A stretch of DNA of 64,000 nt from Bacteroidales bacterium (GTDB lineage Bacteria > Bacteroidota > Bacteroidia > Bacteroidales > Marinilabiliaceae). Of this stretch, positions 1-64,000 are shown piece by piece (position 1 is the stretch's first letter; every line of letters starts with the position of its first letter). A program made the position numbers and the translations under genes. The notes beneath the pieces are model-generated. The model was not told the DNA's origin and made no database searches. It saw only the letters and a program-made list of their open reading frames with translations. The stretch is from NCBI GenBank assembly GCA_024401395.1, contig JAKSLD010000008.1, positions 1-64,000 of the forward strand, read 5' to 3'.

Positions 1-16
1 CGCCACTTAAACTACA

Positions 17-56
17 GAACCTCAGCAATCGAATGATTGCTGGGGTTCTTTTTTTA
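17..56 (+). terminator. Intrinsic terminator of a gene left of the window
   Basis: A hairpin with arms AGCAATC and GATTGCT, extended by AGAACC/GGTTCT, is followed by seven T residues. It presumably ends a + strand transcript whose gene lies before the window. Confidence 0.75.
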
Positions 57-182
57 TCAGATTGTTGTTCCTGATGTTTTTTTGCTTGCTATCTACCTCT
101 TTTGGCTTTTATTTCAACTAAATCAATTATCTTTGGCATGTAATTTGTTATGAATTAAATAAACGACTAATAGTTACATTGT

Positions 183-683
183 ATGAAGAATCTTAAGAAT
201 ATATTTCTATTTTGCCTCCTTGCTCTTACTGCACTTGCAACTCAAAGTTGCGATGATATTAAGGAGGATTTTCACGATGCATGGGCTACAAGATACCTGC
301 CTGGTGTATGGATAATGACTGACCAGAAGTTCTACTATTACGATGAATCCGGTCAGGTCATAGAGACTCGTTCTAATAGTTATTCTATATACCCAGGTAA
401 TAACAGCAGCCAGAAACAGTTGATCGTTGAACGTGAAGATGGTGATGAGTTTTTCTTCTCAATTAGCTTCGCGCATAGAGGCGAATGGGAACCAGAAGCT
501 TCTTATCATGTAATAGTAGAGGATAATGGCGATATGTTCCGTTCTGTGGGTTCTGTAGCTGGCGGTAATCAGGAGGAGTATCTTGGAACTATAGAGAAAC
601 TTAAAATGTTTAAGATGGAGATGTCTTATGATGGCCCTGATTACTCAGTGGAGACCGTATACACTAAGGTAACAACAGACTAG
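183..683 (+). CDS. Small secreted lipoprotein of unknown function
   Basis: Unrecognised 166-aa protein. Residues 1-23 form a lipoprotein signal peptide: KNLKN, a hydrophobic stretch (FLFCLLALTALA) and a lipobox ending at Cys23 (ATQSC), so the mature protein is expected to be a lipid-anchored envelope protein. The rest is soluble, acidic and rich in aromatic residues, with alternating short strands (for example KFYYYDESGQ, LIVEREDGDEFFFSI) that suggest a small beta-barrel, lipocalin-like fold; this is inference from pattern only. The gene stands alone between a terminator and a convergent operon. The upstream TTACATTG about 10 nt before the ATG may be a degenerate -7 box. Confidence 0.75.
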   Translation: MKNLKNIFLFCLLALTALATQSCDDIKEDFHDAWATRYLPGVWIMTDQKFYYYDESGQVIETRSNSYSIYPGNNSSQKQLIVEREDGDEFFFSISFAHRGEWEPEASYHVIVEDNGDMFRSVGSVAGGNQEEYLGTIEKLKMFKMEMSYDGPDYSVETVYTKVTTD

Positions 684-703
684 TTTTTATATCTATATAA
701 AGA

Positions 704-740
704 AAACGGGAGACTCTTTTTAGTGTCTCCCGTTTCTTTT
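704..740. terminator. Bidirectional terminator between convergent genes
   Basis: Arms AAACGGGAGAC and GTGTCTCCCGTTT surround a short T-rich loop. The hairpin has T residues on its 3' side and A residues on its 5' side, so it can serve both the lipoprotein gene on + and the helicase operon on -. Confidence 0.85.
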
Positions 741-750
741 GTATTTAAAC

Positions 751-2007
751 CTACATCGATTTCTTCCCCTTGAATGGCTTCTTTTCTTTAGCCCTTCTGG
801 CCTCTTCTTCATAAATGAGCGACTGCCAGTCGTCATGGTCTTTATTGGCTTGTGAGAAGTCTAACGTGGCTTCTCTCTCTATTTTTTCCATTACCATGCG
901 GTCTATCGGCCCTCCTATGAACTCTTCAACCTCTTTTAATGTCTCTTTTTCTTCTGTAGGGTCACATAGTGTCAGCGCATAGCCTTTGTCCATACCTCGA
1001 CCTGTACGACCAACTCGGTGTACATAGTTTTCTGGTATGTCTGGCACATCATAATTCACTACAAAAGGTACCGAAGGTATGTCTATGCCTCTGGCTGTAA
1101 TATCTGTGGCAATTAGTATCTGCACTTCTGATAGCCTGAACTTATCAAGTGCTATATTTCGCTCTTTCTGTCCTAAGTCGCCGTGCATACATACTGCCTT
1201 GACATCCACTCTCTCCATAGCCTTGCACACTCTCTCTGCTCGTACTCTTGTCCTGACGAAAACAATGATTCTGTCCTCTGGATGCTCTTTTGCAATGCGC
1301 TCAAGGTAGAATCTTTTCTCGTCCATATTCACCATCAGAACGCTGTGTGTCACATTTCTCGACACCATGTCTTTTGGTGATATGCGTATGTTGACAGGCT
1401 TATTGACTACGGAGTACGCCAACTTCTTGATTTTCTCGTTGATTGTCGCTGAGAAAAATAATGTCTGACGGTGTCTAGGTAGTCTGCGTACCAGATCTTT
1501 AATGTCTCCAATGAACCCAAGGTCTAGCATGTGGTCGGCTTCATCAAGAATTAGTATCTCACAAAGACTTACATCAAGATAACCCTGGCTGCATAGGTCA
1601 AACATACGCCCTGGTGTAGCTACTAGTATATCTACTCCTTTCTGTAGTTGCTCTATCTGAGGCGCTTGGTCTACTCCACCATATATCGATAGTACATTCA
1701 GACCTGTTTTGACAACTATATTCTTGAGGACAGCGCCCGACTGCTGTGCTAGTTCGTGCGTAGGCTCCATTACTATGCAACGTACTCCTGTATAGTGCAG
1801 ACGTCGTTGCGAACGCATCAGATTCTCAACCGCAGGAATGGCAAATGCTGCTGTCTTTCCTGTGCCGGTCTGCGCAATGGCTAGCACATCGTCTCCCCCA
1901 AGAATCGGACGCATAGCTTTATATTGGATGTCCGTTGGCTTGCGGAATCCCATCGCCTCTATATTCGCGAGAAGTTGTTCTTTTAGTCCAAATGCCTGAA
2001 ATTTCAT
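751..2007 (-). CDS. DEAD-box ATP-dependent RNA helicase (RhlE-like)
   Basis: Superfamily 2 RNA helicase, 418 aa, expected to unwind short RNA duplexes in ribosome assembly or mRNA turnover. In order: an F-G-L Q-motif region near residues 5-30 (KPTDIQ), Walker A AQTGTGKT near 45, PTHELAQQ, the DEAD box (LILDEADHML) near 155, SAT near 187, and in the second RecA domain ARGIDIP and HRVGRTGR near 330. The C-terminal tail is short and basic (KEKKPFKGKKSM), typical of compact RhlE-like enzymes. The ATG overlaps the stop of the upstream kinase gene by ATGA, so the two are translationally coupled in one minus-strand operon. Specific RNA substrate cannot be told. Confidence 0.95.
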   Translation of the reverse strand: MKFQAFGLKEQLLANIEAMGFRKPTDIQYKAMRPILGGDDVLAIAQTGTGKTAAFAIPAVENLMRSQRRLHYTGVRCIVMEPTHELAQQSGAVLKNIVVKTGLNVLSIYGGVDQAPQIEQLQKGVDILVATPGRMFDLCSQGYLDVSLCEILILDEADHMLDLGFIGDIKDLVRRLPRHRQTLFFSATINEKIKKLAYSVVNKPVNIRISPKDMVSRNVTHSVLMVNMDEKRFYLERIAKEHPEDRIIVFVRTRVRAERVCKAMERVDVKAVCMHGDLGQKERNIALDKFRLSEVQILIATDITARGIDIPSVPFVVNYDVPDIPENYVHRVGRTGRGMDKGYALTLCDPTEEKETLKEVEEFIGGPIDRMVMEKIEREATLDFSQANKDHDDWQSLIYEEEARRAKEKKPFKGKKSM

Positions 2008-2987
2008 AGCTTCTTTATGTCTTGACGGATGCGATTCCAGCGTTGTGTGTCCATCTTGGTGCCCATTACTTCAATGACATTGCCTGAGAGTATAGCACCT
2101 GCCTCAGCACACTGCTTTGGCGAGAGCCCGTTTATCAGTGCGTAGAGGAATCCTGCCGCATAAAGGTCTCCAGCACCTGTTGTGTCTATACTGTTTGCCT
2201 TGATGATGCCTACACGCTCCACTTTGTCGTGTACTTTTACAACACTGCCTCGACGGCCTAGCTTGACAATAGCAATATCTACCAACTCGCCTATCTCATT
2301 CAATGCCTCTATATCTTCTTTGCCCGTAAATGCTGTCGCCTCTTCTTCATTGGCAAATACAACGTCTACATAGTGCATCATTAATCGCTTCAAGAAATCA
2401 ATGTTGTCTTCAACTACATTGTAGCTGGCTAGGTCAAGACAAACACACAATCCGCGCTCGTGTGCCATCTTCATGGCTTTTTCTATAAGCTGCGCATTCT
2501 GAACCATGTAGCCCTCAACATAAAAATGTGTGTAGTTGTCAAAGAGTCGTGTGTCTATCTCATCTGCCGACAGCTCAATGGCAGCACCAAGACAAGTGGC
2601 CATTGTTCTCTCTGAATCCGGACTGATTAGCGAAATGCAACTGCCTGTCGTGGTAGTTTCTGATTTCAGAAGGAGTGGCTCTACTCCCGATAACTCAAGG
2701 TCAGCAAGGAAAGAACGGCCAAGTTCGTCATTGTTTCCTACCTTTCCAATCATACCGGTAGGGATGCCAAGGTTGGCTAGACCATATATCGTGTTCGCAG
2801 CAGAACCTCCAGATACTATCGAGGGATGAAGCGACTGAATCTGTTCAAGAATCTGAGCAGAATAGCTTGATTCTACTAATTGCATAGATCCGCGAGGCAT
2901 TTCAAACTGCTCTAGGAAGTCATCCGATGGAATGCGTACTAGAATGTCTACCAGCGCATTACCTAGACCTAATACTTTTGCTTGCAT
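2004..2987 (-). CDS. PfkB-family sugar/nucleoside kinase (adenosine kinase-like)
   Basis: Ribokinase-fold ATP-dependent kinase, 327 aa from the ATG at 2987. An open frame extends 43 codons further upstream, but it runs across the promoters, and the family-typical start is MQAKVLGLGNALVD. Motifs: the GG signature region GGSAANTIYGLANLG near residue 55, and the C-terminal DTTGAGDLYAAGF signature, whose Asp is the catalytic base. Bacteroidales members of this type are usually annotated as adenosine kinase; substrate is inferred from overall similarity and could be another nucleoside or sugar. It is the first gene of the minus operon with the DEAD-box helicase, driven by the -7 box at 3028-3021. 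Confidence 0.9.
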   Translation of the reverse strand: MQAKVLGLGNALVDILVRIPSDDFLEQFEMPRGSMQLVESSYSAQILEQIQSLHPSIVSGGSAANTIYGLANLGIPTGMIGKVGNNDELGRSFLADLELSGVEPLLLKSETTTTGSCISLISPDSERTMATCLGAAIELSADEIDTRLFDNYTHFYVEGYMVQNAQLIEKAMKMAHERGLCVCLDLASYNVVEDNIDFLKRLMMHYVDVVFANEEEATAFTGKEDIEALNEIGELVDIAIVKLGRRGSVVKVHDKVERVGIIKANSIDTTGAGDLYAAGFLYALINGLSPKQCAEAGAILSGNVIEVMGTKMDTQRWNRIRQDIKKL

Positions 2988-3020
2988 GTAGTATGAAATT
3001 TTTTCTTGAATATTTTTTGT

Positions 3021-3028
3021 CAAAGGTA
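3021..3028 (-). promoter_or_regulatory. -7 box for the PfkB kinase/helicase operon
   Basis: On the minus strand this reads TACCTTTG, the Bacteroidetes primary sigma -7 consensus (TAnnTTTG), about 34 nt before the kinase ATG. It abuts the TTG element of the tRNA-Asn promoter on the other strand. Confidence 0.7.
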
Positions 3029-3058
3029 TTGCAATTTTCCGAAATAGCAGTAACTTTG
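3029..3058 (+). promoter_or_regulatory. Promoter of tRNA-Asn
   Basis: TTG at 3029-3031 and TAACTTTG at 3051-3058 are separated by 19 nt, matching the Bacteroidetes -33/-7 arrangement. The tRNA begins about 58 nt downstream. Confidence 0.75.
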
Positions 3059-3116
3059 CAATCGCAATTGGGGCTGAAACGAACGTTTTAAGTTTCTTTT
3101 GCAAAAACAAGGTCAT

Positions 3117-3190
3117 TCTCTAATAGCTCAGTTGGTTAGAGCACCTGACTGTTAATCAGGGGGTCGTAGGTTCAAGTCCTACTTGGAGAG
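3117..3190 (+). tRNA. tRNA-Asn (anticodon GTT)
   Basis: A complete cloverleaf can be drawn by eye: acceptor arms TCTCTAA and TTGGAGA, D-arm with AGCTCAGTTGGTTAGAGC, anticodon arm CCTGA-CTGTTAA-TCAGG with GTT at 3151-3153, T-arm GTAGG-TTCAAGT-CCTAC, and discriminator G at 3190. The CCA end is not encoded. A strong terminator follows directly. Confidence 0.97.
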
Positions 3191-3203
3191 CGGTGTTTTA
3201 GTT

Positions 3204-3238
3204 AAGCGTGATAGGTTTTACCTGTCACGCTTTTTTTT
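3204..3238 (+). terminator. Intrinsic terminator after tRNA-Asn
   Basis: Arms AAGCGTGATAGG and CCTGTCACGCTT (one T-G wobble) with loop TTTTA, then eight T residues. Confidence 0.9.
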
Positions 3239-3309
3239 CTTTAAGGAAATTATATACTATCTTTGAAACGGGATAATCCTTCCCCTCTTTTATTTTTGAA
3301 TTCATCGCT

Positions 3310-4227
3310 ATGTCGGTAATAATAGATTCTGTCACAAAGACGTTTGGTGCGCAAAAGGCATTGGATTTGGTATCTTTCAAGGTCTCTGAAGGTGAAGTCG
3401 TGGGCTTTCTTGGCCCTAATGGCGCCGGTAAATCTACAATGATGAAGATCGCTACTGGTTATCTTATCGCTGATACTGGCGAAGTGACTATCTGTGGACA
3501 GAAAATTACTCCCGATAATACCGAGGTCCGTAAGCTGATAGGCTATCTGCCTGAGCATAACCCGCTATATCTCGAAATGTATGTCCGTGAATACCTTGAG
3601 ATGGTGGGTAAACTCTACTATATCAATAGCAGGGATATAAAGCGTGAGGTGGAATCTGTAATCGAACGTACTGGTCTGCAGGCGGAATGCCACAAGAAGA
3701 TAGGCGCTCTTTCTAAAGGTTACCGCCAGCGTGTCGGTATAGCTCAGGCTATCATAGGTAAGCCTAAGGTCATTATCCTCGACGAACCTACTACTGGCTT
3801 GGATCCTAACCAGATAGTAGATATCCGAAATCTTATTAAGGACCTCGGCCGCGAACATAGCGTCATCCTCTCTACTCATATCATGCAGGAGGTCGAGGCT
3901 ATCTGCGACCGTATTGTTCTTATCGATCATGGCCAGATCCGCGCAGAGGGAACTCCGGCTGAAATTCAGCGTATGGTCGGAGGTACCCAGATTGTTGAGG
4001 TCGCTTTCGAGGAGAAGGATGTCAATATCTCTGTCCTCAGTGATATGGCTTTTGTCGACCATATCGATGTCAAGGCGGATTCTTTTGAAGTATACCCTGC
4101 CGAGGGTTACGATGATATCCGCCCTATGCTGTTCCGCTTTGCTGTCGAAAATAAACTGACTCTCTTGACTCTCAATAGGGTGGAGAATTCTATGGAGGAT
4201 CTTTTCCATAGGCTTATCCCATCTTGA
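3310..4227 (+). CDS. ABC transporter ATP-binding protein, GldA-like
   Basis: ATPase subunit of an ABC-2 type exporter, 305 aa. Walker A GPNGAGKST near residue 36, Q-loop YLPEHNPLY near 80, signature variant LSKGYRQRVG near 138, Walker B VIILDEPTTGLDP near 157, H-switch STHIMQEVEA near 190. The C-terminal 80 residues form the extension seen in GldA/NatA-type ATPases. In gliding Bacteroidetes GldA pairs with GldFG, but no permease gene is adjacent here, so the partner must be elsewhere and the GldA name is only by similarity. A -7 box TATCTTTG lies at 3258-3265. Synonymous positions are strongly T/C-rich, as in most genes up to 17 kb. Confidence 0.9.
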   Translation: MSVIIDSVTKTFGAQKALDLVSFKVSEGEVVGFLGPNGAGKSTMMKIATGYLIADTGEVTICGQKITPDNTEVRKLIGYLPEHNPLYLEMYVREYLEMVGKLYYINSRDIKREVESVIERTGLQAECHKKIGALSKGYRQRVGIAQAIIGKPKVIILDEPTTGLDPNQIVDIRNLIKDLGREHSVILSTHIMQEVEAICDRIVLIDHGQIRAEGTPAEIQRMVGGTQIVEVAFEEKDVNISVLSDMAFVDHIDVKADSFEVYPAEGYDDIRPMLFRFAVENKLTLLTLNRVENSMEDLFHRLIPS

Positions 4228-4233
4228 TTTTCT

Positions 4234-4251
4234 CGGTCTCTGCTCAGACCG
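4234..4251 (+). other. Short hairpin downstream of the ABC ATPase gene
   Basis: Inverted repeat CGGTCT/AGACCG with a 6-nt loop just after the stop codon. There is no clean T run behind it, so it is at best a weak terminator or an mRNA 3' stabiliser. Confidence 0.4.
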
Positions 4252-4320
4252 TATCTTCTTCCGTAAGGCTTTCAAGTCCCTTCTATAACCTATTGTCGCC
4301 TCTATTTCTATGTTGTCGCA

Positions 4321-4374
4321 AAATAAAAAAACTGCGAGCAACCCGAATGCTCTCTTATACTTCCCTTATACTAG
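4321..4374 (+). repeat. Polar intergenic repeat, copy 1 (forward)
   Basis: An A-rich tract, the core AACTGCGAGCAAC (4330-4342) and a tail with CTTATACTTCCCTTATACTAG-like sequence. It is one of 11 related copies in the window. The surrounding gap (4228-4496) holds no other credible gene; a 70-codon open frame there has no family resemblance. Confidence 0.75.
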
Positions 4375-4458
4375 CCATATACTCCGAACTGCCTCTCTTC
4401 CTATGTGCTGGGTTTATTGTTTGTGAAAAAATGTAGGGCGGTATTAAGAATTTTTCAC

Positions 4459-4466
4459 TAACTTTG
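4459..4466 (+). promoter_or_regulatory. -7 box for the glycogen-synthase-like gene
   Basis: TAACTTTG, 30 nt before the chosen ATG at 4497. An in-frame TTG at 4464 overlaps this box and is therefore not the start. Confidence 0.65.
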
Positions 4467-4496
4467 CAACGGGTTTTTATGCGCCCTTATAATCAA

Positions 4497-5306
4497 ATGG
4501 AAAAAGCCAAAATACTCTACGTATCACAGGCGATTATGCCTTACTTGTCCGAATCAGAGATCGGACGCATCTGTAGGAACTTGCCTCAGGGCATCCTAGA
4601 GAGGGGTAAAGAGATACGCACATTTATGCCTCGCTTCGGTAATATCAACGAGCGTCGCAATCAGCTCCACGAGGTTATTCGCCTCTCGGGTCTTAATATC
4701 ATTATCGATGATAATGATCACCCTCTTATCATTAAGGTGGCTAGCATACAGCAGGCTCGTATGCAGATCTATTTCATAGATAACGAGGATTTCTTTAGCC
4801 GTAAGATTGATGTCTATGGCGCAGACGGAGAGGATCAGCCAGATAATGACGAGAGAGCTATATTTTTCGCTCGCGGCGTATTGGAGACCACACGTAAGCT
4901 CCGCTGGGTTCCTGATGTAATCCACTGCCACGGCTGGTTCACTTCTTTCATTATGCCTTTCGTCCGCCTTTTGATGAAGGACGACCCTCACTTCGCTAAT
5001 TCAAAGCTTGTGATGTCTATATACGACGATGGCTTTAAGTCTATCTGGGACGGCAATATCAAGAATAAACTCATCGTCGAGGGTATCGATAAAAAGGGCC
5101 TCAAGAAGATGATTGAGGTCAATGATTATGTCTCCCTCTGTAAGATGGTTGTCGATATGTCAGATGGCCTCATCCAGGGTAGCAAGGAAATTAACCCTGA
5201 GGTGTTGGAGTATATACAGGCTTCTGGTAAACCTTTCCTCCCTTATACTGAGGAGGATAAGTTGGTCGAGGCTTGCGACCAGTTCTATGATCAGATATTA
5301 GCTTAA
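4497..5306 (+). CDS. Glycogen/starch synthase-like protein (N-terminal GT5 domain only)
   Basis: 269 aa from ATG 4497. It resembles the N-terminal Rossmann half of GT5 glycogen/starch synthases: MEKAKILYVSQAIMPYLS, RTFMPRFGNIN, DNEDFF, FARGVLE and the VIHCHGWFTS segment typical of GT5. Bacterial GlgA is about 480 aa; here the C-terminal GT-B half with the nucleotide-sugar site is absent and the KxGGL loop near residue 15 is replaced by SESEIG. Short proteins of this kind are widespread in Bacteroidales. Whether it is catalytic, a partner of another synthase, or regulatory cannot be said. A branching enzyme gene (glgB) lies 7 kb downstream. Confidence 0.8.
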   Translation: MEKAKILYVSQAIMPYLSESEIGRICRNLPQGILERGKEIRTFMPRFGNINERRNQLHEVIRLSGLNIIIDDNDHPLIIKVASIQQARMQIYFIDNEDFFSRKIDVYGADGEDQPDNDERAIFFARGVLETTRKLRWVPDVIHCHGWFTSFIMPFVRLLMKDDPHFANSKLVMSIYDDGFKSIWDGNIKNKLIVEGIDKKGLKKMIEVNDYVSLCKMVVDMSDGLIQGSKEINPEVLEYIQASGKPFLPYTEEDKLVEACDQFYDQILA

Positions 5307-5330
5307 TAAATAACAACGTATATCATTAAT

Positions 5331-6041
5331 ATGGCACGTTTCAAGAGAATCCTTCTTAAACTCAGCGGCGAGAGCCTTATGGGTGCACAGGGTTACGGCA
5401 TCGACGTTAACCGCCTCAACGACTACGCTCAGGAGATTCAGAAAATAGCCCAGATGGGTACTCAAATCGGTATCGTTATCGGTGGCGGTAATATATTCCG
5501 TGGCCTTAGCGGCGCTTCTAAGGGCTTCGATCGATATAAGGGCGACCAGATGGGTATGTTGGCAACAACTATCAACGCTATGGCTCTCTGCTCTGCTCTC
5601 GAAGCTATAGGTCAGAAGGCTAGGGTCCTCACAGCTATCAAAATGGAGCCTATCGGAGAAATGTACTCTAAGCCTAAGGCTATCGAGGCCCTGAATAATG
5701 GCGAGGTGGCTATCTTCTCTGCAGGTACTGGTAATCCTTATTTCACAACTGATACAGGATCTTCTCTCCGCGGTATCGAAATCGAGGCCGATGTAATGCT
5801 TAAGGGTACTCGCGTGGATGGCATCTATACTGCCGACCCAGAGAAGGACCCTACAGCAACAAAGTACGACGAGATTACATACGACGAGATCTATAACAAG
5901 GGTCTCAAGGTCATGGACCTCACCGCAACTACAATGTGTAAGGAGAATAACCTCCCTATCATTGTCTTTAATATGGATAAGCAGGGTAACTTGCTTAAAC
6001 TTATGAGTGGCGAAAATATAGGAACTTATGTTCACAACTAA
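5331..6041 (+). CDS. pyrH: UMP kinase
   Basis: Phosphorylates UMP to UDP with ATP in pyrimidine nucleotide synthesis; hexameric amino-acid-kinase-fold enzyme, 236 aa, the normal length. Visible signatures: RILLKLSGESLMG at residues 5-17, GGGNIFRG near 52-59, GDQMGMLAT near 70, and the C-terminal TGSSLRGIEIEADVML and RVDGIYTADPEKDP segments that bind ATP and substrate. It starts 25 bp after the glycogen-synthase-like gene and its 3' end overlaps the next ABC gene by 14 bp, so these genes are probably cotranscribed. Confidence 0.98.
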   Translation: MARFKRILLKLSGESLMGAQGYGIDVNRLNDYAQEIQKIAQMGTQIGIVIGGGNIFRGLSGASKGFDRYKGDQMGMLATTINAMALCSALEAIGQKARVLTAIKMEPIGEMYSKPKAIEALNNGEVAIFSAGTGNPYFTTDTGSSLRGIEIEADVMLKGTRVDGIYTADPEKDPTATKYDEITYDEIYNKGLKVMDLTATTMCKENNLPIIVFNMDKQGNLLKLMSGENIGTYVHN

Positions 6042-6921
6042 TGGCGAACTTGTCATAGATTGTCGAAACATAACTCACTACTATGGTAATCGACTGATTT
6101 TCCGTGACTTGTCTTTTCAGGTGGAAAAGGGTAAAATCCTGGGCCTCCTTGGTAAGAATGGCACGGGAAAAACTACGATTATCAATATTCTGAACGGTTT
6201 CCTCCGCCCAACACGTGGCTCTGTCTCTGTTTTGGGCGAGGATATCTCATGTATGAGACCGGAAACTAAGGGGCGTATCGGTCTGCTCTTGGAACAGCAC
6301 GTTCAGCACCCTTATATGAATGTGTATCAGATAGAGAAATTCTATTCTAAGCTCTATCCTAACTGGAATTCTGATGCATATTATAATCTGATATCTAAAC
6401 TGAAAATCACTAGTAGACAGACAATTTCTACTATGTCTTGCGGCCAGCGGAGCCAGGTGTCCTTGGGACTGCTATTCGCACAGGACCCGGAGTTGCTCAT
6501 TTTGGACGACTTCTCTATGGGCCTCGACCCGGGATATAGACGTTTGTTTATCGAGAATCTTCGCGAATTCGTATCTAAAGGCAATAAGTCTGTATTCCTG
6601 ACTTCTCATATCATCCAGGATATGGAGATGCTTATTGACGATTGTATCGTATTCGACTATGGCCGCACTATTCTCCATAAGCCTACTAAGGAGATTTTGG
6701 ATACTTTCCACCGTTTCAAATTCAAAACTCAGGCTAAGACCGTACGCGCTAACCAGAATTTCCTTAATCCTGAGATAATCGGCGACCATTGGGAGTTCTA
6801 TTCGTTCGTCAAGCCCGAGACTATAATTTCTATCATCTGCGAGCAATACGATGCTAGCGATATTACTGTCGAGTCTTTGAGCCTCGAGGACGCTTTTATA
6901 GGTTTAACCGGAAAATACTAG
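6028..6921 (+). CDS. ABC exporter ATP-binding protein
   Basis: 297-aa ATPase of an ABC-2 type exporter. Walker A GLLGKNGTGKTT near residue 41, signature variant MSCGQRSQVSLG near 135, Walker B LLILDDFSMGLDPG near 153, switch SHIIQDME near 191, and a ~90-residue C-terminal extension. The Walker B Glu that normally polarises water is Asp (LDD instead of LDE), a conservative change. It overlaps pyrH by 14 bp; the membrane subunit follows 3 bp after its stop. With the next three genes it forms one probable export operon; cargo is unknown. Confidence 0.9.
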   Translation: MFTTNGELVIDCRNITHYYGNRLIFRDLSFQVEKGKILGLLGKNGTGKTTIINILNGFLRPTRGSVSVLGEDISCMRPETKGRIGLLLEQHVQHPYMNVYQIEKFYSKLYPNWNSDAYYNLISKLKITSRQTISTMSCGQRSQVSLGLLFAQDPELLILDDFSMGLDPGYRRLFIENLREFVSKGNKSVFLTSHIIQDMEMLIDDCIVFDYGRTILHKPTKEILDTFHRFKFKTQAKTVRANQNFLNPEIIGDHWEFYSFVKPETIISIICEQYDASDITVESLSLEDAFIGLTGKY

Positions 6922-6924
6922 GCA

Positions 6925-7602
6925 ATGAAAGTTCTTATTACTTCCATATTCTATAGAGAGTGGCTTAAGACGCGCTTGGTATTCACTATATCTATGATTG
7001 TCGTCGTATCTGTGATGTTGTACATATTCTTGGATTTCGCCCATTATGTACGCTCTAGCGAACTCTCGGCTGTTATCCGTAATGCTATCATCAATAATAG
7101 TCAGCCTTTCCAGGTGTTTAAGTTCGTTCCGACTCTGCTGGGCCTGACTTACGCTATATGCCAGTTCTCTCCCGAAATGGTCGATCGTAGATTCCGTCTG
7201 ACTCTGCATTTGCCATATAAGGAGCACTATATAATGGCAGCTCTTCTTTTCTATGGCACATTGTCTCTCTTGGCATTTTTCTTTGTAGCAATGCTTTGCT
7301 CGCTTTTGCTGCTTCTGTTTTTCCCTTGGGCTCTGCTGTGCCATATCGCATTGGCCGTCTACCCTTGGCTGATTTGCGGTTTTACTACTTATGCCCTCGT
7401 AGTGGCACTTATAATCGAGCCATATTGGGTGAGAAAATTTTGCTTCCTCCCGATATTGCTGACTTTCGCTGTGGTTTTCCTATTGGATGCTGAGCCGTAT
7501 GCTTTCGCTAAGGCTGGATGGTTTTTTATCTACGCCGTAATCGTGGCTTACGTCACTCCGTTCTATAATATGATACGTTTCAAAAACGGACAGGCTAAGT
7601 AA
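6925..7602 (+). CDS. ABC exporter membrane subunit
   Basis: 225-aa integral membrane protein with about six hydrophobic segments (for example VFTISMIVVVSVMLYIFLDF near residues 18-37, then near 72-92, 108-131, 139-160, 167-182 and 194-215). No soluble domain. Immediate linkage to the ATPase gene upstream and its size argue for an ABC-2 type permease half; this rests on context and topology rather than a recognised motif. Confidence 0.75.
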   Translation: MKVLITSIFYREWLKTRLVFTISMIVVVSVMLYIFLDFAHYVRSSELSAVIRNAIINNSQPFQVFKFVPTLLGLTYAICQFSPEMVDRRFRLTLHLPYKEHYIMAALLFYGTLSLLAFFFVAMLCSLLLLLFFPWALLCHIALAVYPWLICGFTTYALVVALIIEPYWVRKFCFLPILLTFAVVFLLDAEPYAFAKAGWFFIYAVIVAYVTPFYNMIRFKNGQAK

Positions 7603-7626
7603 CCCTATACAATAAATCGAGATTAT

Positions 7627-8865
7627 ATGCGCATTTCTAAGTCATATTATTATTTTCTCCTCTTTGCGATAGGGTTCTGTATATCTTTGTCTCTGCCTTT
7701 CTTGGTGCAGGTGGCTACTTATACTCCTCCTAAGTATCCGCTGGTTCTCTATAGCTCTCAGCTCCACGATATGGTCCGCTTGGATTATAGCGACCGTGAT
7801 TTCCCTATGACGGATAGCAAGGGTAATAAATATACTCCTTATGAAACGGATTCTTTGCTGCCGTTGCTCAACTTCCGCCAGTTGGTGGCTGATAACCGTC
7901 TCCCAGATAGCATAAACCACGTTCCGGTTAATGCTAGGACTATAGCCAACTATCAGCTCTCTTTCCGTCTCTCCCCAACGAGAATCCATAAGCCTGTTCC
8001 TATGGCATACCCTATTTTCGAGTCTATGCCAAGACGTGTGGGTAATATCGTGACCGACCATGTCTTTTTGCTTGATGACGAGGTTACTGTCTACGATGTC
8101 AGCAAAAATATTCTGGATTATGAGGCTACTCAGTTATTCAGAGCCGAACTCGAACACCGCGACTTTTCTTACCCCGCTAAATGGGTGGTAGGAAATACTA
8201 ATCCCCGAAAAAAATATGATGAGGGCTATTTTGTCTTGGATAACGATGGTAAGTTGTTCCAGATGAAACTTGTCAATGATCGCCCTTTTATCCGAAATAC
8301 CCACCTGCAGACTCCTTCTGGTTGGCACTCTTTCCACCCTTACGAACCGAATCTCCATAATTTCTATGGTATCTTGGTTAGCAACGACGGTAAGATGGCT
8401 CGCTTCAATATCGATGATAATGGTGTCTATTATTTGCAGTGGCTCGATGTCCCTAATATCGACCCTGATGTTGATGTCGTTAAGGTCATCGGTAATTTTA
8501 TGTATTGGAATGTCACGGTCTCTAAACCTGAGGGCGAATATACCTACGCCCTCAGCGCATGGTTCCTAAATCATATTGCTAGTGATTTTATACCGGTTCA
8601 GTTGAGCGTATGGGACTATATTGGTCACTGGATATTCCCATTCGTTATCCGTTTGAAGCATAATCATACGGAATTTATCGAACCTCGTATCATGGATCTA
8701 AACCCTAACGCAATATGGTTTAATATTATATTGGTGGGTTTCTATATCTACCGCAAACGTCGCTATGGTAGCCCCGTACGCTGGTATGCGTTAGCTTCTG
8801 TGCTTATATTCGGTATAGGAGCATTCCTCGCAATGTCATTCCTTCCTAAAAACGATGTTTATTAA
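7627..8865 (+). CDS. Membrane protein in ABC operon, DUF4857-like
   Basis: 412 aa. An N-terminal membrane segment (residues 7-30, YYYFLLFAIGFCISLSLPFL) is followed by a ~300-residue extracytoplasmic region containing short strand-turn repeats (DNDGKLFQM, SNDGKMARF) that look like blades of a propeller-like fold, then two C-terminal membrane segments (near 362-376 and 386-404). Bacteroidales proteins of this kind are annotated DUF4857 and usually sit beside ABC-2 exporter genes; I recall this family link but cannot verify it here. Likely an accessory subunit of the exporter. Confidence 0.65.
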   Translation: MRISKSYYYFLLFAIGFCISLSLPFLVQVATYTPPKYPLVLYSSQLHDMVRLDYSDRDFPMTDSKGNKYTPYETDSLLPLLNFRQLVADNRLPDSINHVPVNARTIANYQLSFRLSPTRIHKPVPMAYPIFESMPRRVGNIVTDHVFLLDDEVTVYDVSKNILDYEATQLFRAELEHRDFSYPAKWVVGNTNPRKKYDEGYFVLDNDGKLFQMKLVNDRPFIRNTHLQTPSGWHSFHPYEPNLHNFYGILVSNDGKMARFNIDDNGVYYLQWLDVPNIDPDVDVVKVIGNFMYWNVTVSKPEGEYTYALSAWFLNHIASDFIPVQLSVWDYIGHWIFPFVIRLKHNHTEFIEPRIMDLNPNAIWFNIILVGFYIYRKRRYGSPVRWYALASVLIFGIGAFLAMSFLPKNDVY

Positions 8866-8882
8866 TTTGCGTGAGAAGGGTT

Positions 8883-9410
8883 ATGAAACTGATCTATTTG
8901 ATATTATTCGCACAGTTTTTACTGCTTGTATGCTGTAGTGCCCCACAACAACGTAATACTGTCTATTTGCCTCATGTGGATTCTATCGTCAACGTAATTA
9001 CTGTCGAGGATTTCGTGAATAATCTGGATAGCAGTAAGATAGGTACTAAAATGCGTGTCAAGGGTCGTATCATTAAGGTCGACCGTAATAATAAGCATTG
9101 TATGATTGCCAACGGTAATGTCTCTATGCGTCTTGATGCTAAGGGTGATATCGTCGGTTTTAATAGGGAACTGATAGGTTGTGATGTCTCTGTGTATGGC
9201 CTCTTGCGTGAACGTCGTTATTATTTGCGCGAGTTGGATAGCTTAAGGGCTTTGGTCGTTAACTCCGACCAGTCTCTAGTCGATTCTCTTTGCGAACGTC
9301 AGGTGGCCGACCTCGATTATATAGATATTATGCGTCAATGGATTAAGGATACTAAGCGCCCTTATTATTCTATTCTTTCTATTGACTGTGAGGATTATAT
9401 CATGTTATAA
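8883..9410 (+). CDS. Lipoprotein with OB-fold-like domain
   Basis: 175 aa from ATG 8883; a GTG four codons upstream is possible, but the ATG is preceded by AGAAGGG and gives a proper signal peptide (KLIYLILFAQFLLLVCC) ending in a lipobox at VCC/S. The middle (KMRVKGRIIKVDRNN, ISMRLDAKG-type strands, VSVYGLLRER) resembles OB-fold tRNA_anti-like lipoproteins found in Bacteroidetes. Last gene of the ABC/DUF4857-like operon; probably anchored on the periplasmic side and working with the exporter, which is inference from context. Confidence 0.7.
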   Translation: MKLIYLILFAQFLLLVCCSAPQQRNTVYLPHVDSIVNVITVEDFVNNLDSSKIGTKMRVKGRIIKVDRNNKHCMIANGNVSMRLDAKGDIVGFNRELIGCDVSVYGLLRERRYYLRELDSLRALVVNSDQSLVDSLCERQVADLDYIDIMRQWIKDTKRPYYSILSIDCEDYIML

Positions 9411-9422
9411 AATGAAATAATT

Positions 9423-10931
9423 ATGGCTTTTGTTAATAGTCTGATTAATATATACTCGAAAAACCGACTTGCTAAGATAGGTCAATATGCCGAATACGGC
9501 GATCGTATCCAGAAAGAGCAGTTCTTGTATAGCTTGAAAAAGGCTAAGGATACTCTCTTCGGTATCGAACATTCTTTTAAGTCAATAAAGAGCTATCGCG
9601 ATTTTGCCGAGGAGGTGCCGGTTGTTGACTATGAGCATTTTTCTCCTTACATCGAGCGTATGATTAAGGGAGAGGATAATGTCGTATGGCCTGGTCATAC
9701 TAAGTGGTTTGCTAAATCGTCTGGTACAACTAACGCTAAGAGTAAATTCATCCCTGTTACTAACGAGGTTCTCCAGTGTTGCCACTATCAGGGTGGCCGT
9801 GATGTAATATATGTCTATACCAAGCAGAATCCTGATTCTAGGATGTTCATGGGTAAGAGCCTTATTCTCGGCGGTAGCAAGAAGATTTCTGCTGTCAATT
9901 CTGGTAGCGTAGAGGGTGATCTCTCTGCTATCATGATTAGTAATACCCCTAAATGGCTTAATCTTTTCAAGACTCCTAGCCCGGAAATAGCTCTTTTGGA
10001 TAAGTGGGAGGAGAAACTTGAGAAAATTACAGCATATACTCTTAATCAGGATGTTACTAGCTTGGCGGGCGTCCCTAGCTGGTTTCTTATCCTAATAAAG
10101 CATATTCTTCAGGTCGCAGGTAAGGATAATCTCCACGAGATTTGGCCTAACCTCGAGTTGTTTATTCACGGTGGTATCAATTTTACTCCTTACCGCGAAC
10201 AGTATAGGGCTTTGTGCCCAAAGGGTATCAATTTCCTCGAGACCTACAACGCTAGTGAGGGTTTCTTCGCTTTGCAGGATGACCCTACCCAGAGTGGTAT
10301 GCTCCTTATGCTGGATTATGGTACTTTCTACGAGTTCGTTCCATTGTCGGAATTGGGGAACCCTCACCCTAAGGCTTGTACCATAGAAAATGTTGAGATG
10401 GGTGTGGATTATGCTATGGTAATCTCTACTACTGGTGGCCTGTGGCGTTATATGATTGGAGATACCGTCCGTTTTGTTTCTCTTAACCCTCATAGAATAA
10501 TTATCTCTGGCCGTACTAAGCACTATATCAATGCTTTCGGTGAGGAGGTCATGATAGATAATGCCGAGAAGGCTCTACTTAAGGCAACTGAAGCTACTGG
10601 CGCCGTGGTGCGTGATTATACCGCTGCCCCTGTATTCATGGAAACTAAAAAGCAGGGTTGCCACGAATGGCTTATCGAATTCGAAAAGGACCCTTCTGAT
10701 TTCGAATTGTTCCGTACAACTCTCGATAAGGCTCTTCAGGAGGTTAACTCTGATTATGAGGCAAAAAGATATAAGGATATTACACTCGGCGGACCTCGTC
10801 TGACTGTTGCTCGTCAGGGTCTGTTCTATGATTGGATGTCGTCACGAGGTAAACTCGGAGGTCAGAATAAGGTGCCTCGCCTCTCTAATACTCGAGAGTA
10901 TATAGATCAGTTGCTGAAATTGAATGTCTAG
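9423..10931 (+). CDS. GH3 auxin-responsive promoter family acyl-adenylating protein
   Basis: 502-aa member of the ANL-like GH3 family (plant JAR1/GH3 homologues), which adenylates carboxylic acids and may conjugate them to amino acids. Seen: AKSSGTTNAKSKFIPVT near residues 97-113 (ATP motif I), YNASEGFFA near 276, TTGGLWRYMIGDTVRF near 335 (motif III), and SGRTKHYINAFGEEV near 362. Length is usual for bacterial members. Bacterial substrates are not established. It starts 12 bp after the preceding lipoprotein, so it could share the operon, but the function does not obviously fit an exporter. Confidence 0.9.
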   Translation: MAFVNSLINIYSKNRLAKIGQYAEYGDRIQKEQFLYSLKKAKDTLFGIEHSFKSIKSYRDFAEEVPVVDYEHFSPYIERMIKGEDNVVWPGHTKWFAKSSGTTNAKSKFIPVTNEVLQCCHYQGGRDVIYVYTKQNPDSRMFMGKSLILGGSKKISAVNSGSVEGDLSAIMISNTPKWLNLFKTPSPEIALLDKWEEKLEKITAYTLNQDVTSLAGVPSWFLILIKHILQVAGKDNLHEIWPNLELFIHGGINFTPYREQYRALCPKGINFLETYNASEGFFALQDDPTQSGMLLMLDYGTFYEFVPLSELGNPHPKACTIENVEMGVDYAMVISTTGGLWRYMIGDTVRFVSLNPHRIIISGRTKHYINAFGEEVMIDNAEKALLKATEATGAVVRDYTAAPVFMETKKQGCHEWLIEFEKDPSDFELFRTTLDKALQEVNSDYEAKRYKDITLGGPRLTVARQGLFYDWMSSRGKLGGQNKVPRLSNTREYIDQLLKLNV

Positions 10932-10980
10932 AAAAAGGTTTCCTTATCGTCACTTTTCCTGGATTCTTGCGTAGAATAGT

Positions 10981-11010
10981 TTGAGTAAAACAAACAAATA
11001 ACTACATTTG
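10981..11010 (+). promoter_or_regulatory. Promoter for the histidine kinase-like gene
   Basis: TTG at 10981-10983 and TACATTTG at 11003-11010, spaced 19 nt, fit the Bacteroidetes consensus, 30 nt upstream of ATG 11041. Confidence 0.65.
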
Positions 11011-11040
11011 TTTTTAACGCATACTAACACTATTCTGGAA

Positions 11041-12369
11041 ATGAGCATTTTTTCTAAGATAACTGACCTTTGGCGTAAAAAGTCTAGCCGTAAGTCTGAT
11101 ACAACGTCAACTTTCGTTGATATGCCTACATTCGTATATGATAATCAGGCTACTATCAAGCGTTTGTTGTGTTCTTATGGCTATAATGACCCTCATAAGC
11201 GTCTGGTCGAACTGGCAGATATGATCGACTGCCCTGTGTTGCTTTTGTGTTCCAAACAGCGCACTATGGGCTCTTTTTCTGTCTTGGAATGTAATGATGC
11301 TCAGTATGACGTAATCGGTAAGGTATTCCAATGGCAGCATCTCCAGGTGGCTGCTTCTATGAATGCCGAGCAGGCTCTGGTCGATCTGCCTTTCCCTCAG
11401 ATAGGTGCTACAGCTTATATCTCTGTGCCTATCAAGAATAAACGTAATATGGTCACAGGTATCCTCTTGGGCCTGTATATATATGGTATTCCTGATGTCG
11501 ATAATAAGACTCGCTTGCTCCATCTCGTGGCTCCGCTCTTTGAGACTGAACTGGAGTTGTACCAGACTAGGGGGGAACTTCAGCAGTATGAGACTCGAAT
11601 AGCTGCTCTGAATCAGAATCTCGAGATTATGCAGTCCGACCTCAAGCGTGAAAAGGATAAGGCGCTCGAAAGTTCTGAACTTAAGCGTATATTCTTGACT
11701 AACCTGAGTCAGGAGGTCCGTACCCCTATGAACGCCGTAATCGGTTTTGTCGATTTGCTTGAAACGGCATCTTCTGATGAGGAACGACATAGCTTTACTG
11801 AGATTATCAAGCAGAATAGCCTGTTGACGCTTAACGTTATCGATAGCTTGGTCGAGGTTTCTAAATTGCAGTCTACTTATCTCCAGAAGTCTTCCGTCCC
11901 TTCTTCTCTCAACCAGATACTGGATGAGACTCTGACTGTATATCGTAGACGTATAGAAAAAGAGGGTAAGAAAATTGAAATCAGTGTTGTTTACTCTCTT
12001 ACCCCACCTAATGACACTATCTGGAATTCTGATGAGATTATCCAAAAGGTACTCGAGCAGGTTTTGAATAATTCTCTCGAAAATACTGATAGCGGTAATA
12101 TTGTTGTCCGCTATGATGTTGACGATAAGGAGTATCTGTTTACTATTACTGATACGGGTATCCCTATGAACCCAGGTGATGAGCAGAATATTTTCAACCT
12201 TATGTCGACTTCTTGCACTTCCGACTTGGAGGTTAAGTCGCGTGTCCGTGGCGTGGGCCTCTCTTTGGCAAGTAAATACATTGATCTGACTAACGGTAAA
12301 ATCTGGATAGATATGAACTATACTGGCGGTGCTAAGTATTGTTTCTCTGTTCCAGTTGAAAAATTATAA
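11041..12369 (+). CDS. Histidine kinase-like sensor without phospho-acceptor His
   Basis: 442 aa from ATG 11041. A soluble N-terminal sensory region (about residues 30-180, GAF/PAS-like by position; cytoplasmic, no membrane segment), a coiled coil (about 185-225), a HisKA-like helix pair, and a HATPase domain. The HisKA H-box reads LTNLSQEVRTPMNAVIGF, where the canonical SHE is SQE: the phosphorylated His is Gln (codon CAG). The ATP-binding domain keeps DTGIP (G1-like) and GVGLSLA (G2-like), but the N-box is NNSLENT. Known His kinases need that His, so this is probably a pseudokinase or an allosteric partner. No response regulator gene is adjacent. glgB follows 5 bp later. Confidence 0.85.
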   Translation: MSIFSKITDLWRKKSSRKSDTTSTFVDMPTFVYDNQATIKRLLCSYGYNDPHKRLVELADMIDCPVLLLCSKQRTMGSFSVLECNDAQYDVIGKVFQWQHLQVAASMNAEQALVDLPFPQIGATAYISVPIKNKRNMVTGILLGLYIYGIPDVDNKTRLLHLVAPLFETELELYQTRGELQQYETRIAALNQNLEIMQSDLKREKDKALESSELKRIFLTNLSQEVRTPMNAVIGFVDLLETASSDEERHSFTEIIKQNSLLTLNVIDSLVEVSKLQSTYLQKSSVPSSLNQILDETLTVYRRRIEKEGKKIEISVVYSLTPPNDTIWNSDEIIQKVLEQVLNNSLENTDSGNIVVRYDVDDKEYLFTITDTGIPMNPGDEQNIFNLMSTSCTSDLEVKSRVRGVGLSLASKYIDLTNGKIWIDMNYTGGAKYCFSVPVEKL

Positions 12370-12374
12370 TTATT

Positions 12375-14369
12375 ATGGCACTACAGATATATCAGACAGA
12401 TACTTGGCTTGAACCTTATGCCAAGACTATTGACTGGCGCCACAATCGCGCCATCAACCGTATCGAGGACCTCAAGAGCGAATATGGCGGTCTTGATATA
12501 TTCGCAGATGCCTATAAATATTTCGGTCTCCACAAGGATGGCACAGAATGGGTGCTCCGTGAATATGCCCCTAATGCAACTTCTATCTGTGTCATAGGCG
12601 ACTTCAATAACTGGACCCCTGATGCTGAATACGAGATGTCTCGCCTCGAAAATAGTGTCTGGGAACTCCGTTTCCCTAAGAATACTATCAAGCATGGCGA
12701 TAAATTCAAGATGCTTGTCCGTTGGAATGGTGGCGAGGGGGAACGTATCCCTGCCTATATTAATAGGGTAATCCAGAACGAGGATACTAAAGTATTTGAC
12801 GCTCAGGCTTGGGAACCTAAAAAATTTAAGTGGACTGATAAGTCTTTTTCTGTTCCTGCAGAGCCTAAATTGATATACGAAGCTCATATCGGTATGAGCG
12901 GCGAGAAGGAGGGCGTGTCTACATACGAGGAGTTCCGCCTCAATGTCCTCCCTCATGTTGTCGGTATGGGATATAATGTCCTCCAGCTTATGGCTATTCA
13001 GGAGCATCCCTACTATGGCTCTTTCGGATACCATGTGTCTAATTTCTTCGCAGCGTCTTCTCGATTCGGTACCCCAGAGGATCTTAAAAAGCTTATCAAT
13101 GAGGCTCACGCTAATGGCATAGCTGTCATTATGGATATCGTCCACTCTCATGCCGTGAAGAATGAGAATGAGGGTATTTCCCGACTCGATGGTACGACCG
13201 ACCTCTATTTCCACTATGGTGATAGGGGTAACCACCCTGCTTGGGATAGCCGCTGCTTTAACTATGGTAAGCACGAGGTACAGCAGTTCCTTTTGTCCAA
13301 TTGTAAATATTGGCTCGACGAGTATCACTTCGATGGCTTCCGTTTCGATGGCGTGACTTCTATGCTCTATTTCAACCACGGTCTGGGTCAGGATTTTACT
13401 TGTTATAAGGACTATTTCGCTTCTAATGAGGATGATGACGCTATTCTGTACCTTATGCTGGCTAACGAACTTATCCACCAGGTTCGCCCCGATGCTATTA
13501 CTATAGCAGAGGAGATGTCTGGCTTCCCTGGTATCGCTGGTAAGTTCGAGTGCGGTGGTATAGGCTTCGATTACCGCCTCTCTATGGGTGTGCCGGATTA
13601 CTGGATTAAACTCATCAAGGAGTGTTCTGATGAGAAATGGCCTGTGGGTAAAATCTTCTACGAACTCCAGCAGCACCGCCCGGAGGAACTGACTATCAAT
13701 TATGCCGAGAGCCACGACCAGGCTCTTGTGGGCGACCAGACTATCATATTCCGTCTCCTCGATAAGGATATGTACACGGATATGAATACCGAAAGCCAGA
13801 ATATGAATGTCGACCGCGGTATCGCTCTCCATAAAATGATTCGTCTCATTACTCTCTTTACCGCTTCTGGTGGTTACCTGACTTTTATGGGTAATGAATT
13901 TGGTCACCCGGAATGGATCGACTTCCCTCGCGAGGGTAATAATTGGAGCTATAAGTATGCACGCCGTCAGTGGAGCTTGGCTCACGCTGATTACTTGCGC
14001 TACCATTTCCTCCTCGATTTCGAGAAGGCTATGCTCGATCTCTTTAAGCAGACTCCTGTCCCGTCTTTCCCATATAGATATTATGACTATGATGAGTCTC
14101 AGGTGCTTGCATTTGGTCGCGGCGATTATCTTACTGTCTTTAATTTCAGCCCGACTAATTCTTATACTGATTACATAATCCCTGTTCCTAAGGGTCGATA
14201 TAATATCGTCCTCTCTACCGATGAGGGTCGTTTCGGCGGCTTTGATCGTAACGATATGTTCTTTATATATTACACTGAACCGCGCGACGGGCATGATGTC
14301 CTCCATCTATACCTCCCTTCGCGCTCTGCAGTGGTCTTGAAAAGACGTGAGATTGTCCATATTCGCTAA
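12375..14369 (+). CDS. glgB: 1,4-alpha-glucan branching enzyme (GH13)
   Basis: Cuts and rejoins alpha-1,4-glucan chains to create alpha-1,6 branches in glycogen. 664 aa, with an N-terminal CBM48 (GTEWVLREYAPNATSICVIG, residues ~55-75) and a GH13 barrel: EAHIGMS near 170, VLQLMAIQEHPYYGSFGYHV, DIVHSHAVKNE, the nucleophile Asp in FDGFRFDGVTSM, the acid Glu in IAEEMSG, the third Asp in ESHDQ, and FMGNEFGHPEW. The form resembles eukaryotic-type branching enzymes, common in Bacteroidetes. The end overlaps the next gene's GTG by 23 bp. Strong T/C preference at third positions leaves a 641-codon antisense frame that is not a gene. Confidence 0.96.
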   Translation: MALQIYQTDTWLEPYAKTIDWRHNRAINRIEDLKSEYGGLDIFADAYKYFGLHKDGTEWVLREYAPNATSICVIGDFNNWTPDAEYEMSRLENSVWELRFPKNTIKHGDKFKMLVRWNGGEGERIPAYINRVIQNEDTKVFDAQAWEPKKFKWTDKSFSVPAEPKLIYEAHIGMSGEKEGVSTYEEFRLNVLPHVVGMGYNVLQLMAIQEHPYYGSFGYHVSNFFAASSRFGTPEDLKKLINEAHANGIAVIMDIVHSHAVKNENEGISRLDGTTDLYFHYGDRGNHPAWDSRCFNYGKHEVQQFLLSNCKYWLDEYHFDGFRFDGVTSMLYFNHGLGQDFTCYKDYFASNEDDDAILYLMLANELIHQVRPDAITIAEEMSGFPGIAGKFECGGIGFDYRLSMGVPDYWIKLIKECSDEKWPVGKIFYELQQHRPEELTINYAESHDQALVGDQTIIFRLLDKDMYTDMNTESQNMNVDRGIALHKMIRLITLFTASGGYLTFMGNEFGHPEWIDFPREGNNWSYKYARRQWSLAHADYLRYHFLLDFEKAMLDLFKQTPVPSFPYRYYDYDESQVLAFGRGDYLTVFNFSPTNSYTDYIIPVPKGRYNIVLSTDEGRFGGFDRNDMFFIYYTEPRDGHDVLHLYLPSRSAVVLKRREIVHIR

Positions 14370-15078
14370 ATATTGCCTCATCGCTATTCTTCCGTTCCTC
14401 TTGGCTCTGTCTGTCAAGGGGCAGGATTATGTGCCCGATTATACTCAGCAACGTGCCTTCGCTTGCATAATACTTGATAAAACAACGGGACAGCCTCTCG
14501 ATAAGGCTACTCTCCGTGTCGGTAAGTATGGGTGGAGCGCTGATGAGGCTGGTCGAGTGGAGTCTCTCGCTAATATCGGCGATACTTTGGTCTTTACCCA
14601 CGTGGGTTATTTCCCTGTAATCCTCGAGGTCCACGACTCTCTCTTCGCTCAGAGCATCGTGGCGGTCTCTCTCTCTCAGGATACTGTTGCTCTCTCGGAA
14701 ATTGTCGTAAAGCCTCGACGCCTTAGTCTCTCTGAGGCTGTCAAGCGTATCTCTATCGAGGAGTCTAAACATAACGCTATGGCTTTCCAGTCTTTTGCAT
14801 CGGGTACTCACGAGGCGCTCTCTGCTCCTAAGTCATGGGGGCAGTGGAGTTCTACTGATAATCAGATGAATGCCTTGGGTAAATACAACCGCCAGATTGA
14901 ATACAAGGGTATGCTCCCTCCTGAGCAGAGTATCAATATTACTAATATAGCTCTCTCTGCTATCGTGGCTATCGTCAATAAGATAGCTCCTCGTCCACGT
15001 AACTCTGCCGTGACTCCTCTTTCGGAATCTGAAATCCATCTCATCCTCTCTCAAGAGGAATCTTCCGACCCTCAATAA
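14347..15078 (+). CDS. Secreted protein with carboxypeptidase-regulatory-like domain
   Basis: 243 aa starting at GTG 14347 inside the end of glgB; this start gives a signal peptide (FAKYCLIAILPFLLALSVKG) cleaved near residue 26. Residues ~35-125 match the CarboxypepD_reg-like beta-sandwich: ACIILDKTTGQPLDKATL, a conserved GDTLVFTHVGYFP, then an EIVVKPR end, as in many Bacteroidetes surface proteins. The remaining 110 residues are unrecognised. Coupling to glgB is by overlap only; a role in glycogen is not implied. Confidence 0.75.
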   Translation: MRLSIFAKYCLIAILPFLLALSVKGQDYVPDYTQQRAFACIILDKTTGQPLDKATLRVGKYGWSADEAGRVESLANIGDTLVFTHVGYFPVILEVHDSLFAQSIVAVSLSQDTVALSEIVVKPRRLSLSEAVKRISIEESKHNAMAFQSFASGTHEALSAPKSWGQWSSTDNQMNALGKYNRQIEYKGMLPPEQSINITNIALSAIVAIVNKIAPRPRNSAVTPLSESEIHLILSQEESSDPQ

Positions 15079-15230
15079 ATAAAAAAACTGCGAGCAACCT
15101 TATACTTCTCTTATACTAGGAACTGACTTCCAATAGCAAAAACTGCGAGCAACCTTGTACTTCTCTTATACTAGGAACTGACTTCCAATAATAAAAACTG
15201 CGAGCAACCTTAATGCTCTCTTAATGCAGG
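15077..15230 (+). repeat. Polar intergenic repeat, copies 2-4 (forward, tandem)
   Basis: Three forward copies of the core AACTGCGAGCAAC at about 15086, 15141 and 15196, each followed by CTTATACTTCTCTTATACTAG-like or TTAATGCTC-like tails. The first two copies share the spacer GAACTGACTTCCAATA. Nothing else is visible between 15079 and 15340. Confidence 0.8.
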
Positions 15231-15340
15231 CTTAATGCTCCTTTATACCTCGCCCTTGTCTTTTATGTGCCGTCTCTCTTGCTCTTTTCAATTCTTTTTA
15301 GTTGTTTTGCACACTCATCCAATGTGAGTATTGAAATACT

Positions 15341-15994
15341 ATGGAAGTAAATATAATTAACCGACAGAACACTGTCGTCAATAACTATCTTGCAGAAATA
15401 CGCGATTTGGATATCCAGTCTGACCCACTTCGTTTTCGTAAGAATATTTTTCGTATCGGTTCTCTTATGGCTTATGAGGTCAGTAAGACTTTGGATTATA
15501 CCTCAAAGGATGTTCGTACTCCTCTGGGCATCGCTCAAGTTCAGGTCCCTGCCGATGAGATAGTGGTCGGAACAATACTCCGCGCTGGCCTCCCTATGCA
15601 CGAGGGTGTTCTCGATGTTTTCGATCGTGCCCAGAATTGCTTCATCTCAGCATATAGAAAATATACTACTCCAGATGAGTTCGAAATTAATCTGGAATAT
15701 GTAGCGACGCCTCATCTCGATGATAAGGTTCTCCTCTTGGCCGATCCTATGCTTGCTACTGGCTTTAGCATCGAGGCTACTTACAGGGCTTTGAAGAAAT
15801 TCGGCAAGACTAAGCATACTCATATCATGTGTGTCATCGGCTCTCAGCAGGGTGTCGATTTCCTTCGTGAGTCTCTTAAGGATGAACCTGTTACTTTGTG
15901 GGTGGCAGCTGTCGACCCTGAGCTTAACAGCCATAAGTATATCGTTCCAGGGTTGGGCGATGCCGGTGATTTGGCATACGGCTATAAGATTTAA
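15341..15994 (+). CDS. upp: Uracil phosphoribosyltransferase
   Basis: Converts uracil and PRPP to UMP in pyrimidine salvage; 217 aa, near the usual ~210. Family features seen: TILRAGLPMHEGVLDVF near residues 85-101, the PRPP loop region LLADPMLATGFS near 132-143, and the C-terminal uracil-binding segment YIVPGLGDAGDLAYG near 200. It is an independent unit after the polar repeats, with no clear -7 box. Its product feeds UMP kinase (pyrH at 5.3 kb). Confidence 0.97.
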   Translation: MEVNIINRQNTVVNNYLAEIRDLDIQSDPLRFRKNIFRIGSLMAYEVSKTLDYTSKDVRTPLGIAQVQVPADEIVVGTILRAGLPMHEGVLDVFDRAQNCFISAYRKYTTPDEFEINLEYVATPHLDDKVLLLADPMLATGFSIEATYRALKKFGKTKHTHIMCVIGSQQGVDFLRESLKDEPVTLWVAAVDPELNSHKYIVPGLGDAGDLAYGYKI

Positions 15995-16013
15995 TCTGCT
16001 AATCTAACCACTT

Positions 16014-17393
16014 ATGGCCGCTAAAACAAAAACCGTATATGTATGCCGCGAGTGTGGCGCCGAATCTCCTAAATGGATGGGGCGCTGCAATCAGTGTGGC
16101 GAATGGAATACTTTCACGGAGGAGCAGGTAGTCGTCTCCTCTAAATCTTCTTTTGCTGCTGGTGGCGCTGATGCCCCTACTTCTTCGGTCAATATCAAGC
16201 CTATGGTATTGTCTGATGTCGTCGTGGGAGAGGTTCAGCGCTCTTCAACCGCTAATGCCGAACTCGACCGTGTCTTGGGCGGTGGCATAGTGCCTGGCGC
16301 GCTTATCCTTATAGGTGGTGAGCCTGGTATCGGTAAGTCTACTCTTGTACTTCAGGTGGCTCTCACTCTTCCTGATAAACGGGTACTTTATATCTCTGGC
16401 GAGGAGAGCGCTCAGCAGATTAAGATTCGCGCCGAACGTATCTCTATGGCTAAAATGGATAATTGTCTGGTGGTAAGCGATACTAATATCGACCATATCC
16501 ACCAGCATATCAAAGCCGCTAATCCGGATATCGTGGTAATTGATTCTATCCAGACTGTTGAGACTGAACGTGTCGATAGCCTCCCGGGTAGTGTCTCTCA
16601 AATCCGTGAATGTACAGGCATCCTTATGCGTATAGCTAAGGAGCAGCACCTCCCTATAATTCTTATCGGTCATATCAATAAGGATGGCCAACTGGCTGGT
16701 CCGAAGGTCTTGGAGCACATGGTGGATGTTGTCCTCCAGTTTGAGGGCGACCGTAACCATATGTATAGAATTTTGCGAGGAATAAAGAACCGTTTTGGCT
16801 CTACTAATGAGATAGGTATATTCGAAATGCTGGGCGATGGCTTGCGTGAGGTCTCTAATCCTTCTGAAATGTTGCTCTCGGAGTGGGATGAGCAGTTGTC
16901 AGGTGTCGCTATTGCTGCCGCTATGGAGGGAGCACGACCGTTCCTCATCGAAATACAGGCTCTCGCAAGTTCTGCCGCCTATGGTACCCCGCAACGTTCT
17001 GCTACTGGCTTTGATGGGCGCCGTCTGAATATGCTTCTGGCTGTCCTCGAGAAGCGCGCAGGCTTCAAATTGGCTACGAAGGATGTGTTCCTTAACGTAG
17101 CAGGGGGTATTCGCGTAGTAGATACTGCTGTAGATTTGGCCGTAGCAGCTAGTATTCTCTCTTCTAATACGGATATTACCATAAATCCTGGTATCTGCTT
17201 GGCTGGAGAAATAGGTCTTTCTGGCGAAATCCGACCGGTTACCCGCATCGAGCAGCGTATCTCAGAAGCAGCTAAACTAGGTTTTAAGCATATCGTAATT
17301 CCTAAGTTTTCTCGCCTCGACGTAAGTAAGTATGATATCGAGGTGCATCAGGTATCACGTCTCGATCAGGCATTCCGTTTGTTATTCCAGTAA
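16014..17393 (+). CDS. radA: DNA repair protein RadA
   Basis: RecA-related ATPase that drives branch migration in recombination repair; 459 aa, normal length. N-terminal zinc finger CRECGAESPKWMGRCNQCGEW-type (Cys pairs near residues 10/13 and 24/27), Walker A GEPGIGKST near 102, YISGEESAQQ, VIDSIQT (Walker B), the RadA signature KNRFGSTNEIG near 254-264, and a C-terminal Lon-protease-like domain lacking the protease dyad. Starts 19 bp after upp and is followed 8 bp later by nnr, so probably one transcript. Confidence 0.97.
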   Translation: MAAKTKTVYVCRECGAESPKWMGRCNQCGEWNTFTEEQVVVSSKSSFAAGGADAPTSSVNIKPMVLSDVVVGEVQRSSTANAELDRVLGGGIVPGALILIGGEPGIGKSTLVLQVALTLPDKRVLYISGEESAQQIKIRAERISMAKMDNCLVVSDTNIDHIHQHIKAANPDIVVIDSIQTVETERVDSLPGSVSQIRECTGILMRIAKEQHLPIILIGHINKDGQLAGPKVLEHMVDVVLQFEGDRNHMYRILRGIKNRFGSTNEIGIFEMLGDGLREVSNPSEMLLSEWDEQLSGVAIAAAMEGARPFLIEIQALASSAAYGTPQRSATGFDGRRLNMLLAVLEKRAGFKLATKDVFLNVAGGIRVVDTAVDLAVAASILSSNTDITINPGICLAGEIGLSGEIRPVTRIEQRISEAAKLGFKHIVIPKFSRLDVSKYDIEVHQVSRLDQAFRLLFQ

Positions 17394-17401
17394 TTACTCC
17401 T

Positions 17402-18877
17402 ATGCAGCCCATTCTTTCCCCACAGCAGATCAGAGAGGTGGATAATTTCACTTGCCAAAGTCAGGGTATATCGTCACTTCAACTGATGGACCGGGCGTGT
17501 AGGGCAATATTCGACTGGCTGACTTCTCGTTTCCCAGATTTGTCTCAGCGTAGGGTAGTGGTCTTGGCTGGTACGGGTGGCAATGGTGGCGACGCTCTCG
17601 GTGTCGCATGCGCTCTTGCCATGATTCATGCTGATGTCGAGGTGTACTTGTGGACCGATGGACATAGGTGTACTCCCGATAATCTGGCTATGCAGGCCAG
17701 AGCGGAGCAGCTTCGTTTGTCTCTTCACAAGGATGAGCTTCCTGGCAAGCCGGTATCTTCTGAGGATATTCTCCTTGATGGCTTGCTTGGTTTCGGCGCA
17801 AGGGGTGGTATAAATGCAGATTTGGCTGGATGTATAAATGCCTATAAGTCGGTAATAAGTATTGATCTGCCCTCTGGGGTGATGGCCGATGGCTCTTTCT
17901 TTCCTGCATCTGCAGTTCATGCTCACCATACTTTAGCTATACAACTTCCTAAATTGGCATATTTCCTCCCTGAGTGCGATGCTTGCATAGGACAACTTCA
18001 TTTCTTGAATATAGGTCTCGATACCTCTTGTCTTTCATCTTTGGGAGAGACTGACTATAAGATAATGTCTGATGACGCCATGGATTCGCCTCGTCCTCGT
18101 GCATGTTACAAGGGAACATTCGGACATGTGCTGTCCGTTACTGGTTCTGTAGGCATGATGGGGGCATCTGTTCTCTCTGTAAAAGCTGCTATGCGTAGTG
18201 GGGTAGGATTGCTGACCGCTGTCATCCCTGAGAAATGTACAGACATAATGCAGATATCTGTGCCCGAGGCTATGGTACAGTATCGTGAGGGGGTCTCTCT
18301 GTTCTTCTCTAAAGAACCTCGTAAGCCTTATACTATAGTCATAGGTTCGGGCTTGGCTAATGAAGAAAAGTCTGCTGATATCTTGATGGAGACTCTTGTC
18401 TATGCTCAAAAATTTAAGTTTCCTGTGGTGGTCGATGCCTCTTCTATTCACGACCTCAAGGCCATTCTTAATGTGCAGCCTTCTCTTCTTGAGGGTATAG
18501 TCATAACACCTCATGTCGGGGAGTTTGATGCTCTGGTAGGGCATTCTTCGTCTCACATCGAGCGGATAGCAAAGGCAAGGTCTTTTGCTAAGGAGCACAA
18601 CTGTGTAGTAGTGCTGAAGAATTTCCGTACTGCAGTAATATCAGCCGATGAGGTTATATTCTGTCCTTATGGCAACCCTGGCATGGCGACTGCTGGTTCT
18701 GGCGATGTCTTGGCGGGTATAATCGCAGGGACTATAGCATCAAACGAGTTCTCTATACCTCAAATCTGCAAGGCCGTAGCTCTCCACTCTAAAGCGGGCG
18801 ATACCGCTGCCCAAACAATAGGTGAAAGGGCCTTAATCGCCTCCGACATCATAGACGCCCTCAAACAGAGGTACTGA
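17402..18877 (+). CDS. nnr: Bifunctional NAD(P)HX epimerase/dehydratase
   Basis: Repairs hydrated NAD(P)H: the N-terminal YjeF_N epimerase (about residues 1-215; LAGTGGNGGDALGVA near 53-67, DGLLGFGARGG) interconverts S- and R-NAD(P)HX, and the C-terminal ribokinase-like dehydratase (about 230-490; SVTGSVGMMGASVLS, ITPHVGEF, GNPGMATAGSGDVLAG near 423-438) removes water with ADP/ATP. 491 aa, standard for the fused form. Codon third positions are less pyrimidine-biased than in genes at 3-16 kb, at the start of a composition transition. Confidence 0.96.
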   Translation: MQPILSPQQIREVDNFTCQSQGISSLQLMDRACRAIFDWLTSRFPDLSQRRVVVLAGTGGNGGDALGVACALAMIHADVEVYLWTDGHRCTPDNLAMQARAEQLRLSLHKDELPGKPVSSEDILLDGLLGFGARGGINADLAGCINAYKSVISIDLPSGVMADGSFFPASAVHAHHTLAIQLPKLAYFLPECDACIGQLHFLNIGLDTSCLSSLGETDYKIMSDDAMDSPRPRACYKGTFGHVLSVTGSVGMMGASVLSVKAAMRSGVGLLTAVIPEKCTDIMQISVPEAMVQYREGVSLFFSKEPRKPYTIVIGSGLANEEKSADILMETLVYAQKFKFPVVVDASSIHDLKAILNVQPSLLEGIVITPHVGEFDALVGHSSSHIERIAKARSFAKEHNCVVVLKNFRTAVISADEVIFCPYGNPGMATAGSGDVLAGIIAGTIASNEFSIPQICKAVALHSKAGDTAAQTIGERALIASDIIDALKQRY

Positions 18878-18914
18878 CATTTCCCTGTGAATCTCCGAGA
18901 TCAATAATCCCCGA

Positions 18915-18948
18915 AATCTGCGTGAGATATAAAACCCCAATCTGCGTG
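18915..18948 (+). repeat. Direct repeat AATCTGCGTG, two copies
   Basis: AATCTGCGTG occurs at 18915-18924 and 18939-18948, 24 bp apart, in the gap after nnr. No function assigned. Confidence 0.6.
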
Positions 18949-18970
18949 CGCTTCCCCCAAAAATAAAAAA

Positions 18971-19020
18971 ATCGCGCCAAATCGCGCCAAATCGGGACAA
19001 ATCGAGACAAATCGGGACAC
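18971..19020 (+). repeat. Five tandem 10-bp iteron-like repeats
   Basis: Five head-to-tail decamers with consensus ATCGsGmCAA (ATCGCGCCAA twice, then ATCGGGACAA, ATCGAGACAA, ATCGGGACAC). They lie between nnr and the duplicated surface genes, just upstream of two -7 boxes. They could be a binding array for a regulator or a replication-type iteron; nothing in the sequence decides. Confidence 0.8.
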
Positions 19021-19038
19021 CGTGGATTTTTGGTGTTG

Positions 19039-19078
19039 TATATTTGCGGCGTGAAGTTATTGTTGTTTATTATATTTG
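19039..19078 (+). promoter_or_regulatory. Two candidate -7 boxes upstream of the first T9SS gene
   Basis: TATATTTG at 19039-19046 and again at 19071-19078, 81 and 49 nt before the ATG. The second duplicated gene has a different upstream sequence, so the two copies are probably expressed differently. Confidence 0.55.
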
Positions 19079-19126
19079 CAACGAAGAATAATTACATTTG
19101 ATTTATCATAATTAAATAATACACCT

Positions 19127-19639
19127 ATGAAACATCGTTTCTTAAGTATGCTGGCTATGCTTGCAATGAGTGTAGCGGCGATGGCTGATGAAGTACCGGG
19201 GGTGACCGTAGAGTATGTAGATGCGGGCACAGCCTCGTATGTTCAGGCCATAAGCGCCATAGGGCGCATAGAGTTCAATGAAGGGAATGCTGTCATTGTG
19301 TTCAAGGACGAAGCAGCCGGGACGGAGAACCTTGGAGCTATTTCTGCTATCAAGAAGATTTCTTTTGGTGGTGTGAGTGAAGAGGATATTAACAAGGGGG
19401 AAACACCTACAGGCATTGTGGAGACAGAACAAAGGGTGAGTGTGACGGCATATCCGAATCCTGTGGCTGACCATGTGCATGTAGATGGCGTAGCCGAGGG
19501 ACAAGTGATACGCCTCTTCTCGTCGGACGGCCGTCTGATGTTCGTCGGACAGCAGTCTGATATAGATATGTCGGGCATGGCTAATGGTATATACCTTTTG
19601 CAGGTAGGTAAGGAGGTAATCAAGGTTATCAAGAAATAA
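19127..19639 (+). CDS. Small secreted protein with T9SS type A sorting domain, copy A
   Basis: 170 aa. Signal peptide MKHRFLSMLAMLAMSVAAMA. Residues ~25-85 hold two SAIxxIxF-like strands (ISAIGRIEF, ISAIKKISF) seen in Bacteroidetes surface proteins. Residues ~103-170 are a type IX secretion C-terminal sorting domain: SVTAYPNPVADHVHV, a beta-rich core with RLFSSDGRLMF, then MANGIYLLQVGKEVIKVIKK. T9SS cargo is exported through the outer membrane and usually anchored there. Protein sequence is identical to copy B at 21626; at DNA level only about three bases differ, all near the 3' end. A FISUMP surface protein follows each copy, hinting that the two work together. Confidence 0.85.
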   Translation: MKHRFLSMLAMLAMSVAAMADEVPGVTVEYVDAGTASYVQAISAIGRIEFNEGNAVIVFKDEAAGTENLGAISAIKKISFGGVSEEDINKGETPTGIVETEQRVSVTAYPNPVADHVHVDGVAEGQVIRLFSSDGRLMFVGQQSDIDMSGMANGIYLLQVGKEVIKVIKK

Positions 19640-19651
19640 AGACCAATCGGC

Positions 19652-19784
19652 GTAGAGACGGTGTGTACACCGTCTTTTGCAAAACATATTGACATCACGT
19701 TAATTTAAGACTGTGTGTACACCGTCTCATGCAAAATGTGGTTGATGCCAATGATATAAAAGACGGTGTGCACACCGTCTCTAC
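19652..19784 (+). repeat. Three palindromic GACGGTGTGTACACCGTC units
   Basis: Hairpin units at 19652-19674, 19708-19727 and 19761-19784, each with arms ACGGTGT/ACACCGT, the outer ones extended to GTAGAGACGG or CCGTCTCTAC. They fill the gap between the T9SS gene and the FISUMP gene and recur in three other gaps of this duplication. Confidence 0.85.
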
Positions 19785-19819
19785 GGAAGAATGTAAAAAC
19801 AATAAAACACGAAAATAAC

Positions 19820-21187
19820 ATGACGAGATTTTTTATTTCGGCGCTAGCCCTCTTGGGTATGGGTACAATGGCGAGCGCGCAGTTTAGTGTATATAAGGAT
19901 GGCAAAGTGGTATTTACCATGCCAGAAACGCCAGACTATGTAGATTTTACATATAATAAGCCAATCACAGGCAAAGATAACGGACACGACTGGGTAGACC
20001 TTGGTCTCTCTGTTAAATGGGCAACGATGAATGTAGGCGCCAACGCTCCTCAGGAGTATGGTTCATACATAGCGTGGGGAGAGACAGAGACCAAGGAGAA
20101 CTATTCTTGGGACACATATAAGTATGGTGGCGAGTTTATTGGCGACAACAAGACCACCCTCGATTCAGAAGAAGATGCTGCTGCTGTCAACTGGGGTGGC
20201 GACTGGGTTATGCCGTCGCAGGCTGACTGGATGGAGATATATAATAACTGTACCTACGAGTGGACAACCCAGAACGGAGTGAACGGCTATCTCATCAAGG
20301 GTTCTAACGGCAACTCCATCTTCCTTCCTGCCGCTGGCTGTCGCAACAACGGCAACCTCTACAACAAGGGCTCTCACGGCTACTACTGGTCGTCGTCGCT
20401 CAGCGAGAGCAACTCGGACCACGGCCGTGGCCTGTACTTCGGCGAGGTCTTCTTCAGCCCTTGGTACGGCTACAACCGTTACTACGGCCAGTCGGTTCGC
20501 CCTGTGTGCCCTTCCGCCGGAAATACCAATGGTCATGTGGCCGTGGACCTTGGCCTGCCAAGCGGCAAGCTGTGGGCAGATTGCAATGTAGGCGCCAGCA
20601 CGCCGGAGGCCAGCGGCGACTACATAGCATGGGGCGAGACAGAGGCAAAGGAGTATTATGACTGGAGTACCTACAAGTACATGCAGAGTGGTAAGTCGGA
20701 GTGGTATTACATCAACAAGTATCAAGCAGATGACCATCAGCTTGACGGCGTATGGTACAAGGATGTAAAATACTATCAAGGCGACAAGAAGAGTATCCTT
20801 GAAGCCAAGGACGACGTGGCAACACAGTCGTGGGGCTCTGAATGGCGTATGCCTACGGCAGCCGAGTGGAAAGAGCTCTACAACAATACAACCCGGACTT
20901 GGACAGATGACTATGAGGGTACAGGCGTAAAGGGCTACATTCTCACCAGTACAAAGGTGGGTCATGAGGGAGCCTCTATCTTCCTTCCTGCCGCTGGCTG
21001 TCGCAACAACGGCAACCTCAACAACGAGGGCACGTACGGGTACTACTGGTCGTCGTCGCTCGACGAGAGCTACTCGTACGACGGCCGTAGCCTGAACTTC
21101 TTCGAGGGCTACTTCTGCCCTTGGTACGGCTACAGCCGTTACTACGGCCTGTCGGTTCGCCCTGTGTGCCCTTCCGCAGAACCGTAG
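19820..21187 (+). CDS. FISUMP surface protein with two variable domains, copy A
   Basis: 455 aa from ATG 19820 (MTRFFISALALLGMGTMASA signal peptide; an upstream in-frame ATG lies within a palindrome). After a YKDGKVVFTMP strand, two Fibrobacter-major-paralogous (FISUMP) domains follow: about residues 55-235 (VDLGLSVKWATMNVGA ... SVRPVCPSAG) and 237-453 (VDLGLPSGKLWADCNVGA ... SVRPVCPSAEP). Each has WGETE, a WGGDWVMP or WGSEWRMP segment, SIFLPAAG and a C-terminal WSSSL...R..L.F...SVRPV block that fits a C-type-lectin-like fold. That last block is hypervariable among the four domains in a retroelement-like pattern (see variable repeats). Probably displayed at the surface; ligand unknown. Confidence 0.85.
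   Translation: MTRFFISALALLGMGTMASAQFSVYKDGKVVFTMPETPDYVDFTYNKPITGKDNGHDWVDLGLSVKWATMNVGANAPQEYGSYIAWGETETKENYSWDTYKYGGEFIGDNKTTLDSEEDAAAVNWGGDWVMPSQADWMEIYNNCTYEWTTQNGVNGYLIKGSNGNSIFLPAAGCRNNGNLYNKGSHGYYWSSSLSESNSDHGRGLYFGEVFFSPWYGYNRYYGQSVRPVCPSAGNTNGHVAVDLGLPSGKLWADCNVGASTPEASGDYIAWGETEAKEYYDWSTYKYMQSGKSEWYYINKYQADDHQLDGVWYKDVKYYQGDKKSILEAKDDVATQSWGSEWRMPTAAEWKELYNNTTRTWTDDYEGTGVKGYILTSTKVGHEGASIFLPAAGCRNNGNLNNEGTYGYYWSSSLDESYSYDGRSLNFFEGYFCPWYGYSRYYGLSVRPVCPSAEP
20342..20512 (+). other. Putative DGR variable repeat A1
   Basis: 57 codons at the C-terminal end of domain 1. Aligned with A2, B1 and B2, the fixed frame is TCG-TCG-TCG-CTC, GAG, TCG, GGC-CGT, CTG, TTC, CCT and GTT-CGC-CCT; the variable codons between are NNC (here AGC, AGC, AAC, GAC, CAC, GGC, TAC, GGC, GTC, TTC, AGC, GGC, TAC, AAC). 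Confidence 0.75.
21002..21172 (+). other. Putative DGR variable repeat A2
   Basis: 57 codons at the end of domain 2 of the same protein. It differs from A1 at 17 amino-acid-changing or silent codons, nearly all by bases 1 and 2 only; exceptions are TCT/ACG and GGC/GGG. Variable codons in the core: GAC, AGC, TAC, TAC, GAC, AGC, AAC, TTC, GGC, TAC, TGC, GGC, TAC, AGC. Confidence 0.75.
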
Positions 21188-21308
21188 GTCGACGAAGTCA
21201 ATGATTTACCATGTCGCCCTTTGCGCCCTAAAAGGCCGTGCCGATTGCCCTCGGAGAGGGTGGGAGGCAGGGGCGGCAGGCAGAAATGAATAAAATCCAT
21301 GCATGAAT

Positions 21309-21388
21309 GTAGAGACGGTGTGTACACCGTCTTTTGTGAATCATGTTGACACCACGGTAATATAAGACGGTGTACACACCGTCTCTAC
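21309..21388 (+). repeat. Palindrome pair after FISUMP gene A
   Basis: Units at 21309-21332 and 21364-21388 face each other (GTAGAGACGG... and ...CCGTCTCTAC) around 31 bp. The rest of the gap to 21625 is unique sequence without a recognisable gene. Confidence 0.85.
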
Positions 21389-21625
21389 GCGGGATGCATG
21401 GATAAATTTTGATTTGTCCAAAAATGAGATGCTATGTCAGGGAATACGCCGCGCAATCTTCTTTATAATAATATGTACCGCATTCCATCTGAATGTATGG
21501 GAAGGGTAGCTTCTGGGTTTATATGAGCAATAAATGGCATTATGTCTACTGAACGCTAGTAATTTAGGAGATGCAATCTTGACAATAATAAATTCACATA
21601 ATATACATGATTAATAAATGATCTT

Positions 21626-22138
21626 ATGAAACATCGTTTCTTAAGTATGCTGGCTATGCTTGCAATGAGTGTAGCGGCGATGGCTGATGAAGTACCGGGG
21701 GTGACCGTAGAGTATGTAGATGCGGGCACAGCCTCGTATGTTCAGGCCATAAGCGCCATAGGGCGCATAGAGTTCAATGAAGGGAATGCTGTCATTGTGT
21801 TCAAGGACGAAGCAGCCGGGACGGAGAACCTTGGAGCTATTTCTGCTATCAAGAAGATTTCTTTTGGTGGTGTGAGTGAAGAGGATATTAACAAGGGGGA
21901 AACACCTACAGGCATTGTGGAGACAGAACAAAGGGTGAGTGTGACGGCATATCCGAATCCTGTGGCTGACCATGTGCATGTAGATGGCGTAGCCGAGGGA
22001 CAAGTGATACGCCTCTTCTCGTCGGACGGCCGTCTGATGTTCGTCGGACAGCAGTCTGATATCGATATGTCGGGCATGGCTAATGGTATATACCTTTTGC
22101 AGGTAGGCAAGGAGGTAATAAAGGTTATCAAGAAATAA
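21626..22138 (+). CDS. Small secreted protein with T9SS type A sorting domain, copy B
   Basis: 170 aa, identical in protein sequence to the gene at 19127: signal peptide, two SAIxxIxF strands and the T9SS sorting domain (TAYPNPVAD ... IYLLQVGKEVIKVIKK). The upstream 60 bp share no similarity with those of copy A, so the duplication boundary lies at the start codon. Near-perfect identity indicates a recent duplication or ongoing gene conversion. Confidence 0.85.
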   Translation: MKHRFLSMLAMLAMSVAAMADEVPGVTVEYVDAGTASYVQAISAIGRIEFNEGNAVIVFKDEAAGTENLGAISAIKKISFGGVSEEDINKGETPTGIVETEQRVSVTAYPNPVADHVHVDGVAEGQVIRLFSSDGRLMFVGQQSDIDMSGMANGIYLLQVGKEVIKVIKK

Positions 22139-22150
22139 TGACCAATCGGT

Positions 22151-22280
22151 GTAGAGACGGTGTGTACACCGTCTTTTGTAAAACATATTGACATCACGTT
22201 AATTTAAGACGGTGTACACACCGTTTCATGCGAAATGTGGTTGATACCAGGTTATAAGACGGTGTGCACACCGTCTCTAC
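22151..22280 (+). repeat. Three palindromic units in duplication B
   Basis: Units at 22151-22174, 22207-22226 and 22257-22280, matching those at 19652-19784; the third contains the perfect 18-bp palindrome GACGGTGTGCACACCGTC. Confidence 0.85.
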
Positions 22281-22315
22281 GGAAGAATGTAAAAACAATA
22301 AAACACGAAAATAAC

Positions 22316-23686
22316 ATGACGAGATTTTTTATTTCGGCGCTAGCCCTATTGGGTATGGGCGTTATGGCAACAGAGGCAAGCGCGCAGATGTATATTATAA
22401 AAGACGGGAAAGTCAAGGTTGCTCTCGATTATACACCAGATTATATCACTTTTGAGAATCCGATGCTCTGTGGTGGAGTTATAGGTGAGGCTGTTGACAT
22501 GGGCCTCTCTGTCAAGTGGTCGAGCGTCAACGTCGGTGCCTCATCTCCTGAACAAAGCGGCAACTACTACTCGTGGGGCGAGACAGAGACCAAGGAGGAC
22601 TATTTTCGGGCGACATACAAGCATGGTGGCACTTTCATCGGTGACAACAAGACCACCCTCGAAAAGGTCGACGATGTTGCTGCTGCCAATTGGGGCGGTG
22701 ACTGGGCAATGCCGTCGCAAGCCGACTGGGAGGAGATATATTTTAACTGCAGCCGCGAATGGACAACCCAGAACGGCGTTAACGGCTACAAGATTACGGG
22801 CTCTAACGGCAATACCATCTTCCTTCCTGCCGCAGGCTATCGCGAATACGGCAGCCTCTACGGCGAGGGCTCCGACGGCATCTACTGGTCGTCGTCGCTC
22901 AACGAGCTCCACTCGAGCCGCGGCCGTAACCTGGGCTTCGACTCGGACTACTTCGGCCCTTGGTACAGCGACAGCCGTTGCAAAGGGTACTCTGTTCGCC
23001 CTGTCTGCCCTTCCGCAGGGAATACCAATGGTCATGTGGCCGTGGACCTTGGCTTGCCAAGCGGCAAGCTGTGGGCAGAATGCAATGTAGGCGCCAGCAC
23101 GCCGGAGGCCAGCGGCGACTATTTTGCATGGGGCGAGACCGAGGCAAAGGAATATTATTACTGGAGTACCTATAAGTATATACAGAGTGGTAAGTCGAAG
23201 TGGTACTATATCAACAAGTATCAGGCAGAAGACCATCAGTTCGACGGCGTGTGGTACAAGGATGTGAAGTATTGCAACCAGGGCGACAAGAAGACAACGC
23301 TCGAGGCAAAGGACGACGTGGCAACACAGTCGTGGGGCTCAGAATGGCGTATTCCAACGGCAGCCGAGTGGGCAGAACTCTACAACAACACAACCCAGAC
23401 ATGGACCAATGACTACGAGGGCACAGGCGTAAAGGGCTATATCCTCACCTGCACAAAGGAGGGTTACGAGGGCGTCTCTATCTTCCTTCCTGCCGCTGGT
23501 TATCGCGACTACGGCAACCTCAGCCGCGGGGACGGCGGCTACTACTGGTCGTCGTCGCTCGACGAGGACAACTCGAGCTACGGCCGTTACCTGGACTTCA
23601 ACGAGGGCGGCTTCTACCCTTTGTACGGCTACGACCGTTACGGCGGCCAGTCGGTTCGCCCTGTGTGCCCTTCCGCAGAACCGTAG
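22316..23686 (+). CDS. FISUMP surface protein with two variable domains, copy B
   Basis: 456 aa from ATG 22316; the signal peptide is almost the same as in copy A (MTRFFISALALLGMG). The stretch after it differs (QMYIIKDGKVKVALDYTPD), then two FISUMP domains follow with the same landmarks (VDMGLSVKWSSVNVGA; VDLGLPSGKLWAECNVGA). Outside the variable blocks its domain 2 differs from copy A mostly at synonymous third positions (TAC/TAT, GTA/GTG, CAA/CAG). The variable blocks are B1 and B2. Together with the small T9SS protein it forms the second surface module. Confidence 0.85.
   Translation: MTRFFISALALLGMGVMATEASAQMYIIKDGKVKVALDYTPDYITFENPMLCGGVIGEAVDMGLSVKWSSVNVGASSPEQSGNYYSWGETETKEDYFRATYKHGGTFIGDNKTTLEKVDDVAAANWGGDWAMPSQADWEEIYFNCSREWTTQNGVNGYKITGSNGNTIFLPAAGYREYGSLYGEGSDGIYWSSSLNELHSSRGRNLGFDSDYFGPWYSDSRCKGYSVRPVCPSAGNTNGHVAVDLGLPSGKLWAECNVGASTPEASGDYFAWGETEAKEYYYWSTYKYIQSGKSKWYYINKYQAEDHQFDGVWYKDVKYCNQGDKKTTLEAKDDVATQSWGSEWRIPTAAEWAELYNNTTQTWTNDYEGTGVKGYILTCTKEGYEGVSIFLPAAGYRDYGNLSRGDGGYYWSSSLDEDNSSYGRYLDFNEGGFYPLYGYDRYGGQSVRPVCPSAEP
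22841..23011 (+). other. Putative DGR variable repeat B1
   Basis: 57 codons at the end of domain 1. Core variable codons: AAC, CTC, CAC, AGC, CGC, AAC, GGC, GAC, GAC, TAC, GGC, AGC, GAC, AGC, TGC. It is the most deviant copy, with GAA, TCG, AAA, GGG and TCT breaking the strict NNC rule. Confidence 0.7.
23504..23671 (+). other. Putative DGR variable repeat B2
   Basis: 56 codons at the end of domain 2, one codon shorter than the others in its 5' third. Core variable codons: GAC, GAC, AAC, AGC, TAC, TAC, GAC, AAC, GGC, GGC, TAC, GGC, TAC, GAC, TAC; a fixed TGG is TTG here. Confidence 0.7.
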
Positions 23687-23807
23687 GTCGACGAAGTCAA
23701 TGATTTACCATGTCGCCCTTTGCGCCCTAAAAGGCCGTGCCGATTGCCCTCGGAGAGGGTGGGAGGCAGGGGCGGCAGGCAGAAATGAATAAAATCCATG
23801 CATGAAT

Positions 23808-23887
23808 GTAGAGACGGTGTGTACACCGTCTTTTGTGAATCATGTTGACACCACGGTAATATAAGACGGTGTACACACTGTCTCTAC
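23808..23887 (+). repeat. Palindrome pair after FISUMP gene B
   Basis: Units at 23808-23831 and 23863-23887, copies of those at 21309-21388 with one base change (CACACTGT). Beyond them, 23910-24000 has no gene. Confidence 0.85.
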
Positions 23888-23999
23888 GCGGGATGCATGG
23901 ATAAATTTTTGATTCGTCCTTTGATTTTTAGTTTTCACGACATGGATGTGATTAAATACTCTTTATAATAGGAGTAAGACCGCATTCCGCAAAAATCTG

Positions 24000-24007
24000 T
24001 ATCTTTG
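24000..24007 (+). promoter_or_regulatory. -7 box directly in front of the helicase ATG
   Basis: TATCTTTG ends only 4 nt before ATG 24012. With the usual start of transcription several nt after this box, the mRNA would have almost no leader. Confidence 0.6.
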
Positions 24008-24011
24008 TATC

Positions 24012-26228
24012 ATGCAAAAGACAATTAATACATTCAAAACCAGCCCTGAGGCTGAACTCGCATGGGAGTGTCTGACCACTACTGGCGTCAATGTTTTCCT
24101 TACAGGTAAGGCTGGCACAGGTAAAACCACTTTTCTGAAGCGTCTACGCGAACATTGCCCTAAACGTATGGTCGTTGTCGCCCCTACTGGTGTGGCAGCT
24201 ATCAACGCTGGCGGCGTTACCATTCATTCTATGTTCCAGATGCCGTTCGGACCTTTTATTCCAGGCTCTAAGCTGAAGCAGGATTATACGATGCGTAAGG
24301 AGAAGATAAAAATTATCCGTACGCTTGACTTGCTTGTTATAGATGAGATAAGTATGGTGCGTGCCGACTTGCTGGATGCCGTAGATGCTTATCTTAAGTC
24401 AATACGCCGTAGTACTCAGCCTTTTGGAGGGGTGCAGCTTCTTATGATAGGTGATTTGCAGCAGCTAGCCCCTGTTGTAACGGAGCAGGAACGTGAGATT
24501 ATATATAATAATTATTCTTCTCCCTACTTCTTCGCATCAAAAGCATTGTCTCAAACGAGATATGTGACTATTGAACTTCAGCAAGTATATCGCCAGACGG
24601 ATGCAAGATTTCTTGATCTTCTGAATAATGTCCGTACTGGTAATATGACGCAGGATGTAATATCAGAATTGAATAAGCGTTATATACCAGAAAGCAATAT
24701 AAAGGATGATAATGGTTATATACGCCTCACTACACATAATTCTCAGGCGGATAACATAAATCTCCGAAAGTTGTCTGAAATTAAAGGGCATGAGCATGTA
24801 TATAAATGTTCTGTTGTGGGGACATTCCCAGAGATGAGTTATCCGGCCGATGAGAGGCTGACACTAAAAGAGGGCGCTCAAGTGATGTTCCTTAAGAACG
24901 ACCCGTCGGGACAGCATAGGTATTATAATGGCCGTATTGGTACCGTGGACAGTATGGAGGACGATAAGGTAATGGTCTCCCTCGACGACGGTCAGATTAT
25001 TGAAATTGTTCCGGAGGAGTGGTCGAATGCCAAATATGTACTTAATGAGTCTACGAAGGAGATTGAGGAGAAGGTCGAGGGTACATTTACCCAGATACCG
25101 CTCAGATTGGCGTGGGCTATCACTATACATAAGAGCCAGGGTCTTACATTTGACAGGGCTATTATAGATGCTCAGTCGTCTTTCGCTCATGGTCAGGTAT
25201 ATGTAGCGCTTTCCCGATGCCGTACACTCGAGGGGTTGATATTGAGTTCGCCACTAAATCAGCGTTCGGTAATGACGGATAGTAATGTGTCTATGTTTGT
25301 ATCTCAGCAGTTGGCGCAGAAGGTAGATTCTCAAGCACTGAGGAGTCTGCAGGTTGAGTATGAGCGTGATATGATACGTGAACTGATGAACTTCGGGGAG
25401 ATGCAACGACAGACATTCATGATTGTCAGGCTGTTTGAAGAGGAACTCTACAGTTCATATACACAAACAATGGCAGAACTCAAGTTCTACCAAAGTGCGG
25501 CGACTACAGAGATATTTCAGATTGGACAGGCATTCGTGTCACAGATACCCTTTGTTCAGAATGGCGACAGCGTAGAAATCGACCCTGTTTATTTGGAAAG
25601 AATAACCAATGGCGCGAAGTATATGCAGCAGAAGATAAGTTCGACATACGATCAGATTCTCATTAAGAGCAATGTGCCATTGGGAAACAAAGAGACAGCT
25701 GACCGGCTAAAGCGATACAGAAATAACTTTGAGGAGGAACTGAAAATCAAGAAGAGCGTATTGCAAGCCATAGCAGAACAGGGGTTCAGTGTACCTGCAT
25801 ATTTGAAATCAAAGGCTTACGCGGTTATTGACAGCGACAAGGAAGGAAAGTCGGAGAAAAAACAGATAGGGTTCAGGTCGAGGAGCAAAGAGCCGAAGGC
25901 TACCGTGCAGAAGGAGAAAAAGCCGTCGACAACAGAAGAGACATTCGCCTTGTTTTCAAAAGGATTCAGCGTAGAGGATATAGCATCAGCGAGAAGTCTG
26001 ACTGAGGGTACGATAGTAGGGCATCTGATTAAACTTGTAGAGGCTGACAAGTTGTCGATAGAGCAGGTTGTCGGTTCAAAAAAGCTAAAGGCTATACAGA
26101 AGGCCGTCAAGCAGATGCCCGACAAGACTACTGGAGAGATATGGACGATGCTGAAAGATAAGGGGGTACACTATGCGGAGGTGAAATATATCAAAGAAGA
26201 GTTGCAAGGGAAAGAACTGAAGGAGTGA
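24012..26228 (+). CDS. PIF1-like helicase with C-terminal HTH domain
   Basis: 738-aa superfamily 1B DNA helicase. Walker A LTGKAGTGKTTFL near residues 31-43, VVAPTGVAAINAGG near 55, Walker B LLVIDEISMVRADLLD near 108, GDLQQLAPV near 148, and C-terminal ITIHKSQGLTFDRAI and VYVALSRCRTLEGL motifs near 370-420, typical of PIF1/RecD2. Residues ~645-735 form a helix-turn-helix (HTH_40-like) module (ETFALFSKGFSVEDIA ... TEGTIVGHLIKLVE) also found at the ends of RecQ helicases. Likely nuclear-acid remodelling in replication or repair. Third-position composition drifts from T/C to A/G along this single gene. Confidence 0.92.
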   Translation: MQKTINTFKTSPEAELAWECLTTTGVNVFLTGKAGTGKTTFLKRLREHCPKRMVVVAPTGVAAINAGGVTIHSMFQMPFGPFIPGSKLKQDYTMRKEKIKIIRTLDLLVIDEISMVRADLLDAVDAYLKSIRRSTQPFGGVQLLMIGDLQQLAPVVTEQEREIIYNNYSSPYFFASKALSQTRYVTIELQQVYRQTDARFLDLLNNVRTGNMTQDVISELNKRYIPESNIKDDNGYIRLTTHNSQADNINLRKLSEIKGHEHVYKCSVVGTFPEMSYPADERLTLKEGAQVMFLKNDPSGQHRYYNGRIGTVDSMEDDKVMVSLDDGQIIEIVPEEWSNAKYVLNESTKEIEEKVEGTFTQIPLRLAWAITIHKSQGLTFDRAIIDAQSSFAHGQVYVALSRCRTLEGLILSSPLNQRSVMTDSNVSMFVSQQLAQKVDSQALRSLQVEYERDMIRELMNFGEMQRQTFMIVRLFEEELYSSYTQTMAELKFYQSAATTEIFQIGQAFVSQIPFVQNGDSVEIDPVYLERITNGAKYMQQKISSTYDQILIKSNVPLGNKETADRLKRYRNNFEEELKIKKSVLQAIAEQGFSVPAYLKSKAYAVIDSDKEGKSEKKQIGFRSRSKEPKATVQKEKKPSTTEETFALFSKGFSVEDIASARSLTEGTIVGHLIKLVEADKLSIEQVVGSKKLKAIQKAVKQMPDKTTGEIWTMLKDKGVHYAEVKYIKEELQGKELKE

Positions 26229-26261
26229 TATTTGTGTAATAACATTATTGAGTCTGGGAAA

Positions 26262-26804
26262 ATGAAGATATTTGTAGCTATACAATTCGAAGATACATTC
26301 AAGTCGGCGTTAAAGGAAGCGCAAGAGGCGTTGAAGGAGTGCGGAGTGAGAGGTAACTGGTGCAGTGACAATAACCTGCACATGACCATGGTGTATATAG
26401 GAGAGACCGATGAGGTTGAACTGATACAGAAGGCAGTAGATGAGGTGAAGTTTGAGCCGTTTGAGATGGAACTAGGGAAGTTAGGCACATTTGTTACCAA
26501 GTATGGTCGAGTAATATGGTGTGGGGTAAGGAAAGAAAGTCCATTGAATAAGATAGCCAAAGTGCTGAGAGAACGCTTAGATGCACACGGAATACGGTAT
26601 AAAGGGACAAAATTCAAGCCACATATCTCGTTGCTGAAAGAGGCCAATATGGAAGAGACAGACATAGAAGTGGAGAGAGCCAGTATGATAGTAGAGAAGA
26701 TGGTCGTGATGAAATCCGAGAAGATAAATGGGGAGTATGTGTATAGCCCTATTCCAAAATATCATACTAACTTTTTGGATTGTAATCCAAAAAGTCATAT
26801 GTAG
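26262..26804 (+). CDS. thpR: RNA 2',3'-cyclic phosphodiesterase
   Basis: 180 aa from ATG 26262, the family-typical start (MKIFVAIQF). 2H phosphoesterase: two HxTx/HxSx motifs, HMTM near residue 43 and HISL near 126, form the catalytic pair that opens 2',3'-cyclic phosphates on RNA ends. It follows the helicase by 33 bp and is probably cotranscribed. The last eight codons lie inside a perfect inverted repeat (26771-26794), so the C-terminal tail NPKSHM is partly dictated by a hairpin. Confidence 0.92.
   Translation: MKIFVAIQFEDTFKSALKEAQEALKECGVRGNWCSDNNLHMTMVYIGETDEVELIQKAVDEVKFEPFEMELGKLGTFVTKYGRVIWCGVRKESPLNKIAKVLRERLDAHGIRYKGTKFKPHISLLKEANMEETDIEVERASMIVEKMVVMKSEKINGEYVYSPIPKYHTNFLDCNPKSHM
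26771..26794 (+). repeat. Perfect inverted repeat at the thpR 3' end
   Basis: CTTTTTGGATT and AATCCAAAAAG around GT, inside the thpR coding sequence; a third copy of TTTTTGGATT follows at 26804. It may act as a terminator or 3' stabiliser. The remaining gap to 27105 has no recognised gene: an in-frame remnant of about 40 codons (26919-27038) ends in TAG and lacks a start, so it may be a decayed gene. Confidence 0.6.
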
Positions 26805-27082
26805 TTTTTGGATTAGAGCAATATGTTACTATATTCAACGCCGACCAGATTATTCTTGTGCCGCAACGTTTCTCTGACTCGCCAACTCCGCGCCAACTAG
26901 CATACGTAACAGGAGGACGACAAGAGAGTCAACTCGTGCAGTTTTGCCGGCGGAAAGGAACGCCTTGATACACTTGACTTTGCAGGATTGACCAGGGCAT
27001 TGAGTAAGGTGGTTTTTGAGAGCTGCTGTAAAAGGTAGAAAGTTTTTCGGGACGATACCTTACCATTTCGACCTTTAATAAT

Positions 27083-27090
27083 TATTTTTG
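27083..27090 (+). promoter_or_regulatory. -7 box for the ACP-like membrane protein gene
   Basis: TATTTTTG, 15 nt before ATG 27106; an in-frame TTG at 27088 overlaps the box and is not used as start. Confidence 0.5.
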
Positions 27091-27105
27091 CTAAAAATAT
27101 ATCTT

Positions 27106-28155
27106 ATGAATAGCGACAGAATAATAAAAGTTCTCGAATGGCGTCCGCAGATATCGGTCAGTTCGGACAATACATACGATCCGGATGACAGAAAGGATCT
27201 GGAGGAAGGCATGCTGGATGTGTTCAAGCAGTTTTGCGAATTCAAGAAGAAGAAATACAACCTGACGCTCGGCACATCACTCGACACCCAGGAGCTGGAG
27301 GGCATGGATATAGCCATATTGCTATGCATGACAGAAACAGCCTTTGGAGTCAAGAAAATTCCGGCTGACGACTTGAAGAAGATGCAGACATTCTATGATG
27401 TAGCTGACTATGTGGAGAAGAATTTACCGGAGAAATCAGAGTGTAGTGGTTGTAAAAAGGCAAAGGAAACAGAAGTTAAAACGCAGGCTAAGAAAAAAGC
27501 GACGCAGAATCCAGGCTGCCTGGCAATAGTACTATCTATAGGAGCGGCTGTACTATGCTATACAGTTTTATCACCAATAGACATTCCGTCCTTTCTCGTT
27601 TATATTCTTTCATACTTAGCTGCTTTTATTGTTTATAACACATACAACTACATAAGAAAGAGGAGCAAAAACCAAGACGCAGAGCAAAAAGAATATGAAA
27701 ACAAGACCGGCATAGGTAGTGCGGGATGGCTTGTTGTATTTGTAGTTTGGATGGCCTCTTTGATTGGCGCTGGCACGATAACACAGATTCTGGAGACATC
27801 GGAAGATGTGCTAGCTCTTTCGGGGGTGATAGGGTCAACAATAGCTGCAATTGTCACATATAAGCTTCTGAAACGACGCATTGCGACGAACAATGAAGAT
27901 ATACCCGATGGCGCTCAAAAAGAATCTGATGAGAATAGCAACAATAAGGCAAGTAAGGCATTCATAGATATAGTGTTAGTGGCTGTAGCATGGCTGATAG
28001 CCTATCTGGTGGTTTACAGCATTGCGTTTGATGCACTTGGGGCAAGTGAAGAGGTGTCGGCAAGCGTAGGCGGTTGTGGAGGAGCTATTGGCGCTATCTG
28101 GATGTATATGTTCAGGCACAGAAGAAAGTCGGATGATGCGAACGACAGATTATAA
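27106..28155 (+). CDS. Membrane protein with acyl-carrier-like N-terminal domain
   Basis: 349 aa, not a recognised family. Residues ~30-105 read like an acyl/peptidyl carrier fold: LGTSLDTQELEGMD, TETAFGVKKIPADDLK, MQTFYDVADYVEKNL, matching the order of helix II, helix III and helix IV in ACPs, but the phosphopantetheine Ser of the DSL motif is not in place. A charged linker (KKAKETEVKTQAKKKATQ) follows, then about six membrane segments in three pairs (near 136-182, 204-250 and 282-335), each pair ending in a basic loop; pairs two and three resemble each other (SEDVLALSGVIGSTIAAI, SEEVSASVGGCGGAIGAI). Function unknown. Confidence 0.65.
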   Translation: MNSDRIIKVLEWRPQISVSSDNTYDPDDRKDLEEGMLDVFKQFCEFKKKKYNLTLGTSLDTQELEGMDIAILLCMTETAFGVKKIPADDLKKMQTFYDVADYVEKNLPEKSECSGCKKAKETEVKTQAKKKATQNPGCLAIVLSIGAAVLCYTVLSPIDIPSFLVYILSYLAAFIVYNTYNYIRKRSKNQDAEQKEYENKTGIGSAGWLVVFVVWMASLIGAGTITQILETSEDVLALSGVIGSTIAAIVTYKLLKRRIATNNEDIPDGAQKESDENSNNKASKAFIDIVLVAVAWLIAYLVVYSIAFDALGASEEVSASVGGCGGAIGAIWMYMFRHRRKSDDANDRL

Positions 28156-28446
28156 TGCCGAACATCGGCACTTTGTTGTAGTAAAAAGACTTTCCAAGAT
28201 TGATTTTTAGGCAAAAAAAGACGTTGGAAGATTGAAAATCGGCTAAAAAACAATCTTGGAAGATTGTTTTTGGGAGATATTTTTGAGATTATTGATACTT
28301 GGGGACAGTATTTGGGATGGTAGATATTGAGTGTAAACCGCACTCTCTTTGTGGGTATGGTGAGAGGGAAAGAGGGGCGATAGGGATGCTTATTCAGGTT
28401 ATGGCTGGACCTATGCTAGTCCCTTGCTAGTTACTTAGAGCGTCCT

Positions 28447-28537
28447 TGTTGCTCGCAGTTTTTTTTATTGTGTAGGCTCGGGCTACACTCGGGCTAGTAT
28501 AAGAGAAGTATAAGGTTGCTCGCAGTTTTTTTATTTG
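28447..28537 (-). repeat. Polar intergenic repeat, copies 5-6 (reverse)
   Basis: GTTGCTCGCAGTT at 28448-28460 and 28516-28528, each followed by a T run; AGTATAAGAGAAGTATAAGG precedes the second. Upstream in the same gap (28180-28285) lie three imperfect copies of a TTGGAAGATTG-containing unit of about 27 bp. Confidence 0.8.
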
Positions 28538-28540
28538 CGA

Positions 28541-28589
28541 CTATAAAAAGATCGCCCCGCGGAGAAGTGTAATTCTCTGTGGGGCGAAA
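28541..28589 (-). terminator. Intrinsic terminator of glyS
   Basis: Hairpin CGCCCCGCGGAGAA/TTCTCTGTGGGGCG (28554-28587); on the minus strand it is followed by TTTTTATAG. Confidence 0.85.
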
Positions 28590-28616
28590 TATTGTGGTCT
28601 TATTGTGGACTAGGTA

Positions 28617-30164
28617 TTACTCGAGGAGCTTCTTGAAGAGCTCGGCACCAGTAACCTGCTTAGCGATCATAGCGTGGAGAGTGTCAACGCTTACGCGCTC
28701 CTGCTCCATTGTGTCGCGGTAACGAACAGTTACGGTGTTATCCTCGAGAGTCTGATGATCTACAGTAACACAGAATGGTGTACCGATAGCATCCTGACGA
28801 CGGTAACGCTTACCGATAGAATCCTTCTCATCGTACTGGCAGTTGAACTCGAGCTTCATGGTGTTCATGATCTCGCGAGCCTTCTCAGGGAGACCATCCT
28901 TCTTAACGAGAGGGAGAACAGCCAACTTAACTGGAGCCAATACAGCTGGGAGGCGGAGAACTACGCGAGTATCGCCGCCCTCGAGAGCCTCCTCCTTATA
29001 AGCACCTGCGAGGATGCTGAGGAACATACGGTCGACACCGATAGAAGTCTCGATAACGTATGGAGTATAGCTCTTGTTGAGCTCTGGATCGAAGTACTCG
29101 ATCTTCTTGCCAGAATATTTAGCGTGTGAAGAAAGGTCGAAATCGGTACGAGAGTGGATACCCTCAACCTCCTTGAAGCCGAATGGCATACGGAATTCGA
29201 TATCAGTAGCTGCGTTAGCGTAGTGAGCCAACTTATCGTGATCGTGGAACTGATAGTTCTCGTCACCCATGCCGAGAGCCTTGTGCCACTTGAGGCGGAA
29301 AGCCTTCCAGTATTCGAACCACTTCATCTCCTCGCCTGGACGAACGAAGAACTGCATCTCCATCTGCTCGAACTCGCGCATACGGAAGATGAACTGACGG
29401 GCAACGATCTCGTTACGGAAAGCCTTACCGATCTGAGCGATACCGAAAGGCACCTTCATACGGCCAGTCTTCTGTACGTTGAGGAAGTTTACGAAGATAC
29501 CCTGAGCAGTCTCAGGACGGAGATAGATCTTCATAGCGCCATCAGCTGTAGAACCCATCTCTGTAGAGAACATGAGGTTGAACTGACGAACCTCAGTCCA
29601 GTTCTTTGTACCGCTGATTGGGCAAACGATCTCCTCGTCGATGATAATCTGACGGAGCTCCTCGAGGTTGTTATCGTTGAGAGCCTTAGAGAAACGAGCG
29701 TGGAGGGCATCGCGCTTAGCCTGCTCGCGGAGTACGTTAGGGTTTGTTGCGCGGAACTGAGCCTCGTCGAATGCGTCGCCGAACTTCTTCTTAGCCTTAT
29801 TGATCTCCTTCTCAATCTTGTCATCAAACTTGGCCATCTGCTCTTCGATGAGCACGTCAGCACGATAACGTTTCTTAGAATCCTTGTTGTCGATCAATGG
29901 GTCGTTGAAAGCATCTACGTGACCTGATGCCTTCCAGATTGTTGGGTGCATAAAGATTGCAGAGTCAAGACCTACGACATTGTCGTTGAGTTTAACCATT
30001 GCATCCCACCAATACTTTTTGATGTTGTTTTTGAGCTCTACACCATTTTGTCCGTAGTCATAAACAGCGCCTAGGCCGTCATATATCTCACTACTAGGGA
30101 ATACGAAGCCATACTCCTTACAGTGTGCTACAAGCTTCTTGAAAACATCTTCCTGCTGTGCCAT
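28617..30164 (-). CDS. glyS: Glycyl-tRNA synthetase (homodimeric, class II)
   Basis: Charges tRNA-Gly with glycine. 515 aa of the single-chain, eukaryote-like type: FPSSEIYDGLGAVYDYGQNG near residues 21-40, NLMFSTEMGS near 200, RPETAQGIFVNF near 222, motif 2 AFRNEIVARQFIFRMREFEQ near 255, motif 3 IGVDRMFLSIL near 378, and an anticodon-binding domain (VLPLVKKDGLPEKA) from about 418. The codon set is T/C-ending although the gene is on the minus strand, consistent with the purine-rich + strand here. A minus -7 box lies at 30212-30205. Confidence 0.97.
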   Translation of the reverse strand: MAQQEDVFKKLVAHCKEYGFVFPSSEIYDGLGAVYDYGQNGVELKNNIKKYWWDAMVKLNDNVVGLDSAIFMHPTIWKASGHVDAFNDPLIDNKDSKKRYRADVLIEEQMAKFDDKIEKEINKAKKKFGDAFDEAQFRATNPNVLREQAKRDALHARFSKALNDNNLEELRQIIIDEEIVCPISGTKNWTEVRQFNLMFSTEMGSTADGAMKIYLRPETAQGIFVNFLNVQKTGRMKVPFGIAQIGKAFRNEIVARQFIFRMREFEQMEMQFFVRPGEEMKWFEYWKAFRLKWHKALGMGDENYQFHDHDKLAHYANAATDIEFRMPFGFKEVEGIHSRTDFDLSSHAKYSGKKIEYFDPELNKSYTPYVIETSIGVDRMFLSILAGAYKEEALEGGDTRVVLRLPAVLAPVKLAVLPLVKKDGLPEKAREIMNTMKLEFNCQYDEKDSIGKRYRRQDAIGTPFCVTVDHQTLEDNTVTVRYRDTMEQERVSVDTLHAMIAKQVTGAELFKKLLE

Positions 30165-30204
30165 ATTTTGTATGATTGTAAGATAATTATATTCTATTTG
30201 GGCG

Positions 30205-30212
30205 CAAAATTA
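30205..30212 (-). promoter_or_regulatory. -7 box for glyS
   Basis: On the minus strand TAATTTTG, about 40 nt before the glyS ATG. Confidence 0.6.
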
Positions 30213-30255
30213 ATTCTTTTTCGGTCTTTTTGGAAATAATAAAGCCTATAATATG

Positions 30256-30286
30256 TTGAAAATGTCTTACTAAGAGTGTATTTTTG
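30256..30286 (+). promoter_or_regulatory. Promoter of hisS
   Basis: TTG at 30256-30258 and TATTTTTG at 30279-30286, spaced 20 nt; the chosen hisS ATG is 28 nt downstream. Confidence 0.65.
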
Positions 30287-30313
30287 CACCCGAAAAAAGA
30301 TTTGAATAAGATA

Positions 30314-31675
30314 ATGGCTGTAACAAAACCTAGTATACCAAAGGGTACGCGCGACTTCTCGGCTGTTGAGATGGCTCGCCGCAATTATATTTTCGACACC
30401 ATTAAGGGCGTTTTTGCCAAGTATGGCTTTAGTCAGATAGAGACTCCTGCGATGGAGAACCTCTCTACTCTTCTCGGTAAGTATGGTGATGAGGGAGACA
30501 AGCTCCTGTTCAAGATATTGAACTCGGGAGATTTTCTTTCAAGTGCCGGTGGGCCTTTGAATCCGAATTCGGACAAGGCTGCATTGCAGATTTCAGAGAA
30601 GGGCTTGCGATATGACCTTACTGTACCTTTTGCACGTTTTGTTGTACAGCATCAGACAGAACTTACATTCCCATTCAAGCGATTCCAGATTCAGCCAGTA
30701 TGGCGAGCAGACCGTCCACAGAAGGGACGTTACCGTGAGTTCTATCAGTGTGATGTTGATATCATCGGCTCAGATTCGCTGTTGAATGAAGTAGAGCTTA
30801 TCCAGATTGTGGATGATGTCTATGAGGCATTGAACATCAATGTTGCCCTTAAGATAAACAACCGCAAGGTACTTGCCGGCATAGCAGAGGCTATTGGTGC
30901 GGCAGAGCATATGGTTGACATTACAGTAGCCATTGACAAACTAGACAAGATAGGTCTAGAGAATGTAAATGCAGAGCTCAAAGAGAAAGGTTTGTCGGAT
31001 GAGAGCGTAGAGAAACTCCAGCCTATCCTCAAGATGCAAGGTTCTCAGGAAGAGAAACTCGCTACTATGCGCAGCGTGTTGACATCGGAGGTAGGACAGA
31101 AAGGTCTTGATGAGTTGGAGACCATCTTCAACTATGTAAAGGCACTTGGCTTGAAGAAGATAAAGGTAGAGCTAGACCTTACTTTGGCTCGAGGCTTGAA
31201 CTATTATACAGGAGCAATCTTTGAGGTAAAGGCACTTGATGTTGAGATAGGTTCGATTACTGGTGGTGGTCGTTATGACGACCTGACAGGCATTTTCGGC
31301 CTAAAGGGCATGTCGGGTGTCGGTATATCATTCGGTGCAGACCGTATCTATGATGTAATGACCCAGCTCAACCTCTTCCCAGAGTCGGTACTTGAGCAGA
31401 CACGCATTCTTTTCGCTAATTTTGGTGGAGAAGACGAGATGTACTCCCTCAAGCAAGTTCGTGCATTACGTGCGAAAGGCTTCAAGGTAGAGATATTCCC
31501 TGATGCTACGAAGATGAAGAAGCAGATGCAGTATGCTGACAAGAAGCAGATACCATTTGTAGCGCTTTGTGGTGAGACAGAGAGAAATGAGAACAAGATT
31601 ACTCTCAAGAACATGGTAACAGGAGAGCAGGCCTCTTTGACATTAGAAGAAGTAGCTGCACAGATTGCCAGATAA
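30314..31675 (+). CDS. hisS: Histidyl-tRNA synthetase
   Basis: 453 aa from ATG 30314; an earlier in-frame codon lies inside the promoter. Class II synthetase: [15 protein letters not shown] near residues 10-24 (motif 1 region), motif 2 [19 protein letters not shown] near 121-139, histidine-binding [15 protein letters not shown] near 293, motif 3 [13 protein letters not shown] near 335, and a C-terminal anticodon-binding domain. A ~40-residue insertion in the middle ([18 protein letters not shown]) is as in Bacteroidetes/eukaryote-like HisRS. Confidence 0.97.
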
Positions 31676-31736
31676 GAGATAGTTTTCTCATAAATAGAGA
31701 AATTAATTATATTCGCACGAATTAATTACAATCCCA

Positions 31737-32759
31737 ATGGAGTTCAAAGTATCAGACGTAGCGCAGTTGATTCAGGGTACGGTGGATGGAGATCCTAATG
31801 TACTTTTGCACGACGTATCAAAGATTGAAGAAGGCAAGCCAGGTACGCTTACTTTCTATTCCAACCCTAAGTATGAGCACTACGTGTACTCTACAGAAGC
31901 ATCGGCAGTTATTGTCAATGCAGATTTCCAGCCTACACAGCCTGTTAAGGCTACACTAATACGAGTGCCAGATTCACGACAGGCTCTTGCGCAGTTACTA
32001 TATATGTATGAGAGTATGGTACCACAGAAGGTTGGTATTGAGCAGCCATCATTCATTTCCTCTACAGCTACAGTAGGCGACAAGATATATGTGGGTGCGT
32101 TTGCGTATATTGGAGAAAAGGTACAGATAGGCAATAATGTAAAGATTTATCCACAGGCATATATCGGAGACGGCGTTAAGATAGGCAATGACTGTCAGAT
32201 ATTCCCAGGGGTGAAGATATACAAGGGCTGTGTTTTGGGAGACAGAGTAATAGTACATGCAGGCACAGTAATAGGTGCTGATGGATTTGGATTCCAGCCA
32301 GATGCCAACAACAACTACAAGAAGGTGCCACAGATAGGCAATGTAGTTATTGAGGACGACGTAGAGATCGGTGCAAATACATGTATTGACCGTGCGACAA
32401 TGGGTTCTACACGTATCGGCAAGGGTACGAAGCTTGACAACCTTATTCAGATAGCTCACAATGTAGAGGTAGGTCAGAATAACGTTATGGCAGCGCAGTC
32501 GGGCATTGCAGGCAGTACGAAAGTCGGCAGCAACTGTATGATTGGCGGACAAGTTGGTATTGCTGGTCATATCAATGTGCCGGATCAAGTTGTACTAGCG
32601 GCCCAGACAGGAGTAAACAGCACGATTAAGAAATCCGGCACATACTTCGGCTCTCCAGCTATGGACTATATGGCATTCAACAAATCGTTTGTCATGTTCC
32701 GTAAGTTGCCAGAGATAAAAGCACAATTAGATGAGTTGGCCGAAAAGGTCGGCAAGTAA
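31737..32759 (+). CDS. lpxD: UDP-3-O-acylglucosamine N-acyltransferase
   Basis: Third step of lipid A synthesis: transfers a 3-hydroxyacyl chain from ACP to the 2-amino group of UDP-3-O-acyl-GlcN. 340 aa. N-terminal uridine-binding domain (~1-100), then a left-handed beta-helix of hexapeptide repeats ([20 protein letters not shown] ...) with the family signature [10 protein letters not shown] near residue 181 and catalytic His in [11 protein letters not shown]-type segment near 240 (sequence [11 protein letters not shown]). First gene of lpxD-lpxC-lpxA. Confidence 0.97.
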
Positions 32760-32768
32760 AAGAAGATT

Positions 32769-33692
32769 ATGGAGAAACAGACAACCATAAAATCTGCTGC
32801 ATCATTCTCGGGCAAGGGATTGCATACGGGAGTTGTAGTAAATCTCACTATCAATCCAGCGCCTATTGGTCATGGCTACAAGTTCCAGAGAGTAGATCTT
32901 GAGGACAAGCCAGTGTTCAATGCAGATGCGAGGAACGTATCCTTTACACAGAGAGGAACTGTACTCAGTGCAGGAGGAGACAAGGCCAATGTTACTGTCA
33001 GCACTATAGAGCACCTTATGTCCGCTCTCCGTGGACGCCGTGTAGACAATTGCCTCATTACACTTGACGGTCCTGAGGTTCCTATTCTTGACGGCAGTGC
33101 CCTTCCATTTGTTGAGGCAATAGACAAGGTAGGTATAGAAGAGCAAGATGCAGAGCGCGAGTATATGGTAATTACAGAGAAGACCGTATATGAAGAGCCA
33201 GAGAAGAATATACGCATTATTGCGTTACCAGAGGCAGACGGTTTTGCGGCGCAGGTCAATATAGCATTCAATGGTTCACGCTGTCTTGGTAATCAGTTCG
33301 CACTTATAGAGTCGCTTGATGAATATGAGACAGTATATGACTGTCGTACATTTGTATTCCTCCATGAGGTAGCGTTCCTTCTTCAGCAGGGTCTGATTAA
33401 AGGAGGAGACCTTGAGAATGCGATAGTATTCGTAGAGAAAGAGCTCACAGCAGAAGAGAAGGCGCAGGTAGCAGCACTTATGGGCAAGACCCCTACGATA
33501 CATCCTTCGGGCGTATTGAACGACAGAGACCTAAAGTACAATAATGAGGCTGCAAGACATAAGCTTCTAGACCTTATCGGAGACCTAGCGTTAGTAGGCA
33601 AGCCTATCAAAGGCAGAATTATTGCCACACGTTCAGGGCACGGGTCCAATGCGGAATTTGCCCGCATGTTGATAAAGAAATACGGATTTTAA
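32769..33692 (+). CDS. lpxC: UDP-3-O-acyl-N-acetylglucosamine deacetylase, without fused FabZ
   Basis: Zinc amidase for the committed step of lipid A synthesis. 307 aa. Zinc ligands visible: His in STIEHLMSAL near residue 79, and the ARHKLLDLIGD segment near 256-266 with its His and Asp; catalytic His in SGHGSN near 293. In many Bacteroidetes LpxC is fused to the dehydratase FabZ (about 460 aa in all); here the protein stops right after the LpxC domain (IKKYGF) and lpxA starts 10 bp later, so the fusion is absent. Starts 9 bp after lpxD. Confidence 0.97.
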   Translation: MEKQTTIKSAASFSGKGLHTGVVVNLTINPAPIGHGYKFQRVDLEDKPVFNADARNVSFTQRGTVLSAGGDKANVTVSTIEHLMSALRGRRVDNCLITLDGPEVPILDGSALPFVEAIDKVGIEEQDAEREYMVITEKTVYEEPEKNIRIIALPEADGFAAQVNIAFNGSRCLGNQFALIESLDEYETVYDCRTFVFLHEVAFLLQQGLIKGGDLENAIVFVEKELTAEEKAQVAALMGKTPTIHPSGVLNDRDLKYNNEAARHKLLDLIGDLALVGKPIKGRIIATRSGHGSNAEFARMLIKKYGF

Positions 33693-33702
33693 TATATAAA
33701 AG

Positions 33703-34479
33703 ATGATTAGTCCATTAGCATCAATTGATCCAAAAGCAAAGATTGGCGAGAATGTCAGGGTTGACGCATTTGCATGCATAGCAGGCGATGTAGAGATTGG
33801 AGACGGTTGCCATATCATGTCGAACGCCGTAATATGCGACGGAGTACGTATGGGAAAGAACAACCGAGTATTTCCACACGCTACAATCGGTGCCATTCCA
33901 CAGGATCTCAAGTTCGTAGGAGAGTATACACTCTGTGAGATTGGCGACAACAATACATTTAGAGAGTGTGTTACCATTAATCGAGGTACGGCTTCAAAGA
34001 ATACTACAATTATCGGATCCAATAATCTCCTTATGGCGTACGTCCATGTAGGACATGACTGTGTATTAGGTTCGAATATCATAGTATCCAATGCGTGTCA
34101 GTTTGCAGGAGAGGTACAGATTATGGACTGTGCGGTTGTCGGCGGTGGTTCGCTTGTGCATCAGTTCACACGTATCGGTTCGTATGTAATGATTCAGGGC
34201 GGTACACGACTTGGAAAGGATGTGCCACCATTCTCGATGATAGGTCGAGAGCCTGCGGCATTCTGCGGATTGAATCTCGTAGGACTACGTCGCAGAGGCT
34301 TTGAGAGAGAGCAGATAGACGTTATCAATCAGGTATACGAGTATCTGTACAGAAAGAACCTGAATACGACACAGGCCGTTCAAGCTATAGAGTCAGAGAT
34401 GCCTGCAAGCGAGGCAAGAGATATGATTCTTGACTTTGTGAAGAGCAGTGACCGAGGTGTTGTTCCTGGCTTGAAGTAA
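33703..34479 (+). CDS. lpxA: UDP-N-acetylglucosamine acyltransferase
   Basis: First acyl transfer of lipid A synthesis (3-hydroxyacyl from ACP to UDP-GlcNAc). 258 aa, the normal length. Hexapeptide beta-helix from the start (SPLASIDPKAKIGENVRVDA), TINRGT near residue 88, catalytic His in MAYVHVGHDC near 119, and the alpha-helical C-terminal domain starting at NLVGLRRRGF near 193. Operon order D-C-A with 9-10 bp gaps; the pathway continues with lpxK at 51 kb. Confidence 0.97.
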   Translation: MISPLASIDPKAKIGENVRVDAFACIAGDVEIGDGCHIMSNAVICDGVRMGKNNRVFPHATIGAIPQDLKFVGEYTLCEIGDNNTFRECVTINRGTASKNTTIIGSNNLLMAYVHVGHDCVLGSNIIVSNACQFAGEVQIMDCAVVGGGSLVHQFTRIGSYVMIQGGTRLGKDVPPFSMIGREPAAFCGLNLVGLRRRGFEREQIDVINQVYEYLYRKNLNTTQAVQAIESEMPASEARDMILDFVKSSDRGVVPGLK

Positions 34480-34499
34480 GATTACTACAGAATAATAGA

Positions 34500-34541
34500 G
34501 ACTCCGTTGCAGGTGTAGAGCTTGCGACGGAGTATTTTTAT
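34500..34541 (+). terminator. Terminator of the lpxDCA operon
   Basis: Arms ACTCCGTTGCA and TGCGACGGAGT around GGTGTAGAGCT, followed by ATTTTTATT. Confidence 0.85.
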
Positions 34542-34584
34542 TGTGAGTATAGAGAGGGTACTTTCTGAGTATAGGGAGAGTAGC

Positions 34585-34608
34585 GGTTGCTCGCAGTTTT
34601 TTTATTTT
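34585..34608 (-). repeat. Polar intergenic repeat, copy 7 (reverse)
   Basis: GGTTGCTCGCAG followed by TTTTTTTATTTTG, between the lpx terminator and the next promoter. Confidence 0.75.
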
Positions 34609-34718
34609 GGGAGGTATGTTAAAGAGAGGATAAGGTTTTGTCTAGGTGTGGAGAAGACGGAGATGAAAAGCTGACGTTCAAATGGATAAAAAGTATAGGA
34701 TAGCTATTTAATAAAGAT

Positions 34719-34726
34719 TATCTTTG
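34719..34726 (+). promoter_or_regulatory. -7 box for the CDP-activation operon
   Basis: TATCTTTG, 37 nt before ATG 34763; no other clear promoter is seen down to ispG. Confidence 0.6.
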
Positions 34727-34762
34727 CAAGGTCATTTGGCTATATGTCATAAAACGTGTAGG

Positions 34763-35848
34763 ATGATTACGAACAAATTAAATTTTACAGTTGGTCCCGT
34801 GCAATCCAGCGATGCGGTGCGAGAGTTGGGTTCTGAACAGGTCCCATATTTCCGTACGCCAGAGTTCTCCGAGTTGATGTTTGAGAACGAGAGGCTGATG
34901 AAGGCTTTTACGAAAGCAGATGAGAATGCGAGAGTCTGTTTCATGACAGGTTCGGGTACGGCATCTATGGAAGCTGCTGTAGCGAATTGTTTTACACAAG
35001 AAGACAAAGTGCTGGTCATAAACGGAGGAAGTTTCGGTCATCGATTTGAGGAGCTGGTAGAGATATATGACATACCACATACCACCATACATCTTGAGAT
35101 GGGCAAGGCCTTGACGAGAGAACAGCTATATGCGTATGACGGTCAAGGATACACAGGACTGTTAGTGAACGTACACGAGACATCGACAGGCGTTCATTAT
35201 GACATAGAGATGATATCAGACTTCTGCAAGAAGAACGGGATATTCCTTATAGTGGATGCAATCAGTTCCTTTTTATGTGACGAGTTTGACATGAAGGCAT
35301 TGGGGGCATCAGTTATGATAACCGGTTCGCAGAAAGCCCTAGCCTGTCCTCCAGGCATTTCGATAATAGTTTTAGCACCGAATGCGGTAGAGAGAGTATA
35401 TGCGAACAAGCCAAAGTGCATGTACCTTGACTTGAAGTTGGCGTTGAAAAACGGCGAGAGAGGGCAGACCCCATTTACACCAGCCGTTGCGACACTTCGC
35501 CAGATAAATGTCAGGCTAAAAGAGATAGAGGCAGCCGGAGGAGTAGAGGCAGAGATAAAGCGCATAGCCGATTTGGCAGAAGATTTCCGAAAGCAGATAA
35601 TAGAGTTGCCATTTGAGATAATATCAGACTCGATGTCCAACTGTGTTACACCGCTTCATCCAAAGAACGTTTCGGCATACGATATATTCACCATACTAAA
35701 AGACGAGTACGACATCTGGATTTGTCCGAATGGTGGAGACATGGCAGACAAAGTATTCAGAGTAGGCCATATAGGGTATCTCACTAAAGAAGACAACAAG
35801 CGCCTTATAGATGCGCTAAAAGATATGCAAAGACGTAATCTATTGTAA
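34763..35848 (+). CDS. Class V (AGXT/PhnW-fold) aminotransferase
   Basis: 361 aa from ATG 34763 ([17 protein letters not shown]). PLP enzyme: [16 protein letters not shown] near residues 57-72 anchors the PLP phosphate, [12 protein letters not shown] near 135, [14 protein letters not shown] near 159 carries the Asp, and the Schiff-base Lys lies in [14 protein letters not shown] near 185. The family includes alanine-glyoxylate and 2-aminoethylphosphonate transaminases; the substrate here cannot be read from sequence. Its stop is directly followed by the cytidylyltransferase fusion ATG, so it likely supplies an amino-group step to that pathway. Confidence 0.88.
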
Positions 35849-37192
35849 ATGAAGAAAGTAATCACATACGGCACATACGACCTCCTACATCAGGGGCACC
35901 TAAACCTATTGCGAAGAGCGAAGGCGCTAGGAGACTATCTGATAGTTGGTGTGACGACAGACAATTTTGATATTGAGAGAGGAAAGCTCAATGTCAGGAA
36001 CAACGTCATGGAGCGTATCAAGGCAGTAGTGGATACCGGACTAGCAGACCAGATTATCATAGAAGAGTACGTCGGGCAGAAGATAGACGACATACAGAAA
36101 TACGGAGTTGACATATTTGCGATAGGTTCAGATTGGGAAGGGAAATTTGACTATCTGAAAGAATACTGTGAAGTAGTATACCTGCCGAGAACAGAAGGAG
36201 TTTCGAGTACGCAGCTACGCGAAGAGAGTATGCCTACTATAAAACTAGGTATAATCGGCACTGGAAGCATTGCAGAACGCATGGTATTAGAGTCGAAGTA
36301 CGTTTCCGGAGTAGAATTGACCGCAGTCCTTAATCCCAATATATCAGAAGCAAAGATATTTGCTGAGAAATATGGGATAGAAAACGTATATGACAACATA
36401 GAAGAATTCTCTAAGGCAGTATCTGCGGCGTACGTTGCTTCGCCACATTTGACGCACTATTGCTATACGAAATATCTACTACAGCAAGGGAAGCACGTGC
36501 TCAACGAGTTGCCATTCACCCTAGCTGAGAATGAGGCCAAAGAGCTATTTGATTTAGCCTACGCCCAAAAGCTGATACTGATGGACGCGATAAAGACCGC
36601 TTACAGTCCGGCGTTCCGTCACTTGATTACGCTAGTAAAATCCGGATTGATAGGAGACGTAGTAGACGTAGAGGCAGCGCAGTCGACGTTAGAGCCTACG
36701 CCGCGAAAGCTAGACGCTTCGATGGCAGGTGGAGGCATGACAGAAGATGCAGACTTCTCGCTGCTACCAATAATGATGCTATTAGGAGACAACTACAACA
36801 GTATCAGTTTCGTTTCGAAGATGAAGAACGGTGTAGACATATATACCCGTTGTATGATGACCTATCACAATGCTACGGCATCATTTAAGATAGGACTAGG
36901 AATAAAGACAGAGGGCGATTTGGTAATATCGGGAACAAAAGGGTATCTTTATGTTCCAGCTCCTTGGTGGAAGCCGTCGTATTTTGAAGTACGATTTGAA
37001 GATGCGACTAAGAACAAGAAATACTTCTACTCGTATGAAGGAGAAGGGCTACGTTATGAGCTACAAGAATTTGTCAGCAATATTTTCTATGGCCGTAGTC
37101 AGAACCGTCATTTGCCACATCAACTGACAGTCAGCATGGCTAAAGTCCAAGAGATATACAAGAGCGGAGAACACAGAATAATCATAGAATAG
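35849..37192 (+). CDS. Cytidylyltransferase-dehydrogenase fusion (GCT-type + Gfo/Idh/MocA)
   Basis: 447 aa with two enzymes. Residues 1-128: glycerol-3-phosphate cytidylyltransferase-type domain (ITYGTYDLLHQGHLNLL with HxGH at 14-17, and the RTEGVSSTQLR end with the ISSTxLR signature). Residues 130-447: Gfo/Idh/MocA oxidoreductase (LGIIGTGSIAERM dinucleotide fold at 133-145, HVLNELPFTL near 213 in place of the usual EKP, then a large beta-sheet domain). Plausible reaction: reduce a phosphorylated keto/aldehyde compound and activate the product with CTP. This parallels bifunctional CDP-ribitol synthases but with other families; the substrate is inference. Confidence 0.88.
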   Translation: MKKVITYGTYDLLHQGHLNLLRRAKALGDYLIVGVTTDNFDIERGKLNVRNNVMERIKAVVDTGLADQIIIEEYVGQKIDDIQKYGVDIFAIGSDWEGKFDYLKEYCEVVYLPRTEGVSSTQLREESMPTIKLGIIGTGSIAERMVLESKYVSGVELTAVLNPNISEAKIFAEKYGIENVYDNIEEFSKAVSAAYVASPHLTHYCYTKYLLQQGKHVLNELPFTLAENEAKELFDLAYAQKLILMDAIKTAYSPAFRHLITLVKSGLIGDVVDVEAAQSTLEPTPRKLDASMAGGGMTEDADFSLLPIMMLLGDNYNSISFVSKMKNGVDIYTRCMMTYHNATASFKIGLGIKTEGDLVISGTKGYLYVPAPWWKPSYFEVRFEDATKNKKYFYSYEGEGLRYELQEFVSNIFYGRSQNRHLPHQLTVSMAKVQEIYKSGEHRIIIE

Positions 37193-37193
37193 A

Positions 37194-38258
37194 ATGAAGC
37201 ATTACCTTCTTTTTGCCTCACATAGTTATTCATACGCTATCATGCGTCCACTTCAAGCGGCGATACGTCAGCGAGGAGATGTGGCGGCGTGGTATCTTGA
37301 AGACAGCTGTCCCGATTGGCTTACGGGCGATGAGATCAGGCTAAAGACCTTTGAAGAAGTCTTTGAGTTTGATCCTATTGCGTGTATAGTACCGGGCAAT
37401 GTAGTGTATGATTTCTTCCCAGGCATCAAGGTAGAAGTGTTCCATGGCTATCCAGTTCAAAAGCGAGGCGAGAAAGTAGATGAGAACTTCCGTATGCGCG
37501 GTTGGTTTGACATGTATTGCAGCCCAGGTCCGAGCAGTACAGAAGTGCTATCGGTTCTAGAGAAGAAGCACGGGTACTTCAAATATTACGAGACAGGCTG
37601 GATGACCTCAGATGCGTTCTTCGGGCCAGACTCCGCAGAACACAGAAATGTGCATACGCCGCCATGCGTATTATATGCTCCAACATTTACAAAAGATGTG
37701 ACATCGGTGTATGTGATGGACAAAGTGATTGACGAGCTATGCAGCAAATATGACTGGAATTGGATATTATCCTTCCATCCATTGATAAAAGACGAAGAGA
37801 CCATAGCAAAATACAAAGCATTAGAAAAGAAATATCCAGGGAGAGTAGAATATCTTGAGGTAAACAAAGGCATAGACAGATTTTTGAGAAGTGATGTTAT
37901 GCTGGCAGACAGCAGTGGAGTGATCTGCGAGTTCCTGATGTTTGGCAAGCCAGTTGTCACCTATCGCAACACCTGTCCAGGAACGCACCTTATAGACTGC
38001 AAAGAGTTGAGTGAGATACCAGCTGCGCTAGAAAAGGCATTGGCGCGTCCCGCAGATGTGATGTCGCATATAGACGAGTATACACACTGGCACGAAAGTT
38101 TCTTTGATGGGAAGAATTCGTTCCGTGTATTAGATGCTATAGATGATTTTATTACAAATTACAAAGGTAAATTGAAGAAAAAACCTTTGAATCTAGTACG
38201 CCGTATCAAACTACGAATGAGATTAGGGTACTGGAAGAATTTCTTCGGTACACGTTAA
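37194..38258 (+). CDS. CDP-glycerol glycerophosphotransferase-family protein
   Basis: 354 aa, TagB/TagF-like GT-B transferase that moves a polyol phosphate from a CDP donor. Landmarks: VEVFHGYPVQKRGE near residue 82, CVLYAPTFTKDV near 162, ILSFHPLIKDEE near 193, and ADSSGVICEFLMFGKPVV near 239, the donor-binding segment of the family. No signal peptide or membrane span, so it acts on the cytoplasmic face. It starts 1 bp after the fusion gene. Acceptor is unknown; Gram-negative members decorate capsule or LPS. Confidence 0.88.
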   Translation: MKHYLLFASHSYSYAIMRPLQAAIRQRGDVAAWYLEDSCPDWLTGDEIRLKTFEEVFEFDPIACIVPGNVVYDFFPGIKVEVFHGYPVQKRGEKVDENFRMRGWFDMYCSPGPSSTEVLSVLEKKHGYFKYYETGWMTSDAFFGPDSAEHRNVHTPPCVLYAPTFTKDVTSVYVMDKVIDELCSKYDWNWILSFHPLIKDEETIAKYKALEKKYPGRVEYLEVNKGIDRFLRSDVMLADSSGVICEFLMFGKPVVTYRNTCPGTHLIDCKELSEIPAALEKALARPADVMSHIDEYTHWHESFFDGKNSFRVLDAIDDFITNYKGKLKKKPLNLVRRIKLRMRLGYWKNFFGTR

Positions 38259-38269
38259 CAACGCAATAG

Positions 38270-39097
38270 ATGGTATCAGACGAATTGAAAGAGATGCAAG
38301 GCTGCATCTTAGGGATATTAAAAGAGATAGACAAAGCCTGCAGAGAGCACGGGGTCAGATATTTCCTCAGTGACGGTACGATGTTAGGGGCGGTGCGCCA
38401 TAAAGGATTTATTCCGTGGGATGACGATGCCGATATCAGTATGCCTCGACCAGACTATGACAAGCTTATTGCAAATGTGCGCAATTGGCTGCCAGAGCAC
38501 TTTGATGTAGTTACAGGCCTTATTGATCCCAAGTACCCCTACCCATTTGCGCGTATTTATGACAAGCGTACCACATACCTTCCCAGGAGAGGGTTTAATT
38601 TCTACAGCGGAGTGCCAGTAGACATTTTCCCATTAGACGGTATGATCGAAGATTGTCCGGAGAGAGACAAGCATATACGCAAGTACAAGAAACTGATTAA
38701 GAAACTATATATAGCTACAGTAGATCCTAAAGCGAAATCAGGATTCAGTCGCCTGTATTACACCATAATGCAGTCATTTACAGATGCGGCGAAGATACAC
38801 AAAGAGCTAGATGCGTTACAGAGGAAGTATGACTATGATTCGTCGCCACTGATATGTAATCACTGGTGTTCGCATAGAAAAGTAGTAGCTAAATATATAT
38901 ATCCTAAGAAATTCTTCTCGGCACCAGTAGATGTGCAATTTGAAGATGCGGTACTTATGGGTATGCCAGAGCCAGACGAGTATCTGACAATCTGGTATGG
39001 AGACTATATGACACCTCCGCCACCAAAAGACAGGCCATTGCCAAATTACAGGATAATGGACGTACATAAGTCGTTCTTAGACAGGAATAACAAATAA
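38270..39097 (+). CDS. LicD-family phosphotransferase
   Basis: 275 aa. The LicD signature is clear: FLSDGTMLGAVRHKGFIPWD followed by DDADISMPRPDYDKL near residues 33-67, with the DxD-type acidic cluster. LicD proteins transfer phosphocholine or another phospho-group from a CDP carrier to surface glycans. Residues ~235-265 (TIWYGDYMTPPPPKDR) match the usual C-terminal WYGDY motif. With the neighbouring CDP-forming enzymes it probably attaches the activated group. No choline kinase gene (licA) is seen here. Confidence 0.92.
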   Translation: MVSDELKEMQGCILGILKEIDKACREHGVRYFLSDGTMLGAVRHKGFIPWDDDADISMPRPDYDKLIANVRNWLPEHFDVVTGLIDPKYPYPFARIYDKRTTYLPRRGFNFYSGVPVDIFPLDGMIEDCPERDKHIRKYKKLIKKLYIATVDPKAKSGFSRLYYTIMQSFTDAAKIHKELDALQRKYDYDSSPLICNHWCSHRKVVAKYIYPKKFFSAPVDVQFEDAVLMGMPEPDEYLTIWYGDYMTPPPPKDRPLPNYRIMDVHKSFLDRNNK

Positions 39098-39112
39098 AGC
39101 GCGAGAAAGCGA

Positions 39113-39526
39113 ATGAAGAAAGTATTGACAGTAGGAGTATATGACCTTCTACACGTAGGACATATTGAGCTATTCAGGCACGCCAAAGAACTTGGAGACT
39201 ATCTGATAGTAGCAGTACAAGATTCGGACGAAGTATTGAAATACAAGCCAGAAGCCAACCTAGTATATTCTACAGAAGAGCGTTGCTATATGGTTAAGGC
39301 GATACGCTATGTAGATGAGGTGGTTGTATACAAAGGAGTGGATGATATAGTCAAAGAAGTAGACTTCGATGTATTTGCGAAAGGTCCAGACCAGTCGCAC
39401 GCCGGATTCCAGAGAGCAGTAGAATATTGCAAAGAGAACGGGAAAGAAGTTGTGGTATTACCAAGAACGCAAGGGATATCGACATCCAAGCTGAAGAGCC
39501 TGATATCAGATCTTGGGGCAAGATAA
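39113..39526 (+). CDS. Nucleotidyltransferase (glycerol-3-phosphate cytidylyltransferase-like)
   Basis: 137 aa, the size of TagD/GCT. MKKVLTVGVYDLLHVGHIEL with HVGH at 15-18, then a distal LPRTQGISTSKLKSL with the IST-x-L-K signature. It forms a CDP-activated alcohol phosphate or a related product. It resembles the N-terminal domain of the fusion at 35849 (YDLLHxGH, LPRTxGxSxxxL), so this operon carries two related but different cytidylyltransferases, which suggests two activated groups or a paired function. Confidence 0.9.
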   Translation: MKKVLTVGVYDLLHVGHIELFRHAKELGDYLIVAVQDSDEVLKYKPEANLVYSTEERCYMVKAIRYVDEVVVYKGVDDIVKEVDFDVFAKGPDQSHAGFQRAVEYCKENGKEVVVLPRTQGISTSKLKSLISDLGAR

Positions 39527-39577
39527 GGAGGTTCAGTATAGCCAAGAAAAAGAATATAAAAGTACAAGTAAGCATAT

Positions 39578-41359
39578 ATGAAACCATCAGACTTTTGTGA
39601 TAATCTATTTAAGTATCAGCGAGTAAATACACGTAAGGTACTTGTTGGAGAACTTGCATTGGGCGGGTTAGAGCCTATTCGTGTACAGTCTATGACCACC
39701 ACGAATACGAATGACACAGCTGCGTCAGTTGAGCAGTCTATTCGCATCATAGAGGCTGGAGGACAGATAGTCAGACTTACTACACAAGGCAGGCCAGAAG
39801 CCCAGAATATGAAAGAGATATCAGAAGGGCTGAGGTCGAGAGGCTATATTACGCCATTAGTTGCAGACGTCCACTACAATCCAGCTGCGGCAGAGATAGC
39901 GGCTCAATATGCAGAAAAGGTGCGTATCAATCCAGGCAACTATACAGGTGGAGCCAAGAGATTTGACGAAACGGCAGACAATATGTCGCAAGAAGAGTGG
40001 ATGTCCCTTATCAAAGAGAAACTCACTCCGCTAGTCAAGGTATGCAAAGAGCACGAGACCACGCTGCGCATAGGAGTCAACCACGGCTCACTCTCGGACA
40101 GAATTATGGCCAAGTACGGAGACACACCAGAAGGTATGGTGGCCTCCTGTATGGAATATCTAGAAGCGTTAGAGAGTCTAGATTTTTATGATATAGTAAT
40201 AAGCATCAAGGCCAGCAACACCAGAATAATGGTACATACCGTTCGACAGTTGATGGCGGCGATGAAAGCGAAAGGGACAGTCTATCCCCTTCATCTAGGT
40301 GTGACAGAGGCAGGCAGTGATGCAGAAGGCCGTATAAAATCTGCTGCAGGTATAGGAGCGCTGATGATAGATGGATTAGGCGATACAATCAGAGTATCAC
40401 TTACAGAAGCACCAGAAGCAGAGATACCAGTAGCCCAGGCATTAGTAGACTATATCTCATCCAAGAGAGAAGCTCCAGAAGTAGAGAATGTCGATACATC
40501 ATCGTATTCCCCATATACATACGAAAAGAGAGAGAGCAATCAAGTGCTCAATATAGGCGGTCAAGCCTTACCCGTAGTAATTACAAATACGCCAGGCGAG
40601 GCAGACTACTATTTTGATGGAACAGGGTATGTAGACAAGCAAGGCAACCATTATCCTATGCTATTAGTCTCCCATATTGACGAATGTCAGGAGACCTGTT
40701 TTGTTGTAGCGTCTCTATCAGATCTGACGCAAGAGACACTAGGCAAGCTAGCCAAGAGAGACAATGTAGTGGTTGTTGCCAGTGCGAACAGTGAAAATCA
40801 GACAGTAGAATACAGAGCTGTAATACTAAAGTTGAACAACGCGGGAGTCAAGGCTCCAGTTGTGCTATGGTATACAAGTCAAGAGGCAGAGCTTTCAGAC
40901 TACCAGCTGAAAGCATCAGCCGATTTAGGATTGCTATTCATAGATGGGTTGGCAGACGGTATTATGGTATCAAACGAGAATCTGAAAGCGAAAGATGTTG
41001 AAGATACCGCATTTGTGCTGTTACAAGCGGCACAGGCAAGATTCTCTAAGGCAGAATTCATCTCCTGTCCAGGCTGCGGTCGTACTTTATATGACCTTCA
41101 GAGCACAGTACAGCGCATCAAGGCACGTATGGGGCACCTCAAAGGGCTGAAGATAGGCGTTATGGGCTGTATAGTTAACGGTATAGGAGAGATGGCAGAT
41201 GCCCACTATGGGTATGTTGGAGCCGGATATGACAAGATATCATTATATAGAGGCAAGCAGTTAGTGAAAAAAGAGCTTAATCAAGAAGAGGCGTTAGAGC
41301 AATTAATCGATATTATTAAGCAAGATGGGCTTTGGATAGAGGCGAAAAACCAGGCCTAG
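39578..41359 (+). CDS. ispG: 4-hydroxy-3-methylbut-2-enyl-diphosphate synthase, long form
   Basis: Iron-sulfur enzyme of the MEP isoprenoid pathway. 593 aa, much longer than the ~370-aa E. coli type: a TIM-barrel domain (VQSMTTTNTNDTAAS near residue 38, PLVADVHYNP, KVRINPGN, GVNHGSLS, LHLGVTEAG), an extra middle domain (about 290-480) as in plants, Chlamydiae and Bacteroidetes, and the 4Fe-4S domain with ISCPGCGRTLYDL and VMGCIVNGIGE. It lies 51 bp after the cytidylyltransferase and may be on the same transcript. Confidence 0.97.
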   Translation: MKPSDFCDNLFKYQRVNTRKVLVGELALGGLEPIRVQSMTTTNTNDTAASVEQSIRIIEAGGQIVRLTTQGRPEAQNMKEISEGLRSRGYITPLVADVHYNPAAAEIAAQYAEKVRINPGNYTGGAKRFDETADNMSQEEWMSLIKEKLTPLVKVCKEHETTLRIGVNHGSLSDRIMAKYGDTPEGMVASCMEYLEALESLDFYDIVISIKASNTRIMVHTVRQLMAAMKAKGTVYPLHLGVTEAGSDAEGRIKSAAGIGALMIDGLGDTIRVSLTEAPEAEIPVAQALVDYISSKREAPEVENVDTSSYSPYTYEKRESNQVLNIGGQALPVVITNTPGEADYYFDGTGYVDKQGNHYPMLLVSHIDECQETCFVVASLSDLTQETLGKLAKRDNVVVVASANSENQTVEYRAVILKLNNAGVKAPVVLWYTSQEAELSDYQLKASADLGLLFIDGLADGIMVSNENLKAKDVEDTAFVLLQAAQARFSKAEFISCPGCGRTLYDLQSTVQRIKARMGHLKGLKIGVMGCIVNGIGEMADAHYGYVGAGYDKISLYRGKQLVKKELNQEEALEQLIDIIKQDGLWIEAKNQA

Positions 41360-41433
41360 AAATAAAAAACTGTAAATTTCTCTTTGATAGCAAGAAAAAA
41401 AATGCTAAACTTGCCTTCCAAATTTGAGTTGTT

Positions 41434-42222
41434 ATGAAGACACTTCTGGGACTATTGATGTTAGTGGCACTATCATTTGCTGCAGTAGCACCAGTATCGG
41501 CTGAGGAATTAGTACTTAAGGGTACATACCAAGGTGAGAACATATATGTACGAAACCCGTTTGCTCCATCGGGTGTGGGTTTTTGTGCTTATGAGGTAAC
41601 GGTAAATGGTCAGATTACCACGGATGAGATTAATTCAAGTGCGTTTGAGATAGACCTGTCAGTATATGGGTTCAATGTGGGTGATGAGGTAGCTGTAGTT
41701 ATCAAATATAAAGACGATTGTCTACCAATGATTCTCAACAATTATGCTTTGCAGGTCAAGAAGCCAGCTGCATTTGAGGGAGTATCGGTTAAGAATGGCG
41801 TATTGACATTCAAGACAACAGGCGAGACAGGTTCGATATCGTTCTACATTGAGCAGTTCCGTTGGAACAAGTGGGTAAGAGTCGGTGAGGTAAAAGGCAA
41901 GGGAAAGAACCAGCCTAACTCATACGATGTAAAGGTACGTACCCATAGTGGTCCAAATAAGTTCCGCGTACGTCAGACAGACGGCAAGAAGATTTCTGTT
42001 TACTCAAAGGAGGCATTGGAGATTGTTACAGCACCAGCGGTTACATTCAAGGCTTCAGATACACAGATTACATTCTCGGCAGAGACGATGTATGAGATAT
42101 ATGACCAGTTTGGTGGTATCGTATTCAAGGGCTTCGGTTCGACAATTAATATTTCAACTCTTCAGAAGGGTAAGTATTATTTGAATTACGACAATTCTCA
42201 ATCAGAGTTTGTAAAGAAATAA
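41434..42222 (+). CDS. Secreted protein with T9SS-like C-terminal domain
   Basis: 262 aa, family not recognised. Signal peptide MKTLLGLLMLVALSFAAVAPVSA. Mature part is all-beta: residues 25-110 form one sandwich-like domain (CAYEVTVNGQITTDEINSSA is characteristic), ~110-190 a fibronectin-like segment (GSISFYIEQFRWNKWVRVG). The last ~65 residues (MYEIYDQFGGIVFKGFGS ... LQKGKYYLNYDNSQSEFVKK) have the sequence logic of a T9SS sorting domain, although the PNP strand is missing. Probably outer-membrane or surface associated. A terminator follows the gene. Confidence 0.7.
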   Translation: MKTLLGLLMLVALSFAAVAPVSAEELVLKGTYQGENIYVRNPFAPSGVGFCAYEVTVNGQITTDEINSSAFEIDLSVYGFNVGDEVAVVIKYKDDCLPMILNNYALQVKKPAAFEGVSVKNGVLTFKTTGETGSISFYIEQFRWNKWVRVGEVKGKGKNQPNSYDVKVRTHSGPNKFRVRQTDGKKISVYSKEALEIVTAPAVTFKASDTQITFSAETMYEIYDQFGGIVFKGFGSTINISTLQKGKYYLNYDNSQSEFVKK

Positions 42223-42242
42223 CAATAGAATTATTGATAATT

Positions 42243-42283
42243 GGGCATCATCAATTCTGACGGATAGATGATGCCTTTTTTTT
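42243..42283 (+). terminator. Terminator abutting the next start codon
   Basis: Arms GGCATCATC and GATGATGCC, then eight T residues ending 4 nt before ATG 42288. Confidence 0.85.
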
Positions 42284-42287
42284 GAAA

Positions 42288-44168
42288 ATGAAGAAAGTAT
42301 ATCTACTATATATATTATGCGCATTGTTGCCAATATTGGCATCGATGTGTGCCAATCCTGGAACGCCTAAGGGGGGACCGAAAGATAAGAAGCCTCCATT
42401 GGTGGTGAATTCCAAGCCATTGCCATTCTCTACCGGTTTTGAGGGTAAGAATGTTCAGATATTCTTTGACGAGAATATTCAGGTAAAAGATGCTGACCAG
42501 AAGTTTGTGATGTCGCCACCAGTATTTCCTGCGCCGAAAGTAGATGCGCACGGCAAGATATTGAGTGTGCGATTAGACGACAAAGTAGAGTTGATGCCCA
42601 ACACAACCTATACGTTGGATTTTTCGGATTGCGTATCAGATTTGAATGAGGGCAACAAGATAGAGAACTTTGCATTTACGTTCTCCACGGGAGAATCTCA
42701 GGATTCTATGATGATTTCCGGCAATCTTTATGATGCGCAGACATTAGATCCGCTAAAAGGAGTATATGTGGTGCTACATTCAAATCTTGAAGATTCGGCA
42801 CTTCATACCATATCACCTATACGCATTTCCAAGACAGACGAGATGGGCAGGTTTGTAATAAGGAATGTGCCAGCGGAGAGCGAATATATGGTATATGCGC
42901 TAGATGACCAGAACAGGAATTTCCTATATGACCAGAAAGGGTTAGAGAAAGTAGCGAGATGTGCTGTCCCTGTGGTACCATCATGGGAGATCAGGCAGAT
43001 AGCAGATTCCATACCTATTGATTCACTATGCTTTTCGAGAGATACATCAGAGTGGGTATTTGAGCATATAATGCGAGACACCCTAGTATATACACCAGAT
43101 TCATTGAAGCTATTTGCGTATAGTGAGAAGGCATACGACCAGTATATAGAGAAAGACAGTCGAAGTGAGAGAAATCGTATAGACCTTGTGTTCCATAACA
43201 GGATGGAGGTCAAGCCACAGATAGCGTTTGTCGGGCATGAAGATTCAGATAAGAAGGCAGTGCTTGAGCATTCTCTATATAATGACTCATTGGCAGTATG
43301 GATGACAGATACCCTTATATATGATAAGGATTCGGTAGTAATGGCCATATCGTACCCTGTGCTAGATACATTAGGACAGATGGTGATGAAGGTAGACACT
43401 ATGGAATTCTGGCATTTCAACAAGAAAGCAGACCCTAAAGAAGAGAAGAGAAAATCTAAGAAAGACAAGGGAAAGACAGCAACAGTAGAGAAGAAGCCAG
43501 TATTAGACCTACAGATACCACAGTCTATGGGAGCCTTCGGTATGCTGACGATAAAGAGTAAGACACCATATAAAGATATAAATTGGGAAGGGATTACGCT
43601 ATATCATAAGAGAGATACCATATTCGACCCGATGGAGTATACGGTACATAAAGATACCATAGATCTGAAGATTGTCAGGCTCAAGGCCAAGTGGCAACCA
43701 GGAGAAGCGTATAAGTTGTCGGTAGATTCGGCATCGGTAGTAGATATATACGAAGTGGCGAATGACAAGAAAGAGTATAATGTCACGACGCCAGCTATGG
43801 ATAAGTACGGTACCTTATATATAGAGACAGATTCCGTGTTTGACAATGCGCTGTTGCAGTTAGTGAACAGTAAAGGCGATGTGATGCGACAGAATTATGT
43901 GCCGAAGAACGGAAAGGTAGCGTTCAGGTATCTCAAGCCAAGCGAGTATATGATAAGGATACTGAAGGATGAGAACAAGAACGGCAAGTTTGACAATGGC
44001 TCCTTTGATGAAAAGATACAGCCTGAAGAATTCATATATTATATGGAGAAAGTCCATGTACGAGCCAACTGGGATATAAAAGTTGATTTCAGTCTGAAGA
44101 ATTTCTCGGTTGACAAATTTGTCCAGAAGTTCAAGGCGAAGAAGAAAGGAAATGGAAAGCGCAGATGA
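42288..44168 (+). CDS. Ig-like domain lipoprotein
   Basis: 626 aa from ATG 42288. Lipoprotein signal YLLYILCALLPILASMC, followed by NPGTPKGGPKDKKPP, a Pro/Gly tether typical of this Bacteroidetes family. Residues ~35-130: SbsA-type Ig-like domain (VQIFFDENIQVKD, LDDKVELMPNTTYTLDFSD, FTFSTGE). Then a regulatory-like beta-sandwich (ISGNLYDAQTLDPLKGVYVVL) and a long C-terminal region with further beta repeats and MVDxRF-like strand patterns (EYMIRILKDENKNGKFD). Periplasmic or surface anchored; function unknown. With a terminator immediately upstream it must depend on read-through or a promoter inside the previous gene. Confidence 0.85.
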   Translation: MKKVYLLYILCALLPILASMCANPGTPKGGPKDKKPPLVVNSKPLPFSTGFEGKNVQIFFDENIQVKDADQKFVMSPPVFPAPKVDAHGKILSVRLDDKVELMPNTTYTLDFSDCVSDLNEGNKIENFAFTFSTGESQDSMMISGNLYDAQTLDPLKGVYVVLHSNLEDSALHTISPIRISKTDEMGRFVIRNVPAESEYMVYALDDQNRNFLYDQKGLEKVARCAVPVVPSWEIRQIADSIPIDSLCFSRDTSEWVFEHIMRDTLVYTPDSLKLFAYSEKAYDQYIEKDSRSERNRIDLVFHNRMEVKPQIAFVGHEDSDKKAVLEHSLYNDSLAVWMTDTLIYDKDSVVMAISYPVLDTLGQMVMKVDTMEFWHFNKKADPKEEKRKSKKDKGKTATVEKKPVLDLQIPQSMGAFGMLTIKSKTPYKDINWEGITLYHKRDTIFDPMEYTVHKDTIDLKIVRLKAKWQPGEAYKLSVDSASVVDIYEVANDKKEYNVTTPAMDKYGTLYIETDSVFDNALLQLVNSKGDVMRQNYVPKNGKVAFRYLKPSEYMIRILKDENKNGKFDNGSFDEKIQPEEFIYYMEKVHVRANWDIKVDFSLKNFSVDKFVQKFKAKKKGNGKRR

Positions 44169-44188
44169 CAGCATCTGCGCTTTTTTTA
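44158..44188 (+). terminator. Terminator overlapping the stop codon
   Basis: Arms AGCGCAGATG and CATCTGCGCT with the TGA stop inside the first arm and loop, then seven T residues. Confidence 0.9.
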
Positions 44189-44195
44189 TTTGCTA

Positions 44196-44480
44196 TATAT
44201 AAAAAGAAAAAGGCTAGATTTCTCTAGCCTTTTGGGAACAAACTCAAAAACTCAAATCAATTAAACCTCTCGTCTCATATGATTGAGATCTAATTATAGT
44301 TGTTTTTTTAATCTAGCTTAGCAGTTTAACGGAATCATAGTAGTAGTTATATCTTGTATAAGTCTTTAACTTATTAGGTAGTTTAGCTTTTAATGTTCTA
44401 GTTAGTTAATTGTCATCATAGTAGTCGCAGTTATGAAAACTTTCGTAGTAGTTTAGTAGTTCTTCGTTTAGTAGTTTATG
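44196..44480 (-). ncRNA. Candidate small RNA on the minus strand
   Basis: Read on the minus strand, 44480 to 44196 has no plausible protein, contains several AACTACTA repeats (TAGTAGTT on +, 44338-44475) and ends in a textbook terminator, arms AAAAGGCTAGA/TCTAGCCTTTT (44207-44233) followed by TTTTTCTTTTTA. No promoter box is obvious. The rest of the 747-bp gap (44481-44915) is AT-rich, with two TTTTTGACGAAC repeats near 44540-44570 and a polar-repeat copy. Alternatively the hairpin simply backs up the terminator at 44158. Confidence 0.35.
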
Positions 44481-44735
44481 TTATCTCCTTTTTGTTGTTA
44501 CAATATTACAATAGATAAGTTTCAGGACAAAACACTTTTTGACGAACTGCAAAAATTTTTGACGAACGACATAAAAATGGCAAAAAACTACCCAAAATCG
44601 ACATAATAGGTAATGTTTTGGCATAGTGCAAACCAAAAAATAGAGATTTTGAGGGTTCGATTTGTATTCATTCAGTGTACGGTTTTCACTCTTTCTACTC
44701 CCTTTCTAGTCCCTTTCTGTATTCGGGGAAGTACC

Positions 44736-44762
44736 TTGTTCATCGCAGTTTTTTTATTTTGC
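44736..44762 (-). repeat. Polar intergenic repeat, copy 8 (reverse, variant)
   Basis: CTTGTTCATCGCAGTT followed by TTTTTTATTTTG; the core has CAT where other copies have GCT-C. Confidence 0.65.
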
Positions 44763-44915
44763 AAGTTTTGGGACAGAGATAACCTTGCAATAAGTTCATG
44801 AAGGAAATGTACTATTCCGATACTATGAGGCGGCATGAAAAAGCCTAGGAGAAAAAGAGAGGCATCGAGATGATATTTTGTAGATAGGGCATATTTAGTT
44901 ACCTTAGCGACCGAA

Positions 44916-47285
44916 ATGAAACGATATATGAATGCGAGAATATACGCTGTGATGGGCGTAGTTTTATTGATGCTGACATTTTGTGTTGGTTGTACGGCTA
45001 CAGCTGTAAGTGAGGCTAATACGATAGTTGAAGAAGAGATTATACATTCTGTAGTGCCTGCGAACGGGCGGATAGGAGATTATCTTCCGATGTTGAAAGG
45101 GAGATCTGTAGCCCTAGTTGCCAATAACTCGTCGAAAGTCGGGGAGACCCATTTGTTGGATACGTTGCTGTCGCTCGGGGTTAAGGTAAAGAAAGTGTTT
45201 GTACCAGAGCACGGATTCAGAGGCGATGCCGATGCAGGTCAGAAGGTGAACAACTCCGTTGATGAGAAGACAGGAGTCAGGATTGTGAGTCTATACGGCA
45301 GTCACAAGAAGCCTACGGCAGAAGATATGCAAGGGATAGACATGGTGGTATATGACCTGCAAGATGTAGGGACACGATTCTATACATATATATCTACTCT
45401 TCATTATGTTATGGAAGCATGTGCGGAGACCAATGACAGGGCGAAGGACAAAGAGCAAGCTGGGAGAGCAGAGATATTGGTATTAGACAGGCCCAACCCA
45501 CAAGGAGGGGTAGTAGATGGTCCAGTGCGCGAGGCAGACTGCATCAGTTTCGTCGGATTAGACCCAATACCAGTTCTATACGGCATGACCCCAGCCGAGC
45601 TAGCGTGCATGATAAATGGAGAAGGGTGGCTAGCAGGAGGGAAGAGATGTATGTTAAGAGTCATGCCAATGGCGGAATATTCGCATGACTGGAAGATAAA
45701 GATAAACTGTCAGCCCTCGCCCAACTTAAGAAATGACCATGCCATAGCATTATATCCCTCGTTGTGTCTATTTGAGGGGACGAACGTCTCAGTTGGACGA
45801 GGAACAGAGATGCCATTTGAAGTTATAGGGTCGCCATACGCGCAGAAATCGTCATATTCATTTACACCGAAGCCATCATACGGGGCAAAAGATCCGATGT
45901 TTAATGGCAAAGAGTGCAAGGGCGAAGATTTGAGGAAAACCGATATGAGTGGATTCTCGTTGAAGTACATTATAGATATGTATGAGCAGATAGGAGATTC
46001 GCTATTCTGGCCTAAGAAATCGTCATTTGATATACTGGCAGGAACCAAGACACTACGCAAGCAGTTGAAAGAAAGGTTGACAGAAGACTCGATACGAGCT
46101 ACATGGGAGCCAGCGTTGAGTGCGTTCAAGACAGCCAGAGAGAAATACCTGCTATATGACAAAAAGATAGTGAGAGACAGGAAGTCCATCACCAACTGGA
46201 ACAAAGCTATGCACACCCACTGGGTAGACAGCGTATACAACACCATGACACTCAGAGAGAAGATAGGACAGATGGTATGGGTGACCCTAGATGTAAATTT
46301 CAACGAAAAGAGCATAGAGAAGATAGGAAAAGAGGTCAAGACGTGGGGAATCGGCGGAGTATTGGTATTAAAAGCCACACCATCATCGTGTCTAGACTTC
46401 ATAGAGAGGATGGATAAGGCGACCAGAGTACCTATGCTATTTGCTGCAGATGCAGAAAACGGGCTTGGAATGAAATTCGTTGATGTAGACAAATATCCAG
46501 ACTTCCAGAAGCTAGGGCAGAGAGGAGACACCACATACGTACGCCTACTAGGACAGAGAACGGCAGAACAGATGTTAGCCTGCGGTCTGAACATCAATTT
46601 CTCGCCAGATGTGGATGTAAATACCAATCCGAAGAATCCTATTATCGGCAAGAGGTCATTTGGAGACAATGTAGAGTTAGTTTCCAAGATGGGAGAAGCA
46701 TTTGTCAGAGGTCTACAAGGAGGAGGAGTCTGTGCGGTAATAAAGCATTTTCCTGGACACGGAGACACCAGTAAAGATTCCCATTTAGCGTTGCCAGTGG
46801 TAGCACACGACAGCACGAGAATAGCAGATGTAGAGCTGGCGCCATTCCAGCACTGTATAAACAAAGGCGCCATGGGTGTTATGAGCGGGCATTTAGTGGT
46901 ACCAGTGCTAGATCCAAGCAACAAGGCAGCCAGTCTGTCGTCCGTAATGTTGAAAGATATATTGAGGAAGCAGATGGGATTTGAGGGACTGATAGTCTCA
47001 GACGCTGTGAATATGGCAGGAGCGAAGATATCAGCTGGGAAAGAAGTAATAGAAAAAGTAACTATAGGGGCAGGAAACGACGTAGCGGAATTCTCGCAGA
47101 ACGTAGAGCAGGCGATACTAGCCACAGAAGAGGCGGTGCGAGCAGGCGAGATATCAGAAAAGCAGATAGAAGAATCGGTACGTCGAATACTGGCCGTAAA
47201 AGAATGGACGTTAGACACAAAGAGTCAGAGGTTCGGGTATCCAGAAGCGATAGCAAATCTACCTATAGTATATCCGATGAAATAA
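44916..47285 (+). CDS. Fused exo-muramidase (NamZ, GH171) and GH3 N-acetylglucosaminidase lipoprotein
   Basis: 789 aa. Signal with lipobox LTFCVGC near residue 26. Residues ~40-410 are DUF1343/NamZ: LVANNSSKVG, VFVPEHGFRGDADAG, VSLYGSHKKP, MVVYDLQDVGTRFYTYISTL, LDRPNPQGG, FEGTNVSVGRGTEMPFE. Residues ~430-780 are a GH3 NagZ-like barrel: TLREKIGQMVW, FAADAENGLG, NINFSPDVDVN, KHFPGHGDTSKDSH (catalytic His loop), GLIVSDAVNMAG (nucleophile Asp). NamZ removes terminal MurNAc and NagZ-type GH3 removes terminal GlcNAc, so one lipid-anchored chain could trim peptidoglycan glycans alternately. Chain order and activities are inference from family knowledge. Confidence 0.9.
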   Translation: MKRYMNARIYAVMGVVLLMLTFCVGCTATAVSEANTIVEEEIIHSVVPANGRIGDYLPMLKGRSVALVANNSSKVGETHLLDTLLSLGVKVKKVFVPEHGFRGDADAGQKVNNSVDEKTGVRIVSLYGSHKKPTAEDMQGIDMVVYDLQDVGTRFYTYISTLHYVMEACAETNDRAKDKEQAGRAEILVLDRPNPQGGVVDGPVREADCISFVGLDPIPVLYGMTPAELACMINGEGWLAGGKRCMLRVMPMAEYSHDWKIKINCQPSPNLRNDHAIALYPSLCLFEGTNVSVGRGTEMPFEVIGSPYAQKSSYSFTPKPSYGAKDPMFNGKECKGEDLRKTDMSGFSLKYIIDMYEQIGDSLFWPKKSSFDILAGTKTLRKQLKERLTEDSIRATWEPALSAFKTAREKYLLYDKKIVRDRKSITNWNKAMHTHWVDSVYNTMTLREKIGQMVWVTLDVNFNEKSIEKIGKEVKTWGIGGVLVLKATPSSCLDFIERMDKATRVPMLFAADAENGLGMKFVDVDKYPDFQKLGQRGDTTYVRLLGQRTAEQMLACGLNINFSPDVDVNTNPKNPIIGKRSFGDNVELVSKMGEAFVRGLQGGGVCAVIKHFPGHGDTSKDSHLALPVVAHDSTRIADVELAPFQHCINKGAMGVMSGHLVVPVLDPSNKAASLSSVMLKDILRKQMGFEGLIVSDAVNMAGAKISAGKEVIEKVTIGAGNDVAEFSQNVEQAILATEEAVRAGEISEKQIEESVRRILAVKEWTLDTKSQRFGYPEAIANLPIVYPMK

Positions 47286-47392
47286 GTTCAGGAAGGAGTA
47301 GGATTACCTAATAGAATTCATCATCTTTGATAAAAAGATAAAAACGTAGTATCTTTACGCGGAAAAGTAGAAACAATAGAACAGAGCAAAAT

Positions 47393-49885
47393 ATGGCAGA
47401 TAAAGATATAAAGAAAGAAAAGGTGAGTCCGAAGAAGAAGCGCAAGTATCTCATAATACTATGGAGCTTGTTTTTCTTTGGCATACTATCTCTAGTAGTA
47501 TTCTTCGCGCTATTATCTTACGGCAAGCTTGGTTTCATGCCTACGTTTGAGGATTTGGAGAATCCGAAGAGTGCTCTTGCTACAGACATCATATCAGAAG
47601 ACGGAGTCACACTAGGCAAGTTCTATGTAGAGAACAGATCGCAAGTAGACTACGAAGAGATATCCCCATATTTGATTCAGGCTTTGGTATCGACAGAAGA
47701 CGAGCGATACTATGAGCATTCCGGAATAGATATGAGAGGACTTGGGCGAGTATTGTTCAAGACCATTATCATGCGAGATGAGAGTTCCGGAGGCGGTTCG
47801 ACCATTACGCAGCAGTTGGCCAAGCTACTTTTCCATGAAGAAGAGATACGCAGGGGTCAGACCAAGTGGGAGCGATATACCCAGAAGATTAAAGAATGGG
47901 TAATTGCGGTAAAGCTAGAGCGTTCGTATACAAAAGAAGAAATTCTGGCGATGTATCTGAACCGTGCTGCATATATCTATGATGCGTACGGTATTGAGTC
48001 GGCATCGTGGACCTTCTTCCATACTAATGTGGGTAATCTGAAGAAAGAACAAGCTGCGCTATTAGTCGGCATGTTGAAGAACCCATCATTATACAATCCA
48101 GTGCGTTTCCCAGAGAGAGCATTAGAGAGAAGAAACGTTGTACTAGGTCAGATGTACCGTTCGCGCTACCTCAGTACGATGGAGAAAGATTCATTGCAGC
48201 AATTGCCATTAGGGTTGGATTTCAACAGATCAGACCACAAGAAAGGCATTGCACCATATTTCAGAGAGTGGGTAAGACTGATGTTGACGGCAGACAAGCC
48301 AGTCAGGGAGAACTATCCAAAGTGGAATCTGCAGAAATTTGTTGAGGACAGTATTCAGTGGGAGACAAACCCTGCATACGGCTGGATAAAGAAGAATCCG
48401 AAAGCAGACGGGTCGTACTATAATATATATAAGGACGGTCTAAAGATACATACCACCATAGATTCAAGATTGCAGAAATATGCAGAGCAGGCTATGGAAG
48501 AGCATCTAGGCGTAGAGCTTCAGCCAAAGTTCTTTGAGTCGAAGGGTATAGCCAAGGAGTATGATCCGAAGAATGTCAAGGGGAGAGCGCCGTTCAGTCG
48601 TGATGTTACGGCAGAGCAGTACAATGATATTCTGAAGCGAGCGATGAAAAATTCAGACCGCTATCGTACGCTAAAGAGATCGGGCTGTTCAGAAGAGCAG
48701 ATAGAGAAAGATATGCATACCCCTACAGAGATGAAGATATTCGACTGGAAGGGCGAGAGAGAAGTGGTATGGACACCAGCAGACTCAGTATTGTATCATA
48801 AGTTCTTCCTTCGTTCCGGTATGATGAGTGTCGACCCAAGAAACGGGCATATAAAAGTATATGTAGGAGGACCGAACTTCCAGTACTTCCAGTATGATAT
48901 GGTCAGTCAGGGCAAGCGACAGGTCGGTTCGACAGTCAAGCCATTTGTGTATGCATTAGCTATGCGAGAGGGGCATACCCCTTGTGACCTAGCGCCAAAT
49001 ACGCCACAGACCTTCCAGGTCATGAATCCAGACGGTACATGGGGAACCTGGACACCGAGAAATGCAGGAGATGCGCGACTAGGCGATATGGTCAGCCTCA
49101 AATGGGGATTAGCTAACTCCAACAACAACGTCACGGCGTGGGTTATGAAGCAATATTCGCCAGAAGCCGTAGTTCAACTAATGCATGACCTTGGAGTATA
49201 TTCGCACATAGACCCGGTATATTCGCTATGTCTAGGTACCAGTGACGTGAGTCTTTTTGAGATGGTCGGAGCGTATTCGACATTTGCCAACAGAGGCGTT
49301 CATATAGACCCTATAGGTATTACATCCATAGAAGACAAATACGGGAATATCATAGCCAGCTTTGTATCGACAGAGCGAGAAGTGATGAACGAAGAGTCGG
49401 CATACATGATGATAAACCTTCTTGAGGGTGTAATCAATCAAGGTACAGGCCGTCGTCTAAGAGGTCCGGCATACCAGTTAAAGAACAAGATGGGCGGTAA
49501 GACAGGTACGACACAGAACCATTCAGACGGTTGGTTCATGAGTATTCTGCCAAATCTAGTATCGGGAGTATGGGTAGGAGCAGAAGACCGAAGCGTACAC
49601 TTTGACAGCATGAATCTTGGACAGGCAGCCAACATGGCCATTCCAGTATTCGGCAAGTTCATTCTCAAGGTATTTGGGAATGAGGCGTTGGCTCATCCTA
49701 CAGACAAGACAAAGTTTACGATATCTCCAGACGACGTGTTTACTACGCCAGCCTCGATAACATACAGTCTAGACTGTGCCGACAAGCACCTCAATGCGGA
49801 TGAAGGCAATGATGAGGCTATGGAGATGATAGACAGTGAGGCTGACACTTCATCAGACGGCGAGGGGTCGGTATTCGATTTCTAA
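47393..49885 (+). CDS. Class A penicillin-binding protein (PBP1A-like)
   Basis: Bifunctional peptidoglycan synthase, 830 aa. Cytoplasmic basic tail (KKEKVSPKKKRK), membrane anchor at ~18-42, GT51 transglycosylase with STEDERYYEHSGID near residue 103, GGSTITQQLAKLL near 137, RSYTKEEILAMYLN near 175 and KEQAALLVGMLKNP near 218; then a transpeptidase with the serine in GSTVKPFVYA near 517, SNNNVTA near 582 and KTGTTQNHSDGWF near 703. The sequence TATCTTTA near 47349 resembles a -7 box. The upstream NamZ-GH3 protein degrades the same polymer. Confidence 0.95.
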   Translation: MADKDIKKEKVSPKKKRKYLIILWSLFFFGILSLVVFFALLSYGKLGFMPTFEDLENPKSALATDIISEDGVTLGKFYVENRSQVDYEEISPYLIQALVSTEDERYYEHSGIDMRGLGRVLFKTIIMRDESSGGGSTITQQLAKLLFHEEEIRRGQTKWERYTQKIKEWVIAVKLERSYTKEEILAMYLNRAAYIYDAYGIESASWTFFHTNVGNLKKEQAALLVGMLKNPSLYNPVRFPERALERRNVVLGQMYRSRYLSTMEKDSLQQLPLGLDFNRSDHKKGIAPYFREWVRLMLTADKPVRENYPKWNLQKFVEDSIQWETNPAYGWIKKNPKADGSYYNIYKDGLKIHTTIDSRLQKYAEQAMEEHLGVELQPKFFESKGIAKEYDPKNVKGRAPFSRDVTAEQYNDILKRAMKNSDRYRTLKRSGCSEEQIEKDMHTPTEMKIFDWKGEREVVWTPADSVLYHKFFLRSGMMSVDPRNGHIKVYVGGPNFQYFQYDMVSQGKRQVGSTVKPFVYALAMREGHTPCDLAPNTPQTFQVMNPDGTWGTWTPRNAGDARLGDMVSLKWGLANSNNNVTAWVMKQYSPEAVVQLMHDLGVYSHIDPVYSLCLGTSDVSLFEMVGAYSTFANRGVHIDPIGITSIEDKYGNIIASFVSTEREVMNEESAYMMINLLEGVINQGTGRRLRGPAYQLKNKMGGKTGTTQNHSDGWFMSILPNLVSGVWVGAEDRSVHFDSMNLGQAANMAIPVFGKFILKVFGNEALAHPTDKTKFTISPDDVFTTPASITYSLDCADKHLNADEGNDEAMEMIDSEADTSSDGEGSVFDF

Positions 49886-49902
49886 GAGAATATCAGAGAG
49901 TT

Positions 49903-51006
49903 ATGTCAGCTACCAATGAATCATTAGAGCCGCGAGAGGTTGAAGCACCACAAGAGAGTCAGGTACTTGCCAGTCTCAAGTCGTGGAAGATAGTAGTACC
50001 AATACTTATAGGTATAGGTGTTACTGTGTGGATGTTCAGCAGAGAATATCAGCCTGGGGCGTTTGACATGGTACAGTTTACGGGGTGGACACTCGTACTC
50101 TGGTTGGTGGCGATATTATGTATGGCGACACGCGATGTGGGATATATGGCGCGAATCCGCATATTGAGTGATGGAGATATATCGTGGAAGTCGTCGTTCA
50201 GGATTATCATGCTATGGGAATTTGCCTCGGCGGTATCTCCGTCAGCGGTAGGCGGTACCAGTGTAGCTCTATTCTTTGTGCATCGAGAAGGCATCAGTAT
50301 GGGCAGGTCCACCGGAATAGTTATGGTGACATCGTTTCTTGATGAGCTATTTTTTGCGTTAGTATTTCCATTAGTAGTATTTATAATAGGCTATCATAAT
50401 GTATTCGGTCTAGATGATGGGCTGATAAGCGGCTTTGCGAAGCTAGCGTGGATAGGGTATGGACTGAAAGTCGGGTATGTATTGATATTGAGCTACGGTC
50501 TATTTGTAAATCCGCAAGGATTAAAGTGGTTATTGGTCCAGATATTCAAGTTGCCCTTCCTAAAGAGGTGGAAGAGCAAGGCAGAAGGCATGGGAGACGA
50601 GATAGTTCATACATCCATACATTTCAGGCATTGGCCATTCAAGAGATGGATAAAGGCATTTGGAGCCACAGCTGCCAGTTGGCTAGCGAGATATTGGGTA
50701 GCCAATGCGCTTATTGTAGCATTCTTCGGCATATATCAGTTAGGCTGGTTTGACCATTTTGTAGTATTCGGCAAGCAGCTAGCCATGTGGATTATGATGC
50801 TAGTAGCCCCTACTCCAGGCGGAGCAGGTTTTGCGGAATATATATTCAAAGAGTTTCTAGCGGCGTTTATACCTGTTGGTGCAGGAGTAGCCATTGCCCT
50901 TGCGTGGAGATTAGTGAGCTACTATCCATATTTGATTATGGGAGCGCTATTGTTGCCTAAGTGGCTCAGTGAGATAAAGATAGGAAAAAAGAAAGCAGAC
51001 AAGTGA
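49903..51006 (+). CDS. Flippase-like membrane protein (LPG-synthase TM / UPF0104 family)
   Basis: 367 aa, about eight membrane segments beginning near residue 32 (IVVPILIGIGVTVWMF). Family landmarks: FRIIMLWEFASAVSPSAVGG near 103-122, SFLDELFFALVFPLVVF near 147, and MLVAPTPGGAGFAEYIF near 300-316. These domains occur in lysylphosphatidylglycerol synthases, where they flip lipids; the standalone form is of uncertain function. lpxK overlaps its stop by one base, so they are cotranscribed, hinting at an envelope-lipid role. Confidence 0.85.
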   Translation: MSATNESLEPREVEAPQESQVLASLKSWKIVVPILIGIGVTVWMFSREYQPGAFDMVQFTGWTLVLWLVAILCMATRDVGYMARIRILSDGDISWKSSFRIIMLWEFASAVSPSAVGGTSVALFFVHREGISMGRSTGIVMVTSFLDELFFALVFPLVVFIIGYHNVFGLDDGLISGFAKLAWIGYGLKVGYVLILSYGLFVNPQGLKWLLVQIFKLPFLKRWKSKAEGMGDEIVHTSIHFRHWPFKRWIKAFGATAASWLARYWVANALIVAFFGIYQLGWFDHFVVFGKQLAMWIMMLVAPTPGGAGFAEYIFKEFLAAFIPVGAGVAIALAWRLVSYYPYLIMGALLLPKWLSEIKIGKKKADK

Positions 51007-52001
51007 TGGGTAAGGCTCGTCGCATATTGTTGTTGCCATTCTCGTGGCTATATGGTTGTGGGATTGGGGTGGTCGATTTTCTTTACCGCATGGGGGTAAA
51101 GAAAGCGATGGATACGCCCATTCGCACGATTTGTATAGGAAATCTCACGGTTGGGGGTACAGGGAAGACCCCCGTTACAGAACATCTCATAGACAAGTTA
51201 AGGTCCAAAGGCAAGCGAGTTGTCATGCTCAGTCGCGGGTACAGGCGCAAGACCAAAGGGCTACAAGTAGCGAAAGAAGATTCGACGGCAGAAGAGATAG
51301 GCGATGAGCCGATGCTGATTCACAGTAGATATCCAGACGTACCTATAGTGGTAGATGGAGACAGGAACAGAGCGTTGGCGTATATAAAAGAGAATATGCC
51401 AGATACCGATATAGTATTGATGGACGACGGTATGCAGCATAAAGCGACAAAAGCCAGTGAGTATGTCCTAGTGTGTGACTATGCGCGTCCGATATATGAC
51501 GACATATTATTGCCAGCAGGCAATCTGAGAGAAGGCTGGGAAGCGAGGAAGAGAGCCAAGACCGTCATTATCAACAAATGTCCGCTCAGCATAACAGACA
51601 GAGAGATGGTCGAGATAGAGAAGAAGATGAAGCTAGGAAAAAAACAGAAGATATTCTTCACGGGGATAGACTACAAAGAGCTAGTGGGGAGAGAAGGGCT
51701 AGTGACAAAATGTATTGCGATAGCCGGTATTGGCAGGCCAGAGCCATTTTTTGAAGAAGTCAGAAGCAGGTATGGTGCCCATATAGAGTGTATAGCTTAT
51801 GGGGATCATCATAATTTCACGGCAGAAGAGTTGAAGACGATAGAGAAGAAGCTAGACAAGCTAGGGAAAGATTCGGTATTGATCTGCACGGAAAAAGATG
51901 CGCAGAGGCTCAGTAACAAAATAGGCTGTCATTCAGTATGCTATATCAGAATAGGGTTGCGCGTGCTGTATGGCGATTCCTTTGACATAATAGAGATATA
52001 A
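51006..52001 (+). CDS. lpxK: Tetraacyldisaccharide 4'-kinase
   Basis: Phosphorylates the 4' position of the lipid A disaccharide. 331 aa from ATG 51006 (a GTG one codon earlier is possible). P-loop region CIGNLTVGGTGKTPVTEHLI near residues 40-59, LSRGYRRKTKG near 77, DEPMLIHSRYPDVPIVVDGDR near 100-120, LMDDGMQHKA near 139, and YADHHNF-like YGDHHNFTAEEL near 260. Membrane-associated N-terminus (LLLPFSWLYGCGIGVVDFLY). Overlaps the flippase-like gene by one base. Confidence 0.96.
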   Translation: MGKARRILLLPFSWLYGCGIGVVDFLYRMGVKKAMDTPIRTICIGNLTVGGTGKTPVTEHLIDKLRSKGKRVVMLSRGYRRKTKGLQVAKEDSTAEEIGDEPMLIHSRYPDVPIVVDGDRNRALAYIKENMPDTDIVLMDDGMQHKATKASEYVLVCDYARPIYDDILLPAGNLREGWEARKRAKTVIINKCPLSITDREMVEIEKKMKLGKKQKIFFTGIDYKELVGREGLVTKCIAIAGIGRPEPFFEEVRSRYGAHIECIAYGDHHNFTAEELKTIEKKLDKLGKDSVLICTEKDAQRLSNKIGCHSVCYIRIGLRVLYGDSFDIIEI

Positions 52002-52020
52002 CATAAATACAATATAGAAT

Positions 52021-52839
52021 ATGATGAATAAGATAAATGAGGCTGCTGCTTATTTGAAGGCGCAGTTTACGGCACAGCCACGAGTAGGTATCATTCTTGG
52101 TACTGGTCTTGGAGGGTTGGTCAACGAGATAAAGATAGAGAAATCCATTGACTATAAAGACATTCCACATTTTCCGGTATCTACAGTAGAAGGACACAGC
52201 GGCCGTATGATATTAGGCACTATCGGAGGTGTGCCAGTATTAGCTATGCAAGGCCGTTTCCATTACTATGAGGGATATACGATGCAGCAAGTCACATTCC
52301 CAGCGAGAGTGATGAAAGTATGCGGTATCAACACCCTGTTTGTATCGAATGCCAGTGGAGGATTGAATCCATCGTTCAAGGTCGGCACCATTATGGTCAT
52401 AAAGGACCATATCAATATGTTCGGTACCAATCCGCTTATTGGACCTAATATGGCAGAGTTTGGTCCACGTTTCCCAGACATGAGTGAGGTATACAGCAAG
52501 CGTTTGCGCAAGAAAGCGTTTGAGATTGCGGAGAGAGAGAATATACATTTGCTAGATGGAGTATATGTGGGGACTACGGGTCCTACATTTGAGACACCAG
52601 CAGAGTACAAGATGTTCAGGCTGCTAGGAGCAGATGCGGTTGGTATGTCGACAGTGCCAGAAGTTATTGTTGCGCATCATGCCGGTATGGAAGTATTCGG
52701 TGTATCGATTATCACAGATTCCGGTGTTCCAGGAGAGATAGTAGAGGTGAGCCACGAAGAGGTTCAAAAGGTAGCTGCGGCTGCCGAGCCAAAGATGACG
52801 AAGATTATTGCGAAGCTGGTTCAAGAGCTGGACAAGTAA
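52021..52839 (+). CDS. punA: Purine nucleoside phosphorylase (trimeric type)
   Basis: Phosphorolysis of inosine and guanosine to base and ribose-1-phosphate. 272 aa; ATG 52021 or the adjacent ATG 52024. GIILGTGLGGLVNEI near residue 24, the phosphate-site His in VEGHSGRMILG near 62, MQGRFHYYEGYTMQQVTFP near 81, SNASGGLNPSF near 112, and the base-binding TGPTFETPAEYKM near 188 and ITDSGVPG near 240. Lies 19 bp after lpxK and ends the operon at a strong terminator. Confidence 0.96.
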   Translation: MMNKINEAAAYLKAQFTAQPRVGIILGTGLGGLVNEIKIEKSIDYKDIPHFPVSTVEGHSGRMILGTIGGVPVLAMQGRFHYYEGYTMQQVTFPARVMKVCGINTLFVSNASGGLNPSFKVGTIMVIKDHINMFGTNPLIGPNMAEFGPRFPDMSEVYSKRLRKKAFEIAERENIHLLDGVYVGTTGPTFETPAEYKMFRLLGADAVGMSTVPEVIVAHHAGMEVFGVSIITDSGVPGEIVEVSHEEVQKVAAAAEPKMTKIIAKLVQELDK

Positions 52840-52857
52840 GAAAACGATTGACAGATA

Positions 52858-52897
52858 AATATCCCAGTCCATGTATAGAGGGCTGGGATTTTTTTGT
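52858..52897 (+). terminator. Terminator after punA
   Basis: Arms AATATCCCAGTCC/GGCTGGGATT around ATGTATAGAG (core ATCCCAG/CTGGGAT), then seven T residues. Confidence 0.88.
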
Positions 52898-52952
52898 TTG
52901 GAGGCATTGGGAAGTTATAGAGAAGCTATAGAGAAGTCATTGTCTGGGCCCT

Positions 52953-52999
52953 TTCTAGTATAAGGGAAGTCCCTTGTTGCTCGCAGTTTTTTTATTTTG
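52953..52999 (-). repeat. Polar intergenic repeat, copy 9 (reverse)
   Basis: CTAGTATAAGGGAAGTCCCTTGT precedes the core GTTGCTCGCAGTT (52976-52990 region) and a T run. The remaining gap to 53150 holds only the next terminator. Confidence 0.8.
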
Positions 53000-53084
53000 A
53001 CGTATTCTGAGGTATGTAGAAAAAGGTATTGAAGGTTGCGAGGTAAAGATGTTGTTCCCGTTCTGTTTTTCAGAAGCGAAGAGA

Positions 53085-53130
53085 GGTAAAAAGAACGAGG
53101 CTGAGCGGTATTGGCACAGCCTCGTTTATT
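53085..53130 (-). terminator. Terminator of the small barrel protein gene
   Basis: Arms AACGAGGCTG and CAGCCTCGTT (53094-53126); on the minus strand TTCTTTTTACC follows. Confidence 0.85.
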
Positions 53131-53150
53131 GTATTTGGAAAAATATCAGA

Positions 53151-53732
53151 TTAGAACTTGAACGATACTCCGAGAGAGAGGAAAGAGTAGCGGCCAGCAG
53201 GAGTTACCTCGGCATTGAGGCCGAAGTTATTAGAAACGAGGTAGCGAACGCCACAAACGAACTCATAGATAAAGCTGTTATCCTTTACCTTGTCGAACTC
53301 TTTACCCTCAATTTCAGGAGTATAAGAATCCCAGTCGGCGATACCAGCGCGGAAACCGGCGTAAGTATCCAAAGCAGGCACGAAGCTATAGTGCATAGTA
53401 CCGCGAGTAGCGAGGTGGATACGCTTAGCCTTGAGCTTGCAATCTACGCCGCTATTGGAGTAATCCTTAGAGCCGAAACCGAAGCCGAACTCGCCGCCTA
53501 CTGCGATAGCGCCCTTGCCGTGGATCATATTATCGAGGATAGTAAATTCGGCATTAGCTCCGATACCACTCTGAAACATGCTTCCAGAGCCCCCGTCGCC
53601 GTCGAAATGGCCCATAGAATAGAGCGCATTGAGGAGGAAATCGCCTTTTTTGAGTTCAGCCTCCTGTGCGAAAGAAGCAGAAAGGAAAGAGAAAGCCCCG
53701 ATGAGGGCAACTACTAACTTGTTGAATTTCAT
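53151..53732 (-). CDS. Small outer-membrane beta-barrel protein
   Basis: 193 aa. Signal peptide MKFNKLVVALIGAFSFLSASFA. The mature part shows eight or so amphipathic strands separated by short turns (FLLNALYSMGHF, AIAVGGEFGFGFG, RIHLATRGTMHYSFV, TYAGFRAGIADW, NSFIYEFVCGVRYLV, GLNAEVTP) and ends with aromatic Phe (SLGVSFKF), the C-terminal signature for outer-membrane assembly. No specific family assigned. Third positions are T/C-rich on the minus strand, matching the purine-rich + strand. Own promoter TAATTTTG at 53787-53780. A 222-codon frame on the opposite strand is a shadow. Confidence 0.85.
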   Translation of the reverse strand: MKFNKLVVALIGAFSFLSASFAQEAELKKGDFLLNALYSMGHFDGDGGSGSMFQSGIGANAEFTILDNMIHGKGAIAVGGEFGFGFGSKDYSNSGVDCKLKAKRIHLATRGTMHYSFVPALDTYAGFRAGIADWDSYTPEIEGKEFDKVKDNSFIYEFVCGVRYLVSNNFGLNAEVTPAGRYSFLSLGVSFKF

Positions 53733-53779
53733 TGTATTAATGTGTAGAATTTAAAACTGTATGTTGCTATATATAGATG

Positions 53780-53787
53780 CAAAATTA
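53780..53787 (-). promoter_or_regulatory. -7 box for the barrel protein gene
   Basis: Minus strand TAATTTTG, about 48 nt before the ATG. Confidence 0.6.
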
Positions 53788-53838
53788 GTTCTATTAACGA
53801 AAGTGTCAAAGAAAAATAAGTAATTAATTCAAAATCAC

Positions 53839-53846
53839 TAATTTTG
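53839..53846 (+). promoter_or_regulatory. -7 box for rsgA
   Basis: TAATTTTG, 18 nt before ATG 53865; divergent from the barrel gene's box 52 bp away. Confidence 0.6.
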
Positions 53847-53864
53847 TAACCAAAATATCCCATA

Positions 53865-54788
53865 ATGAAAGGAACTGTAATCAAATCTACAGGAAGCTAT
53901 TACGATGTCCGGCTAGAAGAAGACGGGCAAGTCGTGATGGATTGTCGCATAAAAGGCAAGATGCGCATTGATGATATAAAGAGTACGAACCCCGTGGCGG
54001 TGGGAGACTACGTCAATATATCCATAGAGGGAGGTGAGGGTTTGATTACAGAAGTTCTACCCAGAAAGAATTATGTAGTGAGGCGGTCGTCCAATCTTTC
54101 GAAGCAGACACACATACTGGCCGCCAATGTAGACCAGGCGTTACTGGTAGTCACGATAAATTTCCCAGTCACTACGCCAGTATTCATAGACAGGTTTCTA
54201 GCCTCGGCAGAAGCGTTTGGGGTTCCCGTTGTGTTAGTATTCAACAAAGTAGACAGGTACGATACGCAATTAAAAGAAGAGCTAGATGCCTTTGAGCAGA
54301 TATACAAAGACATGGGGTATGATGTAGTAGAGATTTCGGCCAAGCAAGAAGAAGGGTTAGAGAAGATAAAAGAGAGGCTCAAAGGCAAGGTGAGTGTGAT
54401 AGCCGGGCATTCCGGGGTAGGGAAGTCGACGCTGATAAACAAGATAGAGCCAGGATTGAACCTACGTACGGACGAGATAAGCGAGACAAACAACAGTGGA
54501 AAGCACACCACGACGCATGCTGAGATGCATCCATTTTCGTTTGGGGGGTATATAATAGACACGCCAGGAATCAGGGGATTCGGCATTACGGGGATAGAGA
54601 AGAACGAGATAGCCCATTATTTCAGGGATATATTCAAGATATCAGACGAGTGTCAGTACAACAACTGCACGCACAAGCACGAGCCAGGGTGTGCAGTGAA
54701 GCTAGCGGTAGAAGAAGGCAGGCTAGCGTACAGCAGGTATCAGAGTTATGTAAATATAGTAGACAGTTCGACGAGTAAATACAGATAA
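53865..54788 (+). CDS. rsgA: Ribosome small subunit-dependent GTPase A
   Basis: Circularly permuted GTPase acting late in 30S assembly. 307 aa. N-terminal OB-fold (~1-75, KGTVIKSTGSYYDVRLE), then the permuted order: G4 LVFNKVDRYD near residue 125, G5 ISAKQEEGL near 164, G1 AGHSGVGKSTLIN near 182, G3 IDTPGIRGFG near 235, and a C-terminal zinc knuckle with Cys at DECQYNNCTHKHEPGC near 266-281. All expected elements are present. Confidence 0.97.
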   Translation: MKGTVIKSTGSYYDVRLEEDGQVVMDCRIKGKMRIDDIKSTNPVAVGDYVNISIEGGEGLITEVLPRKNYVVRRSSNLSKQTHILAANVDQALLVVTINFPVTTPVFIDRFLASAEAFGVPVVLVFNKVDRYDTQLKEELDAFEQIYKDMGYDVVEISAKQEEGLEKIKERLKGKVSVIAGHSGVGKSTLINKIEPGLNLRTDEISETNNSGKHTTTHAEMHPFSFGGYIIDTPGIRGFGITGIEKNEIAHYFRDIFKISDECQYNNCTHKHEPGCAVKLAVEEGRLAYSRYQSYVNIVDSSTSKYR

Positions 54789-54854
54789 ACGGCAACAGAA
54801 GTTGGAAAAGGAGATACATACGTTGAGAAAATAGTGTTATTTGCATTTTTTCTA

Positions 54855-54883
54855 TTGTGACGTGAAAATTATATCTACCTTTG
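54855..54883 (+). promoter_or_regulatory. Promoter for the PorT-like barrel gene
   Basis: TTG at 54855-54857 and TACCTTTG at 54876-54883, spaced 18 nt, 38 nt before ATG 54921. Confidence 0.65.
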
Positions 54884-54920
54884 CAATCGTGAAAATATTT
54901 AGAACCACTAATTAAAGGTG

Positions 54921-55730
54921 ATGAACAGAAAAATAGCGATACTCGCAATTACACTTTTATTCCCTCTTGCAGCGTTTGCGCAGCGAGGAGGAGATTATGA
55001 TTATCAGGAGCCAGACAAAGAGATCGAGAGCAAGGTAAGCGTAAGGTCGAATGTTACTGGGCCAGCATTCCACTATGGTGTCAAGGCAGGTTTCAACTTG
55101 ACTACCTTCAGTTCGGATGCTGATGACTTGCAGGCACGTCTGGGTCAGATGGGTTTTATCTGTCGATGGCAGTGGAAGAATTTTGCCATTCAGCCTGAGA
55201 TTTATTACATGACGATGGGCGTTCGTTCTCTAGAGCACGAGATAAAGTTCCATCCTAACCTTGTATGGAGACCTACAGGTATGGGTATCGTAGGTCATGA
55301 AGACTTGACGAACGACGAAGATTTCAGATTAGGCTTTACTACGAAGAATATCCAGTTCCCTGTGATTTTCAAGTATTACTTGCCATTCCGCAAAGAGGGC
55401 TTCAATATTCAGGCTGGTCCGACATTCAATGTAGACTGTGACTATAAGGCGTCAACACCATCTCCACTAGGCTATCTTTACAATCCAGAGTTTGGAGAGT
55501 ATTATTGGAAGTCGAAAGACACCTGGACAGGAGTACAGTCGCTCCGTCGTATTGGCCGTAACCGTAATCGAGTAAGTGCCATTGCGCAGTTTGGTATTGG
55601 TTATGACTCGAAGTCGGGCATTGGTGTAGATGTACGTTGTGGTATGGGTCTTACTCCAGTATTCAAGGACTACTACAATACAAATGCTAAGAACCGTTTC
55701 TGGGCGCTTTCGTTTACATACGTACTATAA
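54921..55730 (+). CDS. Outer-membrane beta-barrel protein (porin-like)
   Basis: 269 aa from ATG 54921 (a GTG lies one codon earlier). Signal peptide NRKIAILAITLLFPLAAFAQ. The mature protein begins with an acidic linker and continues as a barrel of the Bacteroidetes PorT/outer-membrane-beta-barrel class: HYGVKAGFNLTTFSSD near residue 50, WKNFAIQPEIYYMTMGV, IQFPVIFKYYLPF, FNIQAGPTFNVDCDYK, ending WALSFTYVL. Specific role unknown. ychF follows 18 bp later, perhaps cotranscribed. Confidence 0.85.
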   Translation: MNRKIAILAITLLFPLAAFAQRGGDYDYQEPDKEIESKVSVRSNVTGPAFHYGVKAGFNLTTFSSDADDLQARLGQMGFICRWQWKNFAIQPEIYYMTMGVRSLEHEIKFHPNLVWRPTGMGIVGHEDLTNDEDFRLGFTTKNIQFPVIFKYYLPFRKEGFNIQAGPTFNVDCDYKASTPSPLGYLYNPEFGEYYWKSKDTWTGVQSLRRIGRNRNRVSAIAQFGIGYDSKSGIGVDVRCGMGLTPVFKDYYNTNAKNRFWALSFTYVL

Positions 55731-55748
55731 TAATAAAGGAGATAATTA

Positions 55749-56849
55749 ATGTCACTACAGTGTGGTATAGTAGGATTGCCTAACGTAGGTAAGTCGACTC
55801 TATTCAACTGCCTATCCAATGCAAAAGCGCAGTCGGCCAACTTTCCTTTCTGTACGATTGAGCCAAATGTGGGAGTTATCACGGTACCGGACAAGCGTCT
55901 TGAGGTATTAGACTCGATAGTACATTCGCAGCAAGTAGTTCCTACTACGGTAGAGATTGTGGACATTGCCGGCCTTGTGAAAGGAGCAAGTCGTGGTGAG
56001 GGTCTTGGCAACAAGTTCCTTGCCAATATCAGAGAGACGGATGCCATTATTCATGTACTCCGTTGTTTTGACGATGATAATATTACACACGTAGACGGTT
56101 CGGTAGATCCAGTCCGTGATAAGGAAGTAATAGATACAGAGCTTCAGATAAAAGACCTAGAGACAGTAGAGCAGCGCATACAGAAATGCGAGAAGCAAGC
56201 TATTTCGGGGAAAGATCCAGAAGCTAAGAAGCAGCTAGACATACTTCTCAGGTACAGAGATGCTTTGCAGGCAGGCAAGAATGCCCGTACTGTTGAGCTT
56301 ACAGAGCCAGAAGAGAAGATAGCCAAAGGATTCTTCCTCTTGACCTCCAAGCCAGTAATGTATGTATGTAACGTAGACGATGCGTCGGTAGTTACGGGCA
56401 ATGCATACGTGGAGGCAGTAAGGAACGCGGTGAAAGACGAGGATGCAGAGATACTTGTCATAGCAGCGCAGACAGAGGCAGAAATCAACGAGCTAGAGAC
56501 ATACGAAGAGCGTCAGATGTTCTTGAACGACCTTGGACTTGAGGAGTCGGGAGTAGTAAAGCTCATTCGCTCGGCATACAGTCTGTTGAAGTTGCGTACC
56601 TTCTTCACTGTAGGAGAGAAAGAGATCAGAGCCTGGACATTCCATGACGGATTCAAGGCGCCACAAGCGGCTGGAGTCATACACTCCGACTTTGAGAAAG
56701 GCTTTATCCGTGCGGAAGTTATCAAGTATGATGATTTTGTGACATTGAAGTCAGAGGCGGCATGTAAGGAAGCCGGCAAGTTAGGCGTAGAGGGAAAAGA
56801 CTACGTTGTACAAGACGGCGACATCATGCATTTCCGTTTCAACGTCTAA
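55749..56849 (+). CDS. ychF: Ribosome-binding ATPase YchF
   Basis: Obg-related P-loop protein that prefers ATP; involved in translation and stress control. 366 aa, normal. G1 GLPNVGKSTLFN at residues 8-19, switch I FPFCTIEPNVGV near 34, G3 DIAGLVKGASRGEGLGNKF near 73-91, the altered G4 (NVDDAS, not NKxD) near 205 explaining ATP preference, and a C-terminal TGS domain (LRTFFTVGEKEIRAWTF, DFEKGFIRAEVI). Confidence 0.97.
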   Translation: MSLQCGIVGLPNVGKSTLFNCLSNAKAQSANFPFCTIEPNVGVITVPDKRLEVLDSIVHSQQVVPTTVEIVDIAGLVKGASRGEGLGNKFLANIRETDAIIHVLRCFDDDNITHVDGSVDPVRDKEVIDTELQIKDLETVEQRIQKCEKQAISGKDPEAKKQLDILLRYRDALQAGKNARTVELTEPEEKIAKGFFLLTSKPVMYVCNVDDASVVTGNAYVEAVRNAVKDEDAEILVIAAQTEAEINELETYEERQMFLNDLGLEESGVVKLIRSAYSLLKLRTFFTVGEKEIRAWTFHDGFKAPQAAGVIHSDFEKGFIRAEVIKYDDFVTLKSEAACKEAGKLGVEGKDYVVQDGDIMHFRFNV

Positions 56850-56864
56850 AAAACAATAGAAATA

Positions 56865-56897
56865 TTTTGCGAGTGTCAATAAAAGGTTATACCTTTG
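56865..56897 (+). promoter_or_regulatory. Promoter of tRNA-Cys
   Basis: TTTTG at 56865-56869 and TACCTTTG at 56890-56897, 20 nt apart, upstream of the tRNA. Confidence 0.7.
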
Positions 56898-56914
56898 CAC
56901 TCGCAAAACAAAAG

Positions 56915-56986
56915 GGTCGGTTGGATGAGTGGCTTAGTCTACGGTCTGCAAAACCGTCTACAGCAGTTCGAATCTGCTACCGACCT
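56915..56986 (+). tRNA. tRNA-Cys (anticodon GCA)
   Basis: Acceptor arms GGTCGGT and ACCGACC, anticodon arm ACGGT-CTGCAAA-ACCGT with GCA, T-arm AGCAG-TTCGAAT-CTGCT and discriminator T, as expected for tRNA-Cys. The D-stem contains wobble pairs. CCA is not encoded. Confidence 0.95.
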
Positions 56987-56991
56987 CGAAG

Positions 56992-57026
56992 AAAAGCGAT
57001 AGAGTAAGACTCTGTCGCTTTTTGTT
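56992..57026 (+). terminator. Terminator after tRNA-Cys
   Basis: Arms AAAGCGATAGAG and CTCTGTCGCTTT (one wobble), loop TAAGA, followed by T-rich sequence. Confidence 0.88.
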
Positions 57027-57112
57027 TTTTGGGGGGGAGTATGATATGAGATACACGGGCACATATTTTGAGAAGATTTGTGGATTTCATTTATAAGCGC
57101 AAGAAACGAACG

Positions 57113-57147
57113 TAAAAAAAGGCGAGAGACGGCAAGTCTCTCGCCTT
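57113..57147 (-). terminator. Terminator of the ECF sigma operon
   Basis: Arms GGCGAGAGAC and GTCTCTCGCC with loop GGCAA; seven T residues follow on the minus strand. Confidence 0.9.
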
Positions 57148-57168
57148 ATACTATATTGGTCGTGCAGA

Positions 57169-57747
57169 CTATTTTTCCTGTTTCAGTTCGATATCAGGGT
57201 TAGCCCTGATAAGATCACATATGAAGTCGTTAAGATTGTTAGGATTTAGATAGAGATCGTCATACTTATTATAGCGGATATGGATTGAGAAACCATGTAG
57301 AGGAGAGAAATAGCTATGTTTTCCAAGTCTCTCTACATACAGTATAGACGATACAGGAATAGACTTTCTGACACGCTGAGGGAATCTGAAACAACGCTGC
57401 AGTTCGCCATTGACAATCTGCCAATACGAGAAGCCGGCATTGAGGGGGAAGCAGAGCAGATACGCAAAAATCAGAGCCAAGAAACCGAAGAGCAAGATAT
57501 ATCGCCAAGTATTTAATGTTTCCGGCTCAAAGAAATACCTATATATATATAAGCTCAAATTAAAAGCGAGGAAGATTCCTAAAACGATATTAGTCCATGG
57601 CGTTCCTATTGTATACTTCTTAGCAACCTTTTCTATCTGGTCGTCGGCGATTATAGTCTCCTTATCCAACTGCTTCTTCAAAACCGACATCTGCTGTTTC
57701 AGAAGCTGCAACTCTTCAAAATTATCCTTATTTTCCATAGTAATCAT
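57169..57747 (-). CDS. Two-span membrane protein coupled to an ECF sigma factor
   Basis: 192 aa. N-terminal coiled coil (LQLLKQQMSVLKKQLDKE, residues ~14-31), two membrane segments (near 52-70 and 82-103), then a C-terminal ~80-residue domain (VNGELQRCFRFPQRVRKSIP ... VERLGKHSYFSPLHGFSIHIRY) resembling small PH-like domains. Its ATG overlaps the sigma-factor stop (ATGA), so translation is coupled. Position suggests an anti-sigma or sensor partner, but it lacks a recognisable anti-sigma motif. A second in-frame ATG lies at 57738. Confidence 0.75.
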   Translation of the reverse strand: MITMENKDNFEELQLLKQQMSVLKKQLDKETIIADDQIEKVAKKYTIGTPWTNIVLGIFLAFNLSLYIYRYFFEPETLNTWRYILLFGFLALIFAYLLCFPLNAGFSYWQIVNGELQRCFRFPQRVRKSIPVSSILYVERLGKHSYFSPLHGFSIHIRYNKYDDLYLNPNNLNDFICDLIRANPDIELKQEK

Positions 57748-58235
57748 TCTGCATTAGGGTTAGACATCTGGCGCAACTGCTCCTTGATACGGAACAAGCG
57801 CACTGAAACATTCTTTGCTGAGATACCGACAATTTCGCCGATCTCCTCATAACTTAGATCCTCCATCCACAAGAGGGCTATGACACGGTCGAACGGGCGA
57901 AGCCTGTGTATGCGATCGTGCAGCATCTGAATCTGCTTAGAATCCTCCTCATCGACAGTCAAGAAATTGCTGACCTCGAGTTGGATCTTATCTTTATTTT
58001 TCCGTTCCTTACGACAGTAAGAGATACAAGTATTAGAACAGATACGCCATACCCAAGTATTCTCGCTACTATCTCCGCGGAAAGATCCGAAAGCACGCCA
58101 CAACTGCACCAGAGCCTCCTGCATAAGATCCTGGGCTTCGTCCTGATCGGCAGCATTCATGAGGCAGACGGTATAGATAGTCTCCTTATGGCGATGGACT
58201 AGTTGTTTGAACTCCTTTTCCTTGCTTGATTCCAT
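57744..58235 (-). CDS. ECF-type RNA polymerase sigma factor
   Basis: 163 aa. Region 2: IYTVCLMNAADQDEAQDLMQ followed by EALVQLWRAFGSF and TWVWRICSNTCISYCRK near residues 15-75; region 4: FDRVIALLWMEDLSYEEIGE and IVGISAKNVSVRLFRIKEQL near 118-155, a helix-turn-helix for -35 recognition. Region 3 is absent, as in ECF factors. The partner membrane gene follows by ATGA overlap. Target genes are not visible; no autoregulatory promoter could be identified. Confidence 0.93.
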   Translation of the reverse strand: MESSKEKEFKQLVHRHKETIYTVCLMNAADQDEAQDLMQEALVQLWRAFGSFRGDSSENTWVWRICSNTCISYCRKERKNKDKIQLEVSNFLTVDEEDSKQIQMLHDRIHRLRPFDRVIALLWMEDLSYEEIGEIVGISAKNVSVRLFRIKEQLRQMSNPNAE

Positions 58236-58379
58236 TTGTTATTCGATCAAATGTTTCTGTTTTACCTATTAGTCGCAAGAGGCAGACGAAAAACTACAAG
58301 ATTCAGCGACTTTTTTCAAAAAAATACATAGCCGTAAGAATACGGCATGATAGTAAGGATGAGATTGCTGTGTTTTGTA

Positions 58380-58412
58380 TAAAATGACGGCGCAGACCGA
58401 AGTCCGCGCCAT
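58380..58412 (-). terminator. Probable terminator of the GT90-like gene
   Basis: Arms GGCGCAGAC and GTCCGCGCC around CGAA/TTCG-type loop; on the minus strand ATTTTATAC follows. Confidence 0.7.
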
Positions 58413-58435
58413 ATTAGGGAATCTAAAATTCGGAT

Positions 58436-59410
58436 TTACTGAGCAGTCTTCTCGAAATACTTTTTCAAGACAAGGAGAGATATGACCCTCTCGCGTTCCT
58501 TATTCTTGAATTGAGCGACATACTCATGGTTGTGAGCGATGATAGCCTTAGCCTCCTCGGGGTGGTCGATGTAATACTGCAGACGCTCCTCGAGGTCGCT
58601 ATAGTCGCTCTTAATACGTATATAATGGTAATCAGGAATCAATCTACCCTCCATGAACCAAGTTTCATAGACGAGGTCTGGGGCTACCGGGATAGAGTTA
58701 GACGACATGATCCATTTGAGGTTAGATGCGACATCGTTACCCTCCAAGCTGAGGATGAACTTATATTTCAAGTGCTGACCGATAGTGATTTTCGGTTTAA
58801 TCCAATCCTTGCAGAAATCGCGGTTAGTATTTACCTGACCCAGTTCGCATAGCGGGTTGCCGAAATACTTACGCATAAAAGCGACGCGGTGCTCCTGGTA
58901 TACGCCCATATAACCAATCATCTTATCCTGTTTTTTCTCATAAGGGATATGGTCATTAAGGAAGATAAAGTGGCGCACCTTATCGAAATTGAGGATAACG
59001 CTATTCTCGTTATCGCCCTTTATTGGACGGCTTTTAGTGAGAGAAGGGACATCAGGCACGTGAGTAATATCCCCGTAGAGAGTCTCGATGCGCTTATCAT
59101 CCGGGAAAAAGCGAGAATACTCATAAGTATCGAAGAAATATACGCTACGGCAACGCTTATTCTTGAGTTTACTCTTTTTCTTGAAATTGCGGAGTAAGAC
59201 AGCCTGATCAGACAAATTCTTCACAGACATCAGCTTACAATAGTAATCGACGCGGTCATTTATATAGTCGACCTCGTCGGGGTGTTTTTCGAGATAGTTA
59301 TTTATTGTAGACTCAAGTCGGGACTGGTACAAGAATTTCGGCATGAAGTAGCGGTAGTAGCCCTTCATATAGTACCAGAGGTGCATATTCTTGCGTATAT
59401 CTATAGCCAT
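58436..59410 (-). CDS. Glycosyltransferase family 90-like (CAP10/LPS-modifying) protein
   Basis: 324 aa. Similar to GT90/KTR-type lipopolysaccharide-modifying enzymes: KSRPIKGDNENSVILNFDKV near residue 130-150, HRVAFMRKYFGNPLCELG near 189, the C-terminal KFILSLEGNDVASNLKWIMS near 230-249 followed by SSNSIPVAPDLVYETWF is the family's most conserved block. Members add xylose or other sugars in capsule or LPS. Minus -7 box TATCTTTG at 59437-59430, 20 nt from the ATG. T/C-ending codons on the minus strand. Confidence 0.85.
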   Translation of the reverse strand: MAIDIRKNMHLWYYMKGYYRYFMPKFLYQSRLESTINNYLEKHPDEVDYINDRVDYYCKLMSVKNLSDQAVLLRNFKKKSKLKNKRCRSVYFFDTYEYSRFFPDDKRIETLYGDITHVPDVPSLTKSRPIKGDNENSVILNFDKVRHFIFLNDHIPYEKKQDKMIGYMGVYQEHRVAFMRKYFGNPLCELGQVNTNRDFCKDWIKPKITIGQHLKYKFILSLEGNDVASNLKWIMSSNSIPVAPDLVYETWFMEGRLIPDYHYIRIKSDYSDLEERLQYYIDHPEEAKAIIAHNHEYVAQFKNKERERVISLLVLKKYFEKTAQ

Positions 59411-59429
59411 AATTGCGTTATTGATGAGG

Positions 59430-59437
59430 CAAAGATA
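59430..59437 (-). promoter_or_regulatory. -7 box for the GT90-like gene
   Basis: Minus strand TATCTTTG, 20 nt before the ATG. Confidence 0.65.
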
Positions 59438-59484
59438 GTATTATTTTATGTAGAGGGAAAGAGAGAAGACTATGAGAAGTCTCG

Positions 59485-59640
59485 GGGAAGTATAAGGGAA
59501 GTCCCTTGTTGCTCGCAGTTTTTTTATTAAACGGGAAGAAAACAGCAGAGGAGAGAAGAAGAAAAAGACAGAGAGAAGACTATGGGAAGTATAAGGGAAG
59601 TATAAGAGAAGTCCCTTGTTGCTCGCAGTTTTTTATAAAA
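59485..59640 (-). repeat. Polar intergenic repeat, copies 10-11 (reverse)
   Basis: Cores GTTGCTCGCAGTT at about 59508-59520 and 59628-59640, each preceded by AGTATAAG(G/A)GAAGTCCCTT. They fill the gap between divergent genes (59411-59720), so at least here the element sits in a promoter region rather than after genes. Confidence 0.8.
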
Positions 59641-59683
59641 CGAAGAGAAAAACATGAATTATGTGCGAAACGGGATATATTAG

Positions 59684-59691
59684 TATATTTG
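59684..59691 (+). promoter_or_regulatory. -7 box for the mannose-1-phosphate guanylyltransferase gene
   Basis: TATATTTG, 30 nt before ATG 59721. Confidence 0.6.
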
Positions 59692-59720
59692 CAATTGGAA
59701 AATTAACTTATCTCAGAGAT

Positions 59721-60806
59721 ATGAATCATCTAGTGATTATGGCTGGCGGAGTAGGAAGCCGCTTCTGGCCTATGAGTAGACCAGAGAATCCAAAGCAATT
59801 TATAGATGTTTTGGGCGTCGGGAGGACATTGATACAGTTGACAGTTGACCGTTTTGGCAAAGAATTTTCACCAGAGAACGTATGGGTCGTGACATCAGCC
59901 AAGTATGCGGACAAGGTACATGCGCAACTTCCAGAAATACCAGTAGGCAATATACTACTTGAGCCATGTATGCGCAATACGGCGCCATGCATAGCATACG
60001 TCACATGGAAGATAAAGCAGATAGACCCAGACGCCACACTTGTCATTTCGCCAGCAGACCATTTTGTGGTAAATACAGAAGAGTTCCGCAGAGTAATATC
60101 AGAAAGTGTAAAGTTTGTAAAAGGGACAAGCAATATTCTGACGCTAGGAATGTTTCCGACGCGCCCTGACACCGGCTATGGCTATATACAAGCCGGCGAT
60201 GCAGTAAAAGGTACAGAGGCGTGCAATGTGAAGGCGTTCAAAGAGAAGCCACAATTGACAATAGCGAAGCAATACCTAAACGAAGGCGGCTACTATTGGA
60301 ATGCCGGGTTATTCATCTGGGATGCCAAGACAGCAGAGCAAGCATTGCGTATATTCGAGCCAGAGATTTCCATGCTGTTTGATAAAATGGCAGAGGCATT
60401 CGGCACGCCTGCAGAGCGCGATGTCATTGATGAGTTATTCCCACAGTGTCGCAGCATATCTATAGACTATGCCGTTATGGAGCGCATGAGCGGCAAGACC
60501 ATGACTATGAACGGCAAGAGTGCCGGTGTGTATGTCATGCCATCAGACTTCGGATGGTCGGATTTAGGCACCTGGGGCTCCCTTTATATGCAACTTGACC
60601 GCGATTCGCAAGGCAATGCTGTAGTAGGCAAAGAGAATGTGCGTCTGATAGAGAGTAATGATTGTATAGTCCGCACATCTTCAAATGTCAAGATGGTACT
60701 CCAAGGCTTAGATGGCTATATAGTAGCAGAAGATAACAATACCTTCTTGGTTTGCAAGAAAGAAGAAGAGCAGCGCATCAAGCAATTCAGCGAGAGTTTC
60801 AAGTAG
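59721..60806 (+). CDS. manC: Mannose-1-phosphate guanylyltransferase
   Basis: Makes GDP-mannose from mannose-1-phosphate and GTP. 361 aa from ATG 59721; the upstream in-frame stretch overlaps the promoter. Nucleotidyltransferase signature MAGGVGSRFWPMSRPENPKQ at residues 7-26, LEPCMRNTAPCIA near 75, ISPADHFV near 103, FKEKP near 174, GYYWNAGLFIWD near 190, and SDFGWSDLGTW near 274. Monofunctional: the isomerase domain of long ManC proteins is absent. GDP-mannose feeds surface glycans and fucose. Confidence 0.95.
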   Translation: MNHLVIMAGGVGSRFWPMSRPENPKQFIDVLGVGRTLIQLTVDRFGKEFSPENVWVVTSAKYADKVHAQLPEIPVGNILLEPCMRNTAPCIAYVTWKIKQIDPDATLVISPADHFVVNTEEFRRVISESVKFVKGTSNILTLGMFPTRPDTGYGYIQAGDAVKGTEACNVKAFKEKPQLTIAKQYLNEGGYYWNAGLFIWDAKTAEQALRIFEPEISMLFDKMAEAFGTPAERDVIDELFPQCRSISIDYAVMERMSGKTMTMNGKSAGVYVMPSDFGWSDLGTWGSLYMQLDRDSQGNAVVGKENVRLIESNDCIVRTSSNVKMVLQGLDGYIVAEDNNTFLVCKKEEEQRIKQFSESFK

Positions 60807-60817
60807 GACTATCCATT

Positions 60818-61462
60818 ATGATAACGCCCGAGTTAGAAGAATATATAGAACAGCATATAGACAAAGAACCTGAGGTGCTTCATGAGCTTAACAGACAGTC
60901 GCACATCAGGTTCCTGCTCGGTCGTATGGCCAGCGGTCATTGGCAAGGCAGGCTCCTCAAGATGTTCGTCAGGATGATTAATCCAAAGAAGATACTTGAG
61001 CTCGGGACATTCACAGGCTATTCCGCTTTAGCCATGGCAGAAGGGCTGCTAGACAAAGAAGCCTATGTAGACACCATAGAGATAGACGACGAGCTAGAGC
61101 CCACTATACGAGAATTTCTTGAGAAGTCGCCCTATGGAGACAGAGTACATCTCCACATAGGCAAATGCGAAGAAGTAATAGAAAGACTCCAAGGACCATG
61201 GGACCTTGTCTTTATGGATGCCAACAAGCGCAACTATCCCGAATACTACAAGATATGTCTAGAGCACATACCAGTCGGCGGCTATATCATAGCAGACAAT
61301 ATACTCTGGGACGGGAAAGTCATCGGGCCATTACCCAAGGCAGATGCAGCACAAACACAAGCCATTAGAGATTTCAATGACATAGTAGCGGCCGATCCGA
61401 GGGTAGAAAAAGTGATAATTCCCCTTCGAGACGGGCTCACGATAATCCGAAAAAATTACTAA
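60818..61462 (+). CDS. Class I SAM-dependent O-methyltransferase
   Basis: 214 aa from ATG 60818, 11 bp after manC. Methyltransf_3/COMT-like: SAM motif ILELGTFTGYSALAMAEGL near residue 61-79, acidic end of beta-2 TIEIDDELE near 90, DLVFMDANKRNYPEYY near 133 with metal-binding Asp, and IADNILWDGKV near 160 with DN. Family members methylate catechols or similar hydroxyls; substrate unknown. Confidence 0.92.
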   Translation: MITPELEEYIEQHIDKEPEVLHELNRQSHIRFLLGRMASGHWQGRLLKMFVRMINPKKILELGTFTGYSALAMAEGLLDKEAYVDTIEIDDELEPTIREFLEKSPYGDRVHLHIGKCEEVIERLQGPWDLVFMDANKRNYPEYYKICLEHIPVGGYIIADNILWDGKVIGPLPKADAAQTQAIRDFNDIVAADPRVEKVIIPLRDGLTIIRKNY

Positions 61463-61550
61463 CAGGCATAACACGTTATATTTCAGTTTATAGTATTTTT
61501 CAGACCCTAGTAAATACGAGTTATCAACACCCGATGTTAATAATTATTTG

Positions 61551-61581
61551 TTGGTAGGTTCAACTCAAAATACTATTTTTG
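61551..61581 (+). promoter_or_regulatory. Promoter for the HU/SPOR gene
   Basis: TTG at 61551-61553 and TATTTTTG at 61574-61581, 20 nt apart, 20 nt before ATG 61602. Confidence 0.65.
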
Positions 61582-61601
61582 TGTCGTTGATAAGAAACGG
61601 A

Positions 61602-62507
61602 ATGAAGACAATTACCCGACATATATCATCAATGCTTTACGACCACGAATGCGTGATTGTACCTAGTCTAGGTGCCTTTATCACGAATTCGGTGGATGCT
61701 ACTATTGATATAAACAGGGGGTTGCTTCTCCCACCTCGCAAAGAGGTTGTTTTCAATGCCCAACTGACTCATAATGACGGGTTATTAACAAATTTCGTAG
61801 CACAGGCAGAAAAGGTATCCTATGCGGAGGCTGCGGCGATGGTGGACAAGTTTGTCGATGCCGTAAAATCCAATCTCAAATCGGGAGAAGTAGTTACTTT
61901 ACCGAACCTTGGCAGCATGGCACTTCTGAAGAATGATGCGATAGCGTTTACCTCAGACAGTAAGATGAATTATCTCACAGAGAGCTATGGCCTGCAGACG
62001 ATAAGTGCCCCTGTTTTGCCTACGAGAGTTTCATATTCACTCAGCCTAGGCAATAATTCGCCAGCAAGGCGCATTGCTGGTTGGGCTGCGGCTGTTGCGT
62101 TATTGCTCTGTTTCGGGCCTAAGCTAAACGACGTTAATGTCCCAGAGCGCAATGAAGCGAATTTTGCATCGGTGGCATCGTTGTTTGAGACCAGTATGGT
62201 TCAGCCTGTTGCCGAAACAAGTGAAGACCTATACTATGAAGTAGCAGATGATGTTGTGGAAGCTCCATCAGAAGAGAACCATTACTACATCATTATCGGC
62301 AGTTATCCTTCGCTGAAAGATGCCAAGAAGCGCAGGACAGAGTTAGAGAAACGAGGAGTGACAGATATAGAGCTGGTTACGACAAAGAACAGCGATCGCA
62401 TACGACTCAGTGTAGCATCATTTTCTACAGAGAGTGAGGCAAGAGCTCATAACCGAGTAATCCGTAAGATACAAGGGATGGAAAAAGCCTGGGTATTGAA
62501 AGATTAA
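61602..62507 (+). CDS. Membrane protein with N-terminal HU-like and C-terminal SPOR domains
   Basis: 301 aa from ATG 61602. Residues ~1-130: HU/CCDC81-like domain of the Bacteroidetes type (ISSMLYDHECVIVPSLGAFI near 9-28, RKEVVFNAQLTHNDGLL near 47-63, SGEVVTLPNLGSM). A single membrane span near 157-175 (IAGWAAAVALLLCFG). Residues ~225-300: SPOR domain (YYIIIGSYPSLKDAKKRRTE ... KNSDRIRLSVASFSTESEAR), which binds denuded peptidoglycan at division sites. This suggests a link between nucleoid-like binding inside and septal wall outside; whether the HU part binds DNA is untested. Confidence 0.88.
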   Translation: MKTITRHISSMLYDHECVIVPSLGAFITNSVDATIDINRGLLLPPRKEVVFNAQLTHNDGLLTNFVAQAEKVSYAEAAAMVDKFVDAVKSNLKSGEVVTLPNLGSMALLKNDAIAFTSDSKMNYLTESYGLQTISAPVLPTRVSYSLSLGNNSPARRIAGWAAAVALLLCFGPKLNDVNVPERNEANFASVASLFETSMVQPVAETSEDLYYEVADDVVEAPSEENHYYIIIGSYPSLKDAKKRRTELEKRGVTDIELVTTKNSDRIRLSVASFSTESEARAHNRVIRKIQGMEKAWVLKD

Positions 62508-62554
62508 CTACCGATTACTCCATTCTTACCACAAAATTATTAATTAACCTAGAT

Positions 62555-63265
62555 ATGAATTACGAGAATCAAAAATGTAATTATTTTACTATTCTAGATC
62601 TTCCAGAAGACGACAGGCCTAGAGAAAAACTGATAAAGCAAGGTCCCGAGTCACTTTCCAATAAAGAATTGTTAGCCATAATGATAGGTACCGGGGTGCC
62701 AGGGCATTCCGCTATTGATCTGGCTACGCAACTGTTGAAGAAATACGACAATAATCTCTCTTTACTAGGGCGTGTGGGTATCGAAGAGATTATGGACATC
62801 AAAGGTATGGGCAAGGCGAAGGCGGCGCATATAATGGCTACGCTAGAGTTTGGGCGAAGAAAAGCGAAGTCGGATGCTGAGTCGGTCGTTAGCACATTTC
62901 GTTCCGCCAATGAAGTCTACAAAGTGATGCAGCCCATTATGGTAGATATGCGAGAAGAGCATTTCAGAGTCATCATGCTAGACACCTCCTGTCAGCTGAT
63001 ACGCATAGAAGAGATCAGCATAGGCGGCATAGATGCCACCATTGTGGATTTGAGGGCGATGTTCAGGAAGCTACTCCTAGGAGGGGCGGCGCGCTTCATA
63101 GCTGTACACAACCATCCTTCGGGGAACAGCACACCCAGCAGGCCAGACAAAGAGCTGACGAGCCGTATTCAAGAGGCAGCCAAGACACTATGTCTGCGAT
63201 TCGACGATCATATAATAATAGGTAAAAATTCATATTTCAGTTTTAACGAAGAAGGTTTATTGTAA
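62555..63265 (+). CDS. radC: RadC-family JAB-domain protein
   Basis: 236 aa. N-terminal HhH region (EIMDIKGMGKAKAAHIMATL near residues 70-90) and a C-terminal JAB1/MPN-like metal site: HNHPSGNSTPSRPDKEL near 188-204 with the HxH...S..D ligands. RadC was named for repair but its function is unsettled; JAB folds elsewhere are deubiquitinase-like metalloproteases. Normal length. Located 47 bp after the HU/SPOR gene. Confidence 0.95.
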   Translation: MNYENQKCNYFTILDLPEDDRPREKLIKQGPESLSNKELLAIMIGTGVPGHSAIDLATQLLKKYDNNLSLLGRVGIEEIMDIKGMGKAKAAHIMATLEFGRRKAKSDAESVVSTFRSANEVYKVMQPIMVDMREEHFRVIMLDTSCQLIRIEEISIGGIDATIVDLRAMFRKLLLGGAARFIAVHNHPSGNSTPSRPDKELTSRIQEAAKTLCLRFDDHIIIGKNSYFSFNEEGLL

Positions 63266-63280
63266 TACGCATTTCTGAAT

Positions 63281-64000
63281 ATGCCTCATTTAGGAGAATT
63301 ACTATCACTTATTACAGCCGTACTGTGGACATGCTCCGCAATAATAGCCGAGAAGGCTGTAAACCGAGTTGGCCCGCTGAATGCCAATATTGTGAAAATG
63401 GCGATATCGCTACTGCTGATAATCGTGTGCCTTGCCATCTATACAGGAAATCCATTGCCGCAATATACCAATTCCACCACATGGATGTGGCTATGTATGT
63501 CGAGTATGGCAGGCTATGTCTTCGGCGATATGTGTCTGTTTACCTGCTACAAGCTCATTGGTTCGCGATTCGGTCAGCTATTTATGACCCTAGCCCCCCT
63601 TTCGGCAGCCCTATTCGGGTGGATATTGCTAGGAGAGAGGATGACGACTATGGGCTACCTAGGCATGACACTCACCATTACCGGTATTTTGATATCAGTA
63701 GTCAACCGTCAGCAAGGCGATGACGGCAAGAAGCATACCCGACTGAAATTACCCCTCTCGGGAGTGTTGTGCGGTATCGGTGCAGGCATTGGACAAGGAG
63801 TAGGACTAGTTCTCAGCAAGCAAGGTATATTAGAATACGAGACCCTGATACCAGCCGAAGACACCACCGCCATGCAGTCGCTCTCCATGTCCGCCACCTT
63901 CATGAGAGCATTTTGCGGTGTAATAGGATTTATCGTCATACTATTCCTCAAGGGCGACCATAAGAGATTTGTGCCGACAGTATTCCACCGCAAAGAGATG
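63281..64000 (+). CDS. EamA/DMT-family transporter, cut by the window edge
   Basis: At least 240 codons from ATG 63281, open to the last base, so the 3' end is missing. Membrane protein with EamA repeats: MPHLGELLSLITAVLWTCSA at 1-20 (first span, with the typical W), ANIVKMAISLLLIIV, MAGYVFGDMCLFTCYKLIG, LAPLSAALFGWILLGERM (the conserved LxPlxaallgwlllgE motif ending repeat 1), LTITGILISVV, then the start of repeat 2 (SGVLCGIGAGIGQGVGLVLSK). Family members export metabolites by proton exchange; substrate unknown. Confidence 0.88.
   Translation, partial: MPHLGELLSLITAVLWTCSAIIAEKAVNRVGPLNANIVKMAISLLLIIVCLAIYTGNPLPQYTNSTTWMWLCMSSMAGYVFGDMCLFTCYKLIGSRFGQLFMTLAPLSAALFGWILLGERMTTMGYLGMTLTITGILISVVNRQQGDDGKKHTRLKLPLSGVLCGIGAGIGQGVGLVLSKQGILEYETLIPAEDTTAMQSLSMSATFMRAFCGVIGFIVILFLKGDHKRFVPTVFHRKEM

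Follow-up and report, generated by a model that had tools for sequence, protein, structure and literature searches.

Variable repeats of probable DGR origin in two tandem FISUMP-like genes

Four sequence blocks lying in two tandem FISUMP-like genes of an uncultured gut Bacteroidales are, in our reading, variable repeats (VRs) of diversity-generating retroelement (DGR) origin, a conclusion drawn from base patterns in the DNA and to which we assign a probability of roughly 0.93. The window, that is, the whole stretch of 64,000 nucleotides that was analysed, corresponds to positions 1 to 64,000 of contig C46 of its genome (G000; 3.30 Mb, 47 contigs, 97.9% complete). The description of the host is based on the close relatives of gene A, which in named records come from MAGs of horse faeces and of ruminants, with Bacteroidales or Salinivirgaceae as their label. 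In what follows, G000 denotes the own genome, G008, G010, G011, and G012 sister genomes or genomes of the same genus, and G088 a genome of a different family; C numbers refer to contigs of the given genome, C10 and C27 being the DGR contigs of G000.

The four blocks were found at the places where the original prediction had put them. Each of the two genes encodes two related domains, and every domain ends in one of the blocks. The features of the two cassettes, in window coordinates, are as follows.

19127..19639, + strand: cassette A ancillary gene, 170 aa, T9SS type A sorting-tail domain (domain scan made on the B copy, identical in protein)
19766..21187, + strand: gene A, two FISUMP-like domains (mechanical ORF start)
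20342..20512, + strand: variable repeat A1, in the first domain of gene A
21002..21172, + strand: variable repeat A2, in the second domain of gene A
21626..22138, + strand: cassette B ancillary gene, Por_Secre_tail (PF18962) above cut-off
22235..23686, + strand: gene B, two FISUMP-like domains
22841..23011, + strand: variable repeat B1, in the first domain of gene B, with most of the departures at non-adenine sites
23504..23671, + strand: variable repeat B2, in the second domain of gene B, shorter by one codon

The true start of gene A is likely the ATG at 19820 (MTRFFISALALLG...), which opens a signal-peptide-like N-terminus. This N-terminus, together with the T9SS-tail protein encoded by the ancillary gene, leads to a predicted cell-surface location, and the products of genes A and B are probably secreted. 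FISUMP models did not reach their curated cut-offs, the best scores being 31.6 vs 41.65 bits for TIGR02145 (gene B) and 18.3 vs 33.9 for PF09603, and the TIGR02145 search with the whole of gene A gave no match; with scores below cut-off, the window proteins appear to be divergent FISUMP / Fib_succ_major relatives. DGR variable domains are expected to have a C-type lectin fold. The AlphaFold model of the variable domain was of low confidence (mean pLDDT 62.6) and its fold matches were meaningless, and comparison of this domain with the PDB yielded no significant fold or sequence match. The variable residues would make up a ligand-binding surface.

The ancillary genes of both cassettes differ at 3 of 513 nt and their 3′ flanks are 99-100% identical, whereas the FISUMP genes lying between these near-identical parts show 47-95% identity per 100 nt. 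These values indicate that the cassette copies are mosaic.

Third bases of the variable codons are fixed

Codon alignment of the four blocks bore out the base pattern from which a DGR had been proposed. It recovered the 28 replacement columns in the frame used originally (29 with the TGT/TAT column just upstream of 20342), the presence of C at base 3 in every copy in 21 of them, and the codon missing from B2. The exceptions listed at that time (TCT/ACG/TCC, GAA, AAA, TTG, and the missing codon) are also real, and most of them sit in B1, the most divergent block, which may reflect another template version or decay. Codons of the NNY type ended in C in 93 of 98 cases in the replacement columns, as compared with 159 of 252 (63%) in the flanks (p = 1e-13).

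The opposite pattern, in which third-base changes prevail, had been described outside the blocks for domain 2 of genes A and B, and it was observed here as well: 39 differences at third bases vs 16 at first or second bases. Inside the block, the A2-B2 pair showed 1 third-base difference vs 30 at first or second bases (Fisher p = 2e-10), the former becoming 4 when B2 was realigned with another gap placement. Third-base differences amounted to 2/51 in the VR vs 69/118 in the flank for A1-A2, and to 3/50 vs 74/119 for A1-B2; the two domains of the G012 cassette gave 0/51 vs 77/119. Between domain 1 and domain 2, 65-74 of 115-119 third bases differ in the flanks, which suggests that these flanks are old duplicates. 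In the blocks, on the other hand, only 2-6 of ~50 third bases differ, with first and second bases differing at 18-34 sites. The homogenisation signal is weaker where the flanks are alike (A2-B2, p = 0.009; B2 and domain 2 of G088, p = 0.095). The pairwise VR-vs-flank p values come from related sequences and are hence non-independent, and the main tests, among many that were made, gave p values no higher than 1e-10. Non-adenine sites of the window blocks are thus homogenised relative to their flanks, a mark of DGR targets, and the homogeneity at third bases would be explained by rewriting from one shared template that is miscopied at particular bases, and not by selection or gene conversion alone.

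At their 3′ end the VRs share the conserved sequence GTTCGCCCTGT, a candidate for the site at which mutagenic homing is initiated. A stable hairpin (z = -6.8) follows the VR at the C10 DGR only; no counterpart was found after the window VRs, and the Rfam search gave no match.

Two complete DGRs in the same genome

The window had been reported to contain neither a reverse transcriptase nor a template, and none was present on the whole of contig C46. The window locus is therefore not a complete DGR cassette: C46 encodes no reverse transcriptase with the motif (I/V/L)GxxxSQ, defined for these enzymes in PMC3521204, and there is no matching template. A DGR core exists in the same genome, in the form of two complete DGRs with other templates.

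C10:2890-4026: reverse transcriptase of the C10 DGR
about 2656-2861 of the C10 locus (L027): template TR10, non-coding, AAC-rich
C27:1797-2996: reverse transcriptase of the C27 DGR
about 1564-1775 of the C27 locus (L028): template TR27, non-coding, AAC-rich
C10 order: MutS_I-like ORF, Avd, 138-aa ancillary gene, FISUMP-like target, template, reverse transcriptase
C27 order: target (cut by the contig start), MutS_I-like ORF, template, reverse transcriptase

Both reverse transcriptases, the only two in the own genome, carry the DGR motif IGNLTSQ and YVDD and match phrog_1423 with E = 3e-96 and 1.5e-97. Avd adjoins the C10 enzyme and is present in only one of the two DGRs. An ORF resembling MutS domain I (PF01624) occurs in both loci (L027:137-670 and L028:833-1390), with a score above cut-off in the first only. 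The genome-wide check proposed originally, for a template next to a DGR reverse transcriptase and avd, gave two such enzymes beside AAC-rich non-coding templates, one of them with Avd; the template of the window blocks was not found.

Five VRs belong to the two resident DGRs. Compared with TR10, changes affected 25/58 adenines and 1/137 other sites in the C10 cis VR, 26/53 and 2/131 in the C21 VR, and 24/53 and 3/131 in the C43 VR; compared with TR27, the corresponding values were 24/57 and 4/154 in the C27 cis VR and 31/57 and 3/154 in the C15 VR. Three of them (C21, C43, and C15) are located on contigs other than that of the retroelement. On C21, which gave no reverse transcriptase match, the VR is separated from the two contig ends by >15 kb and ~20 kb; what the fragmented assembly shows is separate contigs, from which a real genomic distance between these VRs and their DGR is deduced.

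Contig C7 begins (L128:1-1123) with a duplicate of the C10 locus at 94% identity, comprising the avd tail, the ancillary gene, and the N-terminus of the target, which probably continues on C43. Target cassettes, as this duplicate indicates, are copied to sites apart from the core. Its avd fragment was considered as a decayed third DGR and rejected on account of that identity; apart from it, no third avd or MutS_I-like gene was found in G000.

Window blocks follow adenine columns of templates that did not write them

Of the 43 columns occupied by adenine in both TR10 and TR27, 35 varied among the window blocks, as compared with 15 of 100 columns with adenine in neither (p = 3e-14), so that variation at template-adenine positions, which characterises DGR targets, is seen here through templates that serve as proxies for the cognate one. 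Changed adenines were replaced by G, T, and C in 50, 38, and 12% of cases in the known VRs and in 59, 36, and 6% in the window (p = 0.19). The share of sites still A was 48% in the window and 47% in known VRs, a match that is approximate since the window spectrum was taken on all-C replacement columns only, with invariant adenines left out. Third bases, adenine columns, and substitution spectrum together support the predicted identity of the blocks as DGR targets with an AAC-rich template.

According to the proposed mechanism, a DGR reverse transcriptase would copy a non-coding template repeat rich in AAC codons, misincorporation would occur at template adenines, and the resulting cDNA would replace the VR. 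As AAC would be converted into NNC, no stop codon could arise and base 3 would stay C. The targets would be the two tandem two-domain FISUMP-like proteins, located away from any reverse transcriptase.

Each window block shows 26-41 non-adenine mismatches to TR10 and TR27, which indicates that the blocks were not written by those templates; they would form a third template class. Altogether, nine variable repeats in seven FISUMP-like genes of the own genome are the targets of at least three template classes.

Related cassettes in other genomes

Over 237 nt, G000 and G011 have the same TR27 sequence but different cis VRs, and a G011 VR on another contig has changes at 22/52 adenines and 0/120 other sites. 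Upstream of the cis target of its complete DGR, G011 has the 170-aa ancillary gene that also precedes the window genes, which ties the window cassettes directly to DGR loci. Further VRs of the window class were found in the sister genomes G008, G010, and G012 and in G088, where the same two-domain cassette (L070 / L114) reaches up to 85% DNA identity; its occurrence in another family suggests horizontal transfer. The framework codons look genome-specific by eye, with TGT and GGT in both G012 copies and GGG in both G088 copies.

Palindromes GTAGAGACGGTGTGYACACCGTCTCTAC in inverted pairs bracket the FISUMP cassettes at 19652-23887 (8 copies, none elsewhere in the window), and related cassettes of other genomes have these palindromes or similar ones as well (L029, L048, L052, L112, and L114). 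A short relic at 21434-21502 resembles, with 74% over 23 aa, the N-terminus of a protein in G010:C52 that we take to be a REP-associated transposase from reading its sequence and not from a database match. A role of the palindromes and the relic in cassette movement is a guess.

Search for the third template

The template used as query was reconstructed from the blocks with guesses at invariant columns, and the real template should still score near the top. A matching template was absent from the own genome, the 14 other genomes of the genus, the rest of the 71 family genomes, and a 393-genome sample of the order. No match came from IMG/VR, either for the C10 reverse transcriptase or for two patterns of the template, and phages and plasmids gave none to a template of the window class. 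A match in G010:C52 was rejected as a template, being a coding VR. In the five carrier genomes (own, G008, G010, G012, and G088), neither template nor full reverse transcriptase of the window class was found, G088 (99% complete) being the strongest case for true absence of the template.

Four more reverse transcriptases of the genus (G003, G009, G010:C69, and G012) were matched by Pfam but missed with the DGR enzyme as query. One contig of G010 stops inside a DGR reverse transcriptase, and the template side is missing. In G000, contigs C7, C43, and C27 end inside FISUMP genes, indicating that such repeats break the assembly. At about 4660-4840 of L115 (G407:C5), a template-like AAC-rich repeat adjoins a FISUMP target. 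No reverse transcriptase was found in the vicinity; the sole match to the C27 enzyme in G407 lies on a contig other than C5.

Origin and present state of the blocks

An origin with no retroelement involved, through ordinary diversifying selection on a binding face and gene conversion among paralogous domains, would find a favourable setting in paralogous tandem genes with shared flanks, near-identical ancillary genes, and near-identical 3′ flanks. Gene conversion, however, should also have evened out the variable columns, which vary most of all, and selection does not fix C at base 3, which is far commoner in these columns than in the flanks. Neither process accounts for the fact that adenine columns of independent resident templates predict which columns vary, and we regard this origin as extremely improbable. 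Hardly more credible is the rewriting of the blocks by the C10 and C27 DGRs from their own templates. Both have VRs on other contigs, and short stretches are common to the templates and the window blocks, but retrohoming would have overwritten the non-adenine mismatches counted above; this reading is contradicted, unless the resident reverse transcriptases serve a third, unlinked template.

Among the readings that retain a DGR origin, we lean towards the view that the four VRs were made by a third DGR with a matching template, still present in the strain and missing from the assembly because of a gap. The original prediction had left the choice between a mutator acting in trans and a relic. 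Action in trans gained a precedent, both resident DGRs having targets on other contigs. As a relic, the blocks would have been written by a DGR since lost, or whose template was replaced, and would no longer be changing in this way. We consider this the main rival, though less likely: five carrier genomes have no matching template, B1 has drifted at non-adenine sites, the window VRs have no downstream hairpin, and such a history has been proposed for orphan target genes of Treponema denticola (PMC4891356). On the contrary, A1, A2, and B2 are nearly free of mutual third-base drift while their flanks differ at many third bases, the genome-specific framework codons of G012 and G088 fit a template recently present in each genome, and assembly demonstrably cuts DGR cores in the genus. 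It is improbable that a third-class DGR resides on a plasmid, a phage, or other mobile DNA systematically missing from bins, from where it would rewrite chromosomal surface-protein cassettes across several species of at least two families; a location of the third-class template elsewhere, such as on an unbinned element, appears similarly improbable. If a third mutator is active, the independently randomised and probably secreted proteins of the strain would outnumber those suggested by its assembled DGRs.

Comparison with known systems

Codon third bases alone can reveal DGR targets in a window without a reverse transcriptase, and such targets escape surveys restricted to VRs with an adjacent reverse transcriptase, a limit stated in PMC8144416. 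As in the Treponema denticola DGRs (PMC4891356), paralogous targets lie far from a core; there, the VRs are C-terminal and some match a template type absent from the isolate. The window targets differ from the FGE-sulfatase/TvpA targets of that organism in being FISUMP-like with two VRs per gene, and in sharing their genome with two further intact DGRs, each of which has remote targets of its own. The target domain family, Fib_succ_major, is shared with DGR targets of the human microbiome (DUF1566 and Fib_succ_major; PMC4159848). Unlike those targets, whose variable region is C-terminal, the window proteins have two variable domains, including an internal one, and the searches revealed no template for them. 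DGRs with several VRs in one ORF have been reported in 31 cases (PMC6642488), and cyanobacterial remote variable proteins are encoded distant from the reverse transcriptase (PMC7517822). The window resembles these systems in its multiple VRs per target and in the distance from a reverse transcriptase, and differs from them in the host group and in having targets without an identified core. Remote, multiple, and orphan DGR targets, as well as Fib_succ_major targets, are thus already described; the window adds an example that has two variable domains per protein in tandem genes and a template class without a known core.
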